Source: Sedimentisphaerales bacterium (lineage in GTDB: Bacteria; Planctomycetota; Phycisphaerae; Sedimentisphaerales; SM23-30). Taken from it: a stretch of DNA of 34,696 nt. A program made the translations under genes and the position numbers. Below the pieces are notes generated by a model, which had not been told where the DNA came from, searched no databases, and saw only the letters and a program-made list of their open reading frames with translations. The stretch spans positions 1-34,696 of the forward strand of contig JANQJS010000060.1 of NCBI GenBank assembly GCA_028281535.1, written 5' to 3'. This document shows positions 1 to 34,696 of the stretch, one piece after another. Positions within the stretch are counted from its first letter, which is position 1. Each line of letters starts with the position of its first letter.

Positions 1-1
1 C

Positions 2-478
2 ATCGGTATGTTTGCCGACTTCATTGAAGATAAAGAGGTTCGCCTCATTGGCGTCGAAGCCGCAGGCCATGGCGTAAATACAGACAAACATGCTTGCACA
101 CTTCAACGCGGTGCTATAGGTGTACTGCATGGAGCACGCTCATATATACTCCAGGACAAAGATGGCCAGGTCACCGAATCACACTCAATTAGTGCCGGAC
201 TTGACTACCCTGGCGTCGGTCCTGAGCACAGCTTACTAAAAGATCTCAACCGAGCAGAATATGTCGGAGCGACCGATGACCAAGTACTGGAAACATTCCT
301 TTGGATGTCACGCAATACAGGTTTAATTCCAGCATTTGAAAGTACCCACGCGATTGCATGGGTAATTGAACAAGCTGGACAATTCAAATCAGACGAGGTT
401 ATTGTGATCAACTTAAGTGGCCGCGGAGACAAAGATGTGGATGCCTTCATTCGCTATCGACCTGAGGAGGTCGAATAA
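2..478 (+). CDS. trpB: Tryptophan synthase beta chain, C-terminal part (runs off the left edge)
   Basis: This is the 3' part of trpB. TrpB is the PLP enzyme that joins indole and serine to make tryptophan in the cytosolic alpha2-beta2 complex. The reading frame is open from base 2. The residues after it (IGMFADFIEDKEVRLIGVEA, then AAGHG) match the conserved TrpB segment that follows the phosphate-binding region, and the end (EVIVINLSGRGDKD) is the typical TrpB C-terminal signature. About 158 of the usual ~400 residues are present, so the PLP lysine lies outside the window. The stop is 3 bases before the trpA start, and a GGAGG-type ribosome site for trpA lies inside the last trpB codons, which suggests translational coupling. 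The identification is firm; only the 5' end is missing. Confidence 0.95.
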   Translation: MGMFADFIEDKEVRLIGVEAAGHGVNTDKHACTLQRGAIGVLHGARSYILQDKDGQVTESHSISAGLDYPGVGPEHSLLKDLNRAEYVGATDDQVLETFLWMSRNTGLIPAFESTHAIAWVIEQAGQFKSDEVIVINLSGRGDKDVDAFIRYRPEEVE

Positions 479-481
479 TAT

Positions 482-1267
482 ATGAAGACATACAAAGAGC
501 TCTTTAGCGAAAAGAAAGCCATCCTGATGCCCTTTTTTGTACTGGGCGACCCTGATTTTGACACCTCCTTTGAATTTATCAAGGCTGCGATTGATGCCGG
601 AGCCGATTGCCTGGAACTTGGTATCGCATTTAGCGACCCCATCGCCGACGGACCAACCATCCAACGAGCCGATGTCCGGGCACTTAATGCTGGCATGAAC
701 TGCGAAAAAGCCTTCGAACTAATTGCCAAAATCAAAGCATACAAAGATATCCCCATCGGCCTATTGATGTATTACAATCTGATGGTAAATTTTGGGCTGG
801 AAAAATTTTACGAACATGCCGCAAAAGCTGGAGTCAACAGCATTCTTGTTGCTGATCTTTGCGTCGACGATGCCGATGAAGTCCTGGATCTAACAAAGAA
901 AAATGGCTTAGACTCTGTTTTCATGGTGACACCCAACACCACCCCAGCTCGCCAAGAAAAAATAGCCGAGCTTTGCAGTGGATTCATCTATACCGTATCG
1001 CTCCTCGGTGTAACAGGTGCTCGAACCGAACTAAGCAACATGGTACACCCGCTCATCAACTCCTTAAAAGAAAAAACAGACACTCCCGTCTGCGTTGGCT
1101 TTGGCGTCAGCAAACCTGAGCACGCCCAAAGCTTGGTAGCCGCCAAAGCAGATGGTGTGATTATTGGCTCAGCCATTGTCAGCATCGTGGAAGATAATAT
1201 CAACACACCAGACAAAGGCAAAAAGGCTATTACCGAATTTATCCAAAGCTTCAAAGCTGTTCTTTAA
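482..1267 (+). CDS. trpA: Tryptophan synthase alpha chain
   Basis: TrpA splits indole-3-glycerol phosphate into indole and glyceraldehyde-3-phosphate, and the indole is channelled to TrpB. The 261-residue length is normal for this TIM barrel. The catalytic pair is visible: Glu45 in LELGIAFSDP and Asp56 in IADGPTIQ (equivalent to Glu49 and Asp60 of the enteric enzyme). The flexible loop SLLGVTGAR and the phosphate-binding VGFGVSKPEHA and GVIIGSAIV segments are also present. It follows trpB by 3 bases and is followed after 36 bases by a thioredoxin-fold gene. No trp leader or attenuator can be judged because the operon start is outside the window. Confidence 0.97.
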   Translation: MKTYKELFSEKKAILMPFFVLGDPDFDTSFEFIKAAIDAGADCLELGIAFSDPIADGPTIQRADVRALNAGMNCEKAFELIAKIKAYKDIPIGLLMYYNLMVNFGLEKFYEHAAKAGVNSILVADLCVDDADEVLDLTKKNGLDSVFMVTPNTTPARQEKIAELCSGFIYTVSLLGVTGARTELSNMVHPLINSLKEKTDTPVCVGFGVSKPEHAQSLVAAKADGVIIGSAIVSIVEDNINTPDKGKKAITEFIQSFKAVL

Positions 1268-1303
1268 CAGCGAACAACGATTACCCACGGAGATTATTTC
1301 ATT

Positions 1304-1876
1304 ATGAATAAAACAATATTAACAGAAAAGTTTCAACTAGGCGTGTCTTACGAAGACTTTGTTGCCTCAGGCGCCCCAGAAGGCCATGACGGCAAATGGC
1401 ATCAACGCTATGAACAACTCGAGCTGGAACCTGAACAAAAAGAAATGATCGAATCCTGGGTTCGCGAAATGAACGTACTTTGTCTAACCGGAACATGGTG
1501 TGGCGACTGTTCTTTACAAGGTGCAGCGATGGCACGTATAGCAGAAGCGAATGATCGTATCAATCTACGATTTATCCCTCGTAGCGAAGAACATGGTGAT
1601 TTAATCACACAAAGCACTATTAACGCAGGCTATCGTGTTCCTGTCAGCTGGTTCATGGCCGAAGATTTCGAAATTGTTAGCTGGTTTGGCGATCGGACCC
1701 TGAGTCGATACCGCAGCATGGCAGAAAAACAGCTTGGCCCAGGAAAAAAAGGCTGTAATTCACCAAAACCCGGTGATCCAGTCAGAGAAGTTCTGAGAGA
1801 AGTCCTGGAAGAATTTGAGCGTGTCCAACTGCTGCTCCGCCTGAGCGCCCGCTTCAGAGAGAAATACAACGACTAA
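1304..1876 (+). CDS. Thioredoxin-fold protein with a WCGDC active site
   Basis: This 190-residue soluble protein has a thioredoxin-type motif W65-C66-G67-D68-C69 followed by a helix, and a YRVPVSWFM segment with the family's cis-proline (VP). It resembles the Thioredoxin_9-like group seen in many bacteria rather than classical TrxA, which is about 105 residues with WCGPC. There is no signal peptide, so it should act in the cytosol as a disulfide reductase or a thiol-dependent partner; the substrate is unknown. A GGAG ribosome site lies about 11 bases before the ATG. It is the third gene after trpB-trpA in the same direction and could be co-transcribed. The fold assignment is solid; the exact role is not. 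Confidence 0.8.
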   Translation: MNKTILTEKFQLGVSYEDFVASGAPEGHDGKWHQRYEQLELEPEQKEMIESWVREMNVLCLTGTWCGDCSLQGAAMARIAEANDRINLRFIPRSEEHGDLITQSTINAGYRVPVSWFMAEDFEIVSWFGDRTLSRYRSMAEKQLGPGKKGCNSPKPGDPVREVLREVLEEFERVQLLLRLSARFREKYND

Positions 1877-1903
1877 TTAAGTCAATGCAAAACAACAACT
1901 TAT

Positions 1904-1934
1904 ACTCTTTTTTAACTCTAGGCTAAAAAAGAGT
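1904..1934 (+). terminator. Inverted repeat between the thioredoxin gene and rplU (weak terminator or L21 leader)
   Basis: ACTCTTTTTT (1904-1913) pairs perfectly with AAAAAAGAGT (1925-1934) around an 11-base loop. AACTC (1914-1918) can also pair with GAGTT (1931-1935), giving a competing stem. No long U-tract follows the 3' arm, so it is a weak terminator at best. Being about 75 bases upstream of rplU, it could be part of an L21 leader instead. Confidence 0.4.
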
Positions 1935-2009
1935 TGAATTTTACTCAAAAAACAGCATAATTGCTTAGCTTAGTAGATTTAGCAAAATATCCAGAATGGA
2001 GATTGAATC

Positions 2010-2327
2010 GTGTACGCAATAATTGAAGATGGCGGCAAACAATACAAAGTTGAACAAGGTGAAACCGTTTGCTTTGAGCTCAAAGAGCTTGAAGAAGGCC
2101 AAACCCAAGTAGAATTTGATCAAGTTTTATTCATTAAAGACGACGCAGGCACCATCATTGGCCAGCCAGTTGTCGAAGGTGCAAAAGTCATTGGCAAAAT
2201 AAACGGCCAGGAAGCTGGACCCAAACTCTATCCGATGCAATTTAGACGCCGTAAAAATTCTCGTCGTCGAATCGGCCATCGTCAAAAGTACATTGAAGTG
2301 GAAATCACTGAAATTGCTAAACCATAA
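2010..2327 (+). CDS. rplU: 50S ribosomal protein L21
   Basis: The 105-residue protein begins MYAIIEDGGKQYKVEQGE, the hallmark start of bacterial L21, and ends with the basic 23S rRNA-binding segment RRRKNSRRRIGHRQKYIEV. The start is GTG, supported by a GGAG ribosome site about 8 bases upstream and by the exact family N-terminus. In most bacteria rplU is directly followed by rpmA (L27); here it is followed by a strong intrinsic terminator and then lptB, so the usual pair is split. The 133-base upstream gap contains an inverted repeat and probably the promoter. Confidence 0.97.
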   Translation: MYAIIEDGGKQYKVEQGETVCFELKELEEGQTQVEFDQVLFIKDDAGTIIGQPVVEGAKVIGKINGQEAGPKLYPMQFRRRKNSRRRIGHRQKYIEVEITEIAKP

Positions 2328-2350
2328 TAAATGGTTCATACGAAAATTCA

Positions 2351-2388
2351 AAACCCGATTCGTTAAAAATGACGAATTGGGTTTTTTT
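2351..2388 (+). terminator. Rho-independent terminator after rplU
   Basis: AAACCCGATTCGT (2351-2363) pairs with ACGAATTGGGTTT (2372-2384) with a single G-U wobble and an 8-base loop, and runs straight into seven T residues (2382-2388). It starts 24 bases after the rplU stop. This is the clearest one-directional terminator in the window, and it makes rplU a monocistronic unit or the end of one. Confidence 0.9.
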
Positions 2389-2484
2389 ATGGGTACAACC
2401 CTTTAGGAAATTTGCTAAGATAGTCGAAAGAAGCTAATAGATGCTTTTATCGAGGCATATCGAACACTACCGGAGCTTAGCCTT

Positions 2485-3228
2485 ATGGATATGAAACTGC
2501 TGGAAACCCGCGATTTAGTCAAAAAATATTCCGGGCGAACAGTTGTCGATAACATTTCTATCGTCGTTCATGACAGAGAAATTGTTGGATTGCTAGGTCG
2601 AAACGGCGCAGGCAAAACAACCACCTTCCGGATGACCATTGGCATGGTCACCCCAGAAGATGGCCAGGTCATTTTTGAAGGACGTGATATCACAAAGCTT
2701 CCCATGTTCAAACGTGCTCGACAGGGAATTGGTTATTTATCACAAGAACCCAGCGTTTTCCAACGACTGACTGTTGAACAAAACCTGCTAGCTATTCTAG
2801 AAACCATGAGCCTGACACGAAAAGAACGAATGAAAACGGCCAACGACCTTATGGGGCAATTCGGTCTTACTAAAATTAAAAATCAGCAAGCTCGCGTACT
2901 CAGCGGTGGCGAAAGACGCAAACTGGAAATCGCCAGAGCACTGGTCACAAAGCCCTCATTGATTCTATTGGATGAACCTTTCAGTGGCGTTGACCCAATT
3001 GCTGTTGAAGATTTGCAACAAGAAATCCGAAGATTGCATCAGGACAAAGGTATCAGTATTTTGATCACGGATCATAATGTGGTCAGAACACTTGAAGTGG
3101 TACACAAAGCTTATATTATTAATGAAGGAACTGTTCTAGCTTACGGAAAGCCTAAAGACCTGGTCAATAACCAGCAGGTTCGATCCGCATACCTGGGCCA
3201 AACGTTTCGAGGTGACGAGTTTAACTAA
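2485..3228 (+). CDS. lptB: LPS export ABC transporter ATP-binding protein LptB
   Basis: LptB is the cytosolic ATPase that, with LptF/LptG, extracts lipopolysaccharide from the inner membrane and pushes it along the LptC-LptA bridge. All ABC motifs are seen: Walker A G38-RNGAGKT-45, Q-loop Gln87, signature LSGGE 139-143, Walker B LILLDE 159-164 and switch His197. The stretches SGGERRKLEIARAL, DEPFSGVDPIAV and ITDHNV are LptB-specific within the branched-chain-like ABC family. At 247 residues it has the family length. Walker A has Arg39 where Pro is usual. GGAG lies 9 bases before the ATG. cdaA follows after 23 bases, so the two are probably one operon. The gene implies an LPS-bearing outer membrane. 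Confidence 0.93.
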   Translation: MDMKLLETRDLVKKYSGRTVVDNISIVVHDREIVGLLGRNGAGKTTTFRMTIGMVTPEDGQVIFEGRDITKLPMFKRARQGIGYLSQEPSVFQRLTVEQNLLAILETMSLTRKERMKTANDLMGQFGLTKIKNQQARVLSGGERRKLEIARALVTKPSLILLDEPFSGVDPIAVEDLQQEIRRLHQDKGISILITDHNVVRTLEVVHKAYIINEGTVLAYGKPKDLVNNQQVRSAYLGQTFRGDEFN

Positions 3229-3251
3229 ATCACTAAACAGGGAAACAGATC

Positions 3252-4154
3252 ATGATCTTAGCCGTCATGGACTACATGCAATATCTATACAACTCGTATG
3301 ATCTCATACCCATTCTCATGGAATTGGTGTTGATTGGTATTGTTGTCTACACGGTCATGAGATTTCTAAGGGGCACCGGTGGAGAAAAACTCTTCCGAGG
3401 TATTTTATTTATTGTCTTGGGCTTCTGGGCAATACGACTTTTGACAACTCAATTAGGCTTGGATATGGAACGAATTGAGTTCCTATTCAATTATTTTTTA
3501 TTGATTGTACTTGTGGTCTCAATGATTGCATTTCAACCAGAACTTAGACGCGGGCTCATGCAACTGGGGGGGACCCGGTTTAGCAGAAGCTCTGCACCTG
3601 AAATAGAAAACGTTATTGAGCAAGTGGTTGATTCAGTAGCCCATTTAAGTAGAATTCAAATTGGAGCACTGGTTGCTTTTGAAAGAGAAGTCGGATTAAG
3701 TGATTTTATCGCTACAGGAACACGCTTAAATGCCATCGTTTCGGCGGATTTACTAAATACGATTTTCTGGCCCGGTACACCTCTACATGATATGGGTGTA
3801 ATTATCCGACGGGGAAAATTAACGGCAGCCAGCGTCCAGTTCCCCTTAGCAGAACATGGCGAATTTGACCGCAATCTGGGTTCACGACACCGTGCGGCCA
3901 TCGGGCTAAGCAAAGAAACAGACGCCGTCATCGTTGTCGTTAGCGAAGAAACAGGCCAAATCGGCTTGGCACTGAATGGCAAGCTGGCTAGATTTTTAAC
4001 ATTGGAACAATTACACAAGCAATTATTTGATCTACTAACCTCAGATACTAAAGAGTTAAAAACAATTAAATCTACAAAAGATAAGTCTTCGTCATCTACC
4101 CCAAAAAGCCAGAAGACCTCAACGACGGATTCGGCCAAAGAAAAAGTGAAATAA
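3252..4154 (+). CDS. cdaA: Membrane diadenylate cyclase CdaA (c-di-AMP synthase) with altered DGA motif
   Basis: CdaA condenses two ATP into c-di-AMP at the inner membrane. The 300-residue protein has three N-terminal membrane helices (about residues 20-40, 50-70 and 77-95), then a DAC domain (about 100-265) with the RHR motif R212-H213-R214 in LGSRHRAAIG and the conserved TPLHD segment. The catalytic motif, normally D-G-A, reads D180-M181-G182 (bases 3789-3797): the metal-binding Asp is kept, the next two residues are not. The C-terminus is a Lys/Ser/Thr-rich tail of about 30 residues. It sits 23 bases after lptB and 53 bases before its usual partner cdaR, the classic cdaA-cdaR pairing. A GGGAAA ribosome site precedes the ATG. 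The family is certain; full activity is not. Confidence 0.93.
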   Translation: MILAVMDYMQYLYNSYDLIPILMELVLIGIVVYTVMRFLRGTGGEKLFRGILFIVLGFWAIRLLTTQLGLDMERIEFLFNYFLLIVLVVSMIAFQPELRRGLMQLGGTRFSRSSAPEIENVIEQVVDSVAHLSRIQIGALVAFEREVGLSDFIATGTRLNAIVSADLLNTIFWPGTPLHDMGVIIRRGKLTAASVQFPLAEHGEFDRNLGSRHRAAIGLSKETDAVIVVVSEETGQIGLALNGKLARFLTLEQLHKQLFDLLTSDTKELKTIKSTKDKSSSSTPKSQKTSTTDSAKEKVK

Positions 4155-4207
4155 TGTCACTTAGAACAAGAGTAAGACGCGACATATGCACTCAGGAATA
4201 ATCTAAT

Positions 4208-5251
4208 ATGCCTGCCCAAGTAAAAACGGCCATTATGGTCATTATATTAAGTTGCCTGATCTGGGTTTTTGCCGAACGCGAGGTAACCCGCTCAACAACT
4301 CTGGATATTGACATAGTCAAAAGTGTCGAACTATACGAAGATTTACTCGTGCAATTTATTGATGAAGATAACCGACCATTACCATTATCCTCCATTCGTG
4401 TAACATTAACCCTTGAAGGTCCTGCTGGGCGAATACAGCGTATCAACGATGGACGGATCGACAAAAAAGAAATTCTTAACGTTCGTAATATTCTTAAAGA
4501 TGAACCTGAAGAATCCCAGCCACAGAAATATACTGTCGATATCATCAATGATCTTTTTAATAATGGCTTTCAATATGAAGACAATGTCTTTTTAAAAGTA
4601 ACCAACGCGGAACCAGCTAGTTTTGATTTACAAATTCGAAAACTAATCAAAACAACCCTACCCGTAAAAGTATTTAAGCTAGATGGTGCTACGGAACTTC
4701 CTACAGATTTCGTTGAACCATCCACAATTGACGCTTATGTCATCCAAGGTCAGGAACCGGAATTTGCCCAGGTCTTATTAAATTCAGAAAAACAGCTCCA
4801 AGCCTCGAAAGGTGAAATCACTGCAGCCTGTACCATCTCTTTATCACGTTTGGATCAAAGTTTGACAGATCGAATCCAAAAGTTTGATATTAAAGTAAAA
4901 TTAAAACAAGGCGCCGATTTCCTCCCAGAAGAGATAATAAAGTCACCCCGCCTTGGTATTTTACTGCCTGGCGTACTACAGGATAAATATCGTGTTGAAA
5001 TTGAAGACAAATCTCCTCTCACTGAACTTCCATTAAAATTTCGAGGATCAGCCGCAGCGACGGCCAGCTATCGGGATAGTCAGTTTCATTTGCTATTAGA
5101 AATAAACGAAACGGATGCGCCAGGACAATTAATAAACCGGCAACTAAAATATTATCTTCCAATTGATCGCAGTGGAGAATTGGAAATTTTAGATAAGCGT
5201 ACTATTCTGATCCAATTTAAATTGGTGCCAATTGAGCTGGAAGAACTGTAA
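4208..5251 (+). CDS. cdaR: YbbR-domain protein (CdaR-like regulator of CdaA)
   Basis: CdaR/YbbR proteins are anchored by one N-terminal helix and place YbbR repeats outside the membrane, where they modulate the diadenylate cyclase. Here the helix is about residues 5-22 (VKTAIMVIILSCLIWVFAE), followed by EREVTRSTTLDI, the usual start of the first YbbR repeat. The rest is beta-rich and repeats the YbbR pattern about two to three times (for example TLPVKVFKLDGATELPTDF and LTELPLKFRGS). At 347 residues it is within the family range. The sequence is divergent, but position directly after cdaA makes the call strong. A hairpin at 5318-5360 lies between it and fliM. Confidence 0.85.
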   Translation: MPAQVKTAIMVIILSCLIWVFAEREVTRSTTLDIDIVKSVELYEDLLVQFIDEDNRPLPLSSIRVTLTLEGPAGRIQRINDGRIDKKEILNVRNILKDEPEESQPQKYTVDIINDLFNNGFQYEDNVFLKVTNAEPASFDLQIRKLIKTTLPVKVFKLDGATELPTDFVEPSTIDAYVIQGQEPEFAQVLLNSEKQLQASKGEITAACTISLSRLDQSLTDRIQKFDIKVKLKQGADFLPEEIIKSPRLGILLPGVLQDKYRVEIEDKSPLTELPLKFRGSAAATASYRDSQFHLLLEINETDAPGQLINRQLKYYLPIDRSGELEILDKRTILIQFKLVPIELEEL

Positions 5252-5317
5252 TTCGCACCAAAGATTGGACTAAAGCTTCCGACACTCAATGTCCGATAAT
5301 ATTTATATCTGTATAAT

Positions 5318-5360
5318 AAAGGCACCGCCTCTCTTGAGGGGATTCGCCTTTAAGTTTTTT
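5318..5360 (+). terminator. Hairpin and T-tract between cdaR and fliM
   Basis: AAAGGC (5318-5323) pairs with GCCTTT (5346-5351), with an inner CCTC-TCTT-GAGG hairpin, and TTTTTT follows at 5355-5360. The position 67 bases after cdaR fits a terminator for the lptB-cdaA-cdaR operon. A TATAAT at 5312-5317 just in front could instead be a -10 box for fliM, which would put the hairpin in the fliM leader. Confidence 0.6.
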
Positions 5361-5384
5361 ATATATAGAAGGTTATAGTAATTC

Positions 5385-6413
5385 ATGGCTGATGTTCTTG
5401 ATCAAAGTGAAATTGATGCCCTCTTAAATGCTGTCGCAGAAGGAGAAATTGGTTCCGATGATTCGGACTCGACCGAGGAGACTGCCAATGCGGTTCTCAA
5501 TGCGGATGCGGATAAAAATCTCGAAGTTCGCACCTACGATTTCAAGCGACCTGAACGGGTCAGTAAAGATCAGATGCGTGCCCTGGAAGGTTTACATGAA
5601 ACCTATGCCAGAAATCTAGGCGTTGCATTAAGTGGCTATTTACGAACGATTATCGAAGTGAAAATTCGTTCTGTCGAGCAATTGACCTTTGCAGAATTTA
5701 CCTATTCCCTGCCTTCACCCACCTCATTTTCACTGTTAAGTGCCCATCCGCTGGATGGTCAGATTTGTCTGGAGATCAGCCCACTGATAACATATCCAAT
5801 TATTGATAGAATGCTGGGGGGATCAAATGCTGAACTCTATATTCCACAGCGACCTTTAACGCAAATCGAGCAACGACTGGCAAATCGAATTATTGAAAGG
5901 GCCATTGAGGCATTAAAGGAAGCCTGGGAAAATGTCCAGACCATTGATTTTAAAGTCGAGCAACATGAATCTAATCCACAGCTCGTCCAAATTGTCCCTC
6001 CAAACGAGGTGGTTGTCGTCATTGGGTTTGAAATCAAAATGGGTAATCGTGCCGGCTCCATGAGTCTTTGTATCCCATTTAATGTCATTGAGCCGGTGAT
6101 CCATAACCTAACCTCTCAAGGCTGGCTCAGCTTTAAACGATCCCAGAAATTTGAAGAACAAACGGGATCACTATCCGAAAATATTGGTGATGCAAAATTA
6201 AAAATGCGTGCCTATCTGGGACAAACTACCATCCGCGTTAGTGAATTACTCGATCTTGAGGTAGGCGATATCCTGAAAACAGACAAAGAAGCTTCCGATG
6301 AATTGATTTTACATATTGAAGGTAAAAGTAAATTTGCAGGTAAAATTGGTCAGTTCAAAGGTAATCGCTCATTGAAAATTACCCGACCAGCACAACCTGG
6401 TGAGAAAATTTAA
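5385..6413 (+). CDS. fliM: Flagellar motor switch protein FliM
   Basis: FliM is the middle C-ring protein of the flagellar switch; its N-terminus binds phospho-CheY. The start MADVLDQSEIDALLNAVAEG is the classic EIDALL CheY-binding peptide, followed by an acidic linker. The middle CheC-like domain (about 45-245) carries LEGLHETYARNL, LRTIIEVKIRSVEQLTFAEF and DRMLGGSNAE, and the C-terminal SpoA domain (about 250-335) binds FliN. The 342-residue length is normal. No other flagellar gene is in the window, so either flagellar genes are scattered in this genome or fliM is an outlier. It is convergent with the HTH-EIIA gene, with 18 bases between stops and no clear terminator. Confidence 0.93.
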   Translation: MADVLDQSEIDALLNAVAEGEIGSDDSDSTEETANAVLNADADKNLEVRTYDFKRPERVSKDQMRALEGLHETYARNLGVALSGYLRTIIEVKIRSVEQLTFAEFTYSLPSPTSFSLLSAHPLDGQICLEISPLITYPIIDRMLGGSNAELYIPQRPLTQIEQRLANRIIERAIEALKEAWENVQTIDFKVEQHESNPQLVQIVPPNEVVVVIGFEIKMGNRAGSMSLCIPFNVIEPVIHNLTSQGWLSFKRSQKFEEQTGSLSENIGDAKLKMRAYLGQTTIRVSELLDLEVGDILKTDKEASDELILHIEGKSKFAGKIGQFKGNRSLKITRPAQPGEKI

Positions 6414-6431
6414 ACTCCAGACGCCATTTAA

Positions 6432-7145
6432 TCAGTTTTGTTCGGTCAAAACTTCTTTTTCTCGCCTAGCCATTAAATTTAATACATCCTGAGGGGATTC
6501 AGCATCTCGAATTTTGTGTGCCAACAATTTATCATTCAACATTCGACATAACCGCGCTAAAACTTCCAGGTGATGTTTATCATCTTGCGAACAGGTCATA
6601 AAAAATAAATCCGTCAATAACCGATCCGGTGCGCCAAATCCAATGGCTTGTGTCGAACGAGCAATCACCAATATCGGTTCAGCGATTGTATACTGCTGTG
6701 GACGACGAGGATGTGGTATAGCAATACCACCTTCCATTGCGGTACTACATAATTCTTCCCGCCCCATGAGTGCCTTTAAAAGTTCAGCCGGATCATAAAG
6801 CAAACCTGTTTCTTGCGCCAAACCAACAAGCTCTCTAAGCACACTGCTTTTGGTACGAGCCGGAAGATTTGTACTGATCGCCTCAATACGTAACAGGGGA
6901 GTAATGATTAATTGATCTTCGGTTGCCTCATTTTTTTTCAGCCCCAAATCCATTTTAGCTAAATTATGTTTACCTTGACCAAGGTTTTGCTGCATCCATT
7001 CGGTCACCGCCGCACGATTGAATCGATATTGCCCGGAAATTTTCTGACAGGGAATTTCTCCACGCTGAGCCATCTTGGTGGCTTGCTGATAATCAAGCCC
7101 CAAATAGCGGGCAACCTCCTTCATGTCCATGTAACCTTGCGGCAT
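6432..7145 (-). CDS. Fusion of an excisionase-type HTH domain with a PTS EIIA (PtsN-like) domain
   Basis: Residues 1-55 form a MerR/excisionase-type helix-turn-helix (DMKEVARYLGLDYQQATKMA, then GEIPCQKISGQYRFNRAAV, as in helix_turn_helix_17). Residues about 80-232 are a PTS EIIA type 2 domain with the phospho-accepting His145 in GGIAIPHPR and a PtsN-like C-terminal half. Such a protein could let phosphotransfer state control DNA or partner binding; no EI, HPr or sugar permease is nearby, which favours a regulatory (nitrogen-PTS-like) role over sugar uptake. A GGAAG ribosome site precedes the ATG. It lies head-to-head with cstA across a 260-base gap, so it may regulate that gene. Domain calls are strong; the target is inference. 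Confidence 0.85.
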   Translation of the reverse strand: MPQGYMDMKEVARYLGLDYQQATKMAQRGEIPCQKISGQYRFNRAAVTEWMQQNLGQGKHNLAKMDLGLKKNEATEDQLIITPLLRIEAISTNLPARTKSSVLRELVGLAQETGLLYDPAELLKALMGREELCSTAMEGGIAIPHPRRPQQYTIAEPILVIARSTQAIGFGAPDRLLTDLFFMTCSQDDKHHLEVLARLCRMLNDKLLAHKIRDAESPQDVLNLMARREKEVLTEQN

Positions 7146-7405
7146 CGGTTTTCTTCCGGATTGACGTTCATAAATTATCTAACAATCTCCAATATCATAT
7201 CTTATATCATCAAATAGTCTTGTGAATTATTATCGACGGAAAGATCTTATTCAGACATTATCGCATCAAACAATTGTAAGTCTCTAAAATAAATATAATT
7301 AAGAGATCTTGTTGGTCTGATTCTCATAAGGTAAAATAATGAGACAGCATCCCAAATCTATGCAGGATTGCTCTCATTTGAACCGTTAACTGTTTGGAGA
7401 CCTCT
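7146..7405. promoter_or_regulatory. Divergent intergenic region between the HTH-EIIA gene and cstA
   Basis: This 260-base AT-rich gap must hold promoters for both genes. Possible -10 boxes on the plus strand are TATAAT (7294-7299) and TAAAAT (7332-7337), the latter with a weak TTGTTG -35 at 7309-7314 (17-base spacer). AGATCTT occurs twice (in the 7240s and at 7304-7310). No convincing operator palindrome was found. Confidence 0.35.
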
Positions 7406-9331
7406 ATGAGCATATTGTTGATCATGGCCATCGCTGCGATCGGTTTGATTCTATCAGGCCGCTTTTATGCCCCGATCATTGCCAAAGCATTAGGTGAAAA
7501 AAAAGATCGTCAGACACCGGCAGTTCTGGTCAATGATGGTCAGGATTACGTTCCCACTAAAACGCCCGTGGTCTTTGCACATCATTTTGCCTCGATCGCC
7601 GGAGCTGGTCCGATCATTGGTCCTGTGCTCGCACTCATTTATGGCTGGGGACCGACGCTTTTCTGGATTGTGGTTGGCGGAATGTTTTTCGGTGCAGTTC
7701 ATGATTTTGTGGCAACCCATGTTGCCATGCGCGAAGGTGGTAAGAGCATTACCATTACAGCCAAACGTTATATTGGCAGAGCGGCATTTATCATGCTGCT
7801 CTTTTTACTGGTTGCTATTCTTGCGATTGTCTGTGCAGCTTTTTTAGATGCGTCTGCCAGAGCATTAACGTCCAGTATATCTCTGACAGACCTGGGATTA
7901 TCAGAAAGTCAATCTGTGTTTCGAATGGAAAATAATAAAGCGGTTATCGGTGGCATTGCTTCGACGTCAGTGATAGTGATTACACTTTGTTCACCGATTC
8001 TTGGTTTTCTATATTTAAAACGTAAATGGCCTGTTGGGCTTTGCTCAATCATTGCGATGGGAATTTGTGTTTTTTCAATCTGGATTGGTTTTTATTTTCC
8101 GCTTAGCATCGATCCTCAATATTGGAAAATTATTATCAGTGCTTATGTCTTGATTTCTGCCGGACTTCCCGTTTGGCTATTTCTTCAAAGTCGAGACTTT
8201 ATTAATGTCCACATGCTGTATGTGGGAATTGCATTTATGTTCGTTGCTTTAATTGCCGCGGCGTTGCAAGGTGGAGGAGCCTTTACCGGTGCGACACCTA
8301 TTCCATTTAATAATATTGAGCAAGGCACAGAAAAACTGGGCTTCATTTGGCCGATCATGTTTATCACGATTGCCTGCGGTGCAGTCAGTGGGTTTCATAG
8401 CTTATGTGCTGGCGGTACAACGTGTAAACAACTTTCAACAGAAGCTGCTGCAAGACATGTTGGTTTTAACGGTATGCTCTTGGAAAGTTTCTTTTCTGTA
8501 TGCGTGGTCTGCTGTTTACTCGTTGGACTCTCGATGACAGGCTATGAAAAATATTGCTATCCCACCGATCCCAATATCAAAGGCAATTGGATTCTTACTT
8601 TTGCTGTAGGTGTTGGCCATACCGTACATGCCGGATTAGGTATTCCTGTGTGGGCAGGTTTAGTGGGCGCAATGCTTTTACTGGAAGGGTTTTTAGTCAC
8701 AACACTTGATACCGCCATTCGGCTAATGCGATATATGATTGAAGAAGGTTGGTCAACGTTTTTTGCAAAATATGATGTATTTTCTGAGGGTACAAACCTA
8801 CAAGGTGAATTGCCGCAGCGAGAAGAACTCACAGAAGTCGCTGGCACAGGAGGTATGCATCTAGATGCGATTGAGCAACAATCCAAAAACACTGGACTGC
8901 GACCAATTGAAAGCACGGGTCTGATGCGATCATTTTTACAGCTCTTAAATCAATATTGGTTTAACGCTGGCTTAGCTGTTTTACTCATGGTGCTCTTAGG
9001 TCTTGGTGGTGGTTATAAAAAACTGTGGATACTTTTTGGTGCATCAAATCAATTACTGGCATCGCTTGCACTACTCATCTGTTCCACCTGGTTATTAAAG
9101 CGAGGCCGAACGATTAAATTCACTTTGATCCCGGCGACATTCATGCTTGCCACTTCGACCTATGCGCTAATCAAGATATTGGTTGAGCAGTACCATGCTG
9201 AAAACTGGATGTTGTTTTATACCGACATCTTCGTTTTATCACTGACTGGTGGAATAATTACTTTCATCCTAAAAAGCTGGCAAAAGACTTCAAAACAAAA
9301 AGTAGATACTCCCCAAAGAGCACAAATATGA
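7406..9331 (+). CDS. cstA: Carbon starvation protein A family transporter (CstA)
   Basis: CstA-type proteins are inner-membrane peptide or pyruvate transporters induced on carbon shortage. The 641-residue protein has many hydrophobic helices and the family signatures: TPVVFAHHFASIAGAGPIIG near the N-terminus, GAVHDFVATHVAMREGGKSI, AGGTTCKQLSTE and a Thr/Asp-rich TTLDTAIRLMRY segment. The open frame extends to a TTG at 7394, but ATG 7406 is preferred because GGAGA lies 6-9 bases ahead of it. It is divergent from the HTH-EIIA gene and is followed by a toxin-antitoxin pair. The length is slightly below the enteric CstA (about 700). Confidence 0.92.
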   Translation: MSILLIMAIAAIGLILSGRFYAPIIAKALGEKKDRQTPAVLVNDGQDYVPTKTPVVFAHHFASIAGAGPIIGPVLALIYGWGPTLFWIVVGGMFFGAVHDFVATHVAMREGGKSITITAKRYIGRAAFIMLLFLLVAILAIVCAAFLDASARALTSSISLTDLGLSESQSVFRMENNKAVIGGIASTSVIVITLCSPILGFLYLKRKWPVGLCSIIAMGICVFSIWIGFYFPLSIDPQYWKIIISAYVLISAGLPVWLFLQSRDFINVHMLYVGIAFMFVALIAAALQGGGAFTGATPIPFNNIEQGTEKLGFIWPIMFITIACGAVSGFHSLCAGGTTCKQLSTEAAARHVGFNGMLLESFFSVCVVCCLLVGLSMTGYEKYCYPTDPNIKGNWILTFAVGVGHTVHAGLGIPVWAGLVGAMLLLEGFLVTTLDTAIRLMRYMIEEGWSTFFAKYDVFSEGTNLQGELPQREELTEVAGTGGMHLDAIEQQSKNTGLRPIESTGLMRSFLQLLNQYWFNAGLAVLLMVLLGLGGGYKKLWILFGASNQLLASLALLICSTWLLKRGRTIKFTLIPATFMLATSTYALIKILVEQYHAENWMLFYTDIFVLSLTGGIITFILKSWQKTSKQKVDTPQRAQI

Positions 9332-9354
9332 TCAAAATAAACTTTTTATATTAA

Positions 9355-9374
9355 ATATAATATTGATATAATAT
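9355..9374 (+). promoter_or_regulatory. Candidate promoter/operator of the toxin-antitoxin pair: 11-bp direct repeat
   Basis: ATATAATAT occurs twice, at 9355-9363 and 9366-9374, a spacing of exactly 11 bases (one helical turn). The second copy contains a perfect TATAAT -10 box (9367-9372), 39 bases before the antitoxin ATG. Short in-phase repeats over a promoter are a usual operator form for ribbon-helix-helix antitoxins. The region is very AT-rich, so chance is possible. Confidence 0.4.
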
Positions 9375-9410
9375 CCGACAGGTCTTCATATATAGAAAAA
9401 GGAATTTATC

Positions 9411-9608
9411 ATGACACAAATTACAATCCAAATCGATGACGCGAAAGCAATTCGACTAAATGAAATGGCTGAAAAATATGGAATACGACCAGATCAATTA
9501 GTCACTGCTTCTATCGAAGATCTTTTAGGACAACCTGACTCAGAATTTGATCAAGCAGCAAAACGAGTTTTAGACAAATATAATAATTTGTATAAAAGAT
9601 TGTCATAA
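9411..9608 (+). CDS. Antitoxin of a Doc-type toxin-antitoxin pair (ribbon-helix-helix-like)
   Basis: This 65-residue protein begins TQITIQIDDAKAIRLNEMAE, a short beta strand followed by a helix as in ribbon-helix-helix DNA-binding domains. It continues with GIRPDQLVTASIEDLL and ends in an acidic/charged helix (SEFDQAAKRVLDKYNNLYKR) suited to wrapping the toxin. Its stop overlaps the toxin start by one base (TAATG), as in translationally coupled antitoxin-toxin operons. An AAAGGA ribosome site precedes the ATG. By family knowledge it should neutralise the Doc toxin and repress the operon. It is not Phd by sequence; it is the RHH type often paired with Doc. Confidence 0.8.
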   Translation: MTQITIQIDDAKAIRLNEMAEKYGIRPDQLVTASIEDLLGQPDSEFDQAAKRVLDKYNNLYKRLS

Positions 9609-9994
9609 TGCGATATCTATCGTTACCAGAAATATTAGATTTACATAGTCGCATACTTTATAACACACCAGGCTCTGCCGGAATTCGTGATCTTGGAATC
9701 TTAGAGTCTGCATTAGCTCAACCTCGAGCTACATTTGGCGGACAAGATCTATATCCTGACATTATTTCTAAAGCCTCAATTTTATGCTACTCATTGGTCA
9801 TGAATCATCCATTTATTGATGGCAACAAACGGATAGGCCATGCGGCAATGGTCGTGTTTCTAAACTTAAACGGTTATGAAATTGAAGCTTCAGAAGATGA
9901 ACAATACGCTATTATTATGGAGCTAGCTGCCAGCAAACTGGATAAGGATTCGCTTAAAAACTGGGTCGAGAAAAATATTACAAAAACTAATTAG
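9608..9994 (+). CDS. doc: Doc-family toxin (Fic fold, death-on-curing)
   Basis: Doc proteins are Fic-fold kinases that phosphorylate elongation factor EF-Tu and stop translation. The 128-residue length is typical. The Fic motif is complete: H67-P-F69-I-D71-G-N73-K74-R75, followed by IGHAAMVVFLNLNGYEI. The N-terminal block (RYLSLPEILDLHSRI, then GIRDLGILESALAQPRATFGG) is also diagnostic of Doc. It overlaps the antitoxin by one base. The stop is 1 base from the stop of the convergent ClC gene, with no terminator between. All active-site residues look intact, so it is probably functional. Confidence 0.92.
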   Translation: MRYLSLPEILDLHSRILYNTPGSAGIRDLGILESALAQPRATFGGQDLYPDIISKASILCYSLVMNHPFIDGNKRIGHAAMVVFLNLNGYEIEASEDEQYAIIMELAASKLDKDSLKNWVEKNITKTN

Positions 9995-9995
9995 C

Positions 9996-11834
9996 CTATA
10001 AAGACAAGTTTTCTAACTCGAGCTGATAACGTCGCATCAGTGAGGCTCGACTGACCATGCCGATGAATTTGTGGGGATCTTTCATACTATGCACTGCCAG
10101 ACGATTGACTTCCAATCGTGAGAATTTATCTAAAACCACGTCGAGTGTTTCCTCTGGACCTACGGTTGGCGGTTTATCTCGAGCCAGCTCGCCGGCAACC
10201 ATAAAGGGTAATGCTTCGGGCTGCAAAAGTGCGGTACGAATGTCTTGGGCGATCAACAATCCATGATAATGATTATCTTTATCGAGAACGATAAAATCAG
10301 ACACCTCTAAATCAGCCATCTGCTTGACGACATCCTGCATCGGAGTCTCATCATGTACCACCGCAAAATTAGACTGCATTACCATCTTCACGGTAAGTCG
10401 CCTTAACACCGCGGTATTCGCTCGCGTTTCATATTGCACACCTCGCCGTCGAAGCTTTAAGGTGTAAATAGAATCATGATAAAGTTTACGTGCTAAAATC
10501 AGCGCAACCGTCGCACTCAACATTGCTGGCAAAATTACTTTATAATCACCAGTCATTTCCAGTAGAATCAAAATAGATGACATAGGTGAATGCGTAGTCG
10601 CTGCAACCACAGAAGCCATACCGACTAAAGCATAGGATGATGGTGAAATATTTTCAAATAATCCCAGATTTTGTACACCGAGCCCAAAGGCATATCCAAC
10701 AACCGCACCAATAAATAGCGATGGCGCAAACACACCGCCACTTCCTCCACTACCTAACGTTAAACAGGTTGCCAATATTTTCATGGCCACCAATAAAATT
10801 AAAACCCACATCGTCAGATTAATATCGGCATTCCCCTCAGCAGTAGGAGCACCAATACATTGACCAATAACAGGATACCCATTACCAAAAATCAATGGTT
10901 GTGATTGACCATTACTTAAAATGGACACCATAACGATCCCCAAAATTCCTAATCCTACAGCTCCAATGACAGGTTTTAAGATGTAATGAACCTTGTTTAA
11001 TTTCTCAAACAGATCTTCTGATAAATACAACAACCGAATGAAAGCGATTGCTGCTGCTGCACATAATAATCCCAATAAAATATAATTTCCCATCTCCTGC
11101 CATTGGAATAATAAATTACCCTTATTCACAACAGGGAAGATAGCATTCGCCTTTCCAAGCAAGGCTTCGGTTGTCACAAAACTCATTACTGAAGCAATCA
11201 TCAGAGGTGCAAAGGTGCGAAAATTCAATTCACGCAAGAAAATTTCTAATGCAAAAAGTACCCCGGCAATCGGTGCATGGAAAATAGCTGAAATTCCAGC
11301 AGCCGCACCGCAACCAACCAAAACCCCCATATTATGCTTGACCACCTGAAACGTTTTACCCGTAGCCGAACCTATCGCTGAACCAATTTGAATAATCGGT
11401 CCTTCTGTCCCGGCACTTCCGCCAGTACCAATGGTTAACGCTGAAGCAATCGCTTTGGCAACAGCCACGCGCGGTCGAATCACGCCATCCCTTCGGGCAA
11501 TCGCATCCATCACTTCGGGCACGCCATGACCTTTTGCTTCTCGAGCGAAATAGTAGGTAATGAGCCCCACCAATAAAGCACCGCTTGCTGGAAGTAATAT
11601 CAGGAAAATTAGCCTACCACCATAGAGCCCTGCATGTTCGGCATCCCCATAGCAAAAGCCATGTGCCGTATGAATTAGCTTGGTAAAAACGATCGACCCT
11701 AAGGCCGTAAGTATGCCAATCACACCAGCCAGAACAATCAGGTAAGCATCTTCGCTGAATCCCAATCGTTTGAGTAGCTTGGCAAATTTGACTCTTAGTT
11801 TACCGCCCCGGTTCGTGGGCCTATCTGTCGGCAT
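9996..11834 (-). CDS. ClC-family chloride channel or antiporter with C-terminal CBS pair
   Basis: ClC proteins move chloride (often in exchange for protons) or related anions across the inner membrane. The 612-residue protein has a membrane part (about 25-450) with GHGVPEVMDA (102-111), IGTGGSAGTEGPIIQIGSAI containing the gating glutamate Glu144, and the GGSGGVFAPSLFIG anion-binding loop, then two CBS domains (about 485-605) that usually sense adenine nucleotides. The filter motif GSGIP reads GHGVP (His103 in place of the central Ser), as in one bacterial ClC subgroup, and the residue before Glu144 is Thr rather than Arg/Lys. It starts back-to-back with bioA about 130 bases away. Confidence 0.92.
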   Translation of the reverse strand: MPTDRPTNRGGKLRVKFAKLLKRLGFSEDAYLIVLAGVIGILTALGSIVFTKLIHTAHGFCYGDAEHAGLYGGRLIFLILLPASGALLVGLITYYFAREAKGHGVPEVMDAIARRDGVIRPRVAVAKAIASALTIGTGGSAGTEGPIIQIGSAIGSATGKTFQVVKHNMGVLVGCGAAAGISAIFHAPIAGVLFALEIFLRELNFRTFAPLMIASVMSFVTTEALLGKANAIFPVVNKGNLLFQWQEMGNYILLGLLCAAAAIAFIRLLYLSEDLFEKLNKVHYILKPVIGAVGLGILGIVMVSILSNGQSQPLIFGNGYPVIGQCIGAPTAEGNADINLTMWVLILLVAMKILATCLTLGSGGSGGVFAPSLFIGAVVGYAFGLGVQNLGLFENISPSSYALVGMASVVAATTHSPMSSILILLEMTGDYKVILPAMLSATVALILARKLYHDSIYTLKLRRRGVQYETRANTAVLRRLTVKMVMQSNFAVVHDETPMQDVVKQMADLEVSDFIVLDKDNHYHGLLIAQDIRTALLQPEALPFMVAGELARDKPPTVGPEETLDVVLDKFSRLEVNRLAVHSMKDPHKFIGMVSRASLMRRYQLELENLSL

Positions 11835-11967
11835 GCTCTAATTCTATCCTCTAGCTATCTACAGCTATACACTCCCAAACGTTCTATATTATAGACTCTC
11901 AGATCCAGAATCAAGTCCTGGTAAAAAGTCTTTTCAATTTAAATTTTATCGGTATGATGTGGCCTAC

Positions 11968-13224
11968 ATGAATAGCCCAATTTGGTATCCATACGCTCAA
12001 ATGAAGAATTTAGCCGCTCCTCTGGAGGTTGAATCAGCCAGCGGTGTCCATTTACATCTTAAAGATGGCCGCACGCTCATCGACAGCATTTCCTCCTGGT
12101 GGTGCAAAATCCATGGCTACAATCATCCAGAAATTACCCAGGTTGCCAAAGATCAACTCGACACCCTCGAACATGTCATGCTAGGCGGTTTGACACATCA
12201 GCCAGCCCAAAAACTTGCTGATAAGCTCGTTGAAATCACACCTGAAGGACTTAATCATGTCTTCTTTGCCGATTCCGGATCCGTTGGCGTAGAGGTAAGT
12301 CTGAAAATGACTCTGCAATATTGGATCAATCAAGATCGCCCCGAGAAAAAGAAAATTGCCACACTCACCCGATCTTATCATGGCGACACTCTAGGCTGTA
12401 TGTCTGTATGCGACCCATTCAATAGTATGCACAAAGCCTTCAGCCACATTTTAATGCCACAGCTTTTTCTTGACACCCCAACGAGTGGCTTTGAAGCGAA
12501 TCAAATCCAACTGGAAAAAGAGATTGATGAATTAAATCGATTTATCAAAAATCATCATCATGAATTGGCCGGATTTATTGTTGAACCCATTATCCAATCA
12601 GTGGGGAATTTTAATTTCTATTCACCGGAATATTTGCAAGCTATACATAACACTTGCAAAGAAAATGAGGTTCTTTTAATTTTTGATGAAATCGCCACAG
12701 GTTTTGGACGAACGGGAAAATGGTTCGCGGCAAATCATGCAAGCATTACACCAGATATAATGGTTCTAGGAAAAGGTCTAACAGCCGGTTATTTTGGCCA
12801 TAGCGCCACTTTAGCAACAAGCAAAGTGTTTGAAGCATTTTGGGGCAATGAAGACAAACTGGCATTTATGCATGGCCCTACGTTTATGGGAAATGCCACA
12901 GTTTGTGCGGTTGCCCTCAAAGGCATTGAAATCTTTGAACGTGAAAATTATCTGGATAAAATTGCTCATATTGAAGATAGCCTTAAATCATATCTATTGG
13001 ATCTCCAATCAGACAAGATTCATTCAACCCGAGTTTTAGGTGCCGTAGGCGTTATTCAAGTAAAAGACTCACACAGCCTAGAAGGACTTCAAGATTTTGC
13101 CGCAGATCGAGGAGTGTGGCTCAGACCGTTTGATCATGTCGTCTATACCGCACCGCCATATATTATTAATGATGAATCCCTGGAAAAAATAGCATTGACG
13201 ATGCGTGAGTGGTTTATAAAATAA
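11968..13224 (+). CDS. bioA: Adenosylmethionine-8-amino-7-oxononanoate aminotransferase (biotin synthesis)
   Basis: BioA is the PLP enzyme that converts KAPA to DAPA using SAM as amino donor. Diagnostic BioA segments are IWYPYAQM, DSISSWWCKIHGYNHPEI, MLGGLTHQPA and FADSGSVGVEVSLKM. PLP residues are Asp240 in IFDEIATGFGRTG and the Schiff-base Lys269 in VLGKGLTAGY (numbered from ATG 11968). A GTG three codons upstream (11959) is also possible; neither start has a clear ribosome site, and ATG 11968 puts the conserved WYPY motif near the N-terminus as expected. No other bio genes are in the window. The next gene encodes a barstar-like protein 50 bases downstream. Confidence 0.95.
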   Translation: MNSPIWYPYAQMKNLAAPLEVESASGVHLHLKDGRTLIDSISSWWCKIHGYNHPEITQVAKDQLDTLEHVMLGGLTHQPAQKLADKLVEITPEGLNHVFFADSGSVGVEVSLKMTLQYWINQDRPEKKKIATLTRSYHGDTLGCMSVCDPFNSMHKAFSHILMPQLFLDTPTSGFEANQIQLEKEIDELNRFIKNHHHELAGFIVEPIIQSVGNFNFYSPEYLQAIHNTCKENEVLLIFDEIATGFGRTGKWFAANHASITPDIMVLGKGLTAGYFGHSATLATSKVFEAFWGNEDKLAFMHGPTFMGNATVCAVALKGIEIFERENYLDKIAHIEDSLKSYLLDLQSDKIHSTRVLGAVGVIQVKDSHSLEGLQDFAADRGVWLRPFDHVVYTAPPYIINDESLEKIALTMREWFIK

Positions 13225-13274
13225 GAAGCTAATATGGTGTCAGATACATTTTATAATTTGCAATGGGGTGGCAG

Positions 13275-13604
13275 ATGGAAGTAACGATCGATTTTTCTAA
13301 GATCACGGATGGCGAATCCTTCCACCGTGAATTCATGACGGTCATGGGCTTTGACAAAATATATGGCAAAGACAAAGATGCCTGGATTGACTATATGTCC
13401 CGCATCGATAATCCCAAGGCAGGCCTTTCAGAGATTACGGTTAAACCTGGCGAAAGTTTGGACATTAAATTAGTTGGCGCAGAAGCCGCCATGGAAAAAA
13501 CGCCAGAACTCATACTCGATTTTCTTGAGTGCACTGCCTATGTCAATGAACGCTTTGAAGAATGGGATGTTGACACTCGACTTAAACTGATCTTCAAAAG
13601 ATAA
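13275..13604 (+). CDS. Barstar-family (barnase inhibitor-like) protein
   Basis: The 109-residue acidic protein has the barstar pattern: a first beta strand (VTIDFSKI), a helix, then FDKIYGKDKDAWIDYMSRID, matching the barstar signature of Tyr-Gly-x-Asn/Asp-x-Asp-Ala-Trp/Leu, and a final strand (TRLKLIFKR). Barstar proteins block barnase-type RNases by covering the active site. No RNase toxin is visible beside it, so it may be an immunity or orphan inhibitor. The ORF can be read from ATG 13263, but ATG 13275 has a GGGGTGG ribosome site just ahead and is preferred. It is followed by a strong bidirectional terminator. Confidence 0.75.
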   Translation: MEVTIDFSKITDGESFHREFMTVMGFDKIYGKDKDAWIDYMSRIDNPKAGLSEITVKPGESLDIKLVGAEAAMEKTPELILDFLECTAYVNERFEEWDVDTRLKLIFKR

Positions 13605-13608
13605 ACAT

Positions 13609-13642
13609 AAAAAAAGCCAGTGAAATTTCACTGGCTTTTTTC
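13609..13642. terminator. Bidirectional rho-independent terminator
   Basis: AAAAAGCCAGTGAAA (13611-13625) and TTTCACTGGCTTTTT (13626-13640) form a perfect 30-base palindrome with an A-tract on the left and a T-tract on the right. It lies between the convergent barstar gene (+) and LamG gene (-) and can stop transcription from both sides. Confidence 0.92.
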
Positions 13643-13661
13643 TTAGTCTTTTTATCTTAAA

Positions 13662-15845
13662 CTATTTCTTTGGGGTCAATACAATTTTGGTTTTGCTATC
13701 CGCATCCACTCTGATCCATACCATTAAATTAGAATTACCTTCAACATCATATTCATGGCCGAAGCGGAAATCTTTTCCCCGCTTAACTTTTTCACCATCG
13801 ATTTTTAATTGAGGGTCACTGGAACCCCAGTTATTAACAACCAATGCTAAATTATAAAGTGGTGATTTTTCAGAGGCATCAAAATGTATTTTCAAAGGCT
13901 TATTCTGCTTATTGGTATGAATCACATAGGCACGTTGCTCATAGTCATAACCTTTATTTTCATATGCAGAACCTGACAGCTTTGCCTTAGGAGGAGTATT
14001 CCAACTACGCGCTAATTTTACAAGTGATTCTGGCGACTGATTACTCATACCATAAAGTGCAGCATTACCAACAGGATCACCCCAACTCAAAGATGAGTGT
14101 GCGGCACGGTCTGATGCATTTGCACTGCGACCATCCGAATAAGTTTGTGCAACAGGCCAGTGATTCCACCATGGAAAGTGCGAAAAGTCAGGACGAACTT
14201 CCAAATTAAAAACATCAAAGCCACTACCTTCTCTAAAAATCATATAAGGTTTATACTCTGACTTAAAGTGGGTCATCTGTATAACGGGATCATTCAAATC
14301 AAATACAGGATAACCATGTTCCCAAGAATAGGTTTTACTTTCACCAGCCATATTTACCAGCGTACAAGCTTCCAACTCCACATTATCTTCAGGACGTGTA
14401 CCGGGCTCATTTAGGAAAATTGTTTCCTGCCAACCACCATAACCAGGCAATACTTTTCGAACCGTTACACCATCCGGGTAAATGTAATAGAGTTCATTAC
14501 CCCATTCACCAAACCGAGCACCATTGGGAACATCTTTCTGGCGAAACTTCACATCCATCTGAAGATAACGCCAGTTGACAACACAACGCGCATCATTGCT
14601 TTCGATAATCGACACGCGTGAACTGCGACACTGAGTATCCGACATATGTTCAATACAACCAGTTGGCATATCTTCACGACGGCCTTGGCCTAAGAACCAG
14701 TTATTACCTGTCTCACGACTTTGATCTGCCATCCATTTACCATTTTCTGAGACTAAACAAGCTGAGTAACGCGTACCACGCCAGAACATGACTTTGGTTG
14801 GCAGCTCATCAAACTGAACAACAACATCCATAAATTCACCGTTGGGCCATAGCGCATCCCATTCAGGATAAAATTTCAAACGGGTATAATTCGCACCAAA
14901 ACGCCCGGAAGGTTTGACCGTTGGGAATCGTCTTGAATCAAATTCAGGATCACTCTTTGGTTTGGTTTTATTATAAATCGCTTTTACTTCTTCAGCACTC
15001 AAAGCTCCTTTGCGAACTTTAATTTCATCAATAATTCCATCAAAGGTATATGGTGACGGATAGGTTGCCCAATCACGAATCGGTTCAGATGGTGCAAGGT
15101 CATTACGGTTCTTCCCGATAATAAAACCTTCATTAAGTTTATTATAGACGATCCCATACTTGAAGGTGAAATCGTTATAGGTGCCTTCTAACTCACCATT
15201 CACATAGGTTGCCATACCCACTTCAGGGTCATAGGTTCCTACAACATGATGCCATTTTTGAATTTCCAAACCAACATGGGTTTTAGGATCTACTTTTGAA
15301 TTACATTCATGCCAAACGGAAGTTGCATCTGACATATGAAAGCCAACACGGCCGCGAGGTCCGACACCAAAGTAAAAGCCGGTAATTTTGTATTCACCAA
15401 TGGTTAAAATCGGAGCCCAGTTCCAAGGATAAGCACCTAACGCAACCCATGCTTCAACGGTAATAGCTCGAGGCAACGGAGGCCCTTCGTCTTCCTCTTC
15501 TTCCTCCTCATCTTCTTCAGACTCCTCCTCTCCAGATTCATCTTCGCCCTCTTCTTCAGAACCTTGAGGGATTGAAATCACATGAGAGGTAAAACCATCA
15601 AAACGTAAGGCTGAGCCTTTGACACCGGGAGCATATTTTGTCAGGCCATGAATCTGAGCATCGGTCCCAGTGATTTCTTCCTTAGTTGAAGCTTCGGGGA
15701 TCTCACCACCATATTCAAATTTAATTTCCTTCTGATCATCAAAACTCCAATGCAAAATGACATTATCATCATTAGCAAAAACGTTCGATGAAAAAACGAA
15801 TAACAAGCCAGCCAAAACCAGCCATAGACACTTTTCTACACGCAT
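13662..15845 (-). CDS. Secreted LamG/concanavalin A-like protein with an acidic insert
   Basis: The 727-residue protein has a signal peptide (basic start, hydrophobic 7-20, likely cut after VFA24). A LamG jellyroll domain follows (about 28-295: VILHWSFDD, GSALRFDGFTSHV, ITVEAWVALG, GTYDPEVGMATYVNGE, GIIDEIKVRKGALSAEEV). Residues 97-120, inside the LamG fold, are almost pure Glu/Asp with a few Gly and Ser (bases 15486-15557). The last 430 residues are beta-rich, full of Trp/Tyr, and not recognised. No catalytic motif is seen; binding a glycan or another surface ligand is an inference from LamG. A strong AGGAG ribosome site precedes the ATG. It is transcribed towards the bidirectional terminator at 13609-13642. 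Confidence 0.8.
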   Translation of the reverse strand: MRVEKCLWLVLAGLLFVFSSNVFANDDNVILHWSFDDQKEIKFEYGGEIPEASTKEEITGTDAQIHGLTKYAPGVKGSALRFDGFTSHVISIPQGSEEEGEDESGEEESEEDEEEEEEDEGPPLPRAITVEAWVALGAYPWNWAPILTIGEYKITGFYFGVGPRGRVGFHMSDATSVWHECNSKVDPKTHVGLEIQKWHHVVGTYDPEVGMATYVNGELEGTYNDFTFKYGIVYNKLNEGFIIGKNRNDLAPSEPIRDWATYPSPYTFDGIIDEIKVRKGALSAEEVKAIYNKTKPKSDPEFDSRRFPTVKPSGRFGANYTRLKFYPEWDALWPNGEFMDVVVQFDELPTKVMFWRGTRYSACLVSENGKWMADQSRETGNNWFLGQGRREDMPTGCIEHMSDTQCRSSRVSIIESNDARCVVNWRYLQMDVKFRQKDVPNGARFGEWGNELYYIYPDGVTVRKVLPGYGGWQETIFLNEPGTRPEDNVELEACTLVNMAGESKTYSWEHGYPVFDLNDPVIQMTHFKSEYKPYMIFREGSGFDVFNLEVRPDFSHFPWWNHWPVAQTYSDGRSANASDRAAHSSLSWGDPVGNAALYGMSNQSPESLVKLARSWNTPPKAKLSGSAYENKGYDYEQRAYVIHTNKQNKPLKIHFDASEKSPLYNLALVVNNWGSSDPQLKIDGEKVKRGKDFRFGHEYDVEGNSNLMVWIRVDADSKTKIVLTPKK

Positions 15846-16365
15846 AAATATCTCCTAAAGTTTCACACTTTTCTTACATTACGAATTATGGAAACAACTC
15901 CAATAATCCAACGTCAATAAATTTTCACTGGGAATATTTTTAGAATCCACAGAAAGATTTATATATAACAAGTTCAGGAATAACAAAAATAATGCATTGA
16001 TCGTTAATCGCGGATATTCGGGTAGAACATTATCTGGTGTTACAGCTTTTTTCCAGAAGGATATAAATGCACTTTCAGTGTTAATCCAACGATTTGTATT
16101 TGCAGTGAAATAGCGAGTCAATGAACACCCAAGAAAAAAAAATCCAGATAAATGTTTTAAATCAAAATGGTTAAGCATCATGCACTTTCTGTTAACACAA
16201 GACAGGCTAGACAATCGTATTAACAACACACTAGGGACTGCCATGATACCATCAGAGTTAACCTTTCTCAACAGTGGTTTTCCCTATTTTAACGCGCAAA
16301 CGCTAGGAATAAAGAATCTGCCGGATTGTATGCTGGATAGTAGTTGGTAGGTAACTACATAATAG
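15846..16365. other. 520-base region without a confident gene
   Basis: Between the LamG gene and purM. It should hold the LamG promoter and the end of the purF-purM transcript. There is a 130-codon minus-strand frame (15879-16271, TTG start, not protein-like in composition) and a 56-codon plus-strand frame (16180-16350, listed separately). GTAGTT (16340-16345) and AACTAC (16353-16358) form a short inverted repeat near the purM stop without a T-tract. No RNA gene was recognised. Confidence 0.5.
16180..16350 (+). CDS. Possible small protein of 56 residues, unknown function
   Basis: An ATG-started frame of 57 codons gives a balanced composition (for example RLDNRINNTLGTAMIPSEL and NSGFPYFNAQTLGIKNL). 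It ends 16 bases before the convergent purM stop. Only a poor ribosome site (GGTTAAG) precedes it. It overlaps a longer minus-strand frame that looks less protein-like. I do not recognise it. It may be a chance frame. Confidence 0.22.
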   Translation: MHFLLTQDRLDNRINNTLGTAMIPSELTFLNSGFPYFNAQTLGIKNLPDCMLDSSW

Positions 16366-17436
16366 CTACTTGATGGTCACTTTTCCAGTGCCTTTTTTGA
16401 CTTTCCCGAGGAAGTATGGTATCTCGCCTAACTTACGTAAACGTGTCATCACAGACTTGGTAAAGGTGGGTGACACAACCATCACGTAACCAATCCCCAT
16501 ATTAAAGACACGATACATTTCTTTTTTGGTCACTGGTCCGCGTTTTTGCAGGAATTTAAAAATCGGAGGAATGTCCCACTTGCGATCAATCACCACATCG
16601 AGGTCATCGCTGATCACACGCGGAATGTTTCCGACCAAACCACCGCCGGTAATATGTGCCATGGCTTTGACCACACGCTTGACACGATATTTTTTCAATA
16701 AGCCCATAACCCCTTTAGCATAAATGCGTGTCGGGCGAAGCAGTGCTTCTCCTAATGTTTCGCCTAGCTGATCAATATAATCATTGGGTTTTAGTTTTTC
16801 CTGTTCAAAGCAAATTTGTCGAACCAGAGAATAACCATTGGAGTGAATACCGTTACTTGCAAGTCCAATCACTGAATCGCCCGCTTCGACTTTATTGCCA
16901 GTCACGATGCGATTTTTTTCGACCACACCAACAGCAAATCCCGCCAAGTCAAATTCACCTTTGCGATAGAGTCCGGGCATCTCAGCAGTTTCACCACCAA
17001 TTAAGGCACACTCAGCTTGCAAGCATCCTTCTGAAATCCCAGCAACAAATTCATTCACCTGACCAGGCTTTAATTCATTGACGGCAACATAATCGAGAAA
17101 GAAAAGCGGTTCAGCCCCTTGTACCAACATATCGTTGACACTCATCGCGACCAAGTCAATTCCCACCGTATCATATTTATTCATCATCGCGGCAATTTTA
17201 ATTTTTGTCCCGACACCATCCGTACATGCCACCAATACTGGATTTTTATAATTGCGTTTGAATAAACGCTCATCATAATCTAGACGAAACAAACCTGCAA
17301 AGCCATTGTCCATATGCATGACACGCGGACCATGCGTACGACGCACATTGCGAGAGATCAGATCGACCATCTCATCGTTGGCATCAATATTGACACCGGA
17401 ATCACTATAACTCACTGATTTGGCTTTTTTCGCCAT
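16366..17436 (-). CDS. purM: Phosphoribosylformylglycinamidine cyclo-ligase (AIR synthetase)
   Basis: PurM closes the imidazole ring of AIR using ATP in step 5 of purine synthesis. Diagnostic segments are SYSDSGVNIDANDEMV at the N-terminus, LVACTDGVGTKIKIA, GIDLVAMSVNDMLVQGAEPLFFLDY, CALIGGETAEMPGLY (with the conserved Gly-Gly-Glu-Thr-Ala-Glu-Met-Pro core), GLASNGIHSNGYSLVR and AHITGGGLVGNIPRV. The frame continues upstream to a TTG (17466), but ATG 17436 gives the normal length (356 residues) and start. It follows purF in the same direction after a 130-base gap with GC-rich inverted repeats. The two are probably one purine operon. Confidence 0.96.
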   Translation of the reverse strand: MAKKAKSVSYSDSGVNIDANDEMVDLISRNVRRTHGPRVMHMDNGFAGLFRLDYDERLFKRNYKNPVLVACTDGVGTKIKIAAMMNKYDTVGIDLVAMSVNDMLVQGAEPLFFLDYVAVNELKPGQVNEFVAGISEGCLQAECALIGGETAEMPGLYRKGEFDLAGFAVGVVEKNRIVTGNKVEAGDSVIGLASNGIHSNGYSLVRQICFEQEKLKPNDYIDQLGETLGEALLRPTRIYAKGVMGLLKKYRVKRVVKAMAHITGGGLVGNIPRVISDDLDVVIDRKWDIPPIFKFLQKRGPVTKKEMYRVFNMGIGYVMVVSPTFTKSVMTRLRKLGEIPYFLGKVKKGTGKVTIK

Positions 17437-17459
17437 GATTACTTTTTCTTTAAAATTGT

Positions 17460-17566
17460 CAGGCAAGGCCTGACCTACCTTTTCAAATCTCGCCTACCAA
17501 GAAGGCGACAACGGAGCCGAGTTCCCGAATAACGGTCGCGGCGGCGCACTTAGGGAGGCGAACGCC
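17460..17566. repeat. GC-rich inverted repeats between purF and purM
   Basis: The gap is visibly richer in G and C than its surroundings. TCGCCT (17490-17495) pairs with AGGCGA (17503-17508), and near 17557-17570 GAGGC pairs with GCCTC around a 4-base GAAC loop. Neither is followed by a T-tract on the minus strand. They may be mRNA-stabilising hairpins, a partial attenuator between purF and purM, or a REP-like element. Confidence 0.4.
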
Positions 17567-19018
17567 TCAATCGAACATTTTCATTTGGTAGCGTTCGAGC
17601 GAGAATTTGCTGACCTGATGATCAACGGGTATTCGATAATTGCCAGACCAGCAGGCCGTGCAATAATTGTCATTTTCCTTTTTCACACAACTGAGCATCC
17701 CTTCAAGCGAGATATAAGCCAACGAATCCACTTCCAGATAATCACGAATCTCATCAACTGACTTATCATTAGCGATCAGTTCATCATGACTGGGAAAGTC
17801 GATACCATAATAACAGGGAAAGCGAATCGGAGGCGATGCAATTCGTAAATGAATTTCTTTCGCACCCGCACGACGCAAGGCTCCCATTTTGCCTTTGGTG
17901 GTTGTACCACGAACAATACTATCTTCAATCACAGCAAGCCGTTTATCTTTAACAACTTCTCTGATCACATTCAATTTCATTTTTACCGCCAAATCACGCA
18001 TTGGTTGACTGGGCTCAATAAAACTTCGTCCGGCATAGTGACTGACTGTAAACCCACGATCATAGGGAATACCACTCTCTTCACTAAACCCACCCGCGGC
18101 ACATCGTGCACAGTTGGGAACCGGAATGACCACATCCGCATCAGCCGGCGCTTCACGAGCTAACTGTCTACCCAATTCGGCACGAACTTGATGAACATTT
18201 TCACCAAAAATCATGCTGGACGGATCAGAAAAATAGACATGCTCAAAAATACAATGAGCTGGCTTTACCGAATTTGGCCCATCAAAAAACCGACTGGAAA
18301 TTCCGTCGGCATTAATTGTTACAATTTCACCAGGTTCCACTTCACGAACCAAAGTCGCATCTACAATATCCAGTGCACACGTCTCACTGGCTACCACATA
18401 GGCACCATTTTCTAACTGACCAATACACAACGGACGAATGCCATACGGATCACGCACCGCTTCAATACGATCAGGAAACAAAAAGAGAAGACAATAGGAA
18501 CCTTGTAAATGATTTAAGACATGCTTGAGAGGATCAGGTTTATCTACATGCGTTGGCTTTGCCAGCAAATGGATAATCACTTCCGTATCAGACGTACCTT
18601 GAAAAATATGGCCATGCTCTTCATATTCGCGCCGAAGCAAAGAAGCATTCACCAAATTACCATTATGAGCTACGGCCACCTGACCACGAGAATATTCCAC
18701 TAAAAGCGGCTGAGCATTCCCGGCATGACTGGCACCCGAGGTTGAATACCTCACATGTCCAATTGCCGTCTGGCCACATTGCGTCAACTTTTGTAATCGA
18801 TCTTTATCAAAAACTTCACCGACCAGCCCCATTCCGGTATAGCCCTGGATCATCTCACCATCCGTGACCGCCATCCCTGCAGATTCCTGCCCACGATGCT
18901 GCAGCGCGTGCATTCCCAGGAAACATTTATCCACGGCGGCCGGATCGCCAAAAATACCAAAAAGTCCGCATTTTTCCTTGGCGTCAGGCATGCTCAAGGC
19001 AGAGGTAGGGATGTTCAT
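17567..19018 (-). CDS. purF: Amidophosphoribosyltransferase (4Fe-4S type)
   Basis: PurF makes phosphoribosylamine from PRPP and glutamine, the first committed step of purine synthesis. Cys17 of KCGLFGIFG is the Ntn-type glutaminase nucleophile, so the first 16 residues are a cleaved propeptide as in Bacillus-type enzymes. The glutaminase domain (17-250) has HALQHRGQESAG and GHVRYSTSG. The PRPP site is VIEDSIVRGTTTK (363-375). Cluster cysteines at 256, 402, 453 and 456 fit the oxygen-labile 4Fe-4S class. Two extra cysteines (303, 306 in VPNCARCAAGG) replace the common PDSG segment. The 483-residue length is normal. ATG 19018 is used; a second in-frame ATG is at codon 10. Confidence 0.96.
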   Translation of the reverse strand: MNIPTSALSMPDAKEKCGLFGIFGDPAAVDKCFLGMHALQHRGQESAGMAVTDGEMIQGYTGMGLVGEVFDKDRLQKLTQCGQTAIGHVRYSTSGASHAGNAQPLLVEYSRGQVAVAHNGNLVNASLLRREYEEHGHIFQGTSDTEVIIHLLAKPTHVDKPDPLKHVLNHLQGSYCLLFLFPDRIEAVRDPYGIRPLCIGQLENGAYVVASETCALDIVDATLVREVEPGEIVTINADGISSRFFDGPNSVKPAHCIFEHVYFSDPSSMIFGENVHQVRAELGRQLAREAPADADVVIPVPNCARCAAGGFSEESGIPYDRGFTVSHYAGRSFIEPSQPMRDLAVKMKLNVIREVVKDKRLAVIEDSIVRGTTTKGKMGALRRAGAKEIHLRIASPPIRFPCYYGIDFPSHDELIANDKSVDEIRDYLEVDSLAYISLEGMLSCVKKENDNYCTACWSGNYRIPVDHQVSKFSLERYQMKMFD

Positions 19019-19282
19019 TGCTGCTGTCCAGAAAGGTTATGAGTGCTATTAGTTCTCAGGTTTTGCAAGCTGTTACGCAAATTGGAATCACTTCATACAG
19101 TTAGGGTTACCGTAATTCAACAGCACCATAGTTTAGCGATTCGCTCTAGACAAGTCAACTCCGATCTGTTTTAATCTCTCTTATATATAACTGATGAACA
19201 TGTCCATAATAGGCCGATAAAATCGACATTCAGCCGCAAATATATTGTATAGTTTCAATGGATACCCAACCTCGGAGAAATC
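19019..19282. promoter_or_regulatory. Divergent promoter region purF / ribokinase
   Basis: This 264-base gap lies between two genes facing apart and must hold both promoters. On the plus strand TCGACA (19223-19228) and TATAGT (19248-19253) are weak -35/-10 candidates with a 19-base spacer for the ribokinase gene. No PurR-like palindrome, riboswitch or small gene was recognised. Confidence 0.35.
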
Positions 19283-20224
19283 ATGCAAGACGCTAAAAAA
19301 ATCGTGGTCATTGGTTCAATTAACATGGATTTGGTGGTACGCACCAAACAGATGCCCATTCCTGGCCAAACAGTCGCTGGCAACAAATTCGCCACTATTC
19401 CAGGAGGAAAAGGTGCCAATCAGGCCATTGCGGCAGCTCACTGCAACGAGCAAGTTACGATGGTCGCTCGAGTTGGCAACGACGATTTTGGTGAAAGACT
19501 CCTACTAGGCCTGAAAGCCAACGGCGTTAATACGTCTAAAATCATGGTCACTGAAGGCGTTGCCACAGGAGTGGCGATGATTATCGTTGACCAAATTGGA
19601 GAAAACGCGATTTGTATCGCCGCAGGTGCCAACGGCATGCTGACCAAGGAAGACATCGACGAAAATATGGATGTCATCGCTGAAGCCGACGTCGTCTTAC
19701 TACAAAATGAAATCCCTCTTGAAACGACCTGCTACGCCATTCAACAAGCCAAAAGACACCAAACACCTGTGATTTTAAACCCAGCTCCTCCTATAGAAAA
19801 AATGGATCCTTCTTTTTACGATGTGGACGTCCTGATCGTCAACGAACACGAGCTCGCAACACTGACGAATAATCCTGCAGGCTCAATCGAAGGCATTAGC
19901 GGTGCAAAACGTGCATCCTTTGAATTAATAAACCAAGGAATTAAAAATATCATCACCACCATGGGCCATCATGGGGTTATTGCCGTAGTAGAAAACCAAC
20001 AAGTCATTCAAATTCCCTCCATCAAGACCGATGTGGTTGATTCAACGGGTGCTGGTGATGCCTTTTGCGGTGCCTTTGCCTGCTGTTATGCCAACAACCA
20101 CAATATGGAGCAAGCCCTGAAATTTGCCAACGCCGCAGGCAGCCTGGCCTGCACAAAATTCGGTGCTCAACCCTCCATGCCACACCTGGACGCCATCCAG
20201 AGGGTTATCCAAAGATCCTGCTAG
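19283..20224 (+). CDS. rbsK: Ribokinase (PfkB family)
   Basis: Ribokinase phosphorylates D-ribose at O5 with ATP, feeding the pentose phosphate pathway and PRPP. The 313-residue protein shows the PfkB signatures: GSINMDLVVRTKQMP at the start, GGKGANQAIAAA (41-52), NPAP 166-169 and NEHE 187-190 typical of ribokinases, and DSTGAGDAFCGAF (253-265) with the catalytic base Asp259. GGAG lies just ahead of the ATG. No ribose transporter is nearby, so it may serve nucleoside salvage. It is divergent from purF, a functional neighbour through PRPP, and convergent with the QueD-like gene (9 bases between stops). Confidence 0.9.
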   Translation: MQDAKKIVVIGSINMDLVVRTKQMPIPGQTVAGNKFATIPGGKGANQAIAAAHCNEQVTMVARVGNDDFGERLLLGLKANGVNTSKIMVTEGVATGVAMIIVDQIGENAICIAAGANGMLTKEDIDENMDVIAEADVVLLQNEIPLETTCYAIQQAKRHQTPVILNPAPPIEKMDPSFYDVDVLIVNEHELATLTNNPAGSIEGISGAKRASFELINQGIKNIITTMGHHGVIAVVENQQVIQIPSIKTDVVDSTGAGDAFCGAFACCYANNHNMEQALKFANAAGSLACTKFGAQPSMPHLDAIQRVIQRSC

Positions 20225-20233
20225 CGAACACAA

Positions 20234-20992
20234 TTAACCATTTAATGGGCCAGTGTATTCGGCGTAGGTTTTTGGGGTTTCCCAGATGCCGACTTTTGTA
20301 AGGGTTGCGTTACTGAATTTTCCTTCCAGTTTATCCCAGAAGACTTTGCACATGTTCTCAACCGTCGGATTCAATTCCGCAAACTCTGGCGTCTCAACAT
20401 TGAGATTCTTATGATCAAAGGGCTCGACAATATGTTCATTCACGACCGAGTCAATATCAGACATGTCTAAACCTGCCGCCTTCTCTTCTGATGGGGCCAC
20501 AGTTACTTCTACAACATAATTGTGGCCATGGCCTTCAGCATTATTGCATTTACCAAAGATGTCCCAATTCTTATCGGCATCCCAATTCGGGTTATGTAAA
20601 CGATGGGCCGCAGCCACTTCATATTTTTTTGTCACTTGTAACATTGTCTCTTGTTGACTTTCTAAAATGCTTAAACGATCATTCAGTTGCAGCATACACT
20701 CCAATACAACCAAACCATCTAGTTTTTCTTCTAATAATTGTTTCGCCCAAGTTAAGATCTCTCGACTCGATTGCACCTTTACAGGCGACTGCTTGAGTGA
20801 GGCCTGAATAATCTCATCGATTAAACAAACATTGACAATAAAACCACTTTCCGGATCCACTGCACCACCCAATGTCACCCACAAGGTAAAGGGACGCTGA
20901 GAAATCGACAAAGAATTTCCTTCACCATAACAAAGTAAATTCTCTTTAGCAGGATCAATATAAAAACTAAGACCTCTTACTAATTTAACCAT
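20234..20992 (-). CDS. queD: 6-carboxytetrahydropterin synthase/PTPS with a degenerate N-terminal copy
   Basis: QueD/PTPS enzymes convert dihydroneopterin triphosphate to 6-carboxy- or 6-pyruvoyl-tetrahydropterin in queuosine or pterin synthesis. The C-terminal half (about 120-252) is complete: zinc ligands His130 (AAAHRL), His155 and His157 (EGHGHNY), catalytic Cys149 (FGKCNN), Asp193-His194 (FDHKNLN) and Glu238 (WETP). The first ~115 residues follow the same pattern (SISQRPFTLWVTLGGAVDPESGFIVNV) but lack the zinc histidines and Cys, so they look like a decayed tandem copy. The 252-residue length, about twice QueD, supports this. Other que genes are absent here, so queuosine versus pterin cannot be settled. 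Confidence 0.85.
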   Translation of the reverse strand: MVKLVRGLSFYIDPAKENLLCYGEGNSLSISQRPFTLWVTLGGAVDPESGFIVNVCLIDEIIQASLKQSPVKVQSSREILTWAKQLLEEKLDGLVVLECMLQLNDRLSILESQQETMLQVTKKYEVAAAHRLHNPNWDADKNWDIFGKCNNAEGHGHNYVVEVTVAPSEEKAAGLDMSDIDSVVNEHIVEPFDHKNLNVETPEFAELNPTVENMCKVFWDKLEGKFSNATLTKVGIWETPKTYAEYTGPLNG

Positions 20993-21010
20993 ACCATCTC
21001 TAAATGTATA

Positions 21011-21778
21011 TTACTTGTTTTCCATTAAAGGTTGCAATGTGATATCGATCACACCTTCTTTAATGGCCAATGCTTCAAATCGTAAATAACGATCATTATT
21101 CTTAAATGTTGAATCAACAACGATTTCTTTTGTTATCATAAACTCAGCAAGCTCGTCTTCTAAATTTTCAAGCTTTTGCAAAATCTTTTTCTTTTGCTGT
21201 CGCTCTTTTTTGCCAACCTTGACATCTTCTATTTTCCTCTGCCAGGTTGTTCGCAATGCTTCCAATAGGTTTTGCAGTTGATCTTCAACCAAACTATCCG
21301 GCAAATTTAAGAGCCCCATTTTTACAGGCATCCACCGAATTTTCAATTTCCCAGCCGAGGTCAACTCCGGTTTGATACTCACAGTCAAAATTCCTTCAAT
21401 GCCACGACTTGACACCTTGGCAAGCAGTGATAATTTACCATGCTGAAAACGAACCTGGGGATTTTCCAGTTGATCAATCGCTGGAAACTTTACGCCCCAA
21501 ACAGGCTCCTGCTGCCAGAGCATTAAAATGTTATTCACTTGCTTTTGCGTTAATCGGTAATGGAACGCTTCCGTCATTTGGCTTTGATTGTAAAGATCTT
21601 GAGCCATTCGATCAAAATCATAGCGAACTTTCGGAACCTCCTGAGGAGCAATAGCAACAGGTTGATAATCCGAAGGAACATAAAATGCCATCTTATAAAG
21701 AATTAGCACCACAAAAGGTGGCAACACCACCAACAGCATAAGTATTATCCAACGTTTTGACGTCTTTTTCCTGGCCAC
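21011..21778 (-). CDS. Membrane-anchored protein of unknown function
   Basis: The 255-residue protein has a basic start (MARKKTSKRW), one hydrophobic helix (about 11-29) and a large domain outside the membrane. That domain holds FHYRLTQKQVNNILML, a pattern seen in DUF2140/YpmS-like proteins, beta strands (KLSLLAKVSSRGIEGILTVSI), a Lys/Glu-rich coiled coil (about 175-215) and a final beta segment. I cannot name a function; an envelope role is an inference. The start is GTG (21778) with no obvious ribosome site. It lies 18 bases upstream of the QueD-like gene in the same direction and could be co-transcribed with it. Confidence 0.65.
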   Translation of the reverse strand: MARKKTSKRWIILMLLVVLPPFVVLILYKMAFYVPSDYQPVAIAPQEVPKVRYDFDRMAQDLYNQSQMTEAFHYRLTQKQVNNILMLWQQEPVWGVKFPAIDQLENPQVRFQHGKLSLLAKVSSRGIEGILTVSIKPELTSAGKLKIRWMPVKMGLLNLPDSLVEDQLQNLLEALRTTWQRKIEDVKVGKKERQQKKKILQKLENLEDELAEFMITKEIVVDSTFKNNDRYLRFEALAIKEGVIDITLQPLMENK

Positions 21779-21916
21779 AAGTGGGGGTCTCTCTGCCTCG
21801 ATATAATCCTTAAAATCGTTATAGTTGACGTAACCGGTTTAATCATAAGGCTTAATACATCCAGCTACGGCCAGAACAATCGAGTCATTATAGCAACTCC
21901 CCAGAAAAAAACCAAC

Positions 21917-21945
21917 TTAACCTTTGCCCTAGATTTTGGTATAAT
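21917..21945 (+). promoter_or_regulatory. Candidate sigma-70 promoter for the gene at 21970
   Basis: TTAACC (21917-21922) and a perfect TATAAT (21940-21945) are 17 bases apart, and the -10 lies 24 bases before the ATG with an AAGAGGA ribosome site in between. The transcript leader would be only about 15-20 bases. Confidence 0.55.
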
Positions 21946-21969
21946 TGACAGTTGATCAAGAGGATTCAT

Positions 21970-22713
21970 ATGACACGCAGACCACAAATCATACTACAAT
22001 GTCCTGATCAAGCGAGGCCCGAAGAGTTGGATCGTGCGCGCCAGCTCAGCAAAGCACGCTACACTCGCCTTACCGCAAATGGCCCGCTCAAATTTTATCG
22101 AAACGAACTTTTAAAAGAAACAGATCGTGCCTATAAATTATTGTCACAGCCAGACGGGGTTCTTAAACATAAGCCATTGAGCTTATTAGCCAGACAAGTG
22201 AAGCAATCGGGCGGAACAGTGGAGTCCCTGAAACCAGGCGTAAAGTCGTCTGTCAAAACCACTAATTTATTTGCAGATCGCCCCAAATCGTCTCAACCTC
22301 AAACAGAAAATGCTATCAGTAAAAAAGAGATGGCTTTCATTGAGGACGAGTTTTGCAAAGAAGTTTTGTTTCGACTGGAAGGCGATTTGATCCGCTTTTC
22401 TAGTCGACGCGAACTTCTGAACATTGCCTCAGACAAAGGCATTCACTTATTTCGTGCAAATCTACTCATGGCACAAATTGTCGAGTCTGTTCGACAACAC
22501 AAGTTATACGAACCGTCAGAAGAAGAGAAAAACATTCTTGCCCAACCCAAAGAAACCTACCACAAATACCAGGGTAAATCAGGATCTAAAAAACGAGCGG
22601 CTAAAATCTATCGCAGTAATAGTAAATTAAAATTCAATTATATTCTGCTTAGCTTGGCTGCCTTATTATTCCTCCTAATTGACTTTCTCATCATTAAATC
22701 ATTTATGCGTTAA
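21970..22713 (+). CDS. Tail-anchored protein of unknown function with a helical, J-domain-like N-terminus
   Basis: The 247-residue protein starts with a helical segment (ARPEELDRARQLSKARYTRL, then FYRNELLKETDRAYKLLSQP). Its spacing and final AYKLL resemble a J-domain helix hairpin, but there is no HPD tripeptide. A Ser/Pro/Lys-rich linker (about 75-110), a second helical block (about 115-190), a basic stretch (GSKKRAAKIYRS) and one C-terminal membrane helix (222-245) follow. No signal peptide is present, so the body should stay in the cytosol. The frame extends to TTG 21952, but ATG 21970 has a clear AGGA site. The function is unknown; its divergent neighbour is also membrane-anchored. Confidence 0.65.
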   Translation: MTRRPQIILQCPDQARPEELDRARQLSKARYTRLTANGPLKFYRNELLKETDRAYKLLSQPDGVLKHKPLSLLARQVKQSGGTVESLKPGVKSSVKTTNLFADRPKSSQPQTENAISKKEMAFIEDEFCKEVLFRLEGDLIRFSSRRELLNIASDKGIHLFRANLLMAQIVESVRQHKLYEPSEEEKNILAQPKETYHKYQGKSGSKKRAAKIYRSNSKLKFNYILLSLAALLFLLIDFLIIKSFMR

Positions 22714-22856
22714 TGACTTAATGTCCACATTAACGACGATAACTCATCATCCATCCCCTTAATTTTAAAATCTTGCCATTTTCCATGTAATATGATGGTG
22801 TCATTCACGTTTAGTCTGTATAATGGTTTGTTCACTGCCTGCCACCTAGTTGTCAT
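22710..22856 (-). CDS. Possible small protein of 48 residues, unknown function
   Basis: An ATG-started minus-strand frame fills half of the gap before the cytochrome gene. It reads with a balanced composition (RWQAVNKPLYRLNVNDTIIL, then HGKWQDFKIKGMDDELSSL) and ends over the stop codon of the convergent gene at 22713. No good ribosome site is seen. It could be a real small gene, the remnant of a longer one, or chance. Confidence 0.28.
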   Translation of the reverse strand: MTTRWQAVNKPLYRLNVNDTIILHGKWQDFKIKGMDDELSSLMWTLSH

Positions 22857-23015
22857 AACAACTTTATGATTTACAAGGTTTTACAGATATCTTCCACAAA
22901 CTAAAGCAATCATTGTTAAAATATCTACGAACAGATATAATACCTACACGTAAGAGTTAGTGTGTACATATAAGGAACGTTCAGGGTGGGTAAAAAAATT
23001 AAGTGGAGCTCGATT

Positions 23016-26000
23016 ATGCCGAAGTATCTCGCCAAGATTTCAGTCAATTTCACTACTAAACCTATTCTATCATTGATTTCACTACTGATGCTATTGAGTT
23101 TGAATTCGCAACAAACGCAAGCTCAAGAATCTATTTATGACCGATTGCCAAATGATCTTCGTCGCCAGGTACGGGAAAAAATGCAAGAACGTCGTGAAGA
23201 AATGTCAGACGAAGAACGCCGGATTCGACGACAAATCTTTCGTAGAGGCACGGATAAAGAGCGCAATGAGTATATGAACAAAATGACCACAGACATTCTT
23301 AAAACCATGGAAGAAGGTCAAGAACTATTAAATACTCCAGATCATGCAGGTATTATTCGTGCATGGAATAACGCAAGTTATAAAAGAGGTGAAAAGATAT
23401 ATAAAACTTACTGTTTCACCTGCCATGGTGTAGATGGTACAGCCGCACTGCCTGCAGCCAGATCGTTTAACAAAGATCCTTTAAAAGCAGGAAACGACCC
23501 ATATAACATGTGGAAAACCTTAACTGAAGGTTACAATCAAATGGTACCTCAATTGCATTATAATGAGGTAGAACGTTACGATGTTGTCCATTATATCATG
23601 GAAGGCATCATGAAAGAAAACAACCCTGACAACTATTTTGAAATCGACGAAGTCTATCTAAGCCAACTACCCAAAGGCTTAAAAATGGGTAGTAACCAAA
23701 AACTAAAAGGACACCCTAGAGATTATGGGCCTGTCATCACCTCGCAGATAGGTTATAAACATAATTTAGTTGCAACGGTCAAACTAGATAAATCAACACA
23801 TATTAGTTATGACATTTTACGTATGACACAGTTGGATAGCTGGGAAGGTTATTTAGACCTTTCAAGTACACAACATATGAAACAACGCGGATCTGGCTAC
23901 CCAGAAGTTGAGGGAAATAAACTTAAAAACTTACAAACCTATTATTGGTGCTATGGTGATGACTTTACCGTGCACCCTCCCACGAACAATAAGCGAAATT
24001 TCCGACATGACCATGAATGGGATGAAAGCCCTGCGACATATTCCCAATCCCCTTTACCTAAAAATCTACTGGATTACCATGGATACTACCTTCACGGACG
24101 CAGCCTTGCTTTTTCATATGCTATCCAAGGGCGTGAAGTGATGGAAATGCCCGGTGTTAACAGACCTGTAAGTAGTACTATTCTAGAACACACTTTCCGC
24201 ATTGAACCAGGTCAACAAAACCTGCGTCTCTGTGTTGGAAAATTTAATGGCTCACCTGACTTTGCAGGCCTGATGCCTTTAGAAGGTGAACCAGATGGTG
24301 AAACCGAAGGGCCTGCAACAGACCAGATACTCTTTGCAGCCAAACTAGGAGCTGCTGGCCTTGGTCAATTTGTTGCTGCAAGTGTCATTGGAGATACGGA
24401 TGCACTCAAATGGGAAATTGATAACAAGAATCGCCTTGGACTACATATTGGCCCTAGCAATAAGCCGTTTCAATTTAAACTAATTAGATTTAACGGCGAA
24501 AGTGGCGTTGAAATTAATGCATATAAAAAATATATCTCAGACCAAAAAAGCAAAAACCTCTTTGATCTTCTGGCATTTAAAAAAGGTGGCCCACGTCTCT
24601 GGAATAAAGAAATTACCAGCCAAGGAAAATTAAATGTAAAACGTTACCATTACGACCCTGTGGTTTGGCGAGACAGTGACGAAGACGATGAACGTGGAGG
24701 GCGCCGTCGAAGAGTTTGGGTTCAAAATGACCCCGCTTATGTCTATGACAATATTACAGTACCGCAAAAAAACCCATGGAACGCTTGGTTAAGAACATCG
24801 GCACTTGACTTTTTTGACGATGGCCGTTGCGCCATTGCAACAATGGGTGGTGATGTATGGATCGTATCTGGCCTTGATGATACACTTAAAAACGTCAAAT
24901 GGAATCGTTTTGCCGCTGGCATGTTTGAGCCGATGGGTATCAAAGTTATCAAGGGAGAGATTTATGTATGTGCTCGAGATGGTATCATAAAATTACATGA
25001 TCTAAACAAAGATGGCGAAGCAGATTTTTACGAAACTTTTTTCCAAGACCCAGAAGTGCCTCACAACTGGCATAGTTATAATTTTGATTTACATACAGAT
25101 AATGAAGGATATTTATATTTCGCCAAATGTGGTCGTTATAGTGAATATACCAAACCAGGTGCAATTTTAAAAATAGCACCTGACGGCAAAAGTCATGAAA
25201 TGATTGCACATGGCTTACGCGTCCCTAATGGCATGCTAGTAGATGGAAAAGATGTTTATGTGAGCGGTCAGGAAGGAAATTGGGTACCATCATCTCGAAT
25301 CACCTATATCCCACCGGGTCTCAAAGAAATGCCTTTCCTTGGTGTTTCACCAACTGACACCCCCCTGTTCGATGATTATTTAAAACCTATGCTCTGGCTG
25401 CCTAAGGAAATCGACAACTCCAGTGGCGGCCATATCATCGCTGACCATAAACGATTTGGACCGCTCAGTGGAAAAATGATTCATAGCAGTTTTGGTAAAG
25501 GATGGCTGATGTATGTTATGATGGAAGATATCGAGGGCATACGACATGGATCAACAGTAACATTACCTTTCCAGTTTGAGGCTGGTGTTCAACGCGTAAG
25601 AGTCAACCCTGTAGATGGGCAAGTATACACCGTAGGTATAACAGGTTGGTCAGAAGAAATTGCAGAAAAAGATGGCGTGCTTTGTCGCGTGCGTTATACC
25701 GGCAAAAAAGCTTACATGATTGACCAAACACATATCAAACCTGATGGCATAGAAGTAAAATTCACCTTTGAGGTTGATCGCAATATTGCAAGTCGCACCC
25801 AAAGCTACAAAATCCAACAATGGAATTACGAATGGACTTACGATTATGGCTCTCCAATGATGTCAGTCAGACGTCCTGGGCGTGAAGGTGTTGACACAGT
25901 CAAAATCACTTCTGCCACCGTCTCTGAAGATGGTAAAAGTGTTTTAATTAAATACAATGATATGAAACCTGCAGACCAAATCTATCTTCGTGTCAAAATT

Positions 26001-26072
26001 AAATCTGCTGATGGCTCCAGGTTTGATGAGGCAGTCTATCTAACAATTCATAAAATTCCAGCGAAAGGCTAA
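23016..26072 (+). CDS. Large secreted cytochrome c / DUF6797 / beta-propeller protein
   Basis: This protein of about 1,018 residues has a signal peptide (hydrophobic stretch PILSLISLLMLLSL, cut near TQAQ), then a highly charged Arg/Glu helix. A class I cytochrome c domain follows, with heme site C133-F-T-C136-H137 and a likely axial Met177 (YNQMVPQ). A DUF6797-type region (about 220-560) leads to a sugar-dehydrogenase-like beta-propeller (about 580-920: ALDFFDDGRCAIATMGGDVW, then HDLNKDGEADFYETF) and a C-terminal beta domain. Such proteins are abundant in Planctomycetes and Verrucomicrobia and are thought to oxidise sugars or related compounds outside the cytoplasm. GTG 22986 with AAGGAA is an alternative start; ATG 23016 has GGAG and a tidier signal peptide. 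Confidence 0.87.
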   Translation: MPKYLAKISVNFTTKPILSLISLLMLLSLNSQQTQAQESIYDRLPNDLRRQVREKMQERREEMSDEERRIRRQIFRRGTDKERNEYMNKMTTDILKTMEEGQELLNTPDHAGIIRAWNNASYKRGEKIYKTYCFTCHGVDGTAALPAARSFNKDPLKAGNDPYNMWKTLTEGYNQMVPQLHYNEVERYDVVHYIMEGIMKENNPDNYFEIDEVYLSQLPKGLKMGSNQKLKGHPRDYGPVITSQIGYKHNLVATVKLDKSTHISYDILRMTQLDSWEGYLDLSSTQHMKQRGSGYPEVEGNKLKNLQTYYWCYGDDFTVHPPTNNKRNFRHDHEWDESPATYSQSPLPKNLLDYHGYYLHGRSLAFSYAIQGREVMEMPGVNRPVSSTILEHTFRIEPGQQNLRLCVGKFNGSPDFAGLMPLEGEPDGETEGPATDQILFAAKLGAAGLGQFVAASVIGDTDALKWEIDNKNRLGLHIGPSNKPFQFKLIRFNGESGVEINAYKKYISDQKSKNLFDLLAFKKGGPRLWNKEITSQGKLNVKRYHYDPVVWRDSDEDDERGGRRRRVWVQNDPAYVYDNITVPQKNPWNAWLRTSALDFFDDGRCAIATMGGDVWIVSGLDDTLKNVKWNRFAAGMFEPMGIKVIKGEIYVCARDGIIKLHDLNKDGEADFYETFFQDPEVPHNWHSYNFDLHTDNEGYLYFAKCGRYSEYTKPGAILKIAPDGKSHEMIAHGLRVPNGMLVDGKDVYVSGQEGNWVPSSRITYIPPGLKEMPFLGVSPTDTPLFDDYLKPMLWLPKEIDNSSGGHIIADHKRFGPLSGKMIHSSFGKGWLMYVMMEDIEGIRHGSTVTLPFQFEAGVQRVRVNPVDGQVYTVGITGWSEEIAEKDGVLCRVRYTGKKAYMIDQTHIKPDGIEVKFTFEVDRNIASRTQSYKIQQWNYEWTYDYGSPMMSVRRPGREGVDTVKITSATVSEDGKSVLIKYNDMKPADQIYLRVKIKSADGSRFDEAVYLTIHKIPAKG

Positions 26073-26081
26073 GTAAGTCTT

Positions 26082-26402
26082 CTAATAGTGTAGTGCCAAC
26101 CAGATAGTTTCACAATCGGGTTGCGTCCAGGTAACTCGATGAAGTGTGTGTGCCGGAATATTAAGATAGTGCCCTGCTTCTAAGGTAAATTCTTCTTCAG
26201 GATCCTTGAAAGCCACTTTGGCACTTCCTCGCATGACCATAACCCATTCGTTAAACTCCTGATCAAACCATTGCCCGGCAGGAGTCACATGCCCTTTTGA
26301 AATAATACGTTCAAGGATAAACTCATCCCGCTCGATAATATTTTTTGATACTTCCAACGGTAATTCTTCTGGAATATTTGAGAAAATATTATGCAGCTTC
26401 AT
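26082..26402 (-). CDS. Small cupin-domain protein
   Basis: The 106-residue protein is a single cupin barrel. The first motif lies around GQWFDQEFNEWVMVMRGSAK, with Glu residues in place of some of the usual His ligands, and the second has AGHYLNIPAHTLHRVTW with His residues suited to metal binding. It resembles stand-alone cupins that often carry a Phe-x-x-Glu-x-x-Glu-W-V pattern and lack an assigned substrate. A GGGATCAGG ribosome site precedes the ATG. It is 35 bases downstream of the antiporter gene in the same direction. The giant cytochrome gene converges on it with 9 bases between stops and no terminator. Confidence 0.85.
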   Translation of the reverse strand: MKLHNIFSNIPEELPLEVSKNIIERDEFILERIISKGHVTPAGQWFDQEFNEWVMVMRGSAKVAFKDPEEEFTLEAGHYLNIPAHTLHRVTWTQPDCETIWLALHY

Positions 26403-26437
26403 AACCTGATCCCTTACAAAAAATAGTTACACAAACA

Positions 26438-28249
26438 TCAATCGTCATTAACTTCTGTTAAAAATAGTAGCTTACTTTTCACCTGAACCTCAGGTGAATC
26501 ATTCAATGTCACAGGCTGAAGTTGATTTGTAGAGGTTATCACAAATAGCTCAATACAATTATCTTGATATTGCTGCTTGAACATATCATACGTATATTCT
26601 TCAGTAATGTTGGTGGTTTTAATTTGTACTTTTTCTAACCGCTTCAATAAATCTAAATGCCAGTAATCAACTCCGTCTTTAAATAAATATCGCCCTCGTA
26701 AATGACGTGCCGTTTGAATCACATCTTTATGTTTCGTTTTGGGCTGCAACTGATAGATTTCACTTCGCCCAAATAATTCGATACAATGCAAGCCCGATAA
26801 TGAGTTAGCCTGATCATTAGATGTCATTGCCATCAATCGCTTAATACCTGATAAATTCATATATTCAATCGCATGTTCTGAAACCAAACTACCATGATAG
26901 GTCGTAAACCCTTCCATACGTGCTTGCGAAATATTATCATAATTTGTATCGGTTAATATCACATCAAACCCTTGCTTCTTGACTTCAGCTGCGATCAATC
27001 TCACCATTTTATGTGCCCCGACAAACAAAACACCTTGCGGGTTTTCATTAACTAACTCTAATTTACGCGCGATGGGGTTTGCAAACAAAGCACAAAACGT
27101 TATTGTACCAATAATCACTAAAAACATATTAGGAACGAGCATGCCAGCTTGTTCTGTCAGAGGTGCTAAATCAATGGCAATAACAGAAATGACTGCCGCT
27201 GCGACAATCCCACGCGGCGCGATCGCTGAAAGAAATAATTTTTCCTTAAGTGTTAAGTTCGATTTAAATGTGGAGATAAAGACCGTTGCCGGACGAACCA
27301 CACCAATCAAAACAAACAAAAATAGAAAACTACGCCAATCCAATTGCGAGATCTGCTCGGGACTTAAACGCGCTGCAAGTAATATGAATAAAACGGAAAT
27401 TAAAAGAACACGTAAATTTTCCTTGAATTCAATGATATGCTGAATAGAAACAAATTTCTGATTTGCCAGAATGATTCCCATTAAGGTCACCGTTAACAAA
27501 CCTGATTCATGTTCAATTTGATTCGATGCGGCAAAAGCAATGGCAACAAAGGCCAAGGTTGCCGGAACTTGTAAATAATCTGGTATCCAATAACGTTTCA
27601 ATAAGAAAATTAATAAGATACAACCAATGCCCCCCAACACGACAGCGATTAAAATAGATTTTAAAATAATCAGAGTTACCGAAGCTGCCGCCATATCAGG
27701 ACCAACTAATATGGCCTCTAATACCAGCACCGCGATGATAGCACCGATAGGATCATTAACGATCCCTTCCCACTTCAACAAACTTCCAAGCGACCCCGAC
27801 GGGCGAACTTGTCGCAATAATGGAATAATGACAGTGGGCCCTGTTACAATTAGCATGGCACCAAATAAAAGTGATAGTGGCCAGGTAAAACCTAAAATCA
27901 AATGAGCAAAGAAACTCACCAACGCCCAGGTAACTATTGCACCTAGAAACAATAGTTTTGTAACTACACCCCCGATACTATTTAACTCAGAAAATTTTAA
28001 ACTGAGTCCACCTTCAAATAGTATGATACCCACCGACAGGGACACAAATGGAAAGAGTAAATTCCCCATTAACAGATCAGGATCAAGAAGTCGTTTATCA
28101 AATAACCAAACGGCCACCGGACCTGCCAAAAGACCAAAAATCAACAAAGGCAAAATCGAAGGTAATTTTAAACGCCAGCCTAACCATTGCGCACCAATAC
28201 CAATGCTAATCACACAGGCCAGGGCAATGAGTAAATGATGCTCCGTCAA
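26438..28249 (-). CDS. Cation/proton antiporter (CPA1, NhaP-like) with a TrkA-N domain
   Basis: The 603-residue membrane protein exchanges Na+ or K+ for protons. The first ~395 residues hold about a dozen helices with GPTVIIPLL (137-145) and the ion-binding Asn165-Asp166 in EGIVNDPIGA, the CPA1 pattern. Residues about 405-500 form a TrkA-N Rossmann domain (GVLFVGAHKMVRLIAAEV, then DVILTDTNYDN and MAMTSNDQANSL) that in related proteins senses NAD(H) or nucleotides. A shorter C-terminal region follows. The start is a TTG with AGGAA about 8 bases upstream; no better start exists near the conserved N-terminus. It is likely co-transcribed with the downstream cupin. Confidence 0.9.
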   Translation of the reverse strand: MTEHHLLIALACVISIGIGAQWLGWRLKLPSILPLLIFGLLAGPVAVWLFDKRLLDPDLLMGNLLFPFVSLSVGIILFEGGLSLKFSELNSIGGVVTKLLFLGAIVTWALVSFFAHLILGFTWPLSLLFGAMLIVTGPTVIIPLLRQVRPSGSLGSLLKWEGIVNDPIGAIIAVLVLEAILVGPDMAAASVTLIILKSILIAVVLGGIGCILLIFLLKRYWIPDYLQVPATLAFVAIAFAASNQIEHESGLLTVTLMGIILANQKFVSIQHIIEFKENLRVLLISVLFILLAARLSPEQISQLDWRSFLFLFVLIGVVRPATVFISTFKSNLTLKEKLFLSAIAPRGIVAAAVISVIAIDLAPLTEQAGMLVPNMFLVIIGTITFCALFANPIARKLELVNENPQGVLFVGAHKMVRLIAAEVKKQGFDVILTDTNYDNISQARMEGFTTYHGSLVSEHAIEYMNLSGIKRLMAMTSNDQANSLSGLHCIELFGRSEIYQLQPKTKHKDVIQTARHLRGRYLFKDGVDYWHLDLLKRLEKVQIKTTNITEEYTYDMFKQQYQDNCIELFVITSTNQLQPVTLNDSPEVQVKSKLLFLTEVNDD

Positions 28250-28407
28250 AATTTAAGTTCCTATAATATTCAGACCCGACAGATATTTCTGGTCAAAAAG
28301 CAATGGCAAATCACGATAAGAGTCCCCTTAGATTTGACCTTATATTATCATGTGTATTGAAACAACTCACTAAGTTGCATGAAATGTTATATTATTAAAC
28401 CGTTGGA

Positions 28408-28584
28408 TTAATTATAAGGTACGCCTGAAGAACATGAAACAGCTGCGGTCAAACATTCGGTCTCTACATTCATTAAGTGCTCAAGATATTCTTGTAAATC
28501 TTCTTCACCAAATTGTGATAAAAACTCAATGCTAGCCGTTTCATTTAATTCCCTGACTGATTCGATTAACTCTAACTTGGTCAT
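28408..28584 (-). CDS. Small acidic protein of 58 residues, unknown function
   Basis: An ATG-started frame preceded by GGAG about 9 bases ahead encodes an acidic, helical protein. It begins MTKLELIESVRELNETAS and continues FLSQFGEEDLQEYLEHL, a two-helix pattern with regularly spaced Leu and Glu, and ends in a Cys-containing tail (Cys44, Cys51, CSSGVPYN). From memory, similar short proteins with this layout (ELI-x-x-I/V-R-E-x-N-x-x-A-S, then F-L-x-x-F, then Y-L-x-H-L) occur in Planctomycetes, but I cannot verify this. Its leader holds the stem-loops at 28645-28693. It is divergent from the kinase gene across a 534-base region. Confidence 0.7.
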   Translation of the reverse strand: MTKLELIESVRELNETASIEFLSQFGEEDLQEYLEHLMNVETECLTAAVSCSSGVPYN

Positions 28585-28644
28585 TCTTCTAACTCCGTTT
28601 TATTCTGCTTAAATTCTTAAAATTGTCTACTCTTGCATTTCAAT

Positions 28645-28693
28645 TCTGGGTGTTGCGTAGATCCTTCTACGCAGAGGTATCTATCGACCCAGA
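28645..28693 (-). promoter_or_regulatory. Nested stem-loop in the leader of the 58-residue gene
   Basis: TCTGGGT (28645-28651) pairs with ACCCAGA (28687-28693). Inside, TGCGTAGA (28654-28661) pairs with TCTACGCA (28666-28673) around a 4-base loop. On the minus strand the loop reads AGGA and the structure ends about 60 bases before the ATG. Both stems are perfect (7 and 8 bp). It looks like a structured RNA leader, but no known riboswitch class was recognised. Confidence 0.5.
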
Positions 28694-28742
28694 CTGGTAA
28701 ATTTCTTTAGTCGTTTTAAGCGAAGAATGAAGATAAGTTCTT

Positions 28743-28791
28743 GTCCGATAATAACCAACATCAATCAGATTCACCATCGGCTTTATCGGAC
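28743..28791. repeat. Perfect 9-bp inverted repeat with 31-base spacer
   Basis: GTCCGATAA (28743-28751) and TTATCGGAC (28783-28791) are exact reverse complements. The spacing is long for a terminator and no T-tract follows. It may be a stem of a larger RNA or a pair of protein-binding half-sites in the divergent promoter region. Confidence 0.5.
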
Positions 28792-28962
28792 GCCAAAAAT
28801 AAAATAGGAAAATTTCCGATATAATTTCCCTTTTGTATTTATTAAGATATAATGGTATAGAAGCTATAAAATAAACATAAAGCTACGGTGTTATAAGGCA
28901 TTTTTAAAAGTAATTTTATAGATTGCCAGTCTTGTCTCATTTCTCAGAATTGAGCAAAAAAA

Positions 28963-29024
28963 TCGATCTGGGAGGATCGAGTAAGATGCCACAAAAGAAA
29001 TTTATTCACTTGACGGTCAAATAG
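28963..29024 (+). promoter_or_regulatory. Possible leader peptide upstream of the kinase, with its ribosome site in a hairpin loop
   Basis: GGGAGG (28972-28975 is its core) lies in and beside the loop of the hairpin TCGATC (28963-28968) / GATCGA (28975-28980). Ten bases downstream, ATG 28986 opens a 12-codon frame (MPQKKFIHLTVK) ending at TAG 29022-29024. It is the strongest Shine-Dalgarno in the kinase leader, stronger than that of the kinase itself. A leader-peptide role is an inference. Confidence 0.35.
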
Positions 29025-29052
29025 TCTATCATTACCATTTGAGGTTTATCTA

Positions 29053-29093
29053 AAACAAGCGCAAAGCTATTCTGGTCTCTAAACAGCTTGTTT
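29053..29093 (+). promoter_or_regulatory. Stem-loop just upstream of the kinase start, with a competing stem
   Basis: AAACAAGC (29053-29060) pairs perfectly with GCTTGTTT (29086-29093). AAGCT (29064-29068) can instead pair with AGCTT (29085-29089), so the two stems exclude each other. The 3' arm ends 25 bases before the kinase ATG, close enough to affect its weak ribosome site. This layout resembles an RNA switch, but may be chance. Confidence 0.35.
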
Positions 29094-29118
29094 CCAAGAA
29101 GTAATAGAAAAGAATTAC

Positions 29119-30345
29119 ATGGCAAAAACCAATGTTGACTCTATGTTCGGACGGTTGGTGGTTGATCATCAACTATGCTCCCCGCTGGAGATCCAGGAAT
29201 GCATGGATATCATGCGAAACCTGGCCTTACAAAATAACCCTAAAACACTAGGCGAAGTCTTAGTTGAACAAGGGTATATCACGAAATCTCAACTTGCTCG
29301 ATTAAACTCTCAAGTGGACGACGTCCGTCCTTCGCACCGAATTCCAGGTTTTCAAATGCTCGAAAAAATTGGATCAGGTGCTATGGCCGTTGTGTTCAAA
29401 GCCAAACAGCTTTCATTGGATCGCATTGTTGCCGTGAAAGTTTTGCCACCCCGCTTAAGCCAGAACCAGGAATATGTAGAACGATTCTACAAAGAAGGAA
29501 AAGCTGCGGCGAAATTAAATCACAATAATATCGTCCAGGCCATCGATGTGGGAGAAGCCAACGGCACACACTACTTCGTGATGGAATATGTTAAAGGACG
29601 AACAGTATATGATGATGTCAATAATGGGGATGGTTATACGGAAAATGAAGCACTGGATATTATTATCCAAATGGCCGATGCACTTGCCCATGCACATGAA
29701 CGAGGCTTAATGCACCGTGATGTGAAACCTAAAAATATCATGATCACTGAGGACGGTGTGGCCAAACTCGCTGATATGGGTTTAGCTCGAGAAGCAGAAG
29801 ATCAAGATGCTGCCCAATCTGAGCAAGGGCGTGCTTATGGAACACCCTACTATATTGCACCTGAACAAATTCGAGGGGAACTTGATATCGACTATCGCGT
29901 TGATATTTATTCACTCGGCGCAACGCTCTACCATATGCTCACTGGAAAAGTTCCATTTGAAGCCCCAACACCTTCAGCCGTCATGCACAAACACCTTAAA
30001 GAGCCACTCGTTCCGCCAGATCATATCAACGCCGCATTAAGTATCGGCGTTTCTGAAGTGATCGAAGTCATGATGGCAAAGAAACGTGAAGACCGCTATG
30101 AAAGCTGTAATATCTTAATGGAAGACCTCAAAGCCATACGTGCAGGCGATCCGCCATTGCAAGCACATCAAAAAATTGATGTCGAAGTATTGGCAAACCT
30201 GGAAGATGGCTATGAACATGACGAAGAACTGGAAGATGTATTGGGTGCAGGTTCCAGTCATTTAGGCTGGAAGATGACCGCAATCGTTTTAGGCGGATTA
30301 TTGATGATCGCCATCTTGATCATCATCATGATGAGCATGAAATAA
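29119..30345 (+). CDS. Membrane-anchored Ser/Thr protein kinase with an MshEN-like N-terminal region
   Basis: The 408-residue protein has three parts. Residues 1-68 (FGRLVVDHQLCSPLEIQECM, then LGEVLVEQGYITKSQLARL) resemble the MshEN/GspE N-terminal fold, which in other proteins binds c-di-GMP. Residues 74-340 are a PknB-type kinase with GSGAMA loop (85-90), Lys107, Glu126, HRDVKPKN with Asp201, DMG 219-221 in place of DFG (common in planctomycete kinases) and APEQ 247-250. All catalytic residues are kept. A linker and one membrane helix (about 386-407) end the protein, with no extracellular sensor domain, so the signal must be read in the cytosol or membrane. The stop is 3 bases from the fabZ-like stop. 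Confidence 0.92.
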   Translation: MAKTNVDSMFGRLVVDHQLCSPLEIQECMDIMRNLALQNNPKTLGEVLVEQGYITKSQLARLNSQVDDVRPSHRIPGFQMLEKIGSGAMAVVFKAKQLSLDRIVAVKVLPPRLSQNQEYVERFYKEGKAAAKLNHNNIVQAIDVGEANGTHYFVMEYVKGRTVYDDVNNGDGYTENEALDIIIQMADALAHAHERGLMHRDVKPKNIMITEDGVAKLADMGLAREAEDQDAAQSEQGRAYGTPYYIAPEQIRGELDIDYRVDIYSLGATLYHMLTGKVPFEAPTPSAVMHKHLKEPLVPPDHINAALSIGVSEVIEVMMAKKREDRYESCNILMEDLKAIRAGDPPLQAHQKIDVEVLANLEDGYEHDEELEDVLGAGSSHLGWKMTAIVLGGLLMIAILIIIMMSMK

Positions 30346-30348
30346 CTG

Positions 30349-30822
30349 TTAGACCGGCATCCCGATAATTAACGCTTCAAAGACCATTTGGCCATCGACA
30401 AATCCTTGACACTGACACTTGAATCGTCTTGAACGATTTTCTAGCAGCTTTCCAATAATGATCAAACGACATCCTGGCGTAACTGTCCCACGAAACTTGA
30501 CATTTTCTATGCCGCCGAAACCTATGAAACGCTCGTCTTGGTTGATTTTCTTGACCCCAAAAGAGGAAAGTTGTGCCGCAGCTTCAACCATGAGTACACC
30601 AGGCATGAGCGGACGTCCCGGAATATGCCCCCGAATCCAGAATTCATCTTCAGTGACATCTTTAAATCCAACGATAACACCCTCTTCACAATCCAAATGA
30701 ATTATTCCATCTAATTGTTGAAATTCATATCGATGAGGATTCACCTCTTCGACTTGTTCTTTACTGAATAGAATTGAATTTAAGTCAATGTTACCGAGAT
30801 CAAATTGTTCTGTAGGAGGCAT
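30349..30822 (-). CDS. fabZ: 3-hydroxyacyl-ACP dehydratase, FabZ-like
   Basis: FabZ removes water from 3-hydroxyacyl-ACP in fatty acid elongation. The hot-dog fold is clear: NPHRYEFQQLDGI (29-41), FKDVTEDEFWIRGHIPGRPL and MPGVLMVEAAAQ with catalytic His66 and Glu80 spaced as in FabZ (14 residues). The C-terminal strand pattern also fits. At 157 residues it is slightly longer than enteric FabZ because of a ~20-residue N-terminal extension. The usual partners lpxD, lpxA and lpxC are not adjacent, so it may be a paralogue or belong to a specialised lipid pathway. It is convergent with the kinase gene without a terminator. Confidence 0.88.
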   Translation of the reverse strand: MPPTEQFDLGNIDLNSILFSKEQVEEVNPHRYEFQQLDGIIHLDCEEGVIVGFKDVTEDEFWIRGHIPGRPLMPGVLMVEAAAQLSSFGVKKINQDERFIGFGGIENVKFRGTVTPGCRLIIIGKLLENRSRRFKCQCQGFVDGQMVFEALIIGMPV

Positions 30823-30963
30823 GGAGGCCCTTCACTATCTTTGATTGTAATATAAATTGCAATCCTGGTTAATTGGTAACCAAACATCGAAGCGTGAAGA
30901 TCACATACCCCTTTTTAGTAGATGTAGGGCCCGTTATTATCTTAACCTGAGCACTCAGTAGGG

Positions 30964-31146
30964 TTAATCACCCGTTGAACGTTGTTCAAGAACTTTCTTG
31001 CGAACATTCTGAGCAGCTTCTTTGATATCCTGCATTGTTTTTCTAACGCGTGTGCCAGCTGCCTTATTTCCACCTTCAGCTTTGATAATATCTTCTTCAG
31101 CTGCGGCTACAATTTCTTTCAATGCTTCATATTCCTGAATGATCAT
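30964..31146 (-). CDS. Short histone H1-like (Hc1-type) protein
   Basis: The 60-residue protein has a first helix (IIQEYEALKEIVAAAEEDI) and the Hc1 hallmark KAEGGNKAAGTRVRKTMQ followed by a basic helix (DIKEAAQNVRKKVLEQR). The same core (KAEKGNKAA-x-RVR) occurs in chlamydial Hc1, which compacts DNA. Here the long Lys/Ala/Pro tail of Hc1 is missing, so the protein is just the globular or core part. ATG 31146 is preferred over an upstream TTG (31179) because GGAT lies ahead of it and because it gives the usual N-terminus. DNA binding is expected from the family but not shown. Confidence 0.82.
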   Translation of the reverse strand: MIIQEYEALKEIVAAAEEDIIKAEGGNKAAGTRVRKTMQDIKEAAQNVRKKVLEQRSTGD

Positions 31147-31358
31147 AAGAATTTCATCCTTTATCTTAAATAACTGCAATCTTTATTTATCTAATTAATA
31201 AATCATCGAAGAGTGATTCAAATACAAGTGACTGGCAGTTTATCAAGGCCAATAGCGGTTGTCAAAACGTTTTTAGGCGTTTAATCGAAACTGCTCTCTT
31301 TTTTATCATAACCCCCTATAAAAAAACTGGTTACGACTCACTCAGCTTAACACACTAA

Positions 31359-32567
31359 TCAAGAGCTCAATCTATAAATATCTGTTTTTTCTGGACTTAT
31401 AAGCTTATACCGGATTCCTCGCCATCGAATCTGACGCGTACAGGCAGATTTGATCAAACTGCCCAGGCTCAACAAATGAATTAATGGATGAAACAAAATA
31501 TCCAAGATTGCAGGGATGACCAAAGCCTTTTTATCACTCGAAAATAGACTAAAAACCAAATATTGACGAGCAATCGCCTTAATCACATTGGCCAGATAAA
31601 GCGACACAGGAATTACTAAGATGGCTATCGCTTTTTTCGGCTCTGTCGAAAGTTGCATGACACCATAAATTAAGCTAACCCAGAAAATTAAAAAATGAAG
31701 ATGCAACCCTAGCAGTGCCGCTCGCCATAAACTATTCATATAAACTCGAGTGATGATAAATTGCCGCGTTGCAAATGAGAAAAGATCTGGCCAAGTCATC
31801 TGATCATAACTTGGTACCAAGCAACCAGGAGCATAATAAACTTTCAGGTTCTCTTTTCGGATCGCAGCAGTTAACGAATAATCATCGGTACATGCCTGAT
31901 TCCAATAATGAATAACATTCGCCTGATCAAACACATCTTTACGGATCGCCATGGATCCTCCCCAGGTTGCGTTATATCGATGTGGGCCTAAAAAAGACGA
32001 AAAATAAGTATTAATCGCACTTAAACAATAGGTGCTCATACGTCGATCTGTTGGGATATAAATTCGATACCCCGTCGATGCACCATAACGAGATTTATTT
32101 AAGGGATAAACCATATGTGTTAGCCAATCTTTCTTAACACATACATCCGAATCAACAAATGCCAGAACCTCAACATCCGCTGATAATCGTTTACAAGCCT
32201 CAAGCTGATTATGCACTTTTTGCGATCGTATCGTCGCTTTTCCAGAGACAATAAGGTAAGCTTTAATATGATTGGCTGTTTTGTCTTGCACAACCTGTTT
32301 TAAATGCGGATAAGAAGGATCCGCTTTATCATCGACCACAAAATAAATTTCATATTCTGGGTAATCTAACTCAAAAAGCGCTTCAACATTCTTCTCAAAG
32401 GTGGTGTCAATCCCTTTGTAAGGTGCAATGATGGCCGCCTTAGGCTGATAGTGTGTTCTTGGCGTTTTATACCTTTCAACGACATATCGAAAATTACGAT
32501 ACGTCACATAATAACTCATGCCCTGGTAAATAAGACAAATTGCAATGCATATATAAATTGTCATCAT
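31359..32567 (-). CDS. Membrane glycosyltransferase, family 2/21-like
   Basis: The 402-residue protein has an N-terminal helix (about 2-20), a GT-A domain with AAIIAPYKGIDTTFEKN, Asp79-Asp80 (FVVDDKADP), the metal-binding Asp139-x-Asp141 (FVDSDV), the acceptor-base region TDDYSLTAAIR (228-229) and RQFIITR (268-274), a variant of the Q/R-x-x-R-W motif. Several C-terminal helices (about 283-380) follow. The layout is that of ceramide glucosyltransferase-like (GT21, HpnI-like) enzymes that put a sugar on a lipid at the inner membrane. No hopanoid or lipid gene is adjacent, so the acceptor is unknown. Start ATG 32567 is weakly supported; 32564 is equally possible. Confidence 0.85.
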   Translation of the reverse strand: MMTIYICIAICLIYQGMSYYVTYRNFRYVVERYKTPRTHYQPKAAIIAPYKGIDTTFEKNVEALFELDYPEYEIYFVVDDKADPSYPHLKQVVQDKTANHIKAYLIVSGKATIRSQKVHNQLEACKRLSADVEVLAFVDSDVCVKKDWLTHMVYPLNKSRYGASTGYRIYIPTDRRMSTYCLSAINTYFSSFLGPHRYNATWGGSMAIRKDVFDQANVIHYWNQACTDDYSLTAAIRKENLKVYYAPGCLVPSYDQMTWPDLFSFATRQFIITRVYMNSLWRAALLGLHLHFLIFWVSLIYGVMQLSTEPKKAIAILVIPVSLYLANVIKAIARQYLVFSLFSSDKKALVIPAILDILFHPLIHLLSLGSLIKSACTRQIRWRGIRYKLISPEKTDIYRLSS

Positions 32568-32678
32568 AATATTTTGTTACAATAGGTTTCCGCAACATTG
32601 ATTCGGATAATTTTTTGTCCGTTGTTTTTCTTACTATAATAAAAACAGCGATTTATGAAAGAAAATTCTACTTCCCAC

Positions 32679-33956
32679 TTAAGAACGGCCTTTGGCATTT
32701 GGCTTGATGATTTCTCTCAAAATTGTCGTGGCATAACACCCCGAAGGTAACTCAAATGAGATTTGTAAATATGGCCCCGGCTGATCATGCCCAGAATCCA
32801 ATGAAATGTCGGTCGGACGAAAACGCAAAGGCCGACGAGCACCTTTGACCTTATAATAATTCATTTGTCGAAAATCCTGTGGATCTAATTTATATTCATC
32901 CAGAACCTCTTTTTCCATTTCGGCAGGCTCACCTTGAGGTTGTGCCATTTTATAACCGTAAAGTGGTCCTGAAGCACTAATCTCAAACTGATCACATCGT
33001 TTTTGTTCAAGATCAGCATCTTCGACCAGAAAACAGGCTCCCTTTTGATGTATCCAGGCTAAATCTCCATCTAGTATTTTATCTAGTCGTTCGCAGCGGC
33101 GTGCTAATACCTTATTAAAAATTTCCGACTGAAAAGCTGAGACAAAAAATCGCTTGAGGTGTTTGTCGACTTTATTAAATGCTCGCTCTTTGGCCAAAGC
33201 CAAATCACCATCTGCTCCCTTAATAAGTGGTCCAAGGGCTCGACGTTGAGCTTGATAGGTTTTGGGCCAGGTATCAAACGCTTTTTGAAATTCATTCTGC
33301 TGATAATAGCTTCGAGCAACTAACGACAACGAATTATCTACATAAGAATCGGGAAATCCTAGAAATAGATCCATAAATTGCTCTGGATTCCTCTGAATAA
33401 TACAAGCACCCAACAATTGACTATCACACCGATTACCAAAACGCTGCGGCCCATAATAATTAGGAACCCCCTTTGTTGTCAAAAAATCCATAACATCCAT
33501 TATAGGTTTGAAATAGTCTTTAGCAGGATGTACTAATTTACGAACCCGAATCCGAAAACGATTCGACTTTAAGTGACCTAATTTTAACTTGTTTTTGTGA
33601 CGCGAAGTTTTGAGAATCTTAATATTTGCAACTATAGCTGAGTCAAGGACTTCTGGATTAATATGTTCAACGGAAATCCATTGACGCGTAATCGCATGCG
33701 AATCTTTTAGTCCTGCATATCCTATATTTCGAGCTGGAACTTTCAGCTGACGAGCAAGCCGATTAACTGCATCCATCGTTGAGATTCCCTTTTTCTCCAT
33801 CCAGGCATAAACATGCGTCCCCTCCCCTGAAGGTTCATATAGAGGAACTTCTTCTACAACAAAATCCTCCGGGTGTTCTTTGATCACACCACCGATACCC
33901 TCAAGATGGCCGGTATAAAATGGTAAAAGCTCATCACTGTCCAATAAAATACTCAC
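32679..33956 (-). CDS. truD: tRNA pseudouridine(13) synthase TruD
   Basis: TruD makes pseudouridine 13 in tRNA-Glu. Family motifs are KEHPEDFVVEEVPLYEPSGE near the N-terminus, KKGISTMDAVNRLAR, and NIGYAGLKDSHAITRQW with the catalytic Asp85. The TruD-specific insert includes GVPNYYGPQRFG (fitting N-Y-F/Y-G-x-Q-R-F-G) and DGDLA. The C-terminal LRFRPTDISLD, LQISFELPSGCYATTILREI closes the fold. At 425 residues it is longer than the E. coli enzyme (about 350) but common for the larger TruD forms. The start is GTG (33956); no clear ribosome site is seen. It is divergent from mreB. Confidence 0.95.
   Translation of the reverse strand: MSILLDSDELLPFYTGHLEGIGGVIKEHPEDFVVEEVPLYEPSGEGTHVYAWMEKKGISTMDAVNRLARQLKVPARNIGYAGLKDSHAITRQWISVEHINPEVLDSAIVANIKILKTSRHKNKLKLGHLKSNRFRIRVRKLVHPAKDYFKPIMDVMDFLTTKGVPNYYGPQRFGNRCDSQLLGACIIQRNPEQFMDLFLGFPDSYVDNSLSLVARSYYQQNEFQKAFDTWPKTYQAQRRALGPLIKGADGDLALAKERAFNKVDKHLKRFFVSAFQSEIFNKVLARRCERLDKILDGDLAWIHQKGACFLVEDADLEQKRCDQFEISASGPLYGYKMAQPQGEPAEMEKEVLDEYKLDPQDFRQMNYYKVKGARRPLRFRPTDISLDSGHDQPGPYLQISFELPSGCYATTILREIIKPNAKGRS

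Positions 33957-34696
<740 letters not shown>

Follow-up and report, generated by a model that had tools for sequence, protein, structure and literature searches.

The cdaA gene of a Sedimentisphaerales bacterium encodes a predicted diadenylate cyclase in which the glycine of the textbook D-G-A motif is replaced by methionine. Methionine or leucine takes the place of this glycine in nearly all CdaA sequences that we read from the class Phycisphaerae, together with a second change at the position that stacks on adenine in the Listeria monocytogenes enzyme. Because nearly every relative read in the class shares both the change in the motif and the matching change in the pocket, a working variant is the most likely interpretation. 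We assign a probability of roughly 72% to an enzyme that still makes c-di-AMP but has a rebuilt adenine pocket, in which the hydrophobic residue would have moved from position 187 to position 172; it would be the standard CdaA of the class.

The cdaA gene, its active site, and its neighbors

The gene is located at positions 3252-4154 on the forward strand of the window (the whole stretch of DNA that was analyzed, 34,696 nucleotides) and encodes a protein of 300 amino acids, with an N-terminal hydrophobic region followed by a DAC domain (PF02457, 3.9e-35 in Pfam). The hydrophobic stretches are visible by eye and, by our reading, form a putative membrane anchor. The protein scores 203 bits against the CdaA equivalog model TIGR00159, above the curated cutoff of 188.8, and it matches 9g69_C, a 292-residue diadenylate cyclase chain in the PDB (1.2e-45). 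The G-x-RHR-x-A motif, the SEET motif, and the histidine preceding the aspartate are all present; the D-G-A motif, which serves as a signature of diadenylate cyclases, is absent, and D-M-G is found instead. Because the curated family model accepts the protein and only the textbook motif fails, we refer to it as a variant CdaA.

Wherever residues are compared across the alignment, they are numbered as in L. monocytogenes CdaA (Lm). The H-D-G-A of Lm 170-173 is replaced by H179-D180-M181-G182 (3786-3797, forward strand), with the codons of D180 at 3789-3791, M181 at 3792-3794, and G182 at 3795-3797. The first-pass annotation of this DNA had claimed that at 3789-3797 the aspartate is kept while Gly becomes Met and Ala becomes Gly, and this is borne out by the codons and by a gap-free alignment, in which TPLHDMGVII is matched to TPLHDGAVI- of four solved diadenylate cyclase sequences (those printed of 17 matched), L. 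monocytogenes CdaA being among the solved enzymes. Since this alignment places D-M-G directly on D-G-A, no D-G-A is aligned elsewhere in the protein, a possibility that the annotation had itself raised. Misalignment of the motif was ruled out by the lack of a gap and by the spacing from His to Arg, which is 33 residues in Listeria and here alike; a frameshift or pseudogene was ruled out by the open frame, the conserved residues, and the intact gene in relatives.

The annotation was also right that RHR is intact at residues 212-214, as the translation confirms; in the segment Ser211-R212-H213-R214 (3882-3893, forward strand), the threonine that precedes this motif (Lm202) is replaced by serine. 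The SEET motif (residues 231-234; 3942-3953, forward strand), which binds ATP and metal, is intact as well. Gln196 (3837-3839, forward strand) aligns with the adenine-stacking Lm Tyr187, a role taken from the accessible part of PMC10167629. The earlier account of the motif noted neither the paired change at Lm187 (Gln196) nor the one at Lm202 (Ser211).

Upstream of cdaA, at a distance of 23 bases, lies a gene for an ABC ATPase (2485-3228, forward strand; PF00005, 3.9e-35), which we take to be LptB-like. An Rfam scan of the window gave no match at the gathering threshold. Downstream, the ORF at 4208-5251 (forward strand) had no match in Pfam even at an E value of 10, and it was identified as a cdaR-like partner, a divergent YbbR-type protein, by iterative profile search via its relatives. 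Seeded with this ORF, jackhmmer recruited 189 of the 214 downstream ORFs identified in the fetched cdaA loci. The downstream ORF of locus L034 joined this set (5.5e-58) and is assigned unambiguously to YbbR by Pfam (3e-17), while none of the three other downstream ORFs scanned in Pfam passed the YbbR cutoff. Of the 65 CdaA loci with a downstream ORF in the outgroup defined below, 52 have a YbbR-type neighbor according to the profile. Because the 4208-5251 ORF groups by profile with the downstream ORFs of relatives, including the YbbR protein of L034, the cdaA-cdaR pair is real but divergent. The earlier claim that the gene pairs with cdaR thus holds, with the YbbR-type neighbor recognized only through relatives.

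Distribution of the variant motif in the class and phylum

Profile searches with PF02457 were carried out in relatives (59 genomes), the class (120 genomes), and the phylum (199 genomes); the genes were fetched, and the motif was read on one alignment. The class was assigned as Phycisphaerae through one named family member (Sedimentisphaerales, an order in Phycisphaerae, Planctomycetota). D-[M/L]-[G/A/S] is present in 150 of the 151 CdaA-type sequences of the class, which come from 148 genomes (HDMG in 63, HDLG in 36, HDMA in 33, HDLA in 17, HDMS in 1, and HDGA in 1). In the outgroup, which consists of 67 sequences from 66 of the approximately 175 phylum genomes with a match, mostly the better-scoring among the matches listed, plus L034 and L035, which were put outside the class by judgment, D-G-[A/G] is present in 69 of 69 (HDGA in 61, HDGG in 7, and QDGA in 1), or D-G in 67 of 67 without these two. 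Position 172 is Met or Leu in all class sequences but one and Gly throughout the outgroup, a split far beyond chance. A duplicate locus (L033, the same as L037) and a truncated gene (L051) were excluded from the census, and the class counts do not include additional second matches of the 120-genome search that were weak or of DacZ scale.

Counted by genome, a CdaA-type gene was readable in 115 of the 120 class genomes (all except G081, G086, G103, G123, and G156), and the variant is present in 115 of 115. Every CdaA-type sequence read is the variant in 114 of them; the other genome, G116, contains the single class exception, L154, in addition to its variant gene. L154 (728-2950) is a second CdaA-like gene, long and divergent, whose frame spans 741 residues; it has HDGA but GTRHA, and His at the stacking position. 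A different deviation was observed in the class family f23, where five of the seven cyclases read (L148, L150, L151, L219, and L229) have GSRHL for GSRHR, and three of these five sit in frames of 616-882 amino acids.

The census covers Planctomycetota and, in addition, eight plasmid-borne DACs from other phyla. These eight (read of 30 matches to the CdaA query; Bacillota, Bacteroidota, and Cyanobacteriota) all have HDG, and their position 187 is hydrophobic or aromatic in seven and Lys in one, L262, a DAC from a Pontibacillus plasmid with HDGA and GTRHL. Among viral contigs, none of 54 candidates was confirmed.

The change is class-wide, which rules out a peculiarity of a single genome. The first-pass annotation had proposed a lineage-specific functional variant under selection and suggested aligning DAC domains from related genomes. 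In this alignment the motif is near-fixed in the class, so the proposal is supported, with two corrections: the lineage is the whole class rather than one organism, and D-M-G is one of the combinations covered by D-[M/L]-[G/A]. The annotation had also named, as an objection, that D-M-G could turn out to be widespread and active in enzymes that have been assayed. On the one hand, the variant is indeed common in the class; on the other hand, we found no assayed D-[M/L] enzyme, and no description of a D-[M/L] CdaA variant, in the accessible literature on diadenylate cyclases and Planctomycetota, in which subscription papers are mostly not included.

A paired change in the adenine pocket

His170, Asp171, Arg203, His204, Ser222, and Glu223 are kept in all 150 variant sequences of the class, and Arg205 is kept in 143 of them. 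In a comparison of columns over the DAC domain (150 class versus 69 outgroup sequences), positions 172 and 187 came out on top, with complete separation, and position 202 was third. Column 212, an invariant Glu outside the class that is variable inside it, separates nearly as well as 202 (0.77 versus 0.78), and we know of no pocket role for it. Position 187 is Gln in 141, Glu in 8, and Pro in 1 of the class sequences (Gln or Glu in 149 of 150), whereas in the outgroup it is hydrophobic (L, F, I, V, or M) in 67 of 69, and the other two, which have Gly172, carry Gly or Thr; the joint state of 172 and 187 is nearly perfect across class and outgroup. Position 202 is Ser in 119, Ala in 22, and Thr in 9 of the 150 class sequences and Thr in 66 of 69 outgroup sequences, and position 188 in the class is Phe or Leu. 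In the accessible part of PMC10167629, Tyr187 of L. monocytogenes CdaA is described as stacking on adenine and as crucial for catalytic activity, and the side chains of Asp171, Tyr187, Thr202, and Glu223 were kept flexible in docking.

Because an AlphaFold2 model (four sequences; mean pLDDT of 44.6) was too poor for use, we judge the proximity of the two positions by beta-hairpin spacing. We read the short stretch between residues 172 and 187 as a hairpin, with a turn near 178-180, and the two residues should be cross-strand or diagonal neighbors. A polar residue at 187 does not require Met or Leu at 172, as seen in L262 (HDGA, Lys187), in L154 (HDGA, His187), and in the two outgroup sequences that combine Gly172 with Gly or Thr at 187.

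A maximum-likelihood tree was built from Listeria and 88 of the 222 CdaA-type rows, 89 rows in total, with columns 172, 173, 187, and 202 omitted. In this tree, 48 of the 50 D-[M/L] rows cluster together (support 93, not starred), and two rows of family f17 lie unresolved beside the cluster. The topology would fit a single origin of the D-[M/L] change, and the states at 172 and 187 may have been inherited together rather than having coevolved repeatedly. Because a single event may account for the change, the link between the two positions is a strong association and not proof of repeated coevolution.

Methionine and leucine at position 172 were swapped several times in the tree, as would be expected if the glycine were of little importance and its replacement by Met or Leu were near-neutral drift, tolerated without functional meaning. 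A precedent also points that way, and it speaks for retained activity of the class variant as well: according to the accessible part of PMC3328451, Mycobacterium tuberculosis DacA keeps its activity when the D-G-A glycine is changed to Ala (G73A), whereas changing RHR to AAA abolishes it. The precedent differs from the class variant, however, in that the new residue is Ala and not Met or Leu and the enzyme is of the DisA type. Drift is hard to reconcile with the near-complete restriction of the class to two residues where the outgroup has only glycine, and with the Gln or Glu at 187 that accompanies the variant in all but one sequence; we regard it as improbable.

Other components of c-di-AMP signaling

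c-di-AMP riboswitches (RF00379) were matched in 31 of the 120 class genomes, 30 of them above the Rfam cutoff and one, G143, below it. Exactly one DAC match was found in 27 of these 31 genomes, and it has D-[M/L]-[G/A] in 27 of 27, although a second DAC gene could be absent from some of the 27 because assemblies are incomplete (e.g., G109, 74%, and G138, 79%). Among the other riboswitch genomes, G145 (weak), G148, and G150 have a second DAC match, and G123 has none. G123 is approximately 91% complete and has two c-di-AMP riboswitch matches; its incomplete assembly may lack the DAC gene. In three of the four riboswitch surroundings that were read (L251 to L254), the downstream gene was recognized: the riboswitch of L251 lies ahead of a gene for the potassium transporter TrkH (1.2e-52), and those of L253 (2.7e-14) and L252 (4.3e-05, just below the Pfam cutoff) precede proteins of the amino acid permease superfamily, which we take to be KimA-like.

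The membrane domain of PgpH-type phosphodiesterases (PF07698) is present in 117 of the 120 class genomes, including the source genome, whose copy carries 7TM and HD domains. RF00379 had no match in the source genome. The window also encodes a Na+/H+ exchanger with a TrkA_N domain (26438-28249) and, on the reverse strand, a ClC channel with CBS domains (9996-11834); both are transporter types that are under c-di-AMP control in other bacteria.

The riboswitches and the phosphodiesterase domain bear on the product of the enzyme. The base pocket is altered by the Met that replaces the glycine and by the Gln at the adenine-stacking position, so that the enzyme might prefer another base or form another product, such as a mixed or other cyclic dinucleotide; the columns that best discriminate the class do sit in the nucleotide pocket. 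However, riboswitches for c-di-AMP and the PgpH-type domain occur in the same genomes. Furthermore, in the accessible parts of PMC10167629 and PMC11066881, it is the main chain of Leu188 in L. monocytogenes CdaA that reads adenine, and the class has Phe or Leu at this position. Because c-di-AMP riboswitches occur where the variant is the only DAC match, a shifted product becomes less likely, and we consider this explanation very unlikely. It is likewise doubtful that a base pocket re-engineered throughout the class, with the clamp moved from 187 to the D-G-A glycine and a polar Gln or Glu at 187, would select bases differently, yield another cyclic dinucleotide, or gate dimer formation in another way.

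The source genome has a second DAC gene, L002 (952-1950; contig C1, near 59258), whose DacZ-like product (DacZ_P, 6.2e-09; DAC, 1.9e-21) has D-G-A intact and RHA replacing RHR. We considered complementary defects of the two genes, a CdaA without D-G-A and a DacZ-like protein without RHR, and dropped the idea. All nine DacZ-like proteins of the family, found in 9 of its 13 genomes including the source genome, carry A or M after RH, and a haloarchaeal DacZ (L264) has RHH; RHA therefore looks normal for DacZ. L055, outside the family, has RHR. In the source genome, the DacZ-like gene could share the c-di-AMP load.

Alternatively, CdaA could be catalytically dead or crippled and be retained for a structural or regulatory role alongside CdaR, with c-di-AMP being made by the DacZ-type cyclase. 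This would fit the source genome and the 8 of 12 other family genomes with a DacZ-like second DAC. It fits the class poorly: 98 of the 120 genomes have a single DAC match (that of G081 being only DacZ-scale), the only DAC found in many of them is of the same type as the CdaA of the source genome, and the 27 riboswitch genomes have the variant only. The complete retention of the catalytic residues would also be unusual for a dead enzyme, and loss of activity is thus an unlikely explanation. Because the class replaces the glycine yet carries the rest of the c-di-AMP system, calling D-[M/L] enzymes inactive from the motif is probably wrong for this class.

Proposed function and comparison with known systems

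The function of CdaA has probably been kept. We infer an active, class-standard enzyme that would be membrane-anchored, would make c-di-AMP from two ATP molecules in a head-to-head dimer, and would work with CdaR and a PgpH-type phosphodiesterase. The canonical hydrophobic side chain over adenine at 187 (Tyr in Listeria; mostly Leu, Phe, Ile, or Val in other Planctomycetota) would have given way to Gln or Glu, and Met or Leu at the former D-G-A glycine would supply the hydrophobic contact in its place. The chemistry would still be performed by Asp171, His170, RHR, and SEET; in Leptospira CdaA, D172A and R203A each abolish activity, according to the accessible part of PMC12974146.

The paired change at the adenine-stacking position can be viewed as a test, set up by nature, of the way in which ATP is held by DAC enzymes, and the affected adenine pocket is a current target of CdaA inhibitors. 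What we describe is a natural rewrite of a textbook motif, conserved class-wide, and not a new kind of system.

The closest comparison is with CdaA/DacA (TIGR00159) of L. monocytogenes and B. subtilis, with which the class variant shares the DAC domain, the H-D, RHR, and SEET motifs, the cdaR-type neighbor, and the architecture. In contrast to these enzymes, the class has Met or Leu for Gly172, often Gly for Ala173, Gln or Glu for Tyr187, and Ser or Ala for Thr202. The CdaA proteins of other Planctomycetota (L089-L118, L159-L178, L230-L246, L034, and L035) belong to the same phylum and gene family, but unlike the class variant they keep D-G-[A/G] and, in all but two, a hydrophobic residue at 187. 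The archaeal-type DacZ/CdaZ, represented by L002 in the source genome, has the DAC domain in common with the CdaA variant and differs from it in its DacZ_P sensor domain, its intact D-G-A, and RHA in place of RHR.
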